64,000 bases of DNA from assembly GCA_947493495.1 (NCBI GenBank), contig CANLRN010000012.1:1-64000 (forward strand), in the 5' to 3' direction. This DNA is from an uncultured Aquimarina sp. (GTDB lineage: Bacteria; Bacteroidota; Bacteroidia; Flavobacteriales; Flavobacteriaceae). Made by a program: the position numbers and the translations under genes. Below are positions 1-64,000 of this stretch, piece after piece. A model generated the notes under the pieces. That model saw nothing but the letters and a program-made list of their open reading frames with translations, did not search any database and was not told where the DNA came from. Numbering within the stretch: position 1 is the first letter of the stretch; each line of letters starts with the position of its first letter.

Positions 1-283
1 CCATTTGTTGCGACAGGTATGAGTAATCACATTCTGCCGTAATGTTTCGCAACACCGTTTCGATAAACAGCCAACCGCAATATTTAGTTTTGGGGCAGTA
101 ATTTTTTCACAACGCTCATTCATTCAGTTTATAGAATTCCGCGTGATTTTCGGCGTAAAGATTGGTTAGTTCCGCTTAGAAATCAGATTAAGAATTGAAT
201 AAAAAAGTCAGCGCAAAGATCGGTTTTCAGATTCCACTATTTTAGCCAGCCATTTTTTTTCGCAATATTGAGGAGCTATAAAT

Positions 284-478
284 GGTAACGTTAAATATAT
301 GGCATTTAGGGCAGAAGATAAACAAGTAGTTTCGATTAAACACTAAGCCAAACTTTTGCATTTTGATTTATCTTTTTCATTTTAAAGCCAAATCAAAAGA
401 TTTGGCGATACAGCAAATAAACACAGCCTTTTCGAACCAACTTAAACCGCCCTATTTGCTATATATAGTGTTGTGATT
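284..478 (-). repeat. attC-like recombination site 1 (about 195 bp)
   Basis: Outer arms AACGTTAAATATATGGCATTTAGGGCAG (from 287) and CCGCCCTATTTGCTATATATAGTGTT (up to 472) are imperfect inverted repeats; inner AGCCAAA...TTTGGCG stem; right core GTTGTGATT at 470-478. Confidence 0.8.
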
Positions 479-486
479 TCGTTATT

Positions 487-948
487 TTATTCAGGAATGG
501 CTTCTTTTTTCCAATCCTCGTGTAAAACATAAGAATCCCATTTCAATTCAGCTCCTTGATATTCAAAAGTCCAATTAATCCAACAAGGAATATTTTCATA
601 ATTATAGAATCCGCTTATTTTAACTTTTTTCTCAACATCATTTATTTCATTATCAAGAATAACATCCCAATTTTGAGTAATATTATCAGCAAATGGTAAT
701 TGAATAGAAGCTTTGTTTTCAAATCCGACAGAACCTTTGAATTCCACTTCAAATAGTTCAGAATTATAACCACTAATTTCAAGAATTGATTTTCCGATGA
801 CAATTCCATCTTTAATATTCATCTCTTTATAATCGGATAGAAAAGCCCAGTCAAATTCGATTTTCAGATTATTATCTACTTTGGTTATTTTTTCTAAGTG
901 AGAGTCGTGTAATCTTAATCGGCTTATATTTGAGTTTATTTTTTCCAT
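487..948 (-). CDS. cassette 1: hypothetical protein, 153 aa
   Basis: ORF track; flanked by complementary cores GTTGTGATT (470-478) and AATCACAAC (961-969). Confidence 0.8.
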   Translation of the reverse strand: MEKINSNISRLRLHDSHLEKITKVDNNLKIEFDWAFLSDYKEMNIKDGIVIGKSILEISGYNSELFEVEFKGSVGFENKASIQLPFADNITQNWDVILDNEINDVEKKVKISGFYNYENIPCWINWTFEYQGAELKWDSYVLHEDWKKEAIPE

Positions 949-960
949 TTTTGGTTAATG

Positions 961-1154
961 AATCACAACGTTAAATGTAAACGGCTGTGCGTGTTAAAAG
1001 AAACTGTCTTTCGGAATTGGCACAAGGCGTTACACTTTTAGTATTTTTAAATTATCAGTTAAAATAATAAAATTTGTGACGCCGACCTCACAAATACAAA
1101 ACTGTCTTTGCTCAAAACACTTAAAAAGCATTGCGTTTACATAGTGTTGTACGC
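961..1154 (-). repeat. attC-like recombination site 2 (about 194 bp)
   Basis: AATCACAACGTTAAATGTAAACG... pairs with ...GCGTTTACATAGTGTTGTACGC; stem ATGTAAACG/CGTTTACAT differs from site 1, but the AAC/GTT ends are kept. Confidence 0.78.
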
Positions 1155-1159
1155 TGGCT

Positions 1160-1611
1160 TTATTTTTTTGGGCTGTTTACGGTTTCTAATACTTTTTTCA
1201 TTTCTAAATCCAATTCATTCATTACAATTTCTTTATTCAATTCAGTTGAGCAGTCAGATTTAATACGGCAAAATATTCTATTATTTTCGTTATAGAAATC
1301 AAATTCTAAATACTCATTTTTTGGATCTGTTTTGTAGAGTACTAATTCCGTATAAATTAGATTTTCTGAATAATTAATTACTAAGGTATAAATTCCTTGA
1401 TTCTTTGGAAAATTGTCTTTTATAATTTCATTTTCTCGAAATAAGTCATAAAAAGTAATATTCCAACCAAAACCTTCTACGAGCTTTATTGTCAGTTTTT
1501 CTGTATCAATATTTTGGTCAGCAATAATGTTTATCATATCACTATTAAATTGATTTTTTGTTTGAGCGATCAAGTTAAAAGTAAAAAATAAAGTTAAAAT
1601 TATTAGTTTCA
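1160..1611 (-). CDS. cassette 2: hypothetical secreted protein
   Basis: ORF 1160..1687 in track, but the first part lies in attC site 3; likely start is the MKLIILTLFFTFNLIAQ signal peptide near 1611. Confidence 0.75.
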
Positions 1612-1623
1612 TTTTTTTTGCTT

Positions 1624-1826
1624 GCGTACAACGGACTTGTGTATGGAACGTAGCGTGCAAAAATGTGCTAAGTTTTCGAATTAACACAGAGCCGAATTTT
1701 TATATTTTGTTTTTAATTTTTCTCTTTTTAAAAAGCCAAATTAAAAATTTGGCGGACTTTCTAAATATACACAAACCTTTCGGTTAAGCACTTATTAGCT
1801 ATGTTTTATACACCGTGTTAGGTGCA
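1624..1826 (-). repeat. attC-like recombination site 3 (about 203 bp)
   Basis: GCGTACAACGGACTTGTGTATGGAACGTAGC pairs with GCTATGTTTTATACACCGTGTTAGGTGCA; inner AAGCCAAATTAAAAATTTGGCGG stem. Confidence 0.8.
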
Positions 1827-1829
1827 GTC

Positions 1830-2597
1830 TTATTCAGTGCCCTGACTTCCGTATCCTTTTAATGCAATATGTACAGATGTAGATGGATATTTTTTGCTTT
1901 TCAGTTGCTCAACAGCATCTTTTCTGGTAAGACCATATTTATTAGAAATGTAATGAAAGTGTGCTTGTCCACCTTTCCAGCTTTCTTTTCCAGCAATGCT
2001 ATTAAATGTCAGAAAGAAACAATGCCATTCGTCATTTTTATCTAAAATTTTAGAGACAATCACTTTTCTAGACTCCACGACATTTTTGAGTTGTCCATCT
2101 GTCATTGAGGTTTCTCCAACTTTATCAACTCCATCTTCTTTTAAGTGAATCAGAGTAGGTAAATCACTTTCGTCGATTCCTTTTCTATGATTTTCTCCTG
2201 TATATTCACTCAATGTAAATCCATATTCTTCATATGCTAAAAATATAAATGCCATTAACTGTTCAACTGTCAGTGTTTGTCTCTTTAATAATTTTTCCTG
2301 TTCGTTTTTGGATTCCGCTGTTAGAAGCTTTATGAAATTTGGAGGTATTTCCGTTTTGCGAATTGAGTTGTACCAATCTTCGTGTTTTTTACTAGCTCTT
2401 TTGTAAAGGTATTCGTCAAAGTAAGAAATAGGAACAGGTGGATTATTCATTATTAAAATATCCCTATCCATTGCCATCATAGAGGCAATTCTAGTTTTTT
2501 TGTAATATTCTATTGGGTTTACGAATTCAAAATCTTCATTCCGAATGATTCTAGTAAACCCTGTTCCGTTATCATCCGGTACTTTGCTTATTTTCAT
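1830..2597 (-). CDS. cassette 3: hypothetical protein (about 255 aa)
   Basis: ORF 1830..2621 in track begins at a GTG inside the core site; ATG at MKISKVPDD near 2597 is more likely. Cores GTTAGGTGCA (1817-1826) and TGCACCTAAC (2617-2626). Confidence 0.75.
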   Translation of the reverse strand: MKISKVPDDNGTGFTRIIRNEDFEFVNPIEYYKKTRIASMMAMDRDILIMNNPPVPISYFDEYLYKRASKKHEDWYNSIRKTEIPPNFIKLLTAESKNEQEKLLKRQTLTVEQLMAFIFLAYEEYGFTLSEYTGENHRKGIDESDLPTLIHLKEDGVDKVGETSMTDGQLKNVVESRKVIVSKILDKNDEWHCFFLTFNSIAGKESWKGGQAHFHYISNKYGLTRKDAVEQLKSKKYPSTSVHIALKGYGSQGTE

Positions 2598-2616
2598 CAG
2601 ATTGGTTTTTCCAGAT

Positions 2617-2817
2617 TGCACCTAACGTTAAGTATAAGAAATCGTAGGGCAGGTGATAAGCACTATCGTTTCGGTTTATTACTTAGCTAAATATAAATAT
2701 TTTGCTTTTATCTTTTCTACTATAAACGCCAAATTTTATATTTAGCGGACTTTGTAAATATTCACAGACGTTTCGGCAAGCAGAAATGCCCTATGTTTTT
2801 TATACACTGTTGTGCGT
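2617..2817 (-). repeat. attC-like recombination site 4 (about 201 bp)
   Basis: TGCACCTAACGTTAAGTATAAGAAATCGTAGGGCA pairs with TGCCCTATGTTTTTTATACACTGTTGTGCGT; inner TTAGCTAAATATAAA...TTTATATTTAGCGG stem. Confidence 0.8.
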
Positions 2818-2820
2818 TCG

Positions 2821-3636
2821 TTATTTTTTTAATTCGCTTATGGCTCCTTCTAAAGCCAAAACCCAACCATTGGCAATATCATCATTGTCTTTTTTTGCCA
2901 TTTCCAAATTCTTAATTAATAATGGTAAAAAGTCTTTATCATCAAGCGTTAGGATTGCTTCAAATAAAAGAGTACCATAATCTCCATTTTCCAATTCTGA
3001 CTTAATAACACCTTTTATTTTCTCGTCTTTTCTGTTTGCTAAACCGACAATTGCTTCTGATTTCGTTTCAAAGTCAGTATCGCCAGTTCTTTTCCATAGA
3101 GCATTTCTTATTTCTATATTATCAGACTCTATTAGAGTTCCAATCCCAAAAGTTGCCCAATTCCTTATTGTTGATGTTTTATGTTCAGTAAACTCGATTA
3201 AAGTGTTAATGGCGTCTGAATTTTCTAATCCTGAAAGAGCAGAAATTAATGCGTGTTTGATATCAGTATTTTTTATAGTTTTAAATTCAACTAATTTAGA
3301 AATCTGTTTTTCACTTAATTCATCATTATTATGTCCTATTCCGTGAAAAATTGATTTAAGCACATTGTCCGATTGTTCTTTTTCAAGAAGTTCAAAATGT
3401 AATTCAACGGTTTGTTTTTTATTATATCTTGGGTCAAAACCTAATTGTTGTAGTACATCAAGTCCAATAATTTTTTGTTTATCAAAATCTGATTTAGCAA
3501 ACTCATATGCTTTTTCAAAAACTTCTTGATTTGGTCTCCTTCTTAATTCAGAGATATTGTCCCAATATGTTTTATGAGTCTTATTATTCAGTAGACGATT
3601 AAATATTTTTTCAGATGTCCAATTCTTTCGTCTCAT
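2821..3636 (-). CDS. cassette 4: HEAT-repeat-like protein, 271 aa
   Basis: ORF track; alternating helical repeats (e.g. ALISALSGLENSDAINTLIEFTEHKTSTIRNWATFGIGTL). Cores GTTGTGCGT (2809-2817) and ACGCACAAC (3664-3672). Confidence 0.75.
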   Translation of the reverse strand: MRRKNWTSEKIFNRLLNNKTHKTYWDNISELRRRPNQEVFEKAYEFAKSDFDKQKIIGLDVLQQLGFDPRYNKKQTVELHFELLEKEQSDNVLKSIFHGIGHNNDELSEKQISKLVEFKTIKNTDIKHALISALSGLENSDAINTLIEFTEHKTSTIRNWATFGIGTLIESDNIEIRNALWKRTGDTDFETKSEAIVGLANRKDEKIKGVIKSELENGDYGTLLFEAILTLDDKDFLPLLIKNLEMAKKDNDDIANGWVLALEGAISELKK

Positions 3637-3663
3637 TTTTTGTTTTAGGGGTCTGCTTTAATG

Positions 3664-3864
3664 ACGCACAACGGTCTTGTGTATGGCTCGTTGCGTGCAA
3701 ATTAGCGATTATTTTTCGGTTAGCCACAAGCCAGATTTTTAAATTTTACTATTTATATTTTTCATTGGAAATCGTCAAATATAAAAATTTGGCGACTTTC
3801 CAAATACGCCTTAACTTTGGTTAAGAAACTGAATAGCAATGAGCTATACACGTTGTTGTGCTTA
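3664..3864 (-). repeat. attC-like recombination site 5 (about 201 bp)
   Basis: ACGCACAACGGTCTTGTGTATGGCTCGTTGC pairs with GCAATGAGCTATACACGTTGTTGTGCTTA. Confidence 0.8.
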
Positions 3865-3865
3865 G

Positions 3866-4974
3866 TTATTTTTCCACGATTTTAAATTCAACTCGTCGGT
3901 TTTTATTTCTTCCGTCTTCGGTTTCGTTAGTTGAAATTGGTTTTTCACTTCCATAACCGACAAATGATATTCTGTTTTTGTTTAAACCTAAATTTATAAA
4001 ATAATCAGATACGGATTTTGCTCTCTTTTCTGAAAGAGCTTGGTTAAATTTTGTATCTCCAACATTGTCGGTATGTCCCGAAATAATTATTTTCGTATTT
4101 AGATTTTCGATTAGGAAATTGTAAACAGTATTTATTTCCATTTTCGCATCTTTTGATAGTTCCGAGCTGTTGAAATCGAAGATGACGTTTTGAAATGTGT
4201 AATCTTTGTTCAAGGCTATTTCAATATCATCCTTTTTGGTTTCAATCGCAATTTCTTTAGGTTTATTTTCTTCCCAATTGGCATCTTGTAAACTCACAAG
4301 GTCAATGTAGTAATAAGACATATTGTTTCTATTTTTATTAGAAACAAGCAACTTCTCTGTTTTGGAATTTTTAAGGAAGTTTCCGATTGTTAGGTATTTC
4401 TCGTTGCCTTGAGCAGTAAATTCACTGGATATCAATGTCCAACTGCTTTTGTTGTCGTAGTATCTGTCATTTTCAATCGTATAAATCTTGAAATTACTGA
4501 CATTATTTTTTTTCAACTGCCTTTCGGACATTTCACGAAAGATTGAAGTATTTAATTCGTTTGCGGAAAGTAAGTAGTCAATGTTTTTAATTGCAAAATC
4601 TGAATTTTCAGCGAGACTCACGAAAAACTCGACCTTGTAATTTTCACCTTTTTCCAATTTCTTTGATAATTCCACTTGAACGTATTCTCTGTAATTATCA
4701 TCAGAATACAAATAAAAACCTGCATATTTGTTGCCATCTTTCGCTTGTTGTAATCCGTTGTAGTTGTTTGGAATACCAACTTGACCTTTAGCGCAAGTAT
4801 TGAATAAATCAGTAGTTCCAAAAGTAGGTGAAGTCCAATTTTTTAAATTATGGTCAAAAGCTCCGATAATTTCAGAGCATCTTTTCGTGTTTTCAAAACT
4901 TGGATTTTGTACTAAATTCTGTGAAAAAAGCAGAAACGGAAATAGTAAAAAAAGAATTTTGATGTAGTTCACAA
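3866..4974 (-). CDS. cassette 5: OmpA-family outer membrane protein
   Basis: C-terminal OmpA domain (IIISGHTDNVGDTKFNQALSEKRAKSVSDYFINLGLNKNRISFVGYGSEKPI...NRRVEF). ORF 3866..5032 overruns the core site; likely start is the GTG at MNYIKILFLLFPFLLFSQ. Confidence 0.85.
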
Positions 4975-4989
4975 ATTTTGGTTCATAAT

Positions 4990-5125
4990 TAAGCACAACG
5001 TTTCGGCTAAGAGTAGTTGCGTTGGTTAGCACTTAACTTTGCAAGTAAACACCAAGTTGGAAATTCCGCAGAAATTTCTAAAATAGGTGAGGAAAAGCAA
5101 TTACTTATAGCCATTGTTGTAAGTA
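4990..5125 (-). repeat. attC-like recombination site 6 (short class, about 136 bp)
   Basis: TAAGCACAACGTTTCGGCTAAGAGTAGTTGCG pairs with AGCAATTACTTATAGCCATTGTTGTAAGTA. Confidence 0.78.
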
Positions 5126-5850
5126 GTGTTTTTGTTTTCAACTATTCTTTTTATATCATTCAGATGTGATGCACCATAAACAATTAGAATTTTATCATCC
5201 TTTGGCATAATAACTTTTTGAGCAACAAATTCATTACGCAATTTTAAAATAAAATCTTTATGGAAAACAGAAGATAACTTTTCATCTATTTTCTTGCAAT
5301 TATAAGTAACTTCTTTTAAATCAGATCTGAAATCACAATTAGACAACTTTAATTCTCCATATGTTTTTTCAAATTCTGAAATTAAGTTTATCATTGGGAT
5401 ATCAACTTTTTTGTCTGTATCTATAATATTTAAGTCTTCTCGATTCGGTTGGTTTATAATCTTGTCCTTTCCAACATATTTATATTTTCCTCTTAATTTT
5501 TTATTTATTGTATCAAATCTCTTTGAAGTGATTGATTTTCCGTAAAGTTTTCTAAATTTTCGCTTACTAGTATCATTTTCCAATGAATCAATATTTTCTG
5601 GATTTTTTACAGTTTCGTAATAAATTATAAAATCTTTATTTCTTAGTGAATCAATCTTTTTTTTTACATCCTCGTAAAATGTTTTATCTCCAAAATGAAA
5701 CATTGGTAAAAAGTAGATTTGTTTCTTTCTAAATTCAATTTTTTCCAAAGATGCATTGTCAGGGTAATCTACATCGAATTTTAAGGCACCACAAGAAATT
5801 AAAATTGAATTAATAAAAATTAATAAAGTATTTCGATAAAAAGTGTTCAT
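5101..5850 (-). CDS. cassette 6: lipoprotein-like, possible TraB/PrgY-like protein
   Basis: ORF track; lipobox-like ISCGAL; C-terminal ILIVYGASHLNDI resembles TraB-family motif. Coding end runs into the core site. Confidence 0.65.
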   Translation of the reverse strand: MNTFYRNTLLIFINSILISCGALKFDVDYPDNASLEKIEFRKKQIYFLPMFHFGDKTFYEDVKKKIDSLRNKDFIIYYETVKNPENIDSLENDTSKRKFRKLYGKSITSKRFDTINKKLRGKYKYVGKDKIINQPNREDLNIIDTDKKVDIPMINLISEFEKTYGELKLSNCDFRSDLKEVTYNCKKIDEKLSSVFHKDFILKLRNEFVAQKVIMPKDDKILIVYGASHLNDIKRIVENKNTTYNNGYK

Positions 5851-5861
5851 TCGGTTTACAT

Positions 5862-5998
5862 TACTTACAACGGTTTCGGCTATGAACTGTTGCGTGGGTT
5901 AGCACGGACTTTTGCAAGTACACGACAAGCTGAAAATTCCGCAGGAATTTTCAGGATAAGCCTGTAATAGCAATTGTTTATAGCCATTGTTACCCAAC
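5862..5998 (-). repeat. attC-like recombination site 7 (short class, about 137 bp)
   Basis: TACTTACAACGGTTTCGGCTATGAACTGTTGC pairs with GCAATTGTTTATAGCCATTGTTACCCAAC; interior similar to site 6. Confidence 0.78.
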
Positions 5999-6574
5999 GT
6001 TTTTATTTCGGTTATATATTTCAGTTTCTTTTCGTTCAAATGCTGGAACTGCAATATCAGTTTCCCAACTTTTACTTATTTCAGAAAACTGTTCTTTTAG
6101 TCTTTCGTTAAATTGAAACCAACCTTCTGTACTTTCTGAAATCTCAAATTGTTTCCCATTTTCCGCTTCTAAAAATAGACGAATTTCATCGGTTGCGAAT
6201 AGGTCAACTTTGTAAGCAGTCAGCTTTTTAATTTCGTCCCATTCAATTTTAGTCGGTTTATCCTCAATCTGCAATTCAAACCCATTTTTGTCATAGGTAA
6301 AAATTCCGTTTGAGTTGTACAATTCCATAAACTCTTCGTCAGTCAATTTTTTGTAATATTCTTTCTGTTTTGGAAGAAATCTACTATTTGGATTGAAATA
6401 TCTCAATAATAAGAGAATCGCTCCAATTCCGAAAAACACAATCGTAACCCAAGTTAATAATTCCGATTTATCCATAATTGTGATTCCGACTATGGAAAAT
6501 CCAGAACATAGTATTCCTGCAAATAAGTCACTTGTTTTTTTATTCAATTCAATATGTTTCTTGGTTTTTCTCAA
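5990..6574 (-). CDS. cassette 7: hypothetical membrane protein, 194 aa
   Basis: ORF track; TM segments (FAGILCSGFSIVGITIM, WVTIVFFGIGAILLLL); TAA stop lies inside the core GTTACCCAAC. Confidence 0.7.
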   Translation of the reverse strand: MRKTKKHIELNKKTSDLFAGILCSGFSIVGITIMDKSELLTWVTIVFFGIGAILLLLRYFNPNSRFLPKQKEYYKKLTDEEFMELYNSNGIFTYDKNGFELQIEDKPTKIEWDEIKKLTAYKVDLFATDEIRLFLEAENGKQFEISESTEGWFQFNERLKEQFSEISKSWETDIAVPAFERKETEIYNRNKNVG

Positions 6575-6576
6575 AT

Positions 6577-6771
6577 GTTGGGTAACGTTTAGCTATGCGT
6601 AGTGCGGAAGCAAAAAATCACTGGTTTTCGAGCTATCACTTAGCCAAAGTTTATGTTTTGTTTTTATATTTTCTAAAATACTAAATTTAATACTTTGGCG
6701 ACAAACCAAATAAGCACTGAACTTTGAATTAAACCAAAACCCCGCATTATCGCATAGGTGTTGTTAGGTTT
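6577..6771 (-). repeat. attC-like recombination site 8 (about 195 bp)
   Basis: GTTGGGTAACGTTTAGCTATGCGTAGTGCGG pairs with CCCCGCATTATCGCATAGGTGTTGTTAGGTTT; inner TTAGCCAAAGTTT...ATACTTTGGCG stem. Confidence 0.8.
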
Positions 6772-7393
6772 TCGTTTTTTTCTCTCCGATCCAGTTTGTA
6801 TTCAATTCAATTATCTGATTTTTATCATTCAGTTTGAATATTCGACCCAGCTTGAATTTCTTGGGGTCATCACATAATGCTTTAAGATCATTTCTTTCAG
6901 GATTATAAATTCCAAATTCTAAATAATTGAACCTAGCCACAGTTAAATCAGCTACATCATTAGGTCCAATTCCATATTTATCCTCAACATTGTTATCAGA
7001 ACCATCATCTTCCCACCAGCAAACCTTACAGATGTCGAAGTCATCTCTTTTCTCTAAAGTTTTAAAACCGCAACAAGGGCAAGATTCTAAATCGACCGGA
7101 ACTCCACTCGTTATTTCAATTCCAGTTTGTTGAGATAAAAACTCATTTATAATCCCTTTAAAGTCATCTCTTAATTTGAACCTCAGTATTTCATCATATT
7201 TATGGTCATTAAAACTATTTAGTAATTCTTCACTTTCGAATTCTTTCTGAATTTCTTGAGGTAAAGCTGTCCATCCATTTGTATCAGACCAGTTTCCTAA
7301 TAGTAATGAAGTTAATGCCTCCTCTCGTTCATTTTCAGAATAATTAGAGATTACCTTGCTTATATATTTTTCGAGGACTTCTTTTCTATCCAT
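6764..7393 (-). CDS. cassette 8: CPCC-family cysteine-rich protein
   Basis: Motif ESCPCCGFKTLEKRDDFDICKVCWWEDDGSDN typical of CPCC cysteine-rich proteins; stop codon in core GTTAGGTTT (6763-6771); partner core AAACCTAAC at 7405-7413. Confidence 0.82.
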   Translation of the reverse strand: MDRKEVLEKYISKVISNYSENEREEALTSLLLGNWSDTNGWTALPQEIQKEFESEELLNSFNDHKYDEILRFKLRDDFKGIINEFLSQQTGIEITSGVPVDLESCPCCGFKTLEKRDDFDICKVCWWEDDGSDNNVEDKYGIGPNDVADLTVARFNYLEFGIYNPERNDLKALCDDPKKFKLGRIFKLNDKNQIIELNTNWIGEKKTKT

Positions 7394-7404
7394 TTTTTTT
7401 AATG

Positions 7405-7447
7405 AAACCTAACAATAGAATATAGGATATATGTCCTATATATTCCA
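7405..7447 (-). promoter_or_regulatory. candidate attI-like primary recombination site next to recombinase gene
   Basis: Core AAACCTAAC (7405-7413) followed by dyad GAATATAGGA-TATATG-TCCTATATATTC, between cassette 8 and the recombinase stop codon. Confidence 0.45.
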
Positions 7448-7458
7448 TGTATGTTTAT

Positions 7459-8586
7459 TTACAAATCTAGTGGATTTTTAATTAACTTAAAATTATGTAC
7501 TGCAACTTGGGTATATATTTCTGTTGTTTTACTACTACTATGTCCCAATAAGGCCTGGATATACCTTAAATCTGTACCGTTCTCTAATAAATGAGTTGCA
7601 AACGAATGCCTAAGTATATGCGGTGTGACTCTTCTTTTGATATTTGCTTTTGTTGCAGCTCTGGAAACAATTGCACCTACACTTTTATCTGAGTATTTTC
7701 TACCATCGGGAGACTCGAAGAGATATTCTTTAGGCTTCCATTGACTATAGTATATTCTTAATTCTTTTAATACCGTTTCTGAGAGTAGTGAATACCGATC
7801 TCTATTATTTTTAGCGTTTCTAATGAAGATCAGCATTCGTTTACTATCGATATCTTCAATTTTTAAATTCAATACTTCACTTCTACGTAATCCAGCAGAA
7901 TACAATAACCCTATAATACAACGATGTTTGATATTGTTGGTACTTTCCATCATCATAATAATTTCTTCTTTTGATAATACTTTAGGAAGTTTCTGTTCTT
8001 TTCTAGGGCGTTCTATACTATAAAACCTGTTAGGCATACCCATCACTACTTCATAATAGAACTTAATACTATTAATGGCTTGGTTGATATAACTGTTAGA
8101 TTTGTTTTGGTGAATCAGATATTGTAAATAGCTTCTTATTTCTTGCTCAGACAGTGCTATAATATCCTTATCAGGATAATGATTAATAAATTTTTCAAAT
8201 TGTGATATATAGATTTTACAGGTATTTAAGGCATATCGTTTCAGTTCTAATTTTGCCAGATATACTTCTGGAACATATCGATACGAACTCTTGTTAATTC
8301 TGTTACGGTACCAATTAATATCTACAGGTTGATTCTCACGTATGTTTTTTTCTTTAAAAAAAGAGTTTCCATTTACCCAGGCTACTCCTCTAAATTTTTC
8401 AAAAATCTGATTTAGATTTTCTTTGTTGTTTACAACATATACCATTGAATATTCCTTGCTCCACCGAGGTTTATGAAGTTCCTTGATCAACGCCTGAATT
8501 ACTTTATCAGGATGAAATTGTATTCCGATCATTTTTTGATGATGAATCAACAGATGCTTTAAAGTGATATGCTTTGTAAAATTCAT
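7459..8586 (-). CDS. tyrosine site-specific recombinase (XerC/D/IntI-like, no evident IntI-specific insertion)
   Basis: Catalytic motifs LLYSAGLRRSEVLNLKIEDID, TPHILRHSFATHLLENGTDLRYIQALLGHSSSKTTEIYTQV; C-terminal IKNPLD; N-terminal extension of about 95 aa. Confidence 0.93.
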   Translation of the reverse strand: MNFTKHITLKHLLIHHQKMIGIQFHPDKVIQALIKELHKPRWSKEYSMVYVVNNKENLNQIFEKFRGVAWVNGNSFFKEKNIRENQPVDINWYRNRINKSSYRYVPEVYLAKLELKRYALNTCKIYISQFEKFINHYPDKDIIALSEQEIRSYLQYLIHQNKSNSYINQAINSIKFYYEVVMGMPNRFYSIERPRKEQKLPKVLSKEEIIMMMESTNNIKHRCIIGLLYSAGLRRSEVLNLKIEDIDSKRMLIFIRNAKNNRDRYSLLSETVLKELRIYYSQWKPKEYLFESPDGRKYSDKSVGAIVSRAATKANIKRRVTPHILRHSFATHLLENGTDLRYIQALLGHSSSKTTEIYTQVAVHNFKLIKNPLDL

Positions 8587-8624
8587 AAGGTAAAAATGCA
8601 GTATTTATAAAACATAACAGTATA

Positions 8625-8647
8625 TTAATCGAATACTATTCGAATAA
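8625..8647. promoter_or_regulatory. dyad operator candidate TTAATCG-N9-CGAATAA
   Basis: Lies in the divergent region between the recombinase and the zinc-finger gene; same half-sites upstream of the paralogue (13438-13459). Confidence 0.4.
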
Positions 8648-8665
8648 TATGCTATTAAATAAGAA

Positions 8666-9037
8666 ATGAAAAATACATGTCTATATTGCCAAACAGAAAT
8701 TATAGGAAGATCTGATAAGAAATATTGCTCCATACATTGTAAATCTGCACATCAATATCAAAAACGTAAATCCGAAGATGCTTTATACTATACCATTGAT
8801 AAAAAATTGAAAACAAATCGGAAGCTCTTAAAAGCCTATAACAAATCAGGAATGGCTACCATTCGTAAAGAAAAACTAGTATCCGAAGGGTTTGATCCTA
8901 CTTATTTTACCCATTATTGGAAAAATAAAAAAGGACAAGTATATCTTTTCTGTTACGAATATGGTTTTTTGTATCTAAAAAAAAACAATAAAGAAAAATA
9001 CTTGTTAATAAAATGGCAGGAGTATATGAATAGATAG
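8666..9037 (+). CDS. small zinc-ribbon protein, 123 aa
   Basis: N-terminal CLYCQTEIIGRSDKKYCSIHCKSAHQ; paralogue of 13057..13407. Confidence 0.8.
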   Translation: MKNTCLYCQTEIIGRSDKKYCSIHCKSAHQYQKRKSEDALYYTIDKKLKTNRKLLKAYNKSGMATIRKEKLVSEGFDPTYFTHYWKNKKGQVYLFCYEYGFLYLKKNNKEKYLLIKWQEYMNR

Positions 9038-9079
9038 GTATTTTTTGTTTACAACTATTTTTTTCAAAATATTGCCTGA

Positions 9080-9883
9080 CTATGATGAGGTATATAAATC
9101 ATTTTTAAAAACGTAGTCAGTAGTAGTAACTATTATTTTTCCTTGAGAAGGTGTTGTATTCTCATAGTCTGGGGTAGATAATCCCATCTGCTCACAGATT
9201 TTAGTATAGTAGTGGGCTTTTTCTGGGTGATCAGGATAAGCAACATTGATACTAATTCCCCAATTATCAGTTTCTATTATTTTTTCAATAATACCTACAC
9301 AATCTTGTCGATGAATCAGATTGACAGGAGCTTTTGGATTTTTGATATTTTTTCGTTTAGAAAGCATCATAGCTGGGTGTCTTCTAGCATCAAATAACCC
9401 AGCAAAACGTATAATTGTAGTATCTATATCCAGATTCTCTAACAATAGTTTTTCTACTTTTATCAGTTGTTCTCCAGACTTAGAAGTAGCATTGGGTAAT
9501 GTTTTATCGGTAATGACAGGAAATCCTATTTGATCGGCAAAAACAGAGGTAGAACTTATGAAGAGCAACTGTTCTACAGAAGATTGTTTTATATACGGAA
9601 GCAGGGTTTTGATCTTTAGTACAAAATTGCTGTCGGGATTTCTTCTAAGACCAGGCGGGATATTAATAAGAAGTAGTTTACTATCACGAAGAAAAGAAGT
9701 TACATCTCCTTCTACACCCTCTTCAGTTAGTTTAATAACAAAAGGATTGATACCCTCTTCATTAAGAAGCGCTAATTTACTTGCGGATGTAGTAGATCCA
9801 TGGATAGTATATCCATCAGTTATTAATTTTTTAGAAAGGGGAAATCCTAACCATCCTGTTCCTAAGATACTTATCTGTTTCAT
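9080..9883 (-). CDS. NAD(P)-dependent epimerase/SDR-family protein
   Basis: N-terminal ILGTGWLGFPLSKKLITDGYTIHGSTTS Rossmann motif. Confidence 0.8.
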   Translation of the reverse strand: MKQISILGTGWLGFPLSKKLITDGYTIHGSTTSASKLALLNEEGINPFVIKLTEEGVEGDVTSFLRDSKLLLINIPPGLRRNPDSNFVLKIKTLLPYIKQSSVEQLLFISSTSVFADQIGFPVITDKTLPNATSKSGEQLIKVEKLLLENLDIDTTIIRFAGLFDARRHPAMMLSKRKNIKNPKAPVNLIHRQDCVGIIEKIIETDNWGISINVAYPDHPEKAHYYTKICEQMGLSTPDYENTTPSQGKIIVTTTDYVFKNDLYTSS

Positions 9884-9894
9884 TTACGATTCTT

Positions 9895-12285
9895 CTATTT
9901 TTTTACGGGACTATCTAATAGGGGTATTGTAGTGTTTGTAGTATCAATTACTTTCACTTTATATGTTTTAATATCAAAACTTTTTTTGACAATAACAGCA
10001 TCATTAAGGATAAAAGGTTTAGGGGTCATATTTTTTTCTCTAGCCGGAATAGAAAACAACTCGTTTTGTAATAAATCAAATGAGGATTCGTAGTATATAA
10101 AACTGGGTAGCGAATCCTTATGAAACTGTATAGTCAATTCTAGCGGCTCGTTATTTGTTACATAATACGTTAGCAGATTTTTTTGCCGACGTTTGGTAAA
10201 ATGATTGTAAATAGTGTCATTCGTATGTTTATAGTCTATTGCTGTAGTGCCACTTATAGATATAGATTCGAAATTAAACAAGGTTTTAGTAAATAAATCT
10301 ATTCTATGAATATCGCGCTGTGGGGCAATACATAGATCTAGATATCTAGATGCTCTGATAATAGTATCATTGCTAATATCAATTTTTGGAGTACGGATAT
10401 TTTTTAATGGAGCCCGATTGATATGAGTAAAATTTTTAGCATATTTATTTTTTAAAAGATCTTTATTATCACTTTCTACTGTATTAGTATCGGGATTAAT
10501 ATAGTTTTTTGTCCAAGAATCTAGTATACGATCATAGGAAGCCCATAATGCCTTATTCTGATCCATGTTTAAGATGTATACAAGGCTATTTGGTTTTTGC
10601 CGTTGTTCATTAAAATCAGAGGTAAAATGTGCAGAAATTAAAAACATAATTGCTAGTCCTATAAAAATAATACCCATTGTTTTTTTTCGGGTATAAAAAC
10701 CAAAAACTGAAATTAACAAACCAAATAATAAAGAAGTAAGTATAGCCGCTACAAAGAGTATTTTGAGACCTAATGCTACAGGAAAACTAGCTATAAATGG
10801 CGATAATATATAAATAGCTGGGAATACAAGCAGTACTAGTAAGAAAACATTGGGTCTTTTTTGTCTTATGATAACAAATAAAGAAATAAGACCAAAGTAA
10901 ACCAATAGTATAAAATAGCTAGCGCCTTTTAGATAACAAGCTGTAAGAGTGCTAATGATGAGCCATAGGAGTATGGATGCGGTTACTAAACTGGCCTGGT
11001 TATCAGCTTTATGAATTTTAGCAAATATTCTAAAACTAATTCCGATAGTTAGTAGTACAAAAGCTAGGATATACGTATGTCCATTGTACGTAAAACCATG
11101 TTGTATTTCGGTATAGCTTGGATATATGATTTTAAGCAGCTCCCATCCGCCAAATGTGATTGCTACAGTAATAATTAAAGTTGCTAATAGAGCAGCCAAC
11201 CCTTTGAGAACTTCTATAAAATCAATCCTACGTTTTGCTTTGCCATAAATTAATACTAATATAAATAGAGCAATAGCGATAAATACTAAGATAAAAATCC
11301 AACGGAATGGGTAGGTAACCATTGTAGAAAAAGGAGCATTAAAATAAATATAGTCCTTATCAGACTTAAGATTACTTAGATCTATATCAGCAAAATAGGA
11401 GAGTAGGGGCATTAAATAGCTTCCTTGATGCTGCAATGTAGTGAGATCCAAATTCTGCCAGATGTCATTAGCTGTATGATAATCAAAATGGTCATCTATA
11501 AAAGCAAAATTAAAACCCTCAATATCCCCTTGTTCTCTAAATACGGTTAAGTCCGTATCATTAGGTAACATTTTATAAATACTATAGGCTAATGAATTGG
11601 TTACAGGATATTGTACATTGGCTTTGGAAAAATGCTGTATCATTTTTTGATTTTTACCATTGGTTTCGACCAGCATAAAAGAGTTACCGCCACTTCCTCT
11701 GGCTTCAAAATTGAGTACTAATCCCACTTCTTTAGCCCAAGGATGATTTTTTACAAAATAATCAGCTCCGTTTAGTCCTATTTCTTCTCCATCCGTGATG
11801 CAAATGATAATATCATTTTTAGGTTGTTTATCCATCTGCAGGTATGCCCTGATGCTCTCTATAATGGTCGCTACACCACTGCCAGCATCACTAGCTCCAA
11901 AAGAAGAAGAGTGGGGAGCACTATCATAATGTGATGATACTAGCAATGCTTTTCCGTTTTCTCGTCCCTCGATTTTTGCTATAATGTTTTGTACTTTAGC
12001 ACACTGGCCTTTTTTAGAAATAGAAAACCCTTCTTGGATTTCTGGGGATAGGCCTATTTTTTTTAATTCTTGGAAAATATAATCACGCACATCATTGTGA
12101 GTTGTGCTGCCTAAGTAATGTTGGGTTTTAGAAATTTGTTTTACATGGTCTAGTGCTCTTAATGTAGAGAATTCTTTTGATGGTGTATTGAAATCAGAAA
12201 TTTTTCGTGGCATACTGCTGTAAAATGTATACCAGATACAGCCAATAATCAATATAATAGAAAGTATCGAGGGGAATTTTTTCAT
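9895..12285 (-). CDS. M28-family metallopeptidase with C-terminal multi-TM region
   Basis: SSHYDSAPHSSSFGASDAGSGVATIIE...ITDGEEIGLNGADYFVKNHP; many TM helices. Confidence 0.9.
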   Translation of the reverse strand: MKKFPSILSIILIIGCIWYTFYSSMPRKISDFNTPSKEFSTLRALDHVKQISKTQHYLGSTTHNDVRDYIFQELKKIGLSPEIQEGFSISKKGQCAKVQNIIAKIEGRENGKALLVSSHYDSAPHSSSFGASDAGSGVATIIESIRAYLQMDKQPKNDIIICITDGEEIGLNGADYFVKNHPWAKEVGLVLNFEARGSGGNSFMLVETNGKNQKMIQHFSKANVQYPVTNSLAYSIYKMLPNDTDLTVFREQGDIEGFNFAFIDDHFDYHTANDIWQNLDLTTLQHQGSYLMPLLSYFADIDLSNLKSDKDYIYFNAPFSTMVTYPFRWIFILVFIAIALFILVLIYGKAKRRIDFIEVLKGLAALLATLIITVAITFGGWELLKIIYPSYTEIQHGFTYNGHTYILAFVLLTIGISFRIFAKIHKADNQASLVTASILLWLIISTLTACYLKGASYFILLVYFGLISLFVIIRQKRPNVFLLVLLVFPAIYILSPFIASFPVALGLKILFVAAILTSLLFGLLISVFGFYTRKKTMGIIFIGLAIMFLISAHFTSDFNEQRQKPNSLVYILNMDQNKALWASYDRILDSWTKNYINPDTNTVESDNKDLLKNKYAKNFTHINRAPLKNIRTPKIDISNDTIIRASRYLDLCIAPQRDIHRIDLFTKTLFNFESISISGTTAIDYKHTNDTIYNHFTKRRQKNLLTYYVTNNEPLELTIQFHKDSLPSFIYYESSFDLLQNELFSIPAREKNMTPKPFILNDAVIVKKSFDIKTYKVKVIDTTNTTIPLLDSPVKK

Positions 12286-12403
12286 ATACTTTAATGATTT
12301 CTATAAAGGTAGTAAATAACATAGTATCCTTACAAAAATAGTCATGTGATTGAATAAGTGGTTTTAAATGACTATATTTAAGATTCACTAAATCGCTATT
12401 ATT

Positions 12404-12874
12404 ATGGGAATAATCAGTTTTCAGGGTTCAAGGCCCAAGGTAAAAAAGCAAGATAATACTCTGATCAAAGTATCGGATTATATGACTAGAGAATTGATTA
12501 CATTCTCACCAGAACAACCAGTTATGGAAGTTATGGAATTGTTAGTAAAACATAAAATTTCTGGTGGCCCAGTAGTGAACCAAAATAATGAACTACTAGG
12601 TATTATTTCTGAAGGAGATTGTATCAAACAATTGAATGAAAGTCGATATTATAATATGCCCATAGACGATGCTAATGTGGAACGATTTATGGCTAAAGAT
12701 GTAGAGACGATTGATGGCAATCTTAGTATTTTTGATGCTGCTAATAAGTTTTTAGAAACTAAAAGAAGACGCTTTCCAATTCTAGAGAATGGGAGGCTGG
12801 TTGGACAAATTAGTCAGAAAGATGTCATGAAAGCCGCCTTAAAGATGAAAGGGGACCATTGGAGAGATGTTTAA
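12404..12874 (+). CDS. CBS-domain protein
   Basis: Tandem CBS: VSDYMTRELITFSPEQPVMEVMELLVKHKISGGPVVNQNNELLGIISEGD and second copy. Confidence 0.9.
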   Translation: MGIISFQGSRPKVKKQDNTLIKVSDYMTRELITFSPEQPVMEVMELLVKHKISGGPVVNQNNELLGIISEGDCIKQLNESRYYNMPIDDANVERFMAKDVETIDGNLSIFDAANKFLETKRRRFPILENGRLVGQISQKDVMKAALKMKGDHWRDV

Positions 12875-13056
12875 GTAGTGAAACTCTGAATTTGGAAAGT
12901 TGCCCAGCAATGCCTTCAAATCAGATAGTTGAACTAATCCTGTTTTTTCAGCGGGATTTCAGGTCTAATACGTCTAAGCTTGCCCCGAGGTAGTTTACTC
13001 GTATTTACAGTAGAAAATATCCCTGAATAAGCTAGGTTGATTCTACCTAGGTTAGT

Positions 13057-13407
13057 TTATTTACTCCTTTTTACTAGTGCGTAATACTCGTTTTCGAGTG
13101 GTAGATACCCTTGGTCATAGATAAAATAATATATAGTCCCTGCTTTAGTTGTGTAAATACTAGTAAAAAAGTTGAAATCAAACCCTCTGGCGATAAGTTT
13201 AGATCTCGTAGTTTTAGTTTTTTCATTGGGGTTTAATTCTTCTAATATTCGATAATTTTTTCGCAAGCGATTATTGATATTCCGCACTAAGTTTTTACTA
13301 TCCTTATTTAGTTTATTATTAAAAGCATTTCGGCAATAATCACTACAGAATTTTTTATCAGCTCGGCCGATAATATTCTTACCACATTCCGGACAATTTT
13401 TTTGCAT
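13057..13407 (-). CDS. small zinc-ribbon protein, 116 aa (paralogue of 8666..9037)
   Basis: CPECGKNIIGRADKKFCSDYCRNAFNNK...RSKLIARGFDFNFFTSIYTTKAGTIYYFIYDQGYLPL. Confidence 0.8.
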   Translation of the reverse strand: MQKNCPECGKNIIGRADKKFCSDYCRNAFNNKLNKDSKNLVRNINNRLRKNYRILEELNPNEKTKTTRSKLIARGFDFNFFTSIYTTKAGTIYYFIYDQGYLPLENEYYALVKRSK

Positions 13408-13437
13408 AAAAAATCAATTGAGCAAGCAAGGTACAAA

Positions 13438-13459
13438 TTAATCGTTTGTAAACGAATAA
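13438..13459. promoter_or_regulatory. dyad operator candidate TTAATCG-N8-CGAATAA
   Basis: About 30 bp upstream of the 13057..13407 start; matches the dyad at 8625-8647. Confidence 0.4.
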
Positions 13460-13733
13460 ATACATATAGTATCTTGATTACAATTCTGCCTTGTAAAGAT
13501 GAGTACCTAACAGAACAATTGTTTTTTGAGGTATTATTTTACTAAGAGTATATATTTAAAGTATAGATAGCTACAGCAGGGTATACTATTTGATAATAGC
13601 GTTTTATCTTATAGTTTTTCTATACCTTGAAATTCTTCGCGTTTTTACGTTTTCTCAGGGAGAAAACGTAAAATAAAATAGGAAATCATTTTGGTTTTTA
13701 GAGTATTCATAATAATCATTAATTTATAAAATT

Positions 13734-13897
13734 ATACGATTTACGGATGAGAATTTCGTAAAAATAATGGCAAGGATTTTTCGCTAGATTGATGAATCAA
13801 ATTAAAGAAATAGCCATAGCTATTGTTTCATTTTATGAAGAAAATATAGTAGAAAAAGAATGTCATTAGACGCGAAATTTTTATTCGTAAATCGTAT
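13734..13897 (+). mobile_element. MITE-like element copy 1 (164 bp)
   Basis: TIRs ATACGATTTACGGATGAGAATTTCG / CGAAATTTTTATTCGTAAATCGTAT; inverted near-identical copy at 48402-48564. Confidence 0.7.
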
Positions 13898-14013
13898 TAA
13901 ACATTTATATACCTTAAAACGGTTTACTAATAAAATATACTACTCCGTAATTAAAAAAAATCTTAATTTTCTTTTCCAGTAAATTCAAATGGCAAATGGT
14001 ATAACAAACTAAA

Positions 14014-14050
14014 AAAGGCTGCCTAGAATTTATAGACAGCCTTCTTTTTT
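14014..14050. terminator. bidirectional intrinsic terminator
   Basis: AAAAAAGGCTGCCTAGAATTTATAGACAGCCTTCTTTTTTT, just past the GH5 gene 3' end. Confidence 0.75.
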
Positions 14051-14083
14051 TACACAATATTACTTTAAAGGAAATTTTCTTTA

Positions 14084-15562
14084 TTACAGAATCAGAATTT
14101 TTTTGCTTAATGTCTCTACAGAGTTTGCTAAAGTAATTGTAGAAATATACATGCCTTTTGCCAGGTTAGAAACATCGTAAGTAAAACTATCACCAGTAAG
14201 CAATCGATCATGAATTGTATCAATTTTTCTTCCATTAATATCATGGATAACTATAGATTGTATAGTTCCTTGTTTAAAATCGAAGTGTAAAACTTGTGAG
14301 GCTGGATTCGGATATATATTAAAAGAACTCGTTTCAAGATCGGTTACTGATAATGTGGTGGATCCTGCAAAACAATTAGGAATTGGACTGGATAAAATGG
14401 GTTGTAAGTAGTCCATTTTCCATTGTACTACAGAGCTCCAATCATCAGCTAGTATACCACCTGTATCTCCAGAGTTTGGATTTAATGCCCAGAAGGTGTA
14501 ATGTAATTTCTTTTCTTTGATAAAATCTATAAATTTAGCAAACCAGATTTCATCTTTCCCCCCTTGTCCTCTGATTCCTAGTTCTCCTATGAGTAGTGGT
14601 GAAGTGCCTTCTGTATTCAAGAAATTAAACTGTTCCTCCCAGATTCCTGGCATATTTTCTGGAAAATCCGGTGCAGAAAACCAAGTCTGATCATATACTG
14701 TAGGGCCATATTCATGTGGGGAATACATTAATTTACTAGGATCATTAAGCCTGACAGGAAAGTCTCTAGCACCTTGTAAATTACCACCCCACCAGTAAGA
14801 AGTAGGAGTACCATCAGGTTTTCTATAGAATTCAATACCCTCTACTATAATCAATACATTAGGATTAGCTTTTAGGATTGCATTTCCGCATTTTTCTGCT
14901 GCTAATCTCCAGTCTGTAGCAGGATCGTTATTTCCCCATCTGGCACCCTGAGGATTATCGGCTCTTCCATTAGGTTCATTATTAATATCCATACCTATTA
15001 CAGCATCATAATTTTTATATCTTTCGGTAAGAAATACCCAGTCATCAATCCATTGTTGCTCAGAAACATTATCGGTATACCATAGCTTTTCTTCCAAATA
15101 AGCGTCAGGATTACGAGAGTGACAGTCTAGGATAATTTTCATGTCATTATCTTGGCACCATTGTACCACTTCATCTAATAGCTCAATTGGTTTGGTAAAA
15201 GTAGCCTCTTTTTCATTCATGGGGGATACACCAGAATAAGGATCTGTTCCATAAGAATTTATATTTATAGAAGCTCCGTCTCTGAGCATCAGATTATGCC
15301 ATGGAATTCTAAAACAGTTAAACCCTAAATCTTTAGCTTGCTGTAATACACTTTTGTGATCTCTAGACCATATTCCGTGGAAACTGCTTAATTGGGTCTC
15401 AAATCCGAACCAATTTACACCAGCAAGGATGACTTCGTTTCCATTAGTATCTAAAAGTTTGTTTCCATCTATGGATAACCAGTTTCCAGGACAGTTTTGC
15501 TGTGCAGATATTTGAAACGCAAACAATAATGCGATCAAAAAAGTTGAGTAGTGTGTTTTCAT
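14084..15562 (-). CDS. GH5-like cellulase with T9SS C-terminal sorting domain
   Basis: NWFGFETQ...GFNCFRIPWHNLML...VIGMDINNEPNGRA...LLIGELGIRG; C-terminal SFNIYPNPASQVLHF...KKILIL. Confidence 0.92.
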   Translation of the reverse strand: MKTHYSTFLIALLFAFQISAQQNCPGNWLSIDGNKLLDTNGNEVILAGVNWFGFETQLSSFHGIWSRDHKSVLQQAKDLGFNCFRIPWHNLMLRDGASININSYGTDPYSGVSPMNEKEATFTKPIELLDEVVQWCQDNDMKIILDCHSRNPDAYLEEKLWYTDNVSEQQWIDDWVFLTERYKNYDAVIGMDINNEPNGRADNPQGARWGNNDPATDWRLAAEKCGNAILKANPNVLIIVEGIEFYRKPDGTPTSYWWGGNLQGARDFPVRLNDPSKLMYSPHEYGPTVYDQTWFSAPDFPENMPGIWEEQFNFLNTEGTSPLLIGELGIRGQGGKDEIWFAKFIDFIKEKKLHYTFWALNPNSGDTGGILADDWSSVVQWKMDYLQPILSSPIPNCFAGSTTLSVTDLETSSFNIYPNPASQVLHFDFKQGTIQSIVIHDINGRKIDTIHDRLLTGDSFTYDVSNLAKGMYISTITLANSVETLSKKILIL

Positions 15563-15857
15563 TTTTATAAGTTAATATGGGTTAAATAAAAGTAATACGT
15601 TTAGTTATAACGATTTTTTTCAAAAGCATAGTATTCGCTCAATTTTTAGATTTTTGTAAGAGTTCTTTTTTTTGTAATAAATAGATGTTAAGCATTGATT
15701 ATTAGTAATTTATATAAATGCTAAACTTTTCATTACGGGTATACCTTAAGAAAGGGTTAAGAAAAATTATTAAAATAAATGAGTAGAAATGACTAGATCA
15801 TAACTGATCAGTGGTATAACAAGCTAAAGTTATTGATAATTTCTAGGCTTCTTTTTT

Positions 15858-16760
15858 TTAAAATAAGAGATCCTGTGCCAGCCTAAAAGTATTTGCATGA
15901 GCATCAATAATAATTTTGATATCGGGAGAATATCCGCCACCCATAGAGCACATGATAGGAATAGAATGTTCTATACAAGTTTGTAGTACAAATCGATCTC
16001 TTTCTTTGCACCCTTCTATGGTACAGCTTAGTTTACCTAGTTTGTCTGAAGCTAAAATATCTACGCCGCAGAGGTAATAGATAAAATCAGGTCTTTGTGT
16101 TTCTATAAGTTTTGGGAGTGTTTTTTTTAAAATTTTTAAGTATTCTTTATCCGTTGTTTTATCGGCAAGAGGAATATCTAAATCAGATTGTTCTTTCTTA
16201 AAAGGATAATTACTAGCTCCGTGCATTGAAAATGTAAAAACACTAGGATCACTTCTGAAAATTTCTGCGGTTCCGTTTCCTTGATGTACATCCAGATCTA
16301 CAATTAATATGTTCTTTGCCAAACCTTTTTTGAGTAGATATCTAGCTCCGATAGCTTGATCATTTAATAAACAGAATGCTTCTCCATGACCAGTATATGC
16401 ATGGTGTGTGCCTCCGGCAATATTCATAGCGATTCCATGTTCTAGGGCATATTTTGATGCTTTGATTGTACCATCTGTAATAATCAACTCTCGATCTATT
16501 AATTCTTGTGATAGTGGGAAACCTGTTTTGCGGATAGCTTTTCTGTCTAAACTGAGTTCAGTAAGTTGTTGATAATAGTGTTGTGTGTGAACTGCTAAAA
16601 TTGGTGCTGGATCTGGAAATTGAGGTTCAAAAAAGTTGGCTTCACTACAAGTGCCTTCATGGAGTAGTTGTTTGGGTAATAACTCATACTTGATCATCGG
16701 AAATCGGTGCCCATCAGGTAATGGATGTTTGTAGATGGGATGGTATGCTATTTTAAGCAT
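15858..16760 (-). CDS. histone deacetylase family protein
   Basis: GGTHHAYTGHGEAFCLLNDQAIGARYLL...ILIVDLDVHQGNGTAEIF. Confidence 0.93.
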   Translation of the reverse strand: MLKIAYHPIYKHPLPDGHRFPMIKYELLPKQLLHEGTCSEANFFEPQFPDPAPILAVHTQHYYQQLTELSLDRKAIRKTGFPLSQELIDRELIITDGTIKASKYALEHGIAMNIAGGTHHAYTGHGEAFCLLNDQAIGARYLLKKGLAKNILIVDLDVHQGNGTAEIFRSDPSVFTFSMHGASNYPFKKEQSDLDIPLADKTTDKEYLKILKKTLPKLIETQRPDFIYYLCGVDILASDKLGKLSCTIEGCKERDRFVLQTCIEHSIPIMCSMGGGYSPDIKIIIDAHANTFRLAQDLLF

Positions 16761-16766
16761 TGAATG

Positions 16767-18266
16767 TTATTGTTGAAACTTATAAAGGTTATATTTTTTG
16801 TCTTTTATGTCAAAATACCCATAATGTAACTTCTGTTGATGTCTAAAAATATTGATGGCTTTAGGTTTATCGAGTTTATCTTCAAAATCATTGATATAAT
16901 CAAAAGAGTTTAAAGGGATATCACCTGGTATGTGATTAAAAGTATCATCAAACAAACAATTGATATACGTAGATTTTGTTGATGTGTATCCATTATATCC
17001 ATAAAATGTAGGGTTGAAACCTACAACGAATGCCCCTGTAGAACCAATAGTTGCTCCAACATCAGCACCACCACCAAAACCTGGTGCTCCGACAAAACCA
17101 CCTCCGCCTGTTGTAATTTCTTTAGTACCTCCGAGAATAATATTATAGGTATTGTTTATTTTATATACTGATATTCCCAAATTAGCTGAAGAAATTTTCC
17201 TCAAGTACTTAGATGTTTTTTCCATTTCTCGTACACGATCCCCTGAGAATTCAGGAAACATGCCTCCTCCTTCTTGTATAATTGGAGAGTTCTTAAATGG
17301 AATACTGTCATTTTTAGTGATTTTATACTCCTTGATTATCTGCTCGGTTTGTAAGTCTAAAACAGTAAATTTCATTTTTTGATTAGAACTAGCAATCTGA
17401 AAAAGCTTATTTTCAAAAATATATGAGTTACTTTTTCTGTATCCTTCTTCTGTATTTGCAGGTTTATCATACGTTTTTATAACTGGAATAAAACGCTCTA
17501 AATCAATATAACATAAACGGGTTTTTTTATCATCCTTATCAAAACTAAAAATTAATTGATCGTTATATTGATACAACTTATTTTCTTCTGAAGTAGTTTC
17601 TATAATATTAGGGTTACTACTCTCTATCTTTATAAGATTAACAATAGAATTTGAAAAACCTCCACTATAAGAAATTAATAAATCGAATGCATTTATCGAA
17701 TATCTTTGGTTTTTATCATTTTTATATTCGAGTTCTTTTAAGGAAAGAGTTTTCTTTTTAAAGGCATTTTGATCAAATGTGTAGATATTAAGATCTGAAG
17801 AATTTCTAGTAATTGTTAGCACTAATAACTTATTGTTGTAGTTTATACTTTCTAAATATATTTCTCCTTTAATCTTAAAATCTATGATATTGATTTTAGA
17901 AGTTTTGTTTTCAAAATCAAAAACTTGAACTCCAAATTTTGTATGTCTACTATTGCTAAAAAAAACTGAATATGTGTTTCCAGTAATATTGTAACCAATT
18001 ATTTGGTCATACTTGGAAGATATTGTTTTTGTGGCTACTTTTGACTTTTCTTCATAATTAGAATTTAACAAATAAGCTTGAAATTGTTTTCCTTCTTCTA
18101 ATAAGAGCATTACATCTCCATTATTTTGATTAGAAATTGAATAAGAGTGCTTTTTTGTATAGAATCTATAAGAAAAACTATCAGGTAATTCCATAACTTT
18201 TTCTTGCGCTTGAACAAAAAAACTTACACAAAATATACTAACGAATAGGATAGTTTTTTGAAACAT
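16767..18266 (-). CDS. hypothetical secreted protein, 499 aa
   Basis: ORF track; signal peptide MFQKTILFVSIFCVSFFVQAQ. Confidence 0.8.
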   Translation of the reverse strand: MFQKTILFVSIFCVSFFVQAQEKVMELPDSFSYRFYTKKHSYSISNQNNGDVMLLLEEGKQFQAYLLNSNYEEKSKVATKTISSKYDQIIGYNITGNTYSVFFSNSRHTKFGVQVFDFENKTSKINIIDFKIKGEIYLESINYNNKLLVLTITRNSSDLNIYTFDQNAFKKKTLSLKELEYKNDKNQRYSINAFDLLISYSGGFSNSIVNLIKIESSNPNIIETTSEENKLYQYNDQLIFSFDKDDKKTRLCYIDLERFIPVIKTYDKPANTEEGYRKSNSYIFENKLFQIASSNQKMKFTVLDLQTEQIIKEYKITKNDSIPFKNSPIIQEGGGMFPEFSGDRVREMEKTSKYLRKISSANLGISVYKINNTYNIILGGTKEITTGGGGFVGAPGFGGGADVGATIGSTGAFVVGFNPTFYGYNGYTSTKSTYINCLFDDTFNHIPGDIPLNSFDYINDFEDKLDKPKAINIFRHQQKLHYGYFDIKDKKYNLYKFQQ

Positions 18267-18428
18267 CGGTCTTTTTTGTTTATGAAGTGGTTTATACTTT
18301 TTTCAATTTGCTAAAAAAATGTCTTTTTCACTTAAATCAAAAAAGTATAAACCATTTCTATTAATTAATGTCACTAGTATAAAGAATGTTACCTCTATTT
18401 TTAATGGACTTTTGTCGTCAAGTCATAA

Positions 18429-20489
18429 TTAACTCACCACAGCTCCTGGAGTTACACCATCTTCATCGGGGTTCAAAAACACTATTTTTCCTGCAGGATT
18501 TTCTGTCATTAAGATCATACCTTCACTCTCTACACCTCGTAATTTTCTAGGAGCCAGATTTACTAAAACGGTTACTTTTTTACCCACAATTTCTTCTGGA
18601 GTAAAGTGTTCTGCAATACCCGAAACAATTGTTCTAATATTTATACCGGTATCTACTTTTAGTACTAACAACTTTTTTGCCTTTGGCATTTTTTCTGCTT
18701 CGATAATCGTGCCAATTCTCATATCCAGTTTCATAAAATCCTCGAAAGTAGCAATATCTTTTTGCGGGGCTACTGTTTTGTTTTCGATTTCATTAGCTTT
18801 TTTAGTAGCTGCTAACTTATCTAATTGCTGTTGGATATCTGTATCTTCGACCTTAGAAAATAATAACTCCGCTTTTTTAATTGTATGCTCCGCAGGAAGT
18901 AGTACTTCTTTTGTAGCAATTTCATTCCACGGTGTTGTTATTTTGTGAAGCGATAGTATGTTTTTTAATTTCTGAGCAGTAAAAGGTAAAAAAGGCTCTG
19001 ATAGGGTTGCTAATGCAGCCGCTATCTGCAAACCTACATACATAATGGTTTTTACACGTTCGGGATTAGTTTTGATCAGTTTCCACGGTTCTTCATCTGC
19101 TAGATATTTATTTCCTAACCTAGAAACATTGAGTAATTCCTGGCTTGCTTCTCTAAATCGATATCGTTCTATAGAACTGCTAATTACATCCGGATACGCT
19201 CGTAGTTCTGTTAGGGTTTTTAGATCTACTTCAGTAAACTCATTGGGAGTAGGAACGATACCTTCATAATATTTGTTAGTTAATACTACAATACGATTGA
19301 TGAAATTACCAAAATTACCAACGAGTTCATTATTATTTCGATCCTGAAAATCTTTCCAGGTAAAATCATTGTCTTTAGTCTCTGGAGCATTAGCTGTCAA
19401 TACATAGCGCAATACATCTTCTTTGTTAGGGAAATCCTCTAGATATTCGTGTAACCATACCGCCCAGTTTTTAGAGGTGGATAATTTATTACCTTCAAGG
19501 TTTAAAAATTCATTGGCAGGTACATTTTCTGGGAGAATATAGCTTCCTTCTGCCTTGAGCATACTCGGAAAAATAATACAGTGAAATACAATATTATCCT
19601 TACCGATAAAATGAATCAATTTGGTGTCTTTATCTTTCCAATAGGGTTCCCAATCTTTTCCTTCGCGTTCTGCCCATTCTTTGGTAGAGGAGATATATCC
19701 TATTGGAGCATCAAACCATACATACAATACTTTTCCTTCTGCTCCTTCTACTGGGACGGGGATCCCCCAGTCCAAATCGCGAGTTACAGCTCTAGGACGA
19801 AGTCCATCATCTACCCAAGATTTGATCTGTCCATATACATTAGTTTTCCAGTCTTTTTTATGACCTACCAATACCCATTCTTTTAAGAAATCTTCATATT
19901 GATCTAATGGTAAAAACCAGTGTTTGGTTTGTTTTAGGGTGGGTTTAGCTCCAGAGATAGTGGATTTTGGATTGATAAGGTCTGTAGCATTTAAGGAACT
20001 CCCACAGTTTTCGCATTGATCTCCATACGCTTCTTCATGACTACATTTAGGGCAAGTACCCGTTACAAATCGATCTGCAAGAAATTGATCTGCTTCTGAG
20101 TCATACAATTGCTCTGATGTCTCTTCTATAAATTTTCCGTCTTCATATAGTTTTTTAAAGAATTCTGAAGCAGTTTGATGATGAATAGGGGCAGAGGTAC
20201 GAGAATAATTGTCAAAGGTAATCCCAAAATCTTCAAAGGATTTTTTGATAATCACATGGTACTTATCAATAATCACTTGTGGCGAAACACCTTCTTTTTT
20301 TGCACGCATCGGGATGGCAGCACCATGCTCATCACTACCACAAATAAAGGCAACATCGTTTCCTGTTGCTCTTAGGTATCTTGCATAGATATCTGCCGGA
20401 ACATAAACTCCAGCAAGATGGCCAATGTGTATAGGGCCATTAGTATAAGGTAAAGCTGAGGTAATGGTATATCTCATAGGTGTGCTCAT
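18429..20489 (-). CDS. metG: methionine--tRNA ligase
   Basis: [31 protein letters not shown], zinc-binding CPKC...[14 protein letters not shown] (KMSKS-like), C-terminal tRNA-binding domain. Confidence 0.97.
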
Positions 20490-20642
20490 AATACGTATTA
20501 AAAATGAGGCACAAAGGTACTAAACACAGAGATAAATAGGTAAGCTTTGTTTATTAATGTACGTATGAATATAAGATGATACTAAGAATATCTATTTCAA
20601 AAATCTTTCAAATTATGAAAATAGTTTATTTCTTACCACATA

Positions 20643-22280
20643 CTAATTAATTATAATGGATTTACTATAGTTATTTTTACCTGTTACGATTCTGTATACA
20701 TATTGTCCAGATGGTAATCGTTTCCCTACACGCTCTTTTACATCAATTTTATAGGTTCCAGGAGTAAAAATCTGATTTTTGAGCGTACTAATTTCTCTTC
20801 CTATGATGTCATATAGCTTGATATCCATATGTTGGGTGCTTACAATATTTAATTCTAGATAAGTTCTATTATTCTGATATGTAGCTACATGCAAAAATGG
20901 ATCAGAGAGTACCTGACTCTCAGGAACAGAAAGGGTATTAGTATTGCAGTTAAACCCTAAAGGAAGACTCTCATAAGCACTTTTTAATAATGTACTATCT
21001 ACCAAATTTGCATCTAAACAAAGCCATTCTTTAAGTACAGTAGCATATAGCTGTCTAAAATCTATTCCGGCTTTCAGGTTTCCTGGACCTTCTGGATCGC
21101 TAAGATCTGGATGATCTCCAATAAACCCATTGCCATCGAGTGCTGGGCCAAAGAGTAGAGCAGGAGCAGCGGCTCCATGATCTGTACCTTGTGAACCGTT
21201 TTCGAAGATACGTCTACCAAATTCGGAAAATGTCATCGATAATACGTTGTTTTCTATTCCTGTACTGGTAAGATCTTCATAAAATGTGCTTATAGAATTG
21301 GCTACATCGGTCATTAAGTTTTGATGATCCTCTTTTTGATTGGCATGGGTATCAAAACCATCGATAGTCACTAAATATATTTTTGTTCCTAAATTTCCTT
21401 TAATCATTCTGGCTATTATAGCTAATTGAGAAGCAAGATCTCCGTCTCCATAGTCGATATCATTACTAGAATTTTTGTAGGCACTATTAATGACCTCAGC
21501 ATAGGTAAAAGTAGTATTTGCTGCAGTTCTCATAAATCGTAACTGTTCTCCATAGGCACATTCTGGGATGTTAATTACATCGTGTAGGGCACCATTTTCT
21601 GCGATTTGTTCTAATTGATCTGGATTTGATACTGAAAAAGCATAATTTGTTTCGTCTCCATCAAACAAAAGATTTCCAATACTTCCAATCTGGATTGCAG
21701 GAGGTATTTCGGGTAAATTAGTGATGAAATCTGGATATAGATTTTCGAAATAACGTCCTAGTACTCCAGTATCATCAAAATCCTTATCCTCTGCTGATGC
21801 CCATATATCAGCTGAGCGAAAATGAGATAAATTCTGATCCCCATATCCCACACCATGTACAATCTTAAATTTTCCATCTCCCCACATACTTTGCAAGGGG
21901 CTCATATGCTGCGGAATCCCAAAATCAGAAGATAAATTATACAATTCATTTTGTTCAAATTTTATAGAAGGCCGCTGAGATGCATAAGTGTCATAATCAT
22001 AGATAGGGACTATCGTATTTAATCCATCATTACCTCCTTTTAATCTAATAAGAACTAGAACTCTATCCTCGTTTTCAGCATTAGAGAGAGCTACTGCTAG
22101 CGGGGAGGGTCTGGAAGCACTGATTGGTGTGCCAGCAAGCATCATAGAACCACCGCCAACTAATCCTAGCGCTTGTAAAAAAGATCTTCGATTCCATTGC
22201 TTGTGTTCTATATCGTGGGCTGATAGGGTTTCTTTTTTCGAAGAAGATTTTATAGTAGTGTTTTTAGATGGAGTCTGCAT
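20643..22280 (-). CDS. DUF1501 family protein, Tat-like N-terminus, T9SS C-terminus
   Basis: NRRSFLQALGLVGGGSMML; LVLIRLKGGNDGLNTIVPIYDYDTY; GTDHGAAAPALLFG; C-terminal sorting-like domain. Confidence 0.9.
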   Translation of the reverse strand: MQTPSKNTTIKSSSKKETLSAHDIEHKQWNRRSFLQALGLVGGGSMMLAGTPISASRPSPLAVALSNAENEDRVLVLIRLKGGNDGLNTIVPIYDYDTYASQRPSIKFEQNELYNLSSDFGIPQHMSPLQSMWGDGKFKIVHGVGYGDQNLSHFRSADIWASAEDKDFDDTGVLGRYFENLYPDFITNLPEIPPAIQIGSIGNLLFDGDETNYAFSVSNPDQLEQIAENGALHDVINIPECAYGEQLRFMRTAANTTFTYAEVINSAYKNSSNDIDYGDGDLASQLAIIARMIKGNLGTKIYLVTIDGFDTHANQKEDHQNLMTDVANSISTFYEDLTSTGIENNVLSMTFSEFGRRIFENGSQGTDHGAAAPALLFGPALDGNGFIGDHPDLSDPEGPGNLKAGIDFRQLYATVLKEWLCLDANLVDSTLLKSAYESLPLGFNCNTNTLSVPESQVLSDPFLHVATYQNNRTYLELNIVSTQHMDIKLYDIIGREISTLKNQIFTPGTYKIDVKERVGKRLPSGQYVYRIVTGKNNYSKSIIIN

Positions 22281-22286
22281 AGTTTT

Positions 22287-23747
22287 TTATTTTAGTTGAA
22301 ATTCAGGTATCTTGGCGATATGATTAAATAAATTAAGGATCTGCCAATGGGCAAACTCATAATCTAAATCCCATATGCCTTCTGCATACCAATTTTCTGG
22401 GACCTCACCCTTAAAAACAACAGTAGCAATGTCATAATCTCCTGCACTAGCTAAACCATTGGTCATAAAATGATCAATAATAGCTCTGGTAATAACATAA
22501 GGGTCTTTGCTATTCCCTGAAACATCTTTGGCAAACTGTCTAAATTTTGGCTGATCTAATTCCAAAGGCCAGTACATTACCCACTCCATCATTACCCACC
22601 TTCCCGTCAATGTACTACTACTAATCCAATCGTGATTACGCTGCCATCCGGCCACATCTACTGGCTGGAATATATCTTGGCCTAATACGAAATGTATGTA
22701 CTTCATCGTATTAATTCCGTCGTCATTATAAGGATATCCGGTCTCGGTTAGAAATTGATGTGTTAAATCAATAGGACTTTTAATAAGTAATCCAATAGTG
22801 GTAGGATCAAAAAAGTGTTCACTTTTGAATAATTGACGAAGAACGGGTTCAATTTCGAATTCTGAAGAAACAAAAGTAGAAGCCATCTCGGATACAATTT
22901 CTGTGTTAATATCAGGCCCTACAAAATAGGTGTATAATTTTCCACAGATATAATTGGCAATTATATCTTGTTTTTGCTCAAACAAAATATCAATTACATC
23001 CTCATATCCCCAATTACCTGTTTGACCGAAAATAGTTTTTTCTGTAGTATCAAAGGTATTGTACTGATTGAAGATCACTTGACCGCAATAATCATTTTGG
23101 CTATTATAGCCTGTTAGTGCTCTCGAAGTTTCTTCAATATCTCGCTGAGTATATCCATTGTTTTCGCCTAAAGTAAATAATTCATATAATTCTCTGGCAT
23201 AATTCTCATTAGGCTCAGCTCTGGTATTATCGTAACCATTAAGATAATGAAGCATCGCCGGAGTAATTCCAATAGCACTCACAAATGTTTTAAAATTACC
23301 AAGCGCATGTGTTTGTAACACATCGTAATACTGAAACAAATACCCAGCACAGTTATATACTTCTTGCTGTGTTACAAAGTGATTCATCCAAAAGAGAATC
23401 ATCCTTGCCTTAAACCCTTGCGTTAGTAAATCAACAGTAAATTGATGTTTAGAATCATTTATATGATCTTGATTGGCTTCATTAAAAGCCTGTTCATTAG
23501 GATAATCACTAAAAGTTTTAAAAACCCAATCTGGAGCTGGAGTTGGCGGAAGAGCTAATGCTTCATCCATCAATTGATCTACTACCTCAGATGGAGTTTT
23601 TGTGATGGCAGAATTGATCGTATTAAGATTTGCTCCATAGCCTAACCTTCTGTAAAGATGTTTGACTTTATCTACACTCCAGAGATTGGATGATGATGGT
23701 GTATATACAGATAAAGGAGCTACATTACAAGTATTGATAGCAGCCAT
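22287..23747 (-). CDS. DUF1800 family protein
   Basis: HLYRRLGYGAN...RMILFWMNHFVTQ...NENYARELYELFTLGENNGYTQRDIEETSRALTGY. Confidence 0.92.
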   Translation of the reverse strand: MAAINTCNVAPLSVYTPSSSNLWSVDKVKHLYRRLGYGANLNTINSAITKTPSEVVDQLMDEALALPPTPAPDWVFKTFSDYPNEQAFNEANQDHINDSKHQFTVDLLTQGFKARMILFWMNHFVTQQEVYNCAGYLFQYYDVLQTHALGNFKTFVSAIGITPAMLHYLNGYDNTRAEPNENYARELYELFTLGENNGYTQRDIEETSRALTGYNSQNDYCGQVIFNQYNTFDTTEKTIFGQTGNWGYEDVIDILFEQKQDIIANYICGKLYTYFVGPDINTEIVSEMASTFVSSEFEIEPVLRQLFKSEHFFDPTTIGLLIKSPIDLTHQFLTETGYPYNDDGINTMKYIHFVLGQDIFQPVDVAGWQRNHDWISSSTLTGRWVMMEWVMYWPLELDQPKFRQFAKDVSGNSKDPYVITRAIIDHFMTNGLASAGDYDIATVVFKGEVPENWYAEGIWDLDYEFAHWQILNLFNHIAKIPEFQLK

Positions 23748-23918
23748 TTTATTGTTTGTATTAGTTAGTAGTTTTAATAATAACGTAAATATTTGATATA
23801 TAGTGCCTAATAGTTCTTCCTATAGTCATATCCATTATTGCTTAAAGGCGAATAACGCACGTGATTATAATTGAATCAGATTCTGATTTAAAACAAAAGT
23901 TTTGGTTATTAATTACAG

Positions 23919-25538
23919 CTACAGAATCATTAAGGATTTACTATAATGTTGTTGTCCTCTTGTAATTCTATAAATATAAAGCCCTTCAGATAATCTATTA
24001 TTAATGGTTTCTTTCACATTAATTATATGTTCTCCTTCTAGAAGTATACCATTTTTAAGTGTCGATATTTTTTGGCCAGAAGTACTGTATAAATCAATAT
24101 TTATATGCTCCGAACGAGTATTGTTAATGTGAATATATGATTGATTTTCTGAATAGGTAACAGTATGGGTAAAGTTCTGATCAATAAACGTTTGTTCATC
24201 TACACTAAGGGTATTGCTATTACAGCTGAAGCCAAGGTCTAAAGCATCAAAGTTTTGGCCTAAAAGTAGTTGATTAACTAGATTGCTGTCTATACATAAC
24301 CATTCTTTCATCAGAGAGGCATATACTTGTCTAAAATCATTGGTAATAGATAAATTCCCATTTTGATTTAAATTTGACAAATCTGGGTGTTCACCTATAA
24401 ATCCATTACCATCTAAAGCAGTTCCAAATAACATCATAGGTGCTGCAGTACCGTGATCTGTCCCTCGAGAACCATTTTCTCGAACCCTACGACCAAATTC
24501 GGAAATAGTCATAGAAACTACTTTATCATCCCATCCAGCACTCTTAAGATCATCATAAAAATGAGACATGGTTTCTGATAACTGAGTAATGAGTTCTTCT
24601 TGTCTGGTGAGTTGGTTGTTATGTGTATCAAAACCTCCAAGTGTTACCAGATATACTTTAGTGCCTAGATTTCCTTTAATTAATCGAGATACAACACTTA
24701 ATTGCTGTGACAATCTGTTATCGGGATAGTTTCCAAATTCTGAAGCACTTTCGAATGCTTCATTAATGACACCAGCATAAGTAAATGTAGTATTTGCAAC
24801 CCCTTTTAAGTATCCTACTTTTTCTCCATGAGTGCAATCAGGAAGATTGTTTAAATCATATAAAGATCCGTTTTGAGCAATTTCGAATAGCTTTCTTGGG
24901 TCTGCCACAGAAAAAGCAAAATTAGCATCATCTCCATTAAAAATAAGATTACCACTACTACCTATCTGTATGGCCGCAGGACGCTCAGGGGGATTGACTA
25001 GATAATCGGGATATAAGTTTTCAAAATATCTTCCCATCCAGCCTCTACTTTCTTGATCAGTTACATCAGAAGTAGCCCAAATATCAGAACCTGTAAAATG
25101 AGATAATGCACTATCCTCATATCCAACACCATGAACAACTTTCATCTGGCCATCTCCCCACATTTGCTCGAATTTATTGGCATAATTGGGCATTCCATAA
25201 TCGCTATTTAAATTAAATAGCTGATTTTCTCGTATTCTAATATTGGGACGCGCATTGGCATAGGTGTCATATTGATTGATAGGAACTACGGTATTCAATC
25301 CGTCGTTACCTCCTTTTAATCTTACGATTACCAAAACTCGATCTGTTTCTGATTCGTTAATGGCTGCAGATAAAGGAGAGGGTCTAGATACAGATAGTGC
25401 CGTATTAGCAAAAGCTACTGTTCCTCCACCTACAATTCCTAATGCTTGTAGAAATGAACGTCTGTTCCACTGTTTATGTTCCTGATCATTACATTTTCCA
25501 GATTGGGGACTTATTTTTTTATGATGAGTATCGCACAT
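23919..25538 (-). CDS. DUF1501 family protein, Tat-like N-terminus, T9SS C-terminus
   Basis: NRRSFLQALGIVGGGT; RLKGGNDGLNTVVPINQYDTY; C-terminal sorting domain ...HYSKSLMIL. Confidence 0.9.
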   Translation of the reverse strand: MCDTHHKKISPQSGKCNDQEHKQWNRRSFLQALGIVGGGTVAFANTALSVSRPSPLSAAINESETDRVLVIVRLKGGNDGLNTVVPINQYDTYANARPNIRIRENQLFNLNSDYGMPNYANKFEQMWGDGQMKVVHGVGYEDSALSHFTGSDIWATSDVTDQESRGWMGRYFENLYPDYLVNPPERPAAIQIGSSGNLIFNGDDANFAFSVADPRKLFEIAQNGSLYDLNNLPDCTHGEKVGYLKGVANTTFTYAGVINEAFESASEFGNYPDNRLSQQLSVVSRLIKGNLGTKVYLVTLGGFDTHNNQLTRQEELITQLSETMSHFYDDLKSAGWDDKVVSMTISEFGRRVRENGSRGTDHGTAAPMMLFGTALDGNGFIGEHPDLSNLNQNGNLSITNDFRQVYASLMKEWLCIDSNLVNQLLLGQNFDALDLGFSCNSNTLSVDEQTFIDQNFTHTVTYSENQSYIHINNTRSEHINIDLYSTSGQKISTLKNGILLEGEHIINVKETINNRLSEGLYIYRITRGQQHYSKSLMIL

Positions 25539-25545
25539 GATATTG

Positions 25546-27006
25546 TTATTTAAGTTGGAATTCGGGGATGGTTATAAGAAAACGAATTAATTGATACATT
25601 TGCCTTGGAACAGTATTAAAGTTTAAATCCCAAGTTCCGTCTTCAAAATAATTTTCAGGCACCTGATCTTTAAAAATTTCCAAAGCTTGATTATATTCTG
25701 TAGTACTTGTGAGTTCTTTTGCCATAAAGTTATCTACAATAGATTTTGAAACTAATTCTACGTCATTAGAATTACCTCCCATAATATTTAAGGCAACTGC
25801 TCTATATTGCTCTTCATTATGTCTCCAAGCTCTCCATAAATACCAATTGATTAAATCCCATCTTGTGGTTAGTGTACTAGAGTCTATCCAATCTTTATCA
25901 CCTTGCCAACCAGCTACATCAATCGGGCTTAATAATTCTTGGCCTAATTCGTTACATCCACTACGAATTTTGTTGTTAAACTCAAAATCTACAGGCAATT
26001 CTATATTTAAATCCTTGAAAAAAGAGATTTGCACATCAGCTGGACTTTTGATAATAACACCTTGACTTTTTTCATCAAAGAAATGCTCGCTTTTAAATAA
26101 TTGTCTAAGTACAGGGTCGATTTCAAAATTAGCATCCACAAATGTCTGAGCCATCTCATTTACGATGTCGTCATTTATAGTAGGGCTCACAAAATAACGG
26201 TATAACTTATTGCATATGAATTCAGCGATTTGGTTAGGTTTGTTCTCAAAAAGAATATCAATCACATCATTATAATCCCAATTTCCTGTTTGTCCAAAAA
26301 TGGTTTTGGGCTCATTGTCAAATTTATTTTGATCAAATGTTACAGGTCCCCATCGTTGTTCTCTTTTATTCCAGCCAGTAAGTGCTCTAGAAGTTTCGGT
26401 AATGTCATTCTGAGTATATCCATTGTCTACTCCTAGTGTAAAGAGTTCATATAATTCTCGGGCATAATTTTCATTAGGTCGATTTTTATTGTTTTGAAAA
26501 CCATTAAGATAAAACAACATTGCAGAACTAAGACCTATGTCTGTAGTAAAGTCCTTAAAATTGCCAATAGCATGTAATTGTAGCAAATTATAATACTGAA
26601 ACATATAAGAAGGACTGTTATAGACTTGAGTTTCTGTTACAAAATGATTACTCCAAAATAAGGTAAGCCGATCTCTAAGGTTGTTCTGAAACATATCAGC
26701 AACCATCTGATTTTTCCAATCTCTTCTGTATATAAAAGGGTTATTTGGTGTGGCATCAAAATCATCCTTAACCCAAAATCCCCATGCAGGAGCAGGAGTA
26801 GGATTCATATTTATGGCTTCGTCTACTAAGTTGTCAATTAGATCAGAAGGGCTCTGATTTAGAGCATTAGTTGCCATTTCTGGAGATGCTCCAAAACCAA
26901 TTCTTCTGTATAAATGATTAACTTTCTGTCTATTCCATGGATTTGAATTAGACGGGGAATAGACATTTAACGAAGCAACATTACAAGTAGTATTTGTTGT
27001 CATCAT
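25546..27006 (-). CDS. DUF1800 family protein
   Basis: HLYRRIGFGASPE...NENYARELYELFTLGVDNGYTQNDITETSRALTGW. Confidence 0.92.
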   Translation of the reverse strand: MMTTNTTCNVASLNVYSPSNSNPWNRQKVNHLYRRIGFGASPEMATNALNQSPSDLIDNLVDEAINMNPTPAPAWGFWVKDDFDATPNNPFIYRRDWKNQMVADMFQNNLRDRLTLFWSNHFVTETQVYNSPSYMFQYYNLLQLHAIGNFKDFTTDIGLSSAMLFYLNGFQNNKNRPNENYARELYELFTLGVDNGYTQNDITETSRALTGWNKREQRWGPVTFDQNKFDNEPKTIFGQTGNWDYNDVIDILFENKPNQIAEFICNKLYRYFVSPTINDDIVNEMAQTFVDANFEIDPVLRQLFKSEHFFDEKSQGVIIKSPADVQISFFKDLNIELPVDFEFNNKIRSGCNELGQELLSPIDVAGWQGDKDWIDSSTLTTRWDLINWYLWRAWRHNEEQYRAVALNIMGGNSNDVELVSKSIVDNFMAKELTSTTEYNQALEIFKDQVPENYFEDGTWDLNFNTVPRQMYQLIRFLITIPEFQLK

Positions 27007-27456
27007 AAGATTTGAGTTTGTATCAGTTAATGTTTATTTCTCTAAGCAGGAAACGTATTTAATTGGTTATTAGTGCTTTGTTAAGAAATGTTTAGTCTTT
27101 ATTATGAAAACTTTTAATTTTGTTTAGTCAATAATTTTGTTTCAGTTGTAAACAATGGATTTTAAATATAGATGATTCTATTGAATTACGTTAAAACCGT
27201 ATAGTATTCGTTGAGGATTGAATATAATTCGCTAGATTTTATATTTTTTCTGAACTAAAACCTCTAATATCTTATTTAGATCTCAGTTATATATATCTGA
27301 TATGTAGGTTTAATCAGACATGAGTTAAGTTTTGTAGTATCCTTGACTTCGTCTATACAAGGTTTTTTTGATAACACTTTTTTAAACCCATATTCATAAG
27401 TATTGTTTCGTTGATATATGTTCGCAAAAACACTCTAGTGAGTTATTTAATTCTTC

Positions 27457-29088
27457 TTAAGAAATAAGTAAATGACTACTAAAATCACTTTGGTTAGTTT
27501 CTATCCGATATACATATTGCCCAGTGCTTAGTCTAGTATTAGCAGCTTCTTTTACATTAATAATATGCCTACCTTCTAATAGCATTTCATTTCTAAGGGT
27601 AGCTACTTTTTGACCAATAATATTATATAAAACGATATCTACGTGTGTCGTTTCTGGATTCTCTATAGTGATAAAAGTTTGATTATCAGAATAGGTGACT
27701 GTATGAGCAAATGAAGCTCCTTCTATTGGAGTTGATGTAGATCCATCACAGCTAAAACCAAGATCTAGAGATTCGAATTCTGCACCTAAAAGTGCTTTAT
27801 TAACCACTTCTTGGTCTATACATAGCCATTCTTTCATCACAGTAGAATAGAGCTGTCTAAAATCATTAGTGTTGGATACATTTCCTCCTCTAGTTAAATC
27901 AGATAAATCAGGATGTTCTCCAATAAATCCATTTCCATTAAGACCAGTACCAAAAAAGAGTACAGGTGCAGCCGTACCATGATCAGTTCCCAGAGATCCG
28001 TTTTCTGAAAATCTTCTCCCGAATTCGGAGATCGTCATCGTTAATACCTTATCATCCCATCCAGAGGCTTGTAAATCAGCATAAAAATTACTGATCCCTT
28101 CAGAAAGAGAATTTAATAAGCTTTGATGCCTTTGTATCTGATTGTTATGCGTATCGAAACCACCTAAGGTGACCATAAATACTTTGGTTCCTAAATTTCC
28201 TTTTATAAGACGTGCAATAATACGTAATTGTCTAGCAAAATTATCATCTTCTAGGTACCCTCCAAAATCTGTAGATCTATTAAAGGCATCAGAGATTGCT
28301 TCTGCATAATTATAGGTAACATTTGTAGATTCTCTTAGAAACTTTAGTTTGTCACCATAGGTACAATCTGGTAGCATGTTTAAGTCATAAAAATTCTGAT
28401 TTTCTATGATTTGTTCTAATCTAGCTGGATCAGAGATAGCGAATGAAAAATCATTGCCTGGTCCTCTAAAAATTAAATTCCCCAAGCTTCCAATCTGTAT
28501 AGATGGGGGACTTGGTGGCGGATCAAAGATATAATCAGGATATAGATCTTGGAAATAACGCCCCATAAACCCAGACCGTTCTTCTTCTACTAGATTGGTA
28601 TTTGCCCATATATCAGTACCTCTAAAATGAGATAATGTTTGATCTTCATACCCAACACCATGAGCCACTTTCATCTGACCATCACCCCATAAATTTTCTA
28701 ATTTATTCATAGGTTTAGGCATAGCAAATTCATTTTCCTGTAGATTGATAAACTCACTAGGAGGTATTTTGATAAGAGGTCTAGCATTTGCATAGACATC
28801 ATAGTCATATACAGGAATAATAGTGTTAAACCCATCATTACCCCCTCCTAATCTACAAATAATAAGAATATTGTCGTTTTCAGTTTGACTTAATGCCATT
28901 GACAGAGGAGAGGGACGTGAAACAGTTAGATTAGTATTGGCTAACATCATAGATCCTCCTCCTACAAGGCCTAATGCTTGTAAGAAAGACCTACGATTCC
29001 ATTTTTTATGCTCATCTGGATTACAACTACTGTCTTCTTTAGTATTTTTTTTCGATTTTGTATTTCTGGAATGATTAGTATCACACAT
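27457..29088 (-). CDS. DUF1501 family protein, Tat-like N-terminus, T9SS C-terminus
   Basis: NRRSFLQALGLVGGGSMML; RLGGGNDGFNTIIPVYDYDVY; C-terminal ...SDFSSHLLIS. Confidence 0.9.
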   Translation of the reverse strand: MCDTNHSRNTKSKKNTKEDSSCNPDEHKKWNRRSFLQALGLVGGGSMMLANTNLTVSRPSPLSMALSQTENDNILIICRLGGGNDGFNTIIPVYDYDVYANARPLIKIPPSEFINLQENEFAMPKPMNKLENLWGDGQMKVAHGVGYEDQTLSHFRGTDIWANTNLVEEERSGFMGRYFQDLYPDYIFDPPPSPPSIQIGSLGNLIFRGPGNDFSFAISDPARLEQIIENQNFYDLNMLPDCTYGDKLKFLRESTNVTYNYAEAISDAFNRSTDFGGYLEDDNFARQLRIIARLIKGNLGTKVFMVTLGGFDTHNNQIQRHQSLLNSLSEGISNFYADLQASGWDDKVLTMTISEFGRRFSENGSLGTDHGTAAPVLFFGTGLNGNGFIGEHPDLSDLTRGGNVSNTNDFRQLYSTVMKEWLCIDQEVVNKALLGAEFESLDLGFSCDGSTSTPIEGASFAHTVTYSDNQTFITIENPETTHVDIVLYNIIGQKVATLRNEMLLEGRHIINVKEAANTRLSTGQYVYRIETNQSDFSSHLLIS

Positions 29089-29095
29089 AAGCTTA

Positions 29096-30631
29096 TTATT
29101 TTAAATGAAATTCAGGGACTTCGGCAATATGAAAAAGAAGAGAAAAAAACTGATTAGGAACACCATCCAAGTCTAATGTCCATAAATTTGGGGCAGTAGC
29201 TCCTGGTTCATAATAATTATCGGGGTATATATCTCCTTTAAATATGCCTAAAGCTTCATTGAATAATGTTTGATCTTGTAATCCTCTAGGTAAAAAGTAA
29301 TCAAGAATAGCTTTTACAACGACTTCTACTTGCTCGCCTTGTAGGCTATTATCTATAAAGCCATCAGCTGAAGTGCCAATAGGTAACCCTAGAATAAAAT
29401 CTCTAAATTGAGATTGGTCTTGTTGCCAAGCTATATTTACTATAAAACGGATACCATCCCATCTTCCCAGCAATAAGTCTGGACTAATCCAATTTTCATC
29501 ACCTTGCCAACCTTCTACATCTATTGGATTTAGCAAATCTTGTTCTAAGATTCGCATCATATTTCTAAAAAAATCTATATGATCAATATCGGGTAGTGTG
29601 GTGAATTGTATTTCATTAAAAAAAGAAATTATTAAATCAGCTGGACTCTTTATCACTGGACCTATTGCTTCCTGATCAAAAAAATGTTCACTTTTAAAAA
29701 GCTGACGGAGTACAGGCACAATTTCAAAATTATTATCGATAAAAGTTTGCGCCATTTGCGCTACAATAGCTTCATTACAGCTGGGACTTACAAAATAAGT
29801 ATACAATTTGCCACAGATAAAATTGGCCATCAGCGTTTGACGTTGTGTAAAAAGAATATCAATCACTTCATCATATCCCCAGTTTCCGGTTTGCCCAAAA
29901 ATTGTTTTGGTCTCGTTACTAAACTGCGCAGGGTTAAAGATGATTGGTCCCCAAGTAATATCATTAGTATCTACCCAACCTGTAATTGCTTTTGCAGTTT
30001 CTATGATATCGTTTTCATCATATCCGTTATCTACTCCAAGAGTAAATAACTCATACAATTCGCGGGCATAATTTTCATTGGGTCTATCTTTGGTGTTTTC
30101 ATCTCCATTAAGATATACTAGCATTGGTGGAGAGATACCTATATCATATACAAATTGTCTAAAATTACCTAAAGCATGCAATTGCAACAGGTTATAATAT
30201 TGATATTGATACGCAGGACTTCTATATACAAGGTCTTCTGTAACAAAATGATTGCTCCAGAAGAGGGTTAAACGATCTCTAACTCCATTCTGCAGAAAGT
30301 CAGTAATCATCTGTTTTTTTCCTTCTCTTCGATAAAAATTGAGTGTATTTTCTTCATTAGCCATTTGTACAGCATCAAACTGGTCTCTGTCCCAAAAAGC
30401 CCATATGGGTGCTTCAGTAGGAACTAGAGAAATAGCTTGATCAATTAATGAATCAACAAGTGCAGAGGGATTATTTTGATTAAGTGCATCAATAACTTCT
30501 GCTTTAGTGGCTCCAAATGCTATTCTACGATATAAATGATTTATTTTACTTACACTCCAAGGATTTTCTGTAGTAGGAGTGTACACGTCTAGAGATGCTA
30601 AGTTACACGAAGTATCAGAGATCATAGGCAT
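29096..30631 (-). CDS. DUF1800 family protein
   Basis: HLYRRIAFGATKAE...NENYARELYELFTLGVDNGYDENDIIETAKAITGW. Confidence 0.92.
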   Translation of the reverse strand: MPMISDTSCNLASLDVYTPTTENPWSVSKINHLYRRIAFGATKAEVIDALNQNNPSALVDSLIDQAISLVPTEAPIWAFWDRDQFDAVQMANEENTLNFYRREGKKQMITDFLQNGVRDRLTLFWSNHFVTEDLVYRSPAYQYQYYNLLQLHALGNFRQFVYDIGISPPMLVYLNGDENTKDRPNENYARELYELFTLGVDNGYDENDIIETAKAITGWVDTNDITWGPIIFNPAQFSNETKTIFGQTGNWGYDEVIDILFTQRQTLMANFICGKLYTYFVSPSCNEAIVAQMAQTFIDNNFEIVPVLRQLFKSEHFFDQEAIGPVIKSPADLIISFFNEIQFTTLPDIDHIDFFRNMMRILEQDLLNPIDVEGWQGDENWISPDLLLGRWDGIRFIVNIAWQQDQSQFRDFILGLPIGTSADGFIDNSLQGEQVEVVVKAILDYFLPRGLQDQTLFNEALGIFKGDIYPDNYYEPGATAPNLWTLDLDGVPNQFFSLLFHIAEVPEFHLK

Positions 30632-30813
30632 ATAGGTTTGATTAGTACTGTATTTGGGAACAATTTTTCACTAAATATAATACTTTATAACGAAAGTATT
30701 TGTTAATTAGTGTCTATAAATGCAAATTTTAAGAAAAATACGTAAGAAAAATCTTATTTTTCCCCAGAATTTGTGATAGTATGTAACAATCAAATTATAA
30801 AACTATAATCATA

Positions 30814-31710
30814 ATGATTATTCCTGAATTTATTGATAAAGGAGATAAAATAGCCATCTTAAGTACGGCTAGAAAAATTACATCAAAAGAAATATTCCCT
30901 TCTTTAGAAATTATTGAGACTTGGGAGTTGATACCAGTAATCGGTAATACAATTGATCTTGAAGAACACCAATTTGCGGGGAGTGATCAAGAAAGAGCAG
31001 AAGATTTTCAGCGTGCAATAGATAACCCGCAAATCAAAGCCATTTGGTGTGCACGGGGAGGATACGGTACAGTAAGAATCATTGATCAGATCGATTTTTC
31101 TAATTTTGTAAAACAACCAAAATGGATCATAGGCTACTCTGATATCACCGTATTACACACTCATCTTCATACAATGGGTATTGCTAGTTTACATGCGCCA
31201 ATGCCTATTGATATGCATAATGGGACAAAAGAATCGATCAAATCTTTAAAAAATGTATTATTTGGATATCAAAGTAAATATACAATCACTCCTCATAAGA
31301 AGAATCGATTAGGCTTCTGTATAGGACAGTTGATAGGAGGAAACTTATCCATTTTGTATTCGTTATGTGGATCGAGATCAGCATTAGATACTAAGGGTAA
31401 AATTTTGTGTATAGAAGACTTGGATGAATACTTGTATCATATTGATAGGATGCTACAGAATTTAAAACGAAATGGTTATTTTGATCAATTAGCAGGATTA
31501 ATTATTGGAGGTATGACAAAAATGCATGATAATACGATCCCTTTTGGTAAAAAAGTAAAAGATATTGTCTTAGATACAATACAAACGTATGACTTCCCGG
31601 TAGTTTTTGATTTTCCTATGGGGCATATAAAAGATAATCGAGCTTTAATTTTGGGTGCAGAAATATCTCTAGAAATAACCAAAACTAATGTAACTTTATC
31701 TTATATATAA
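30814..31710 (+). CDS. LD-carboxypeptidase (S66 family)
   Basis: AIWCARGGYGTVRIIDQIDF...WIIGYSDITVLH...IGGNLSILYSLCGS. Confidence 0.92.
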   Translation: MIIPEFIDKGDKIAILSTARKITSKEIFPSLEIIETWELIPVIGNTIDLEEHQFAGSDQERAEDFQRAIDNPQIKAIWCARGGYGTVRIIDQIDFSNFVKQPKWIIGYSDITVLHTHLHTMGIASLHAPMPIDMHNGTKESIKSLKNVLFGYQSKYTITPHKKNRLGFCIGQLIGGNLSILYSLCGSRSALDTKGKILCIEDLDEYLYHIDRMLQNLKRNGYFDQLAGLIIGGMTKMHDNTIPFGKKVKDIVLDTIQTYDFPVVFDFPMGHIKDNRALILGAEISLEITKTNVTLSYI

Positions 31711-31711
31711 T

Positions 31712-32071
31712 ATGGCAGAGCATAATGTACTTGGTAAAGAAGGAGAACGCCTAGCAGTAAACTTTTTGGAAAAAGAAGGGTATGACATCTTAGAAAAGAA
31801 TTATAGATATCTAAAAGCTGAAATTGATATCATAGCTCAAAAAAACACTACTATAGTGGTTGTAGAAGTGAAAACTCGCAGCACTCCAGATTTTGGGAAT
31901 CCTCAAGATTTTGTGAAACCTAAACAAATACAGCTATTAGTCAAAGCCATTGATCAGTACGTAATAGAAAATGACCTAGATGTAGAAGTGAGATTTGATA
32001 TCATTGCTATTATAAAAAATAAATCAGGGACAAGAATCGAACATCTAGAAAATGCATTTTATCATTTTTAA
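31712..32071 (+). CDS. YraN-family (UPF0102) protein
   Basis: LGKEGERLAVNFLEKEGYDILEKNYRYLKAEIDIIAQ...VVEVKTRS. Confidence 0.93.
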   Translation: MAEHNVLGKEGERLAVNFLEKEGYDILEKNYRYLKAEIDIIAQKNTTIVVVEVKTRSTPDFGNPQDFVKPKQIQLLVKAIDQYVIENDLDVEVRFDIIAIIKNKSGTRIEHLENAFYHF

Positions 32072-32082
32072 ATGGTTATCAT

Positions 32083-32685
32083 TTATTCTGACTTTATAAA
32101 TATTCCAAATAATTCTTGATTTGTTCTTGGGGTAATAGAGTTGTAACATTTTTCAAAACGATGTACCTCGAAATGCGGGCTTAGATAGGAGAGATATAAG
32201 GTTCGATCACCTCCAAATGGGCGTTTCTCCATATCTCCTTTAAGCGGTATATCAAACCATAAACCTACCAGTTTTCCTTTAGGTTTTAGTAGCGCGTGCA
32301 TTTGTTTTGCATACCTGCTTCGGTTTTCTGAAGTGGGGATGAAAGAACAAAAGAAAGTTTGCTCTAGAATTAAATCATAAGTCCCCTGATGTTTAAAAAA
32401 ATCTCCTTCGATTAATTGCTTTTCTGGGAAACCTGGATTACGATCTCGAAATGCTTGTAAAGGGATTTTAGAAATATCTAATACAGTCACATTCTCGAAT
32501 CCTTTATTCCATAGATATTCTGCTTCGTATGCATTGCCCGCACCAGGAATCAGAATAGCACAATTCTTACCTTCTAATTGATCAATATACGTTTGTAATG
32601 GGATCGATGGATATCCAATATCCCAGCCTGTTTTTTCTTCTTGATACCGCTGTGTCCAGTATGTTTGTTGTTCAGTATTTTGCAT
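32083..32685 (-). CDS. SAM-dependent methyltransferase, TPMT-like
   Basis: YWTQRYQEEKTGWDIGYPSIPL...AILIPGAGNAYEAEYLW. Confidence 0.9.
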   Translation of the reverse strand: MQNTEQQTYWTQRYQEEKTGWDIGYPSIPLQTYIDQLEGKNCAILIPGAGNAYEAEYLWNKGFENVTVLDISKIPLQAFRDRNPGFPEKQLIEGDFFKHQGTYDLILEQTFFCSFIPTSENRSRYAKQMHALLKPKGKLVGLWFDIPLKGDMEKRPFGGDRTLYLSYLSPHFEVHRFEKCYNSITPRTNQELFGIFIKSE

Positions 32686-32690
32686 ATAAA

Positions 32691-33407
32691 TTATATTAGA
32701 TCAAAAATAGAATCTACTCCTATATAACGCTCAGTTGTATAAGCTTCAGCGTATTGTATATTAGCCACTCTTCCTAGATCATACGCTTTGAACCGAATAC
32801 TCTCCTTATAAATCTCACTAGAGATAGGGATCTCTGGTTCGCTACTAGATGGATCATAAAATTGTGAGCGATATGCCAAGATACTTTTCATTTTAGTATC
32901 CATATACTCACTAATATCTACAATAAAATCAGGAGGGATATCATACCATTGTATGTAATGATATACTTGTTTTGGTCTCCAGGCTTCTTGTTTTCTTTTA
33001 TCTACTGTTGTTATTATTTTTTGTAAGCCTGATAAGAAACAAGAATCATTTGCTAATTTACTTCCTTTTCCGTGATCTACATGGCGATCGTACACTGCAT
33101 TACATAGTACAATTTCTGGTCTATATTTTCGGATAATTTGTATGACTGCTAGTTGGTGTTCTTCATCATTGACAAAAAACCCATCTCTGAATCCTAGATT
33201 CTCGCGAACACTCACGTTTAATATTTCTGCCGCTTTTTCTGCTTCGGCATCTCTTATTTCTGGAGTTCCTCTAGTACCTAATTCTCCTCTGGTAAGATCG
33301 AGTATTCCTACTTTTTTTCCATTGGCAACTTCTTTAGCAATCGTACCTCCACAGGCTAATTCTACATCATCTGGGTGTGCTCCTATCGCTAATATATCTA
33401 ATTTCAT
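32691..33407 (-). CDS. bshB1: bacillithiol biosynthesis deacetylase BshB1
   Basis: LDILAIGAHPDDVELACGGTIAKEVANGKKVGILDLTRGELGTRGTPEIRDAEA. Confidence 0.93.
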   Translation of the reverse strand: MKLDILAIGAHPDDVELACGGTIAKEVANGKKVGILDLTRGELGTRGTPEIRDAEAEKAAEILNVSVRENLGFRDGFFVNDEEHQLAVIQIIRKYRPEIVLCNAVYDRHVDHGKGSKLANDSCFLSGLQKIITTVDKRKQEAWRPKQVYHYIQWYDIPPDFIVDISEYMDTKMKSILAYRSQFYDPSSSEPEIPISSEIYKESIRFKAYDLGRVANIQYAEAYTTERYIGVDSIFDLI

Positions 33408-33449
33408 GTGTTATTTATTTTTATAAGAATAGTATTGCATAATAAGGGT

Positions 33450-34094
33450 CTAGATTTTATCAAGCTGATCTTTAAAGTAGTTTTTCCAGCTTGTAGTTAG
33501 TCGTTCTGTTTTAAGCGCTTTTTCTAATAATGATTTGTTATTTTTATCAAATAGGTATAGCTCCGTAATTTGATCAATAGTAATACTGTTTTTTTCTTTA
33601 TATGTCATTGTTACTTTATCTCCAGCTGTTATTATCCCTTCTTTTAATACTCCAAAATAAAAACCTGTTTTTCTACTATCTAAGAAAAATTTAACCCATT
33701 GCGCATTACCTATTTTCATTCCTAATTTATAACAAGGAAATCTAGGTTGCAATGCTTCTAGCTCTACTGATCCAATTGCAAAACGATCTCCCACGTGAAT
33801 TTCTGTTTCGAACATACCTCCGCTAATATTTAGATTCTCTCCAAAATATCCCCATGGTAATTCTGTAACCCCTATTTTTTCTTTCCAGAACTTGTAATAT
33901 TCAGAAGCATATAGACTTATGGGGCGTGTAAGACCACCGTGGAGTTTCGTGTCAGATTGTCTATCTCCTTCTATATTAGTAAAAAACACTTTTCTTGGAT
34001 TAGACACAGGTGTTTTAAAAATTGATGTACGTATCTTTTTTTGTTGCCAAATAACTTCTTTTGGCATGCCAACACTTATTGCATCTAGTTTCAT
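33450..34094 (-). CDS. MOSC-domain protein
   Basis: DRQSDTKLHGGLTRPISLYASEYYKFW...PWGYFGENLNISG. Confidence 0.9.
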   Translation of the reverse strand: MKLDAISVGMPKEVIWQQKKIRTSIFKTPVSNPRKVFFTNIEGDRQSDTKLHGGLTRPISLYASEYYKFWKEKIGVTELPWGYFGENLNISGGMFETEIHVGDRFAIGSVELEALQPRFPCYKLGMKIGNAQWVKFFLDSRKTGFYFGVLKEGIITAGDKVTMTYKEKNSITIDQITELYLFDKNNKSLLEKALKTERLTTSWKNYFKDQLDKI

Positions 34095-34253
34095 ATTACA
34101 TCTATGCTAATTGATATTCTACCCATACAGTAGCTATCTACATAATGGTTGATACTGGTTTTTTCTATTCACTGTGTTATTATAAACTTAAGATTGCCGA
34201 TAATCTGTGCTATATAAAATCTAGCGAATCTTTATTCTTTATAGCGTACAATT

Positions 34254-34616
34254 TTACAGTGGTTCTGAGATTAAGGTGAGATAGCTCATATTAAAAGCGA
34301 TGTATCCGTTAATTTTTTTCGCTCTAGGTAATGCTTCTTCATAACTCCACGCAAAATAATTATCGGTATAGTCTCCTTGTATATTCCAATAGGTTGCATC
34401 TCCTTTTATAGGGCAGTGACTTTGCCTTTTGGGTTCTTGCTCTAATTGGATTTTTATGGCTTCTTTTGGGAGATAGAATACAGGGTTATAGACACTTTTT
34501 CCCACTTCTTTTAAGATTAGAGCAGTTGTCGTTTCTGCTACGATCGTATCTTTATATTTTAAAGTCAATTTTCTATCATATTGATCAATAACGGTATAAT
34601 GTCTTTTTTCTTCCAT
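34254..34616 (-). CDS. DUF427 domain protein
   Basis: NPVFYLPKEAIKI...CPIKGDATYWNI...AWSYEEALPRAKKINGYIAF. Confidence 0.88.
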   Translation of the reverse strand: MEEKRHYTVIDQYDRKLTLKYKDTIVAETTTALILKEVGKSVYNPVFYLPKEAIKIQLEQEPKRQSHCPIKGDATYWNIQGDYTDNYFAWSYEEALPRAKKINGYIAFNMSYLTLISEPL

Positions 34617-35215
34617 TGATTATGTATTTAATTATTAGATAAAATTCTGTACTTGTTACACCTGGATGCGACCGTCCAAAAAGTAATATATTTTTATCAC
34701 AATGCGCCCTGTTGGCAGTGAAAATAGGCAAAAACTGGTAATTCTATGTATCTGTTTCTAAATAATGGATAATAAATTATTTATAAGTGCTACAGACAAA
34801 GTTAACAACTTTATGTTACATCGAAATAATGTTTATGAATCCAAGATAAATAAAATTATCTGCTAAAATCAGTTGTTTTTCGCACTACGTTTCAAATAGA
34901 AACCAATAGCAACATGCTATCTATATATTTTGTTTTTCGTTAGAACTGAAAACAGTGTACTTCAGTTTTCGAAGTGCTTATTCACAAAGTTATCTCAGAT
35001 TTAACCATTGATAATGGGATAAAAAATACTTTTTATGGTAATCAGAAGAAAGTAACTTTAATTAGCACTATACAATTTATTATATAAGCACTTATTCTTT
35101 TAATTTTAGTAGTCCTACAAAAGGAAATGTCATTTTTTATGCATTCACAATTTTATATCAGGTAGGTATAATTTTATACTTAATAATAACTCTTTATAAA
35201 TCAAATCTGTATGGT

Positions 35216-36079
35216 ATGGAAAAAGTAAAAGAATATCATTTACATAAAGAAGATCATTCTCAACTACATTTTGAGTTAAAAGATGCAAGACCCTATTTTT
35301 TAGATAATTATGATCACGCAATAAAAGCACATCGTCATAGTTTTTATCAGTTAGTGTGGTTTACAAGTGCTGGAAGACATTATGTGGACTATGAGATTGT
35401 AGAACATCCAGAAAATACTGTGTTTTTTCTAAAAAAAGGGCAAATTCATTATTTCTGCTCCGATTCTAAAAATGAAGGCTATTTATTTCATTTTAATGAT
35501 TCATTTATTAATAAATTCGATAGTGATACAGAAAATAGACTTAATTATTTACTCTTTAATGAAATAGGGAATGCTTTTATAGAACTTCCAGAAGATAAAT
35601 TAATAAAATTTAAACAACTTTCAGTACTGATTGCTGATGAGCTAAAAGATAAAGAGTATAATTATGTACAACAGATATATTGCCTTTTTCAATCCCTACT
35701 TACTTTCATAAAACGTATTAAACAAGAACAACAACCTATTAGTTATTTTACGGATATCGATTACGGCATTATCATACGATTTAAGCAGCTTATTGATAAA
35801 AACATACACACATTTTTAAGTATCGATATGTATAGCGATCTACTTGGCATAAGTTCTAAAAAATTAACAACGATATCTAAAAAATATTTAAGTACTACTC
35901 CTGCAAATGTGGTTCATTCCATAAAAATATTGACTGCTAAAAGATTATTATGCAATCACAAACTTACCATCAAAGAAATTGCATATGATTTAGGTTTTAA
36001 TCAACCTACATATTTTACAAAGTATTTTAAAAAGCATACTGGACAGAAACCCAAGGAGTTTCAAAATCAAGTGCTCTAG
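35216..36079 (+). CDS. AraC-family transcriptional regulator
   Basis: C-terminal double HTH: AKRLLCNHKLTIKEIAYDLGFNQPTYFTKYFKKHTGQKPKEF. Confidence 0.93.
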   Translation: MEKVKEYHLHKEDHSQLHFELKDARPYFLDNYDHAIKAHRHSFYQLVWFTSAGRHYVDYEIVEHPENTVFFLKKGQIHYFCSDSKNEGYLFHFNDSFINKFDSDTENRLNYLLFNEIGNAFIELPEDKLIKFKQLSVLIADELKDKEYNYVQQIYCLFQSLLTFIKRIKQEQQPISYFTDIDYGIIIRFKQLIDKNIHTFLSIDMYSDLLGISSKKLTTISKKYLSTTPANVVHSIKILTAKRLLCNHKLTIKEIAYDLGFNQPTYFTKYFKKHTGQKPKEFQNQVL

Positions 36080-36177
36080 TTTACCTTTTTTGCACTCTAT
36101 ATTGCCATTTTTTCTGCTATTTCTAATCGAAATTTGTAATATAATTTTTTAAAAACATAATTAAATAGATATAGCGT

Positions 36178-36933
36178 ATGAGTGCACAAGCATTGATTAT
36201 AGGAGGAACTTCTGGAATGGGAAAAGCTACTGCAAAACAATTATTAGAGCAAGGAATAAATGTTGTTATTGTTGGTAAAGAAGATAAATTATTAGACGGT
36301 ACTAAAGCAGAATTTTCTTCTCTAGGAAATGTAACTGTCATAGGTCTTGATTTATTTGATATGGGAGCAGTGAAATCTTTTTCAGATACTCTTAAATCTA
36401 AAGTACCAAATCTAAAATATGTATTAAATGCTGCAGGTTTTTTTAGCCCTAAGCTATTTTTAGAACATACAGAACAGGATTATGATATCTATCACAATTT
36501 TAATAAAGCATTTTTCTTTATCACTCAAGCAGCTGCTACTATCTTAAAAGAAAATGGAGGTGGTTCTATTGTGAATATTGGATCTATGTGGGCAAAACAA
36601 GCAATCAAGGCAACTCCTTCTTCTGCATACTCTATGGCAAAAGCTGGATTACATGCATTTACTCAACATTTAGCAATGGAATTAGCGGATCATAATATTC
36701 GTGTAAACTCCGTTTCTCCTGCTGTAGTTGTAACTCCTATCTATGGATCTTTTATTGAAGAAGAAAAAATAGAAGAAACACTACAAGGCTTTAATGATTT
36801 TCATCCTATCGGTCGAGTAGGAAGACCCGAAGATATTGCTAAAACAATCAATTTCTTACTATTGGAAGATAGCTCTTGGGTAACAGGTGCTATCTGGGAT
36901 ATCGATGGAGGTGTAATGGCAGGAAGAAATTAG
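36178..36933 (+). CDS. SDR-family oxidoreductase
   Basis: ALIIGGTSGMGKATAKQLL...[34 protein letters not shown]. Confidence 0.93.
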   Translation: MSAQALIIGGTSGMGKATAKQLLEQGINVVIVGKEDKLLDGTKAEFSSLGNVTVIGLDLFDMGAVKSFSDTLKSKVPNLKYVLNAAGFFSPKLFLEHTEQDYDIYHNFNKAFFFITQAAATILKENGGGSIVNIGSMWAKQAIKATPSSAYSMAKAGLHAFTQHLAMELADHNIRVNSVSPAVVVTPIYGSFIEEEKIEETLQGFNDFHPIGRVGRPEDIAKTINFLLLEDSSWVTGAIWDIDGGVMAGRN

Positions 36934-36973
36934 AAAAAGAATCATATTTATTAACAATTTAAATAGAATCAAA

Positions 36974-37528
36974 ATGGTAGAAAGTAAAACAGAATTAATC
37001 AACGGAATAGATACAGATGGTTTACAACAATATGTAGACACTATCACAGAAAACCCTTCAGAAGCTATTTCTAGCTATGGGATCAAAGCAGAATGGAAAG
37101 GTGGAGTTAAAACCGAAATTACAGCATTGAACCAAAAGGTAGGAGCTACTGAAATTGAAAAAGATTTTAAATTCACTATTGATGAACCTAATGAGTTGTT
37201 AGGAACCAATAGTTATCCTTCTCCACAAGAATATCTAATGGGAGGACTTGCTGGATGTATGATGGTAGGATTCGTTGCTGGAGCAGCTTCTAAAAATATA
37301 AAATTAGATAGTGTAACGCTAACAATCAAAGGAGATCTAAATCTTCGTGGTTTTCTAAACGTAGATGAAAATGCTCCAGTAGGTTTTGATGAGTTAAAAT
37401 TTAACTATGATGTAAAAGGAGAAGGAACACAATCGGATTATGATGCTATTATTGAAGATGTTAGAAAATTTTCTCCTAATTATAGGACGATGACGGATGC
37501 TGTAAAAATGACAGCATATAAGATTTAA
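36974..37528 (+). CDS. OsmC-family protein
   Basis: SYPSPQEYLMGGLAGCMMVGFVAGAASKNIKLDSVTLTIKGDL. Confidence 0.88.
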   Translation: MVESKTELINGIDTDGLQQYVDTITENPSEAISSYGIKAEWKGGVKTEITALNQKVGATEIEKDFKFTIDEPNELLGTNSYPSPQEYLMGGLAGCMMVGFVAGAASKNIKLDSVTLTIKGDLNLRGFLNVDENAPVGFDELKFNYDVKGEGTQSDYDAIIEDVRKFSPNYRTMTDAVKMTAYKI

Positions 37529-37558
37529 AATTTTGCACACCTATATATATGCAAAATG

Positions 37559-37595
37559 AAAAGGCAGAAGCTCATGGTGACTTCTGTCTTTTTTA
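37559..37595. terminator. intrinsic terminator after the OsmC gene
   Basis: AAAAGGCAGAAGCTCATGGTGACTTCTGTCTTTTTT hairpin plus T run. Confidence 0.75.
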
Positions 37596-37638
37596 TTTTT
37601 GACCCCCCCCTTAACTAAACGACATTAATAATTTAAGG

Positions 37639-38514
37639 CTACACAGCATCTCTATACATTTTTGGGGATATCCCAACAAATCTTTTAAAGTATTTTACAA
37701 AATAAGAAGCATCTTCAAATCCAATCTTAAAAGCAATTTCACCAATCTGTAATGAGGTAAATCTCAATAATCTTTTTGCTTCTAATATGACTCGTTCTGC
37801 TATTAACTGAGATGCAGGTTTATCTACTATATTCTTGGTTATTGTAGTCAATGTTTTTGATGAAATATTAAGTAGTTCTGCATAGTCACTAACAGACAAA
37901 CTTTTTTGGTAATTCTCTTCTATAAGCTCTTTATATTTGGCAAATTGAAGCTCATAATGACTACTAAATTGGAGATGTGTATTTCCATCACTTCGGTGTA
38001 TTCTCTCTAAAATGATCAATAATGATTTTAATGAAAATCGAATAATATCTTCATAACCAAAAGCTCTTCTAAGAGAAAGTTCTTTTTTAATTAGTTCCAT
38101 ATAAGAAGTAGCAACAGAAACCGTTTCTTCGTCTATTACATAGCAAGAATTTTTGTGAGAGTTGAAGATATTATATTTCAAAAAAATATCAATATCATTA
38201 TGCATAAAAAAACTCTCATTAAAATGAATCAAATATCCTTCTACACTATAATTAGTATCAAAAGCATGAATGTGATCTTTGGGAATAAATAAGACCATAT
38301 TTTTTTTTATAGGATAGTCTTTAAAATCTATAGTATGTACTCCACCTTCATCAAAAAACCAAATAATCTGATAATAACTATGAGAATGAGCAATAGCTGC
38401 TTTTTCACCACTTTTTTTTCTATATCTATTCAGATCATATACCTCAAACTGAAGTTTTTCTGGATGCGCCTTATGAAGATGGTATTTTTCTATTTTGGTG
38501 CTTAAATCTTTCAT
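37639..38514 (-). CDS. AraC-family transcriptional regulator
   Basis: AKRLLRFTSLQIGEIAFKIGFEDASYFVKYFKRFVGISPKMYR. Confidence 0.93.
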   Translation of the reverse strand: MKDLSTKIEKYHLHKAHPEKLQFEVYDLNRYRKKSGEKAAIAHSHSYYQIIWFFDEGGVHTIDFKDYPIKKNMVLFIPKDHIHAFDTNYSVEGYLIHFNESFFMHNDIDIFLKYNIFNSHKNSCYVIDEETVSVATSYMELIKKELSLRRAFGYEDIIRFSLKSLLIILERIHRSDGNTHLQFSSHYELQFAKYKELIEENYQKSLSVSDYAELLNISSKTLTTITKNIVDKPASQLIAERVILEAKRLLRFTSLQIGEIAFKIGFEDASYFVKYFKRFVGISPKMYRDAV

Positions 38515-38579
38515 GTTATTTCATACGTTCTAGCTAGAGCTCCTCTAAAGTATATTATATTAGTAAGAAACCAGAAAAT

Positions 38580-39623
38580 TTATGCTAATATTTTTTCTGC
38601 AGCAATCATGCCACTATAGATAGCACCATCCATATACCCTCCATACATTGGAGAGGTTTCTGCTCCAGAAAAGAGGAGTTTCCCATTGAGATATGTGTTT
38701 TTAAACATATCGTCTCCATACCTGGGACTCATATAAATGGATTTAATTTTATGACAGGCTGTGTTCTTATCTTTAGACCAGTCTTTTTCGGTATATGTTA
38801 GATACTCTAACACCTCAGGCCCTAAATATTTTTGTAAATGATCCAGAATTCTGGTTTTTCGTTCTTCTTCAGAAACATCACGTAATCCTTCATTGACGAA
38901 TCCCATTAAAGCAAATGTTTTTTCTTCGATATCATTATGATCATACAATTCTGTTACAGCTCCGACTTGGCCAATAAGGGTTCCAGATAATTTTTTTTCT
39001 TTCCAAAAAGGAGATTTAAAAGTCAATCCTACTTTTATCGCATTACTCATCCAAGTATGTGTATTATCCATTACTTTGGTAAACGCTTCTGGGAGTTCTG
39101 GAGAAAATGAAATGCGTGTTGCAATTCTAGGAGGGATTGTTATGATAACTTTCTCTGCGGTATACGTCTCTTTATCTGTTACAACTGCGATATGGTTATC
39201 TTTTTCTTGTATTTCTGTAACAGTAGTACTGATGTGTATACGGTCTTTACTTATCGATGCTAATGCATCAATCATAGCGGTAGACCCTCCTGCAATTCGA
39301 TAAGCAGATGGAGCATGGGGGTCGCTTTCGAAATAGTGAGCTGGTGCCATAGAATTGTACACCAGCACACTTTTTCCTTTATTATATTGAAAAAATTTGC
39401 CTACTGCTATTGTATCTAATAAATCAATTACATGCTGATGATGGTTCTGAAACCATGTAGCACCATAATCAATTCCGTTTTCAGTTAGGATACGCCCGCC
39501 TATACGATCTCTGGATTCTAAGATAAGAATATCAGTTTCTCCTTGTTTATGTAGCATATACGCTGTGGTGAGTCCAGAAAGACCCGCTCCTATTATAATG
39601 TGTTTAGCAGTAGTTTTTTTCAT
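38580..39623 (-). CDS. FAD-dependent amine oxidase family protein
   Basis: HIIIGAGLSGLTTAYMLHKQGETDILILESRDRIGGRILT; C-terminal GKLLFSGAETSPMYGGYMDGAIYSG. Confidence 0.92.
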   Translation of the reverse strand: MKKTTAKHIIIGAGLSGLTTAYMLHKQGETDILILESRDRIGGRILTENGIDYGATWFQNHHQHVIDLLDTIAVGKFFQYNKGKSVLVYNSMAPAHYFESDPHAPSAYRIAGGSTAMIDALASISKDRIHISTTVTEIQEKDNHIAVVTDKETYTAEKVIITIPPRIATRISFSPELPEAFTKVMDNTHTWMSNAIKVGLTFKSPFWKEKKLSGTLIGQVGAVTELYDHNDIEEKTFALMGFVNEGLRDVSEEERKTRILDHLQKYLGPEVLEYLTYTEKDWSKDKNTACHKIKSIYMSPRYGDDMFKNTYLNGKLLFSGAETSPMYGGYMDGAIYSGMIAAEKILA

Positions 39624-39928
39624 TACTCTTCTATTAAATGGGTACCGTGTACTACGGCAGCACCTGCCCGTAAAGCTGCTGCTATAAATGTAACTTCAGC
39701 TAATTCCTCTTGTGTAGCTCCTGCCTTTATAGCATGATCCTTATGGATCTCTAGACAGTAAGGGCATTGTGTTGTCAATCCCACTGCAACAGCAATAAGT
39801 TCTTTATATTTTTTTGGAATAGCTCCATCGCCTAAAGCGGCTTCATCTAATCCTTGAAAAGCTTTCATCGCTGCTTCTGCATTTTTTCCTAGTGCACCTA
39901 ATTTACTTAGGTTATTCATATTATACAT
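39623..39928 (-). CDS. carboxymuconolactone decarboxylase/AhpD-like protein
   Basis: ALGDGAIPKKYKELIAVAVGLTTQCPYCLEIHKDHAIKAGATQEELAEV (CxxC...H). Confidence 0.93.
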   Translation of the reverse strand: MYNMNNLSKLGALGKNAEAAMKAFQGLDEAALGDGAIPKKYKELIAVAVGLTTQCPYCLEIHKDHAIKAGATQEELAEVTFIAAALRAGAAVVHGTHLIEE

Positions 39929-40017
39929 GGTGATATGGTGATTTTATTTTTAAAAAATTTTACAAATTGGCAAAGCTATTTTTATAGCTTTGCCATAAAT
40001 TGTACCTATATTATATA

Positions 40018-40767
40018 TTAATTTCTTCCCGACATTACGCCTCCATCAGTATCCCAGATTGCTCCTGTTACCCATCCAGCTTTATCAGATAATAAATAAG
40101 AAATAGTGTCCGCTACATCTTTTGCTTTTCCGTTTCTTCCGATTGGATGAAAACCGTGAAAATCTTGAAGCGCATCATGTGCTTCTTGCTTTCCTCCAAA
40201 AACACTTTCGTATACTGGTGTTTCTACCACAGCAGGAGATACTGCATTTACACGGATCTTATGATCTGCAAGCTCCATAGCTAGGTGTTGCGTTAATGAA
40301 TGCAATCCAGCTTTTTGCATAGAATATGCTGATGATGGTGTTGCTTTTACAGCTTGTTTAGCCCACATAGATCCTACATTTACAATAGAACCACCTTGAG
40401 TTTCACTCATCTTTTTAGCAGCTGTTTGTGTAATAAAGAAAAAACCTCTATTCAGATCCTGGTATGAATTATAATCTGCTACAGTATGGTCTAAAAATGC
40501 TTTAGGGCCAAAAATCCCAGAAGCGTTTACTAGATAATCAAGGTTGTCCCAATTACTAACCGTTTGGTTCAATTGTTCTACTTGTTGTGAATTCGTAATA
40601 TCAATCTTGTGTGTATGCAAGTTACCAGAAGCTGAATTTTTGAAAGTTTCTAACTTAGAGTCATTTGTACCTACAACGTGTACTTCTACTCCTTCAGTTA
40701 ATAAGTTTTCTGCAGTTGCTCTTCCGATACCACTACTACCACCTATAATTAATGCTCTTTTACTCAT
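40018..40767 (-). CDS. SDR-family oxidoreductase, paralogue of 36178..36933
   Basis: [19 protein letters not shown]...[34 protein letters not shown]. Confidence 0.93.
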
Positions 40768-41027
40768 AATATTTGTTTTTGTTATTTAATTAAATATTGC
40801 TTCACAAAGATATCATGATAATTAATCTCTAAACTAGTGTAAAAAAGAGAATGAATGGTAATTATAGGAAACAACTATTTTTTAGGGATTTTTTGCTATG
40901 TTGTAGTAATATCTTAACATATAATTCACATCGTATGCGTAAGGAAACTGTTTTTGTATCGTCTCGTTTTAAATTACCATCTATTTTCTGAAAAATACCA
41001 TATAAGAAAGATGCTATACTAATATCT

Positions 41028-41690
41028 TTGAATTATTGTGTTTCTTTAAAAAACAAGATTATAAAAAAAAGAATTGATCATATTGTATATACAGTTTCTA
41101 ATCTAGAAACTACGGTACTAGAATTTGAAAAAAAACTAGGAGTACAAGCAATTTTTGGCGGGTATCATAAAACACAAGGAACTAAAAATGCCCTGATTAA
41201 TTTAAGTGATGAGTGCTACCTAGAACTACTCGCTTCCGATCCTACAAATACAAAAATAAAGCCTCCAAGATGGATGGGAGTAGATCTATTAACAAAAGAT
41301 CAAATCACAAGATTTGCATTAAAATCTAATACACTCGAAAAAGACAGCCATATTTTACAACAGTACAATCCCAATATGGGAGTACAATCAGCGGGATCTA
41401 GAAATGCACCAGATGGATCTTTATTAACTTGGGAGCTTACTATGCCATTGGCTACTCCAGAAGTCGAAATCATTCCTTTTATGATAGATTGGTCTAAAAG
41501 TGATATGCATCCTACTAACTATCTCCCTGATATGAGATGTACACTTAAAGCATTGCATGTGACACATCCAAAACCTGAAAAACTACAAGAATTGTATAAA
41601 AGACTAGCTTGCGAAATAGAAATTAATAAAGCAGAAGAAGTTTCGCTAAAAATGATAATAGATAGCCCAAATGGGCCTATAGAATTATAA
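41028..41690 (+). CDS. VOC/glyoxalase-like domain protein
   Basis: RIDHIVYTVSNLETTVLEFEKKLGVQAIFGGYHKTQGTKNALINL. Confidence 0.85.
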   Translation: MNYCVSLKNKIIKKRIDHIVYTVSNLETTVLEFEKKLGVQAIFGGYHKTQGTKNALINLSDECYLELLASDPTNTKIKPPRWMGVDLLTKDQITRFALKSNTLEKDSHILQQYNPNMGVQSAGSRNAPDGSLLTWELTMPLATPEVEIIPFMIDWSKSDMHPTNYLPDMRCTLKALHVTHPKPEKLQELYKRLACEIEINKAEEVSLKMIIDSPNGPIEL

Positions 41691-41705
41691 ATAAAAAATG
41701 AAAAA

Positions 41706-42506
41706 ATGAAAAAGACATTCTATTGGATAATTTTTATACTCGTATTAGGATCCTGTAAGAATACTACAAAAACAACAGATCAATTACTACCTGTAGAGAC
41801 AGAAAAAGATGTGGCTATATTGACATCTTCTGACCAAGAATATTCTAAAGCAGATAAGATTATCCTAGCAGCTATTGAAGCGCATGGAGGAGCATTGTAT
41901 GATCAGGCAGATTATTCTTTCATTTTTAGAAAAAAAGAGTATCGTTTTATAAATAATGGAGATCAATATACGTATTCTGTTAAGCAGAATAAAGAGATCT
42001 TTGATTTTATTACTAATGGTAATTTTGAGCGATATATCAATGAAGAACCTGTTGAGCTTTCTCAAAAAAAGAGTGATAAATATGCAGAAGCCTTAAACTC
42101 TGTAATCTATTTTGCCACCTTACCTCATAAACTTAGAGATGCTGCAGTGAACAAAAAATTTATAGAATCTACAGCAATAAAAGGAATGAATTACGATGTT
42201 ATTAAAATTACATTTAATCAAGAAGGAGGAGGTAAAGATCATGATGATGAGTTTCATTATTGGATCAATCAAAAAACAAAGAAAATAGATTATTTGGCTT
42301 ATAATTACACAGTAAATGGAGGTGGTGTTCGTTTTAGAAGTGCTTATAATCAGAGAGTAGTCGATGGAATCACTTTTCAGGATTATATCAATTGGAAAGC
42401 CCCTTTAGGCACTCCACTAAAAGATTTACCTAGCTTGTATGAGCAAGATAAATTAAAAGAATTATCACGGATCATTAACGAAAATATTACAAACAAAAAG
42501 CAATAA
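41706..42506 (+). CDS. putative lipoprotein (DUF6503-like)
   Basis: Lipobox FILVLGSCKN; ILAAIEAHGGALYDQADYSFIFRKKEYRF...FRSAYNQRVVDGITFQDYINWK. Confidence 0.7.
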   Translation: MKKTFYWIIFILVLGSCKNTTKTTDQLLPVETEKDVAILTSSDQEYSKADKIILAAIEAHGGALYDQADYSFIFRKKEYRFINNGDQYTYSVKQNKEIFDFITNGNFERYINEEPVELSQKKSDKYAEALNSVIYFATLPHKLRDAAVNKKFIESTAIKGMNYDVIKITFNQEGGGKDHDDEFHYWINQKTKKIDYLAYNYTVNGGGVRFRSAYNQRVVDGITFQDYINWKAPLGTPLKDLPSLYEQDKLKELSRIINENITNKKQ

Positions 42507-42510
42507 AAGA

Positions 42511-43086
42511 ATGCTCAGAAATATCCTATTGCTATTAGTAACTATTATATCTGTACAAATACAAGGGCAGAAATTCGATAAACTAGATAAAAGCCCTATG
42601 GATCGGGCCTATTATCCTGAAAAAGCAACATTGCGTACTTTTGAAAAATCTGACGAAAAGAAAAAAGCTTCCGAACCAAAAATTAGAGTTACCTATTCGA
42701 GACCCGCTAAAAAAGGGAGAGAAATATTTGGCAAACTCCTTAAATTCGAAAAATCTTGGAGAATTGGGGCTAATGAGTCTACCGAAATTATTTTCATGAC
42801 TGATGTTGTTTTTGGGAATACGCCTATCAAAGCAGGAAGAAACTCTTTTATTGCAATTCCGACTGCAACAGAATGGACACTTAAACTAAACACAATCGTA
42901 GATGGATGGGGAAATTATGGCTATGACCCCTCAAAAGATATTGCCAGTATTACGGCACCAGTACAAAGCAGTAAAAAAGAAATAGAATACTTATCAATAG
43001 CTTTGAATGAAGTTTCTACTACTATAGCACATCTAAAAATTGGATGGGACACTTCTATTGCAGAATTCCCTATTACTTTAAACTAA
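42511..43086 (+). CDS. DUF2911 domain protein
   Basis: VTYSRPAKKGREIFGKLLKFEKSWRIGANESTEIIFMTDVVFGNTPIKAGRNSFIAIP. Confidence 0.88.
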   Translation: MLRNILLLLVTIISVQIQGQKFDKLDKSPMDRAYYPEKATLRTFEKSDEKKKASEPKIRVTYSRPAKKGREIFGKLLKFEKSWRIGANESTEIIFMTDVVFGNTPIKAGRNSFIAIPTATEWTLKLNTIVDGWGNYGYDPSKDIASITAPVQSSKKEIEYLSIALNEVSTTIAHLKIGWDTSIAEFPITLN

Positions 43087-43099
43087 AAAAGAACTTATT

Positions 43100-43600
43100 A
43101 TGACACTTAAAAAATTAATTCTAGACGAATTTAAAGCTGAAATGGAGACAACAACACGTACCTTCGAGGCTGTAACAAATAACATTTTTAATTTTTCACC
43201 TCACGAGAAATCAAAAACAGTAGCAGAACTTGCCAATCATATGGTAGAAATCCCTAGTTGGGTTGCTGGCATTGTGGGTAATCCTGTTTTAGACTGGGCA
43301 CAACATACACCTCCTGCACCAGTAAAAAATGCAGAAGAATTAGTAGCGACATATAAAAAAAATATAGCGACAGGAATAGCCGCTCTTGAAGGAATTTCTG
43401 AAGAAGACCTACAAGCAGAATGGACTATGAAAAATGGAGATTTTACTTTTTTTACGGTTCCTAAGCATATTGCACTTAAGAAACTAATTATCAGTCATAC
43501 TATTCATCATAGAGCACAAATGGGACTTAATCTTAGATTAAACAACCTAGATGTACCTGCTAGCTATGTAGCCTCTGCAGATGAAAACTTATTTGCTTAA
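43100..43600 (+). CDS. DinB-family protein
   Basis: VAELANHMVEIPSWV...LKKLIISHTIHHRAQMGLNLRLNNLDVP. Confidence 0.88.
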   Translation: MTLKKLILDEFKAEMETTTRTFEAVTNNIFNFSPHEKSKTVAELANHMVEIPSWVAGIVGNPVLDWAQHTPPAPVKNAEELVATYKKNIATGIAALEGISEEDLQAEWTMKNGDFTFFTVPKHIALKKLIISHTIHHRAQMGLNLRLNNLDVPASYVASADENLFA

Positions 43601-43601
43601 T

Positions 43602-43755
43602 CCCGATTTGTCAATGTCGTTAAGTTAAGCTCCAAAAAACATCTATTTTGTCACACTGAGCCTGTCGAAGTGGAATCAAAAACGAAGGTTAGGATGGTCT
43701 TAGACAAGGTCAGACTGACAATTATAAAGCTTAACTTAATAACATTGCCCGATTT
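43602..43755. mobile_element. short TIR (MITE-like) element flanked by 8-bp direct repeat CCCGATTT
   Basis: CCCGATTT at 43602-43609 and 43748-43755; TIRs CAATGTCGTTAAGTTAAGCT / AGCTTAACTTAATAACATTG; internal CACACTGAGCCTGTCGAAGTG. Confidence 0.6.
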
Positions 43756-43914
43756 ATGTATTAGGATTTCATCAAGAAGCTTTCAAATGCAACACACACT
43801 AATGTTTGTAGCAGTTAAAAGATGGAATAGATTTCCTAATGCATAAAACCTTTAATACTATAAATTTGGTTTTTTATCTTGAGATAGTTTCTTTGTAGTA
43901 TAATACAACTAAAA

Positions 43915-44439
43915 ATGGCGGTACTAGAAGTTATAAAAATGGGTCATCCTAGCTTACGCAAACAATCGCAAGCTGTAGGGGATGAGCTATTATCATTCGA
44001 GTTTCAAACCTTTATAGATGATCTCATTCATACAATGCGTCATCAAAATGGAGCGGGTATTGCTGCACCACAAGTAAATGTCTTAAAAAGAGTATTTACT
44101 ATGGAAATGAAAAACAATCCAAGATATCCTGACAGAAATACATTCCCGCTCTATACCATAATTAACCCCGAGATTGAGTATATAGACGATCAATTAACAG
44201 ATAGCTGGGAAGGATGCTTGTCTATTCCTAATATTAGGGGGAAGCTACAACGATATAAAAATATTGTACTTAGAGGAATTGATCGAGAAGGATCTCCTAT
44301 AGAAGAACAGTTAGATGGTTTTGCAGCCATTGTAGCACAACATGAATTAGATCATCTGAATGGGATCTTATTAATTGATAGAATGAAATCAATGGAAACA
44401 CTTACTTTTCAAGAAGAATATGAAAAATACTGGATCTAA
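43915..44439 (+). CDS. def: peptide deformylase
   Basis: NGAGIAAPQVNV, WEGCLSIPNIRG, AIVAQHELDHLNGIL. Confidence 0.94.
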   Translation: MAVLEVIKMGHPSLRKQSQAVGDELLSFEFQTFIDDLIHTMRHQNGAGIAAPQVNVLKRVFTMEMKNNPRYPDRNTFPLYTIINPEIEYIDDQLTDSWEGCLSIPNIRGKLQRYKNIVLRGIDREGSPIEEQLDGFAAIVAQHELDHLNGILLIDRMKSMETLTFQEEYEKYWI

Positions 44440-44462
44440 TCCAGATAAAACATAAAACTAGT

Positions 44463-44795
44463 ATGAATATTAATTATAATAATAAAACCTTTAGAGTTGC
44501 AGGAGATAATACAGAGGTTACCCATTTTAAATATTTCCAAAAAGATACTATTGTATGGGGAGAGTATGAAGGCGGGGGAGTTACAAAAGGAACATTAATC
44601 GCTAAGGTAGATGATAATGGAGTACTTCATATGCATTATCATCATCTTAATGCCAATCTAGAATTCAAATTAGGGAAATGTATATCAACCCCCAGATTAT
44701 TAGATGATGGTAGAATTGAGCTTTTTGAGACCTATGAATCTGTAAATACCGATCCTATTTCTAAAGGAGAGATTACTTTAATTGAAGTAAAATAA
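44463..44795 (+). CDS. small conserved hypothetical protein, 110 aa
   Basis: ORF track; DTIVWGEYEGGGVTKGTLIAKVDDNGVLHMHYHHLN. Confidence 0.75.
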   Translation: MNINYNNKTFRVAGDNTEVTHFKYFQKDTIVWGEYEGGGVTKGTLIAKVDDNGVLHMHYHHLNANLEFKLGKCISTPRLLDDGRIELFETYESVNTDPISKGEITLIEVK

Positions 44796-44799
44796 CTAT

Positions 44800-45828
44800 A
44801 TGCATCTTTATGATCATATATTTTCAATACTCGAAGCTACTCTAACTACAGACAGAGGTATTAAAATAGGAAAATCTACAGAGGGTAGAACGATTACGGG
44901 ATTCATATTCGGTAGTGGAGCAAAAAAAATTAGCCTTATAGCGGGGAACCATGCAGATGAACCTATAGGGCCTTTATTGCTCAAAAAGTTAGTTTCTTAT
45001 CTATCTGTACTAGATAAAAATCACGAGCTGCTCATCAATTATCGTTGGTATATTGTACCACATACCAATCCTGATGGAGAACACAGAAATAGAAAATGGT
45101 ATACTTATAAGGATACGGAAACCAATCTGCCAAAATATCTACAACATGTCATCCGAGAGTTACCTGGTAAGGATCTAGAATTTGGTTTTCCTATACAAGG
45201 AAAAATTGAGTCATTGCGCCCCGAAAATAGTGCCATCTATAATTTTTGGAAAAAAGAAGGAACATCATTTGACTTGCATGTTTCATTACATGGAATGCGT
45301 GCTACCTATGGGCCTTGGTTTTTAATTGATAAGGATTGGATAGATCGTACGAAGAAGTTACGCACTAAATGTGCTGCTCGTACTAAAGCATTGGGATATG
45401 ACCTGTTCGATCTGGATCGTAGAGGTGAAAAAGGCTTTCAACGTATTGAAGAGGGCTTTTGTACAAGGCCAGATAGTCAAGAAATGCGAAAACATTTTAT
45501 GGCACTAGATGATTCTGATACTGCCCAAAAATTTCATGCCAGTTCTATGGAATCTATTCGTAGCCTAGGTGGTGATTGCCTAACATTGGTTACAGAAATG
45601 CCATTATTCTTATTTCCGAAAAAAGAAAGAGAAATGAATTGGCCTGATCCTTATTTACAAAAATGGTCAGAACAATTTGCTATATGGAAATTAAAGCTTG
45701 CTTCTGGAGAATTGACATCTACTCAATGCATACAAGAAGCTATAAAAATGGGTGTAGTGGCGATGCCTTGGAAAGATCAAATGCGCCTACAATGGCAGCT
45801 TGTTGTAGCTGGATTAGAAACATTATAA
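44800..45828 (+). CDS. M14-family zinc carboxypeptidase
   Basis: ISLIAGNHADEPIGPLLL; YRWYIVPHTNPDGEHRNR; FDLHVSLHGMRATYGP. Confidence 0.88.
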   Translation: MHLYDHIFSILEATLTTDRGIKIGKSTEGRTITGFIFGSGAKKISLIAGNHADEPIGPLLLKKLVSYLSVLDKNHELLINYRWYIVPHTNPDGEHRNRKWYTYKDTETNLPKYLQHVIRELPGKDLEFGFPIQGKIESLRPENSAIYNFWKKEGTSFDLHVSLHGMRATYGPWFLIDKDWIDRTKKLRTKCAARTKALGYDLFDLDRRGEKGFQRIEEGFCTRPDSQEMRKHFMALDDSDTAQKFHASSMESIRSLGGDCLTLVTEMPLFLFPKKEREMNWPDPYLQKWSEQFAIWKLKLASGELTSTQCIQEAIKMGVVAMPWKDQMRLQWQLVVAGLETL

Positions 45829-45927
45829 AGAAAAAACACACCAAGAGATGGTATACATTAACTCTTGATGTGTTTTTATTGATTTATAAATTCTTTGGGT
45901 AAACAAACTTGCTTTATATTAGAAAAA

Positions 45928-47544
45928 TTATTGTTTAAGAATTTTAATTATTTGTTTTGTTTTAGTTTTTGTGGTAATATCTTCTAAATTAATGACTAAA
46001 AAATAGTTCCCATTAGCTAAACCAGATAAATCTATTGTATCTGTATTCTCATACCTACCTACTAAGCTTCCTACAAAAGAATGTACACTTACTTGGGTAG
46101 GAATCATATTCAAATTATTATCTGTATTAATTTTTACAATTCCTGAAGTTGGATTAGGAAATGCATATAACCCTAGAGATGTTGAGTTTTTAAGTTCTTT
46201 ATTCGCTTTTACATTATTACTTGAAATAATCCACTGTTGATTTCCGGTGTTATTACTTGAAGCCCACAAGTGCACATTTTGATTATTTGCTCCTCCACTT
46301 CTACCATCGATAGAAAAACCAGATGCATTTCGTTTTTCTAAACGATATTTATCCCCGCCGATAGATACTTTCTTAAATTGCTGATTTTGATTGTTATCGC
46401 TACATCTCCATAGTTTTACATTATTACCATTATTTCCTCCATTGCCTCCATCAATACAGAAATTGGTATTCCTTTTTTTATACGAATAAAACCCATTCCC
46501 TCTGTTAATTTCTTCCCATTGCTGGTTTACATTATTCTGATTGTAGTTCCATAACTTGACATTCTGATTATTACTACCTCCATTACCTCCATCTATAGCA
46601 TAGTTAGTAGCATTTCCTTTTCTCAAAGTAACTATTGGATTACCTCCACCTGAACCATTTCCAGGAGAATATGGGAAATAGTAAAAATAATCAATATGTA
46701 ACCATGAATCTTTGTTTGCATCATTTGGTGCTGATACATATTTATTGGATAATATATTAAAAATTGGCGCTCTATTTTTTTTATTTACATTATCATTAGT
46801 TGTTTCTCCATCTGTAAATGTTACTGTTTTTCCAATCTTTTCCCACCTTCCATTTTTCTTTTCCCAAAGTTGTAAGTAGTTAGGATGGTATTCAAAGCCC
46901 ATTGTACGCCAATTGTTATCAAAATCAAAATTCCCTACTATAAGTTTTCCACTTTTCGAACGCAAACCATCACTTTTTGCAATAGCATGAGTATTCCATC
47001 GAGCAGGGGTGTAAAATTCGATCATATCAATCTCTATTTTATGTTCTCGTGGAGGATTCAGTGCTTTCCAAACTATTCCGCTATTATTTTTATCACCCCA
47101 AATAGCTGGGTGCCAAGCTGAATGCACATTAGATTTAAGCCCAATAACTCTATATTTAAATTCATAAAATCCAAAATGTGTGCTCTTTAGTGCGCTTAAT
47201 CCTCCACCTTTTTTAGTTGCATTATCGCCTTTTAATGAGAGGTAACTATTGTTTACGATATATACATATTTTGTCCCTTCTCCTATTCCAGGATCTAACT
47301 TACTTCTTCGGTAACACCATTTATTAAAATCAACTGTACTAAAATCATCAGAAACACTCTGATCACGGTTTTTTGCATATTGATTAGCTATCGAACTAGG
47401 AAGATTTCCTTGTGAGAATATATCACTACAGGTAAATAATAAATATACTATCAATGAAATGTTTACATATTTTAAATAGTTTTGATTCTTAACAGTTCGT
47501 TTTTTTCTTTGGTTACTAATAGTTTTAAGATGAGTAGTTATCAT
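45928..47544 (-). CDS. GH16 glycoside hydrolase with ricin-type lectin repeats and T9SS domain
   Basis: HKIEIDMIEF catalytic motif; three QxW-type ricin repeats; C-terminal LGLYAFPNPTSGIVKI. Confidence 0.92.
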   Translation of the reverse strand: MITTHLKTISNQRKKRTVKNQNYLKYVNISLIVYLLFTCSDIFSQGNLPSSIANQYAKNRDQSVSDDFSTVDFNKWCYRRSKLDPGIGEGTKYVYIVNNSYLSLKGDNATKKGGGLSALKSTHFGFYEFKYRVIGLKSNVHSAWHPAIWGDKNNSGIVWKALNPPREHKIEIDMIEFYTPARWNTHAIAKSDGLRSKSGKLIVGNFDFDNNWRTMGFEYHPNYLQLWEKKNGRWEKIGKTVTFTDGETTNDNVNKKNRAPIFNILSNKYVSAPNDANKDSWLHIDYFYYFPYSPGNGSGGGNPIVTLRKGNATNYAIDGGNGGSNNQNVKLWNYNQNNVNQQWEEINRGNGFYSYKKRNTNFCIDGGNGGNNGNNVKLWRCSDNNQNQQFKKVSIGGDKYRLEKRNASGFSIDGRSGGANNQNVHLWASSNNTGNQQWIISSNNVKANKELKNSTSLGLYAFPNPTSGIVKINTDNNLNMIPTQVSVHSFVGSLVGRYENTDTIDLSGLANGNYFLVINLEDITTKTKTKQIIKILKQ

Positions 47545-48401
47545 AATTTTTAGTTTTTAATATTTATACTTTTATGTACAGTACTAAAATTTTCGGTTTA
47601 ATTTTTTCTTAGTAAACTCAAAAAGTATAAATAGCGTTAATTTGATTTATGGTTAGTATAATGTGTTATGTTTATAATACTTCGAGACCTTTATATGTGG
47701 ATTCTTTTTCTTAAGCCTGATCTTTGAATAGTCTACTGTGAAATATATAGAGCATTAAACTTGAAAAATTATGGTCTTGATATCGTTCATTTTGAATCAT
47801 TAAACATCTATCAATAATGAAATGTTGATTACAGATTTTAGACGTTTCTAAAGTCTTTTTTTAATCTATCTTGCTTCAAGATATTTGGCTTCAGTCTACA
47901 ATTTCTTATACCCATTCAAGCAGTATTGAGATACATATAATTCTACTATATTTTTGGGCCTTAATCCAGTCTTTTGGCAAGTATTAAATTATGTAGTTTT
48001 AGTGTGTCATTATTTCATATAAAGTCATCTATGTATAGGTACATAGTATAAATTAAAAACAAGCGCAATGCGATATACTTTCAGAAAGCGTCTTTCTGTT
48101 TTTTTAAGTTCATTTAAATTACTTTAGAAAAGAAAAGGATGTTATTTTTTAAATAAACTATTGTTTGTGAGTTTTGTGTCCATTTTAATTATGTATTGGT
48201 TAGTTATATGTAAAATTAATAATAAATAATTTAAATATCAACACAAAGCGTTGATAATTAAATTATTAACTAATTGTTTAATACTATCCTTCGTCAATTT
48301 GCTGATAAAAGATCTTTTTGTCTAATAAAAAAGATGTAGTAACTACTATGATACTCCTGTACCTTTATTACGAGGTAGTTTACTTACAGGATATTTAATT
48401 T

Positions 48402-48564
48402 ATACGATTTATGAATAAAAATTTCGCATCTAATGACATTCTTTTTCTACTATATTTTCTTCATAAAATTAAACAATAGCTATGGCTATTCTTTAATTTG
48501 ATTCATCAATCTAGCGAAAAATCCTTGCCATTATTTTTACGAAATTCTCATCCGTAAATCGTAT
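48402..48564 (-). mobile_element. MITE-like element copy 2 (163 bp)
   Basis: Reverse complement of 13734-13897 with few differences; ends ATACGATTTA...TAAATCGTAT. Confidence 0.7.
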
Positions 48565-48733
48565 TACACACAACTTTTAGGAAAGTCAGAAGTGAAAAGT
48601 TGAGAATCAGGAATTTCCCCTTTGAAAGGTGGCTAGGAGGATGTTTTTGACGTAAAATAAACGATAAGAAAAAGTAATTTCTTATTGTCTGGTTCATAAT
48701 TAATTGCATCAATAATAATAAAATTGGTTCAAA

Positions 48734-48985
48734 ATGGGAATAGTAAGAAAATCCATAACCTTTACAGAGCAACAAGATACGTATATAAAAAGCCTAATAG
48801 AAAAAGGGTTCTATACTAATGATAGTGAATATGTAAGAGACATCATTCGTAAAGATCAAGAGAATAGAAAGAGAGGTATTGATTTATATGATGCACTAGT
48901 TGATGGAATTGAAAGTGGAGTATCTGACAAAACTGTTGATAGTATATGGGATGAAGCTATAAGAGCACATGAAAAAGGAAAATAA
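48734..48985 (+). CDS. ParD/CopG-like antitoxin
   Basis: KSITFTEQQDTYIKSLIEKGFYTNDSEYVRDIIRKDQE; overlaps the ParE-like gene. Confidence 0.9.
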   Translation: MGIVRKSITFTEQQDTYIKSLIEKGFYTNDSEYVRDIIRKDQENRKRGIDLYDALVDGIESGVSDKTVDSIWDEAIRAHEKGK

Positions 48986-49256
48986 ATACAGCTTAAGTGT
49001 AAGAGCTTCGATTGATATAAGAGAAATTGCTGATTTTACCATAGAAAAATTTGGGATTCAACAGTCTGAAAAGTATAGGGATAGTTTAATAGAAATATTA
49101 AATAAACTAGGAAAACATCCCGAGATTGGAAGAGAATATATTGCTATAAAAAACAGAATGCTATCGAGGTACAGATTTAAAGCTCATACCATATTCTTTT
49201 ATCCAATAGATCAAAAAGTATTCATAGTACGTATACTTGGTGATAAAATGAGTTAA
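48969..49256 (+). CDS. ParE/RelE-like toxin
   Basis: YSLSVRASIDIREIADFTIEKFG...LGKHPEIGREYIAIKNRMLSRYRFKAHTIFFYP. Confidence 0.9.
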   Translation: MKKENKYSLSVRASIDIREIADFTIEKFGIQQSEKYRDSLIEILNKLGKHPEIGREYIAIKNRMLSRYRFKAHTIFFYPIDQKVFIVRILGDKMS

Positions 49257-49423
49257 TAATGAAATCTGGAGGAAATGATGGCGATTATGGTGGAGGAGGC
49301 GCACCAAATTAAAGTTCAAATAAACGATCCGTTTGAGTATAGGATAAATATTATTAATTGTCAGAATGATAAAGTTTAGACTGCATTCAAACGGATCGTT
49401 TTAAATACTTGTATTTCTATGTT

Positions 49424-49555
49424 TTACACATCAGTAACGCATAGAAAAGTACCTGGCCATTTTACACAAATAGTGTTGGTCCCTGCTTTGACAGATTGTT
49501 GTTCTTGTTTATTTAAAACTTGAAGGTTTTGTATATTTAACAGTTTTTCTAACAT
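49424..49555 (-). CDS. RiPP/bacteriocin-like precursor peptide, 43 aa
   Basis: Translated from the reverse strand: MLEKLLNIQNLQVLNKQEQQSVKAGTNTICVKWPGTFLCVTDV; leader-like LNKQEQQSVKAG then a short two-Cys core. Below ORF-track size. Confidence 0.6.
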   Translation of the reverse strand: MLEKLLNIQNLQVLNKQEQQSVKAGTNTICVKWPGTFLCVTDV

Positions 49556-50050
49556 AATATATAGTATTATAATTAATAATACTTTAAATTATTATTTTAT
49601 GATAATAAAATAATGAATAATGAGGGTTTTAGTTAAAATTTTGTGGATAAACAACCATATTTTGAGGATGATGTTTGTAATTTCTATTAAAAAACTGAAG
49701 ACCTTAATTAGAATAATACTCCAATAAAAAGAAAAGATATAAAAGTCTAAATAAACGATCAACTAATAGATAAGAATCAAGGCTAACTAAATTACTAGGT
49801 GTTCTAGATATATGACGTGTATTAATTAGGAAAATTATGGATATACATAAAATCCACAACGCTTATTTAAAATATATTTCAAAAGAATTCTTGAATCAAA
49901 AAAAGCGAATACACACCTTAAGAATTGTATAAAACCAGTATATGCTATAGTTACAACGCTTTTAATCCTATATAAAACCCCCAACAAATTGTTTAACCTA
50001 ACGCCATTTTAAAAACAAGAAGTAATTAATTAAAAAGGTTATAAAACAAA

Positions 50051-50079
50051 AACAACTTACTGCTATTCAGTAAGTTGTT
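50051..50079. terminator. intrinsic terminator downstream of tRNA-Leu
   Basis: Perfect hairpin AACAACTTACTG-CTATT-CAGTAAGTTGTT. Confidence 0.75.
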
Positions 50080-50087
50080 TGTTAAAG

Positions 50088-50169
50088 TACTCAAGGTGGG
50101 AATCGAACCCACACTCTCGAAAGAACTGGATTTTGAATCCAGCGCGTCTACCAATTCCGCCACTTGAGC
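50088..50169 (-). tRNA. tRNA-Leu (CAA)
   Basis: Reverse strand GCTCAAGTGGCGGAATTGGTAGACGCGCTGGATTCAAAATCCAGTTCTTTCGAGAGTGTGGGTTCGATTCCCACCTTGAGTA; anticodon loop TTCAAAA; acceptor GCTCAAG/CTTGAGT. Confidence 0.95.
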
Positions 50170-50326
50170 ATCATATACTGTGATCGGACGGCAAAATTAA
50201 AAAAATATTTGATCAGATCAATTAAATAAGTAATAAATTAAGAGTGAGAGTAGAAATAAATTTTTAAATTTGCACCTTGTTTTTATAAAATAAGTTTTAA
50301 CTCATTACAAAACAATAATTTACCCT

Positions 50327-51268
50327 ATGCCTAATTCAATTACAGAAGCAAAGTTTTTTGCTTGTAACCAAAGTACAGAACTAGCAGATAAAATAGTACG
50401 AGCGTATGGGGCTAAGTTAGGGAATGTGATTACATCAACCTATAGTGATGGCGAGTTTCAACCTTCTTTTGAAGAATCTGTAAGAGGCTCTAGAGTTTTT
50501 ATTATTGGATCTACGCACCCGAGTTCTGATCATTTAATGGAAATGTTATTGATGTTGGATGCTGCAAAACGAGCTTCTGCTCGTCACATCACAGCAGTAC
50601 TGCCGTACTACGGTTGGGCACGTCAGGATAGAAAGGATAAACCAAGAGTTCCTATTGCCGCTAAGCTAATTGCAAAAATGCTAGAAACGGCAGGAGCAAC
50701 AAGAATAATCACGATGGACTTGCATGCAGATCAAATACAAGGGTTTTTTGAGAAACCTGTAGATCATTTATATGCATCCACTATATTTTTACCATATTTG
50801 AAATCACTTAATTTAGATAACCTTACAATTGCTTCTCCTGATATGGGAGGATCCAAAAGAGCCTATGCATATTCAAAAGCATTACAAAGTGATGTAGTTA
50901 TCTGCTATAAGCAAAGAGCAAAAGCAAATGTAATTTCTCATATGGAGTTGATTGGAGATGTAACGGGTAAGAATGTAGTATTGGTTGATGATATGGTAGA
51001 TACTGCCGGGACACTTACTAAAGCAGCAGATTTAATGATAGAAAGAGGAGCAAAAAGTGTAAGAGCGATTTGTACACATCCTATTCTTTCAGGAACTGCT
51101 TATGAAAGATTAGAAAATTCAAAACTAGAAGAATTAATCATTACTGATTCTATTCCTCTTAAACAAAAAAGTGATAAAATTAGAGTGATTACTTGTGCAA
51201 ATTTATTTGCAGATGTGATGAATAGAGTTCATAACAATGAATCTATTAGCTCTAAGTTTATAATGTAA
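50327..51268 (+). CDS. prs: ribose-phosphate pyrophosphokinase
   Basis: YYGWARQDRKDKPRVPIAAKLIAKML...NVVLVDDMVDTAGTLTKAADLM. Confidence 0.96.
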   Translation: MPNSITEAKFFACNQSTELADKIVRAYGAKLGNVITSTYSDGEFQPSFEESVRGSRVFIIGSTHPSSDHLMEMLLMLDAAKRASARHITAVLPYYGWARQDRKDKPRVPIAAKLIAKMLETAGATRIITMDLHADQIQGFFEKPVDHLYASTIFLPYLKSLNLDNLTIASPDMGGSKRAYAYSKALQSDVVICYKQRAKANVISHMELIGDVTGKNVVLVDDMVDTAGTLTKAADLMIERGAKSVRAICTHPILSGTAYERLENSKLEELIITDSIPLKQKSDKIRVITCANLFADVMNRVHNNESISSKFIM

Positions 51269-51295
51269 ATTAATAACTATTAATATATTTTAAAA

Positions 51296-51934
51296 ATGAA
51301 GTCATTAACAATCAATGCATCTCAAAGAGAAAGCGTAGGCAAGAAAGCTACAAAAGCCTTACGTAATGCTGGACAGGTACCTTGTGTGATATATGGTGGA
51401 GACACTATTGTACACTTTGCAGCGCCAGAAATTGCTTTCAAAAATTTAGTGTACACTCCAGACGTTCATACCGTGGTAATAGCGTTGGATAATGGTAAAA
51501 ATATAAATGCAATCTTACAGGACATTCAATTTCATCCAGTGACGGATAAGATTTTGCATATTGATTTTATCGAAATTTTTGATGACAAACCAATTACTGT
51601 AGAGCTTCCTTTTAGAACAACTGGAAACTCTCGTGGTGTTCGTAATGGAGGTGTTTTACGTTACAACCTAAGACGTATAAAAGTAAAAGGAATGGCACCT
51701 AAGTTACCAGACGTGATCGAAGGAGATATCTCTGAACTTAAGATCGGAAATAAATTATATGTAACAGATGTAGATAGTGATGGTTTTACTATTCTACACC
51801 CAGAAAATACTGTAATATGTATGATCAAAACTTCTCGTACAGCAATCGAAGATGAAGAAGAAACAGAAGAAGAAGAAGGAGCAGCAGCAGAGGGAGCAGA
51901 AGGAGCAGCAGCAGAAGCACCTGCAGAAGCATAA
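51296..51934 (+). CDS. rplY: 50S ribosomal protein L25/general stress protein Ctc
   Basis: [25 protein letters not shown]; acidic/Ala-rich C-terminus; directly after prs. Confidence 0.95.
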
Positions 51935-51962
51935 TTTATTTTTATGTCTTTATATATAAAAC

Positions 51963-51994
51963 AAAAGCACTTCGAGTCTCCGAAGTGCTTTTTT
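51963..51994 (+). terminator. intrinsic terminator after L25/Ctc
   Basis: AAAGCACTTCG-AGTCTC-CGAAGTGCTTTTTTT. Confidence 0.85.
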
Positions 51995-52054
51995 TATAAA
52001 CTTAGATCACCTCTTTGAATGAAGTTACTATTCTTCACAAAATGAAAATAAGAT

Positions 52055-52681
52055 ATGTTTTCTACTATCAGATCATTATTTTTGAAAAATAAAAAAGAAA
52101 TCCACGAAGATCTTATGAAAAAATTTCTTGTTGTTGGTCTTGGTAATATTGGCCCAAAATATGTTAATACTCGTCATAATATTGGATTTAAAATACTAGA
52201 TACAATGGCTGATGAAGTATCTTTAAGTTTTGAAACAGAAAAACTTGGAGATCTTACTACATATAGGTTTAAAGGGCGTACAATTCTTTTACTAAAGCCT
52301 AATACATATATGAATCTTAGTGGTAAAGCAGTACGATATTGGCTAACAAAAGAAAAAATTCCCCTCGAAAACCTTTTAATCATTACAGATGATATTAATT
52401 TACCATTTGGTACTATCAGACTTAAAACTAAAGGAAGCGCAGGAGGACATAATGGTCTCAAGGATGTAGAATTAAAACTAAACACTTCTACATATAATCG
52501 TTTTAGATTTGGAGTAGGAGCAGAATTTGGTAAAGGAAGACAAGTAGATTATGTATTAGGGGAGTGGAGTTCCGAAGAACAAAATGCTTTACCAGAAAGA
52601 CTGGATAAAGGAATAGCGTTAATCAAATCATATGTTACTGCTGGATTAGCTAATACTATGAGCGCCTTTAATGGGAAATAA
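52055..52681 (+). CDS. pth: peptidyl-tRNA hydrolase
   Basis: FLVVGLGNIGPKYVNTRHNIGFKILD...KPNTYMNLSGKAV...DDINLPFGTIRLKTKGSAGGHNGLKD. Start may be the internal MKKFLVVGLG. Confidence 0.95.
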   Translation: MFSTIRSLFLKNKKEIHEDLMKKFLVVGLGNIGPKYVNTRHNIGFKILDTMADEVSLSFETEKLGDLTTYRFKGRTILLLKPNTYMNLSGKAVRYWLTKEKIPLENLLIITDDINLPFGTIRLKTKGSAGGHNGLKDVELKLNTSTYNRFRFGVGAEFGKGRQVDYVLGEWSSEEQNALPERLDKGIALIKSYVTAGLANTMSAFNGK

Positions 52682-52884
52682 ATAGTTGTTTTCGCTACAT
52701 TTGTTTAATTTTATGACGTATAAAAAACACAAGTATTTTTTAGAAAAAATTAAATTTTTATCAGAATAATTGATATTAATTTTTAATAAAATTTGAGATC
52801 TTTACAATGAAATATAATCATCACAATTCACTTTTATCACATCTTGAATTATCACATTTTATCTGATAATAAAAAAATAAACGG

Positions 52885-53817
52885 ATGAAACGTTATAAAG
52901 ATGCCAATACATATGATAATCAAACACCTTCTGTAGTAACAATAGGAACCTTTGATGGAGTTCACATAGGGCACAAAAAAATAATAGAACGCTTAGTAGA
53001 AACTTCGCAAAAAAATGATTTAGAATCTATAGTTCTTACTTTTTTTCCGCACCCTAGAATGATATTGCAAAAGGATACCAATATCAAGTTGATCAATACC
53101 ATTGAAGAACGAATACAAATATTAGAAAAAACGGGATTAGATAATCTAATCATACATCCATTTACCATGGAGTTTTCGAGACTTTCTGCAGGAGAGTATG
53201 TAGAACAAATGTTAGTTGATAAGCTACATGTAAGACATGTAATTATAGGATATGATCATAGATTTGGTAGAAATCGTAATTCTAATATAACTGACCTAGC
53301 TACTTATGGAATGCAAAATAACTTTACTGTAGAAGAAATCTCTAAACAAGATATAGAAGATGTGGCAGTAAGCTCGACAAAAATTCGCAATGCACTGCTA
53401 GACGGTGATATTACAAAAGCGAATATGTATTTGGGCTATAATTTTATGCTTACAGGTAGAGTAGTAAAAGGTAAAGAACTAGGGCGTAAACTAGAATATC
53501 CTACGGCTAACTTGCATATAGAAGAAGCGTATAAGATTATCCCTAGAAAAGGAGTCTATATAGTACGATCATTAATAGACAGTAAAACCTATTATGGGAT
53601 GATGAATATTGGCACCAATCCAACTGTTAGTGGAACAAAACAAACTATAGAAACTCATTTCTTTGATGCCTCTTTTAACCTGTATGATAAAAAAATTCAG
53701 ATCGAAATGCTAAAACGTATTAGAGATGAGAAAAAATTTGAATCTATAGAAGCATTAAAAATAGCAATGCAAGAAGATGAAGATTTCTCTAGAAACTATA
53801 TAAATGATATGGTATGA
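52885..53817 (+). CDS. ribF: bifunctional riboflavin kinase/FAD synthetase
   Basis: VVTIGTFDGVHIGHKKII...VIIGYDHRFGRNR...GKELGRKLEYPTANLHI. Confidence 0.95.
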   Translation: MKRYKDANTYDNQTPSVVTIGTFDGVHIGHKKIIERLVETSQKNDLESIVLTFFPHPRMILQKDTNIKLINTIEERIQILEKTGLDNLIIHPFTMEFSRLSAGEYVEQMLVDKLHVRHVIIGYDHRFGRNRNSNITDLATYGMQNNFTVEEISKQDIEDVAVSSTKIRNALLDGDITKANMYLGYNFMLTGRVVKGKELGRKLEYPTANLHIEEAYKIIPRKGVYIVRSLIDSKTYYGMMNIGTNPTVSGTKQTIETHFFDASFNLYDKKIQIEMLKRIRDEKKFESIEALKIAMQEDEDFSRNYINDMV

Positions 53818-55136
53818 TCAATCGGTGGTTGTTTGTACAGATAGACAACAGTGCGCTCATTATTTTTAGAGTATTTTTTGGATTTCTGATTGCTGCAGAA
53901 TCTTTTGGAGCGATCCTTACGGGCTGGGTTAAGCGAACATTGGTCGAACCAAAATTCACCTTCAATTTTATTGGATTTGATTTTTTACAGCCACTACCTG
54001 GGCCTGGAATGTATTTCTACTTTGCCTTGATGGGAATATTCGGGGTATTAGTAATGATTGGATATAAATACAGGTGGAGTATGATCGGATATACCATCTT
54101 GTGGGCAGGTGTTTATTATATGCAAAAATCTTCTTATAATAATCACTACTATCTACTTCTACTCTTATGCATAATGATGTCTGTTTTACCCGCAGGGAAT
54201 TATTTTTCTATAGATGTAAAACAAAATCCAATGGTAAAAAAGATAGCCATGCCGAGATGGTGTATCTTAGTTATTATTGCACAATTATGGATTGTATATA
54301 CCTATGCTTCTATAGCAAAAATATATCCTGATTGGTTGGATTTTACGGTAGCCAAAAATCTTATGATGTCCAGAGCCAATTATCCAATTATTGGAACTAC
54401 ATTACAACAACATTGGGTACATGTTTGTATTACTTATTTTGGGATTTTATTTGATTTGTTAATTATCCCGTTGTTACTGTGGCGAAAAACAAGAGTAGCT
54501 GCTTTCTGTATTAGTATCTTTTTTCATCTATTTAATTCTATAATATTTCAGATAGGAATATTTCCGTATTTGTCGCTGGCTTTTAGCGTATTTTTCTTTT
54601 CTAAAGAACGGATACATCACATCTTTATGCAAAAAAAAGAGTTTTATACCGCTAATGAGATAATAGTACCTGATTACAAGAAGGTATTACTCTCAGCTTT
54701 TGTGATTTGGTTTGTTATTCAGCTTACATTACCTATTAGACATTGGTGTATACCTGGAGATGTCTTATGGACAGAAGAAGGGCATAAACTCAGCTGGCGG
54801 ATGATGCTTAGAGGTAAATCAGGGCATACTAATTTCTATATTGTAGATACTGATGATACTAGTAGAAAAAGACAATTGGTAAATAAAAATGAATATTTGT
54901 CTAAGAAACAAATTAGGATGGTATCTGCTAAGCCAGATGGCATGTGGCAGTTTGCGCAATATCTCAAGGCCGAATATGCTGCTCAAGGAAAAAATATAGC
55001 CGTCTTTGTAGATAGTAAAGTATCTGTAAATGGTAAAAAATATAAAAAACTTATTGACTCTGAAGTAGATTTGGCATCTGTAACATGGAATTATTTTACC
55101 ACGAATCCTTGGGTTATAAAGTATTCAAATGACTAA
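53814..55136 (+). CDS. HTTM-domain (gamma-carboxylase-like) membrane protein
   Basis: Start overlaps ribF stop (ATGA); multi-TM with YMQKSSYNNHYYLLLLLCIMMSVLPAGNYFS and LPIRHWCIPGDVLWTEEGHKLSWRMMLRGKSG. Confidence 0.88.
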   Translation: MINRWLFVQIDNSALIIFRVFFGFLIAAESFGAILTGWVKRTLVEPKFTFNFIGFDFLQPLPGPGMYFYFALMGIFGVLVMIGYKYRWSMIGYTILWAGVYYMQKSSYNNHYYLLLLLCIMMSVLPAGNYFSIDVKQNPMVKKIAMPRWCILVIIAQLWIVYTYASIAKIYPDWLDFTVAKNLMMSRANYPIIGTTLQQHWVHVCITYFGILFDLLIIPLLLWRKTRVAAFCISIFFHLFNSIIFQIGIFPYLSLAFSVFFFSKERIHHIFMQKKEFYTANEIIVPDYKKVLLSAFVIWFVIQLTLPIRHWCIPGDVLWTEEGHKLSWRMMLRGKSGHTNFYIVDTDDTSRKRQLVNKNEYLSKKQIRMVSAKPDGMWQFAQYLKAEYAAQGKNIAVFVDSKVSVNGKKYKKLIDSEVDLASVTWNYFTTNPWVIKYSND

Positions 55137-55429
55137 TTAAAGAGTGTAGTAAAAATACATATTTGAACAATTTCATCAGATTTATGTACTCTAAAATCAT
55201 AATAAATGCCTCTTGCAATTATTCTTTACAGGCATCAATACTCTAAAAAATCTTAATTAAAATCATTTAATCGAGCACTAATGCTAATTTTTTGCAAAAT
55301 ATCTGTTAATAACGTGTGCGAACACGTTATTTTGATTCCTTCTTAATTTGTAATATAAAAACTAAGAAGAGGTTAAAATTAACACAAACTTTAAATTAAC
55401 ACATAATTATAAATTCAAACTACAATTGG

Positions 55430-55840
55430 ATGAGAGGTATTCTCATCTTTATTGCTTTTTGTTCTATAGAAGTAATTGCACAAAATTCTACCACAGCAAC
55501 TTCGTCTGGAAATTGGTCTAACTCTTCTATCACTTCGTCTAGTGTACCCAATCCTGGGCAAAGAGTCAGCTTTGATATCACGGATCAGATCAACCAAGCG
55601 CTCTCAAAGGGTCAACAAGCCATTAATTTTCGTTTGGGCAGTGGAATAAGCAGTCGTAACGACGCTCTTGTGAGCTACCATTCGTTTGAAGCGGCTAACG
55701 CTTCTGATAGACCATAGTTAACCTCTACAGCCACGAGAAGTGCGCTCACTGATGAAGAAAACCCGAAGGAAAATATTTATGTATATCCGAACCCGGTAGT
55801 AAAACACCGGGTTTTGATACATCCGGTGTTTTCTTATTAG
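55430..55840 (+). pseudogene. degraded T9SS-secreted protein with in-frame stop
   Basis: Signal peptide, then ...YHSFEAANASDRP-TAG-LTSTATRSALTDEENPKENIYVYPNPVVKHRVLIHPVFSY; same frame after TAG at 55715-55717, truncated sorting domain. Confidence 0.7.
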
Positions 55841-56128
55841 AATTTTTGATGTAAAGAGTGTTTTTTTTGCAAAAAAATAAGAATAAAATGATTTAATAAC
55901 CAAAATGAATATGTTGGAATAGAAAAGTTGTAATCTGTTTTATCGATTATATACTAATGCTATGAAGGAGCACAATACCTTTCATCCTTCTTAGAGTACA
56001 TAATAGCTATTTCCTCCTATTGAGTGTAGTTTTACCATTCTAAAATATTGATCAAAATTAATGTGAGAATTCAAAGTATTTAAACAGCTGTTTTCTTTAA
56101 ATTTGCGGTCTGATCTCATAATCCTTAA

Positions 56129-57418
56129 TTGCTCAAAATAGAAACTATGTTAGTTACTCAGGACATCATCACAAAAAAAGATGCATACATAAAAGCATTA
56201 GCCAAAAGAAATTTTAATGCCGCACCAATTATAGAAAAAGTAATTGCTCTAGATGAAGAAAGGCGTGCTACACAGGCTAAACTAGATAATATAAAAGCAG
56301 ATTCTAACAAACTAAATAAGGAGATTGGAGTTCTTTTTAAGAATGGAGAACAGCAAAAAGCAGGAATTTTAAAAGAAAAAGCTTCACAGATCAAAGAAAG
56401 TATGAGTGAACTTTCTGAAAAGCTTCCTGAAATTAAAGAAGAACTTGTCAATCTTTTATATACAATCCCGAATATCCCTCACTCTTCTGTCCCTGATGGA
56501 CAGAGTGATGAAGATAATGAAGAGATATTTAGAGAAGGAGACATTCCTGTATTAGAAAATGATGCAATGCCTCACTGGGAATTGGCAAAAAAATATGATA
56601 TTATAGATTTTGAATTGGGTGTAAAGATTACGGGTGCTGGTTTTCCAGTTTATAAAGGAAAAGGTGCTCGATTACAACGTGCATTGATTAGCTATTTTCT
56701 AGATAAAAATACTGCAGCGGGATATACAGAATATCAAGTTCCACATTTGGTAAACGAAGCTTCTGGATATGGTACAGGGCAATTACCTGATAAAGAAGGG
56801 CAAATGTACCACATTACTGCCGATGATTTGTATTTGATCCCCACAGCAGAAGTGCCAGTGACTAATATGTTTAGAAATGAATTGGTAACCGAAAAGGAGC
56901 TGCCTATTTGTTGTACTGGATATACACCCTGTTTTAGAAGAGAAGCTGGTTCTTATGGAGCACATGTACGTGGTCTGAATCGGTTGCATCAATTCGACAA
57001 AGTAGAAATCGTGCGCATCGAAAAACCAGAAAACTCATATGAAGCCCTAGATGGAATGGTAGCTCATGTAAAATCAATTTTAAAAGATTTAGAGTTACCC
57101 TACCGTATTTTACGTCTCTGCGGCGGAGATATTGGTTTTACGGCTGCTCTAACATATGATTTTGAGGTATTTTCTACCGCTCAAGATCGCTGGTTAGAGA
57201 TTAGCTCTGTTTCTAATTTTGAATCCTATCAAGCTAATCGACTAAAATTACGATTTAAAGATAATAATGGTAAAAACCAATTGGCTCATACATTGAATGG
57301 AAGTTCATTAGCCTTGCCAAGAGTATTAGCAGGGATTTTAGAAAATTATCAAACTCCAAAGGGGATAAAAATTCCTGATGTCTTAGTCCCTTATTGTGGG
57401 TTCGAATATATAGATTGA
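56129..57418 (+). CDS. serS: serine--tRNA ligase
   Basis: LYLIPTAEVPVTNMFRNELV...CFRREAGSYGAHVRGLNRLHQFDKVEIV. Start likely MLVTQDIIT. Confidence 0.96.
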   Translation: MLKIETMLVTQDIITKKDAYIKALAKRNFNAAPIIEKVIALDEERRATQAKLDNIKADSNKLNKEIGVLFKNGEQQKAGILKEKASQIKESMSELSEKLPEIKEELVNLLYTIPNIPHSSVPDGQSDEDNEEIFREGDIPVLENDAMPHWELAKKYDIIDFELGVKITGAGFPVYKGKGARLQRALISYFLDKNTAAGYTEYQVPHLVNEASGYGTGQLPDKEGQMYHITADDLYLIPTAEVPVTNMFRNELVTEKELPICCTGYTPCFRREAGSYGAHVRGLNRLHQFDKVEIVRIEKPENSYEALDGMVAHVKSILKDLELPYRILRLCGGDIGFTAALTYDFEVFSTAQDRWLEISSVSNFESYQANRLKLRFKDNNGKNQLAHTLNGSSLALPRVLAGILENYQTPKGIKIPDVLVPYCGFEYID

Positions 57419-57458
57419 TTTTTTGCTTACAGTAGTTGGTAATGTAAAGCCATGAATA

Positions 57459-59315
57459 TTGAGTGTTAACAGTCTCTATAACACGATATCAAAAGGCATT
57501 TGTTATATTTACAAAAAAACGTGCAACATGCGATTCATTCTTTTATGTATAATTTTTCTTTTTGTAGCTCCCGTGTTCAGTCAATCTGAACAATTGGCCA
57601 AGAATTATGTACAACAAGGAGAATATGAAAAGGCACTTTCTGTATATCAAAAATTATATGAACGTAACCCCAATCGTATTAACTACTTTTTAGGGTTGAT
57701 AGAATCGTATCAGCAATTAGAACGATTTGATGAAGCAGAAGAAATTCTAAAAAAAAGAATTGAGGGAACTCCTAGGAATGCCCAATTACAAGTAGAACTA
57801 GGGCATCACTATGAATTACAAGGTGCTACAGAAAAAGCACAAATCCACTATAATAAAGCAATAGATAATTTTGATACTAATTTAAATCAGGCATATTCAC
57901 TCGCTCAGACATTCGAAAAATATAATCTTTTGGATCAAGCAGCTTTGATTTATGAAAAGGGGATGACGTATAATCCTGGAACAAATTTTAATGTCCAATT
58001 AGCCAAAATATATGGAGAACAAGGCAAAATAGAAAAAATGTTCAATAGTTATTTGGATTTACTGATGATACAACCTAATTATAAAAATATCATTCAGCGT
58101 AACTTTAGTCAATACATTATAGAAGACCCTCTTAATGAAAATAATATAATTTTTAGAAAATTATTGATCAAAAAAATACAACAACAACCTGATGTCATAT
58201 ACAATGAACTCTTGAGTTGGTTATTTATTCAACAAAAAGAGTTTAAAAAAGCTTTTATACAAGAAAAAGCAATTTATAAGCGAAAAGGAGAAGATTTACA
58301 GGGGATCATTAATCTTGCAAGAATAGCTATAGGGCATAAAGATATTAAATCAGCTACGCAGATTTTGGATTATATTTTACAATCTCCTGCAGCTGGAAAT
58401 GATATCAAGCTTACTGCTCATAAGATTATACTCAAGGCAAGAACTGATACGGCAGATAAAAAAGAATATAAAAAAATTGAAAATGAATATAATGTAGTTT
58501 TTGAAACTTATGGAAAATCGAGAGAGACTATCGGATTGCAGATAGATTATGCCCATTTTCTGGCATTTAGTCAAGATCGAAATCAAGAAGCAATTAGTTT
58601 TTTAAAGGAATTATTAGATAGAGAAAAATTATCTAGATTCCAATCTTCTAGAGCAAAAATGAAAATTGCAGACATCCTTGTTTTAGATCAAAAATTCAAT
58701 CAAGCATTAATATATTACACACAAGTGCAAAATGTATTAAAAAACAATTTCTTAGCTCAGGATGCGAGGTTTAAAGTAGCAAAAACCAGTTATTATAAAG
58801 GAGATTTTGCTTGGGCACAGACACAGCTAGATGTATTAAAATCTTCTACTTCTCAATTGATTGCTAACGACGCGATGGAATTGAGCCTTATTATCAGTGA
58901 TAATTCATTAGAAGATTCTACACAGACAGCATTAAAGATATACGCTAAAGCTGATTTGTTATCTTTTCAGAATAAAAACAAAGAGGCTATTGCTGTATAT
59001 GATAAAATTCTTACGGACCATAGAGGAGAAAAGATAGAAGATGAAGCGTTTTTACAGCAAGCTAAACTATTCGAAAAAGAAAAAGAATTCGAGAAAGCTA
59101 AAATAAATTACCTGAAGATTATTGAGTTTTATAACAATGACATCCTAGTAGATGATGCTTATTATTGGTTAGCAGAGTTGTATGTAAATGTATTCCAAGA
59201 ACCAGAGAAGGCAAAGGAGCTTTATGAAAAACTTATTTTTAATCATGCAGATAGTATTTATTTTGTAGATGCAAGAAAAAAATATCGAATGCTAAGAGGA
59301 GATGCTATTAATTGA
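57459..59315 (+). CDS. tetratricopeptide-repeat protein, secreted
   Basis: Multiple TPR units (EYEKALSVYQKLYERNPNRINYFLGLIESYQQLERFDEAEEILKK). Start likely MRFILLCIIFLFVAPVFSQ near 57530. Confidence 0.88.
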   Translation: MSVNSLYNTISKGICYIYKKTCNMRFILLCIIFLFVAPVFSQSEQLAKNYVQQGEYEKALSVYQKLYERNPNRINYFLGLIESYQQLERFDEAEEILKKRIEGTPRNAQLQVELGHHYELQGATEKAQIHYNKAIDNFDTNLNQAYSLAQTFEKYNLLDQAALIYEKGMTYNPGTNFNVQLAKIYGEQGKIEKMFNSYLDLLMIQPNYKNIIQRNFSQYIIEDPLNENNIIFRKLLIKKIQQQPDVIYNELLSWLFIQQKEFKKAFIQEKAIYKRKGEDLQGIINLARIAIGHKDIKSATQILDYILQSPAAGNDIKLTAHKIILKARTDTADKKEYKKIENEYNVVFETYGKSRETIGLQIDYAHFLAFSQDRNQEAISFLKELLDREKLSRFQSSRAKMKIADILVLDQKFNQALIYYTQVQNVLKNNFLAQDARFKVAKTSYYKGDFAWAQTQLDVLKSSTSQLIANDAMELSLIISDNSLEDSTQTALKIYAKADLLSFQNKNKEAIAVYDKILTDHRGEKIEDEAFLQQAKLFEKEKEFEKAKINYLKIIEFYNNDILVDDAYYWLAELYVNVFQEPEKAKELYEKLIFNHADSIYFVDARKKYRMLRGDAIN

Positions 59316-59353
59316 CTTTAGGTAGTAGTAATAATGATTTAAAAAAAATACTC

Positions 59354-62300
59354 TTATTTATCGATTGTATATAACTGATGCTGCGCATTATTATTAACTA
59401 CAAATAATAAAGTGTTGTCAGAGAAATCAATAGTTATCATATTTCTTACATCTTTATCTGCATAAAAACCAGTTTCTGTATTGGATATGTACTCAAATTC
59501 ACCTTGCTTTTTTCCTTTTAGGTACGATCCTATTCCTGCATCAGATCTGGTAGTTTCTACTTCTGATAAATAGTTATTGCCTGCCACTATAATGTCTTTA
59601 ATACCATCTCTATCAAAATCACTATATAGAATACTATTAATAGGGGATCGTTGTACTTCTATTGAGAAAGGTGTAAAAGAATATTGATTGGAGCCATCAT
59701 TTACAAAAATTCCTGAACGGAATTCTACTGCTTGATAGTGTAATGCTGTTTCTATGCGTTTGCCTACAATACCAGTAATATCCTTATTAGCAAACTCATT
59801 AAAAGTAGTAATTTTATTTGCCAGATGAGGCATCTGCTGTGTCATACATACTTTACCTCTAACAGGAACCTGCTTATTATTGTAATACTTGGCAAGCATC
59901 ACATCTTCTACTCCATTAAAATCAAAATCATTTGTGTATACATGAAAAGGCTTTTCTTCTGTTGCATGGAATTTATAATTCAACCCTAAATTACCAGCTA
60001 TAATATCCTTATCTCCATCTTGATCAATATCAGTAACTAAGATTGTATTCCACCATCCTGTTTTTTGGGATAGTGAGTTATATGTCTCGTCTCTTACCAA
60101 TTTGTTATTCTTATTAAGAAATACTTCTATGCCCATCCATTCTCCAGTGATTACAAGATCTAATGCTTTATCATTATTAATGTCTACCCATTGCGCATCA
60201 GTTACCATTCCAATAGTTGTAATATCTGGTGCAAATTCTTGATTACCTACGCTAAAATGACCTTGGTTATTAAGTAATAAATAACTTTTGGGAGCATATG
60301 GATATTTTCCTGGAACTACTCTGCCTCCAACAAACAAATCTATATCTCCATCATTATCATAATCTCCAGAAACAACGGTAGATCCCGCAGAAATTATATC
60401 TGGTATCCTTCCTTGGGTTTTAGTAAATTTTCCTTTACCATCATTAAGATATAACCTGTCTTGTAGTAATTTTGGATTTCTTATAAATTCATAACTACCA
60501 CTCACTACATATAAATCTTTATCTCCATCATTATCTGCATCAAAAAAACAAGCTCCTACATCTTCTTTACGCTTATCTTTTTCGAAATCTTCTATTGTAA
60601 TTGTAGCAAAGGTTCCATTTTTCTTTGCCACTAGTAGCTGTCCGGCTTGAGTATGTCCACCTCCCAAAAAGATATCTTCTAAACCATCATTATTGACATC
60701 CGTTTTGGCAATAGCTGGGCCTATCTGAGAGAGTTTATGAGGTAATAATACCTGAAGGTTGTAATCATTAAAATACGGATCAACATGCGAATAGCTAGAA
60801 TTTATTTTACTGAATAATACGTTGTTCTCTTTTGCATCTTCTTCTGCTATAGCTTCAATTTTTGAATACGTTATATGTAGCAATTGATTAGGTTTTACTT
60901 CTGATACTATTTGTTGATGCCCATCGAGCCATAAAACTTCTATTTTAGAAATAGTATCTTCTTTTTTTATTCCAAAATGTAATCTATTAGAAACCGAAGA
61001 TAGAAACCCTCTTGTATTGATATGCTGGCGGACTTGTTTTGTGCCATCGGTAAAATGAGCAATAATTTTAGTTCCAATACCATTGATGTTATTACCAGAA
61101 CCTTGAAGCTCGAGTGTCAAATAATTTCCTTTTTCTAATTGAATAGCATTATTTTTTAATAGTGTAGCTTCTTCATTGATATTATTTACCACAATATCCA
61201 AATCGCCATCATTGTCCAGATCCGCATAAGTAGCTCCGTTAGAAAATGTAGGAGGCATATCAATCCATTGTGAAGAAGTGTTTTGAAAACTTAGATCTCC
61301 ATTGTTTTTAAAAAAGTAATTGGTGAGCTTTTGCTGAGGTAATTTTTTTGTAAACCTCAAAAAATCTTCGGAAGTAGGTTTTCTTTGATTGGCTCTAAGT
61401 GTCTGTAGAATCTCATTATTCTTATCTCTATCAATGACATCTCTATACACTCCGTTAGTGACATATATATCATTATACCCATCCAAGTCAAAATCTGCTG
61501 ATAATATGGACCAACTCCAATCGGTATTGGCAATCCCTGATAGATTACCAATCTCACTATACGTGTTATTCCCATTATTGAGTTGTAGCATGTTGTGCAT
61601 ATATTGATGGTGATATCCATTGGCCACCATCTTTTCGAACTTTTCTGTAGAAGTCATTGCCATGGTAGTTTTAGATCTAATGTAATCCTCTGGATTCATA
61701 TCTAATGTCATTAAATCAAGCAAGCCATCATTATTTATATCCGATATATCACTACCCATACTATTAAAAGACATATGCTTAAATAGTTCATCTTTAGCAT
61801 CTCTAAACGTACCGTCTTGATTATTAATATACACCAAATCAGGAACGCTAAAATCATTACAGACATAGATATCCATCCATCCATCATTATTGAGATCTCC
61901 TACTTGTGGGTTTAAACCAAACCCAATATCAGGGAGAATACCTGCTGTATCCGAAACATCTGTAAAATGACCTGTACCATCATTCGCATATAATCGATCA
62001 CTTCCTTTAAGTTTTAGATTCTTTTTATCTTTTTGTACATTTTCTAGATCCACAATTTTAACTTTTCCAGTAATGTCGGGCGTATTAGAGACATAAACGT
62101 CTATATCATTATCATTATCATAATCAAAAAAGGTAGCGTGGATGGTACGGTTCTGATCAGCTAGTCCTAAGGATTCTGCTTTTTCTGTAAAGGTGAGGTC
62201 GCCATTATTGATATATAACATATTGGCAAATTTATTTTCTTCATCTTTCCATCCTCCACGGGATACATAGATATCCATAAAACCATCATTATTAACATCT

Positions 62301-62719
62301 GCAACTGCTACGCCTGTATTAAACCCCTCTCTTTTTAATATCCCTGCTTTTTTGGTAATATCTTCAAATTCGAAATTTCCTTTATTTAAGTACAATTTAT
62401 TTTCATGGGTGTTAGATGTAAAGAAAAGATCTATCAAACCATCATTATTAAAATCAGCCGAGGCGACTCCTCCTCCAATATAAGTATACATATATTGGTA
62501 GTAATTAGACTCCAGATTTTCTGTAAGTATGTTTTTAAAATTTATCCCTGATTTTACAGAGGGAATGATAGAAAATAATTTATGTTCTTCTTCAATAGGA
62601 TCCAGTATTGTTTCTTTATTTTTTTCTGATTTTGTACAGAAAACAAAAAACAGACTCAAGATAAAATATAAGGCAATTTTTAGAGTAGAAATGAAGAAAG
62701 ATGATTGTATTTTAAACAT
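59354..62719 (-). CDS. FG-GAP/VCBS repeat and ASPIC/UnbV-domain lipoprotein
   Basis: Repeated DFNNDGLIDLFFTSNTHENKLYLNKGNFEFEDIT-type units; LFFVFCTKS lipobox. Confidence 0.92.
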   Translation of the reverse strand: MFKIQSSFFISTLKIALYFILSLFFVFCTKSEKNKETILDPIEEEHKLFSIIPSVKSGINFKNILTENLESNYYQYMYTYIGGGVASADFNNDGLIDLFFTSNTHENKLYLNKGNFEFEDITKKAGILKREGFNTGVAVADVNNDGFMDIYVSRGGWKDEENKFANMLYINNGDLTFTEKAESLGLADQNRTIHATFFDYDNDNDIDVYVSNTPDITGKVKIVDLENVQKDKKNLKLKGSDRLYANDGTGHFTDVSDTAGILPDIGFGLNPQVGDLNNDGWMDIYVCNDFSVPDLVYINNQDGTFRDAKDELFKHMSFNSMGSDISDINNDGLLDLMTLDMNPEDYIRSKTTMAMTSTEKFEKMVANGYHHQYMHNMLQLNNGNNTYSEIGNLSGIANTDWSWSILSADFDLDGYNDIYVTNGVYRDVIDRDKNNEILQTLRANQRKPTSEDFLRFTKKLPQQKLTNYFFKNNGDLSFQNTSSQWIDMPPTFSNGATYADLDNDGDLDIVVNNINEEATLLKNNAIQLEKGNYLTLELQGSGNNINGIGTKIIAHFTDGTKQVRQHINTRGFLSSVSNRLHFGIKKEDTISKIEVLWLDGHQQIVSEVKPNQLLHITYSKIEAIAEEDAKENNVLFSKINSSYSHVDPYFNDYNLQVLLPHKLSQIGPAIAKTDVNNDGLEDIFLGGGHTQAGQLLVAKKNGTFATITIEDFEKDKRKEDVGACFFDADNDGDKDLYVVSGSYEFIRNPKLLQDRLYLNDGKGKFTKTQGRIPDIISAGSTVVSGDYDNDGDIDLFVGGRVVPGKYPYAPKSYLLLNNQGHFSVGNQEFAPDITTIGMVTDAQWVDINNDKALDLVITGEWMGIEVFLNKNNKLVRDETYNSLSQKTGWWNTILVTDIDQDGDKDIIAGNLGLNYKFHATEEKPFHVYTNDFDFNGVEDVMLAKYYNNKQVPVRGKVCMTQQMPHLANKITTFNEFANKDITGIVGKRIETALHYQAVEFRSGIFVNDGSNQYSFTPFSIEVQRSPINSILYSDFDRDGIKDIIVAGNNYLSEVETTRSDAGIGSYLKGKKQGEFEYISNTETGFYADKDVRNMITIDFSDNTLLFVVNNNAQHQLYTIDK

Positions 62720-62887
62720 GATATTATGTAATCTATAAACTGAACTTATCTCATTATATTCAGATGAAAAATGGCATTATTTAGAGTAATGCTTCGATTA
62801 GAAATTGTTTCTCACAATAAGCTCTTTGACTAAAATGCATATTTTTTTATACATATCAAAACAAGTCACTAAAATGTTTTAAAAAAA

Positions 62888-62927
62888 GCACAACGAAAAA
62901 ATCAAGAAATGATTTGATCGTTGTGCT
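62888..62927. terminator. hairpin terminator downstream of susD-like gene
   Basis: GCACAACGA...TCGTTGTGC with inner AAATCAAGAAATGATTT. Confidence 0.6.
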
Positions 62928-62960
62928 CGTCAATAGTTTGGTTAGTATAAGGTAATTTAC

Positions 62961-64000
62961 CTAATTCGCTAAATTAGGTAGTTCATCCAATGCAATCTGA
63001 GGTAGAGGTGCATAATAATTATCTGTACCTAAGCTACCTAGAATACTATTTCGTTCATTTATAATTGCTCCCGTTGCAGGGTCTGTAGAAACTTGCGGCT
63101 GTCGATCACTTAGTGCTTGTTCTACTCGTTGTAATCTAACCAGATCATACCATCTAGAGAATTCGCCAGCGAACTCCCATTTACGTTCGGTTACTGCTAG
63201 CTCTGCAATATCTCCTGAGGTCAGATCTACACTTGGATTTGGAGTAGCAAATGGTAAACCTTCTGCCCTTCTTCTAATCATGTTCAATGCTTCCCACGAT
63301 TGGGGAGTAACATTTCCAGATCGCCCAGAGGCTTCCGCATAAATAAGTAAAACTTCTGCATATCGCATCCAGAAGTCAAAACGACTTGAGGAGAATTGAG
63401 CTATATCACCAGCAGGACCAGTAATTTTTTTGAAAACAGGATTTTTTTGATCACTAAAAGCTTCCCATTGTAATTCTGTTCTGTAAGTGGCTTCTTTTCT
63501 TGGCCCAACAGGAAAATCTTCAAAAAACTTAATTTCTGCCAAAGATTCTTGCCAGCCAAGCAAATCAGCTGGTAAGCCTAGTATCCCATATTTTCGATTG
63601 TCTAAATTTGGACAACTAGAACAAAAAGTAATGGAGAATACTCCTTCTGTATTAGAAGCGTTTTCTTGCCTCCATAGATCTTCTAGATCTGAAAGTAATA
63701 GGAATCCATGAGCTCCACTATTGTCTATCACTTGTTTAGCACTCTGAGCTGCAGCTGCATATTTAGACATATCATTGAGAGGAAATCCAGCCCAATCCAT
63801 GTATAATCTTGCTAATAAGGCTCTTGCTGTTCCTTTGTTTGGTCTCGGAGCTCCTGGGTTTACACCAGGATAAACATCTGGCAGAAGTCTTTCTGCTTCT
63901 AGAAAATCTGATTCTACTTGTTCGAATACCTCTTGTTGCGAAGATAAGGTTACATCAGGATCTACAACAGGATCAAGTAAAATAGGAATTCTACCGTGTA
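62961..64000 (-). CDS. RagB/SusD-family outer membrane lipoprotein (truncated by window end)
   Basis: ORF continues in frame past 63800 (...NKGTARALLARLYMDWAGFPLND); RFDFWMRYAEVLLIYAEASGRSG...NMIRRRAEGLP...EFAGEFSRWYDLVRL. Confidence 0.93.
   Translation of the reverse strand, partial: HGRIPILLDPVVDPDVTLSSQQEVFEQVESDFLEAERLLPDVYPGVNPGAPRPNKGTARALLARLYMDWAGFPLNDMSKYAAAAQSAKQVIDNSGAHGFLLLSDLEDLWRQENASNTEGVFSITFCSSCPNLDNRKYGILGLPADLLGWQESLAEIKFFEDFPVGPRKEATYRTELQWEAFSDQKNPVFKKITGPAGDIAQFSSSRFDFWMRYAEVLLIYAEASGRSGNVTPQSWEALNMIRRRAEGLPFATPNPSVDLTSGDIAELAVTERKWEFAGEFSRWYDLVRLQRVEQALSDRQPQVSTDPATGAIINERNSILGSLGTDNYYAPLPQIALDELPNLAN

Follow-up and report, generated by a model that had tools for sequence, protein, structure and literature searches.

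Chromosomal integrons, such as the Vibrio superintegron and the arrays found at four of the canonical integrase loci that we fetched from Bacteroidota (L229, L232, L233, and L234), consist of tandem one-gene cassettes with an attI site beside the integrase gene. Each gene is followed by an attC hairpin with the layout R-spacer-L, the crossover lies at G|TT, and the cores of a cassette are complementary across its gene. The I2 helix of the integrase is necessary for cassette capture by known IntIs, according to a statement in PMC7790495 that cites Messier and Roy 2001, and it is described as not found in other proteins (PMC7790495). Integron surveys have chosen integrases by the I2 domain (PMC2426708, PMC9668308), and this selection would account for the single complete integron of Bacteroidetes, in Salinibacter, reported with IntegronFinder 2.0 (PMC9024848). 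We found no prior description of the system analyzed here in the open-access literature. The other related recombinases, archaeal XerA and bacterial XerC-XerD, act on dif in chromosome resolution.

In this study, we analyzed a 64,000-nt stretch from an uncultured Aquimarina sp. (the window; contig CANLRN010000012.1). We interpret it, with a probability of about 0.8, as the integrase-proximal end of an integron-type array, in which an adjacent recombinase lacking I2 would join and move circular cassettes through bottom-strand attC hairpins.

Organization of the array

All features are encoded on the minus strand, in the order recombinase gene (8586-7459), 45 nt, the core GTTAGGTTT, and then gene plus attC eight times. 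The first gene encodes a tyrosine recombinase of 375 aa. The 45-nt segment (7414-7458) is the presumed attI and contains a palindrome (7420-7441) whose center lies 17 nt before G|TT; the tandem cassettes that follow are each composed of a TT-core, a gene, an attC hairpin, and G. Cassette 1 (6586-7412) carries the gene for a Cys_rich_CPCC-domain protein (6764-7393), cassette 4 (3672-4998) that for an OmpA-family (OmpA/Pal-like) protein (3866 to about 4970), and cassette 5 (2626-3671) that for a HEAT-repeat protein (2821-3636). Hypothetical proteins are encoded in cassettes 2 (5871-6585; gene 5990-6574), 3 (4999-5870; gene 5101-5850), 6 (1632-2625; gene 1830-2621), 7 (969-1631; gene 1160 to about 1612), and 8 (289-968; gene 487-948). 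The beginning of a ninth cassette (1-288), with the core GTTACCATT at 289-281, is cut by the contig end. A ninth attC site belongs to cassette 8 and spans 281-478; our site model R1 placed it at 283-476. The array therefore extends past the start of the contig by one or more additional cassettes. The sites at the other junctions are located at 6577-6771 (cassettes 1/2, spacer 176 nt), 5862-5998 (2/3, 117 nt), 4990-5125 (3/4, 116 nt), 3664-3864 (4/5, 182 nt), 2617-2817 (5/6, 182 nt), 1624-1826 (6/7, 184 nt), and 961-1154 (7/8, 176 nt). Small one-gene cassettes in tandem, mostly in one orientation, thus number eight in the window and up to 12 elsewhere. Apart from the OmpA/Pal-like product of 3866-5032 and the HEAT-repeat protein, most cassette products belong to no recognized family. 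An Rfam search of the window returned a single tRNA and nothing else, and PADLOC detected no convincing defense gene among its cassettes.

Core pairs and cassette boundaries

The original prediction was that each cassette carries a private, exactly complementary core at its two ends. Measured base by base, all eight pairs are present: 470/961 (9 nt), 1146/1624 (9 nt), 1817/2617 (10 nt), 2809/3664 (9 nt), 3855/4990 (10 nt), 5116/5862 (10 nt), 5989/6577 (10 nt), and 6763/7405 (9 nt). Complementarity ends directly outside GTT/AAC, except in the last pair, which has 2 nt more. Left and right cores of different cassettes in the window match over 3-7 nt only, and each pair is therefore private to its own cassette. 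Chains of cross-gene pairs reached eight members in the window and at most two in 20 shuffles. The property is general, having been detected in 260 cassettes at 46 loci with a requirement of at least 8 nt; some three-member chains in this count are spurious (GTTT cores) and were omitted from later counts. The complementarity was exactly 10 nt long in 132 of the 260 cassettes and longer in only 2, while the two halves of one attC site, as they stand in the array, share 3-4 nt in 160 of 204 cases.

Homologous cassettes in other species either keep their full-length cores or have changed both ends together. The pair GTTGTAGCAC/GTGCTACAAC is retained end to end at 72% cassette identity between different neighbors, and two related cassettes with 81% identity have GTTATGCGCC/GGCGCATAAC and GTTATGCACA/AGTGCATAAC, respectively. 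This answers in favor of the original prediction the question it had raised itself, namely whether the cores at the two ends vary independently. Its reading of the complementarity as a signature of circular cassettes inserted whole is likewise supported, since the cores travel with the gene and whole units recur, and the proposed crossover is borne out by recurring units that are cut exactly at G|TT. The same observations bear on the idea that the intergenic repeats are MITE- or REP-like insertions between unrelated genes, with the cores as target-site effects. Such repeats would indeed be numerous and scattered through genomes, as these are, but the complementarity spans the gene rather than the repeat, gene and repeat are copied as one unit, and synteny is lost at G|TT on either side. 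We regard this explanation as highly improbable.

Canonical integron arrays of the same phylum, which lie 5' of intI, also have private cores (7-15 nt) and the core split at G|TT with its own R'' complementary across the gene. Private pairing is therefore a general integron property: the core pairs and whole insertion of the original prediction hold, but they are not new as a principle. That prediction did not address the non-canonical nature of the neighboring integrase, and what is new here is the machinery, an I2-less recombinase together with its sites. The motif GTTRRRY was dropped as a discriminator; it fits only 9% of the new cores but also only 20% of the canonical control cores.

The recombinase

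The protein encoded at 7459-8586 has an N-terminal domain of approximately 100 aa followed by a Xer-like core, without the I2 insertion specific to IntI. The catalytic residues R234, K259, H323, R326, H349, and Y358 are conserved across its family. The integron-integrase profile TIGR02249 gave 185.9 bits, below its cut-off of 265, and matched only at positions 8-178 and 239-313, leaving 179-238 unmatched. The spacing between the catalytic Lys and His is 64-65 aa in 31 relatives, compared with 106 aa in 12 canonical IntIs and 70-72 aa in two Xer-like proteins. The best profile by score was NF040815 (219.4 bits, just below the cut-off of 220), the closest solved structures were 4a8e and 5hxy, and the scores for the XerC and XerD profiles were under their cut-offs. 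The recombinase thus shares with archaeal XerA and bacterial XerC-XerD its closest profile, its closest structures, and the lack of an I2 insertion, but differs in its extra N-terminal domain and in adjoining a cassette array with many structured hairpin sites instead of a single dif site. Other Xer-like recombinases are also encoded in the same genome.

For the N-terminal domain, structure prediction gave a beta-beta-alpha-beta-beta-alpha fold of good confidence, with blocks in which pLDDT is near 90. It has weak matches to HARP, the XPB damage-recognition domain, and MutS, which form one group of structure-specific DNA-binding domains. Foldseek returned E-values above 0.05 (probability 0.75 for XPB and 0.41 for SMARCAL1 HARP), and Pfam HARP matched 2 of 29 members (E 0.0023). 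A HARP/XPB/MutS-like identity of the modeled domain is accordingly proposed as a lead only. In our phylogeny, IntI sits on a long branch (2.42) inside the family with weak support, and we claim the recombinase neither as an ancestor of IntI nor as an independent lineage.

attC sites and strand preference

An attC predicted to form a hairpin from its R and L stems follows each cassette gene. Strong covariation in 36 aligned sites from the shorter class supports an outer hairpin, in which 95.5% of the cells are paired, compared with 23-42% when the alignment is slid. Double changes in the stem number 69, compared with 18.7 in shuffles, and one-sided changes are very few. We take the scarcity of G-U-type intermediates in these sequences to point to DNA, not RNA, as the folded form. 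When the left core of the cassette itself is restored at R', the mean R''/R' pairing probability (10 bp) is 0.91, compared with 0.17 in the array configuration, a rise that use of the site in circular form would predict. The spacers at all loci fall into length classes of about 118, 157, and 176-184 nt, and every class has a distinctive inner sequence.

The sites differ in sequence from those of canonical integrons, and AxC or G-T positions take the place of the one-sided extrahelical bases in the stem. AxC mismatches occur in 122 of 129 new sites and in 2 of 20 canonical sites, whereas the left-side one-sided bulges that represent the known extrahelical bases are present in all 20 canonical controls. 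The inner AxC pair is invariant in the 36-site alignment. Because AxC on the top strand corresponds to a G-T wobble on the bottom strand, the bottom strand folds better; with G-T allowed, it is the more stable strand in 131 of the 139 new sites (mean energies of -33.9 kcal/mol for the bottom and -30.7 kcal/mol for the top strand), compared with 14 of 20 canonical ones.

The resemblance to Xer proteins and the lack of the single-strand-adapted I2 helix would suit a system in which the same recombinase acts on the same cassettes but recombines attC as double-stranded DNA, without a single-stranded hairpin. The stem arms, however, covary over 110-180 nt, the bottom-strand hairpins are near-perfect and have conserved wobble positions, and R''/R' identity between neighboring double-stranded cores is very low. 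We therefore consider double-stranded exchange unlikely.

attI and signs of array activity

Among 21 sites compared, 18 have the center of the attI palindrome 15.5-18 nt before the core. This conserved spacing, together with junctions that change at the core, suggests from the layout that an attI lies beside the integrase gene. Arenibacter arenosicollis has two fully identical copies of a cassette (654 bp, with a spacer of 119 bp), at attI and in mid-array, and the flanks of the two copies differ exactly outside G|TT. A cassette pair with 97% identity in Lacinutrix shows the same pattern, and whole units recur at non-adjacent positions. Three related genomes have the recombinase and attI in common at 90-94% identity; in one of them the similarity ends precisely at the attI|cassette junction, and the remaining two diverge from each other exactly at a later core. 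These recent whole-unit copies at attI and cassette-exact junctions, as read from the sequences, support activity of the array.

Genes related to those of cassettes 1 and 5 are also present in another Aquimarina genome, G008, at L178 (G008:C22) and L179 (G008:C32), where the cores are decayed and no attC is recognizable. In place of attC, a different repeat starts inside R'' (AA|TAACTAAG...), and both loci contain a further copy of this repeat that has at its end an attI-like palindrome (ATATAGTTACCATGGTAACTATAT), after which comes GTTG. The repeat is possibly an attC-targeting element or an attI-bearing fusion.

Distribution in Bacteroidota

The recombinase family was matched at no fewer than 580 loci in a species-level genome collection and is present in 122 of 397 sampled genomes of the phylum. 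Recombinases of this type followed by such arrays are found repeatedly across Bacteroidota, including Winogradskyella, Lacinutrix, Arenibacter, Seonamhaeicola, and Aequorivita; private-core arrays begin about 40-100 nt past the recombinase stop codon and comprise up to 12 cassettes. Among 53 loci, the contig terminates within 500 nt of the recombinase on the downstream side in 23 cases and on the upstream side in no case, a pattern that assembly breakage at repeats would produce. G000 has a second copy of the recombinase with 80% identity (G000:C57:23149-24267; L002, L038), which has its own attI-like region and GTTGTAGCAC as first core, but the ~6 kb of contig that remain contain no right core to match. 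Locus L135, with a family recombinase and a good array, is in a metagenome bin labelled Rhodobacteraceae; it is probably a mis-binned Bacteroidota contig, or otherwise a transfer.

All integrase-positive genomes have attC-type sites, but most same-genus genomes without the integrase (no match at E ≤ 1e-60) have them too, so that this presence/absence comparison is not decisive. Sites in several genomes without an integrase match indicate that they persist or spread without the integrase, and in complete genomes, attC-type sites are also found far from it. Seven of the same-genus genomes that gave no recombinase match at this threshold (G002, G004, G010, G011, G012, G023, and G024; e.g., L180, L181, and L182) have many attC-type sites at several chromosomal places, resembling CALIN, the attC clusters that lack an integron integrase. 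Integron software that depends on the IntI-specific domain would presumably classify arrays of the window type as CALIN as well, if it found their sites, although a recombinase adjoins them that is missing only the domain by which IntI is recognized.

Canonical IntIs scoring over the cut-off occur in 110 of the 397 genomes, in other classes; none is listed in the family of the window and one in its class. Their presence in the phylum, together with the shared R-spacer-L layout, could suggest that the array is canonical, that its cassettes were inserted by an ordinary IntI located elsewhere in the genome or since lost, and that the neighboring recombinase is a bystander. No match over the IntI cut-off was found in the same genome or in 56 relatives, the arrays abut the I2-less recombinase across many genera, and the sites are of a different type, one that goes with the type of recombinase, with at most one, very weak, R1 match near canonical IntIs. 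This makes an ordinary IntI a very unlikely source.

Discussion

The lack of both the I2 helix and the one-sided extrahelical bases sets the system apart from known integrons, as do the extra N-terminal domain and the position of the array, which lies 3' of the integrase gene and shares its strand rather than running divergently on the 5' side. Since these two defining features, I2 and the extrahelical bases, are missing, we report it as a variant rather than an ordinary member; a system that works like an integron, without I2, is the best reading. We propose that circular cassettes are joined at attI by the neighboring tyrosine recombinase, which would also excise or relocate them through attC x attC exchange at G|TT. 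In this model, the bottom strand of attC would be used as a hairpin in which the two cores of the cassette itself are paired. Based on the calculated folding energies, the choice of strand is probably set by the conserved AxC (top) or G-T wobble (bottom) positions, and recognition may involve the extra N-terminal domain.

A broader proposal, which we put forward tentatively and at less than even odds, is that Bacteroidota have a second, phylum-wide type of integron in which G-T wobbles choose the bottom strand and a HARP/XPB-DRD/MutS-like N-terminal domain replaces I2, either as an ancestral form or as an independent invention. A widespread I2-less cassette system would in itself represent a large overlooked reservoir of mobile genes in a major phylum and a natural test case for the origin of single-stranded hairpin recombination.
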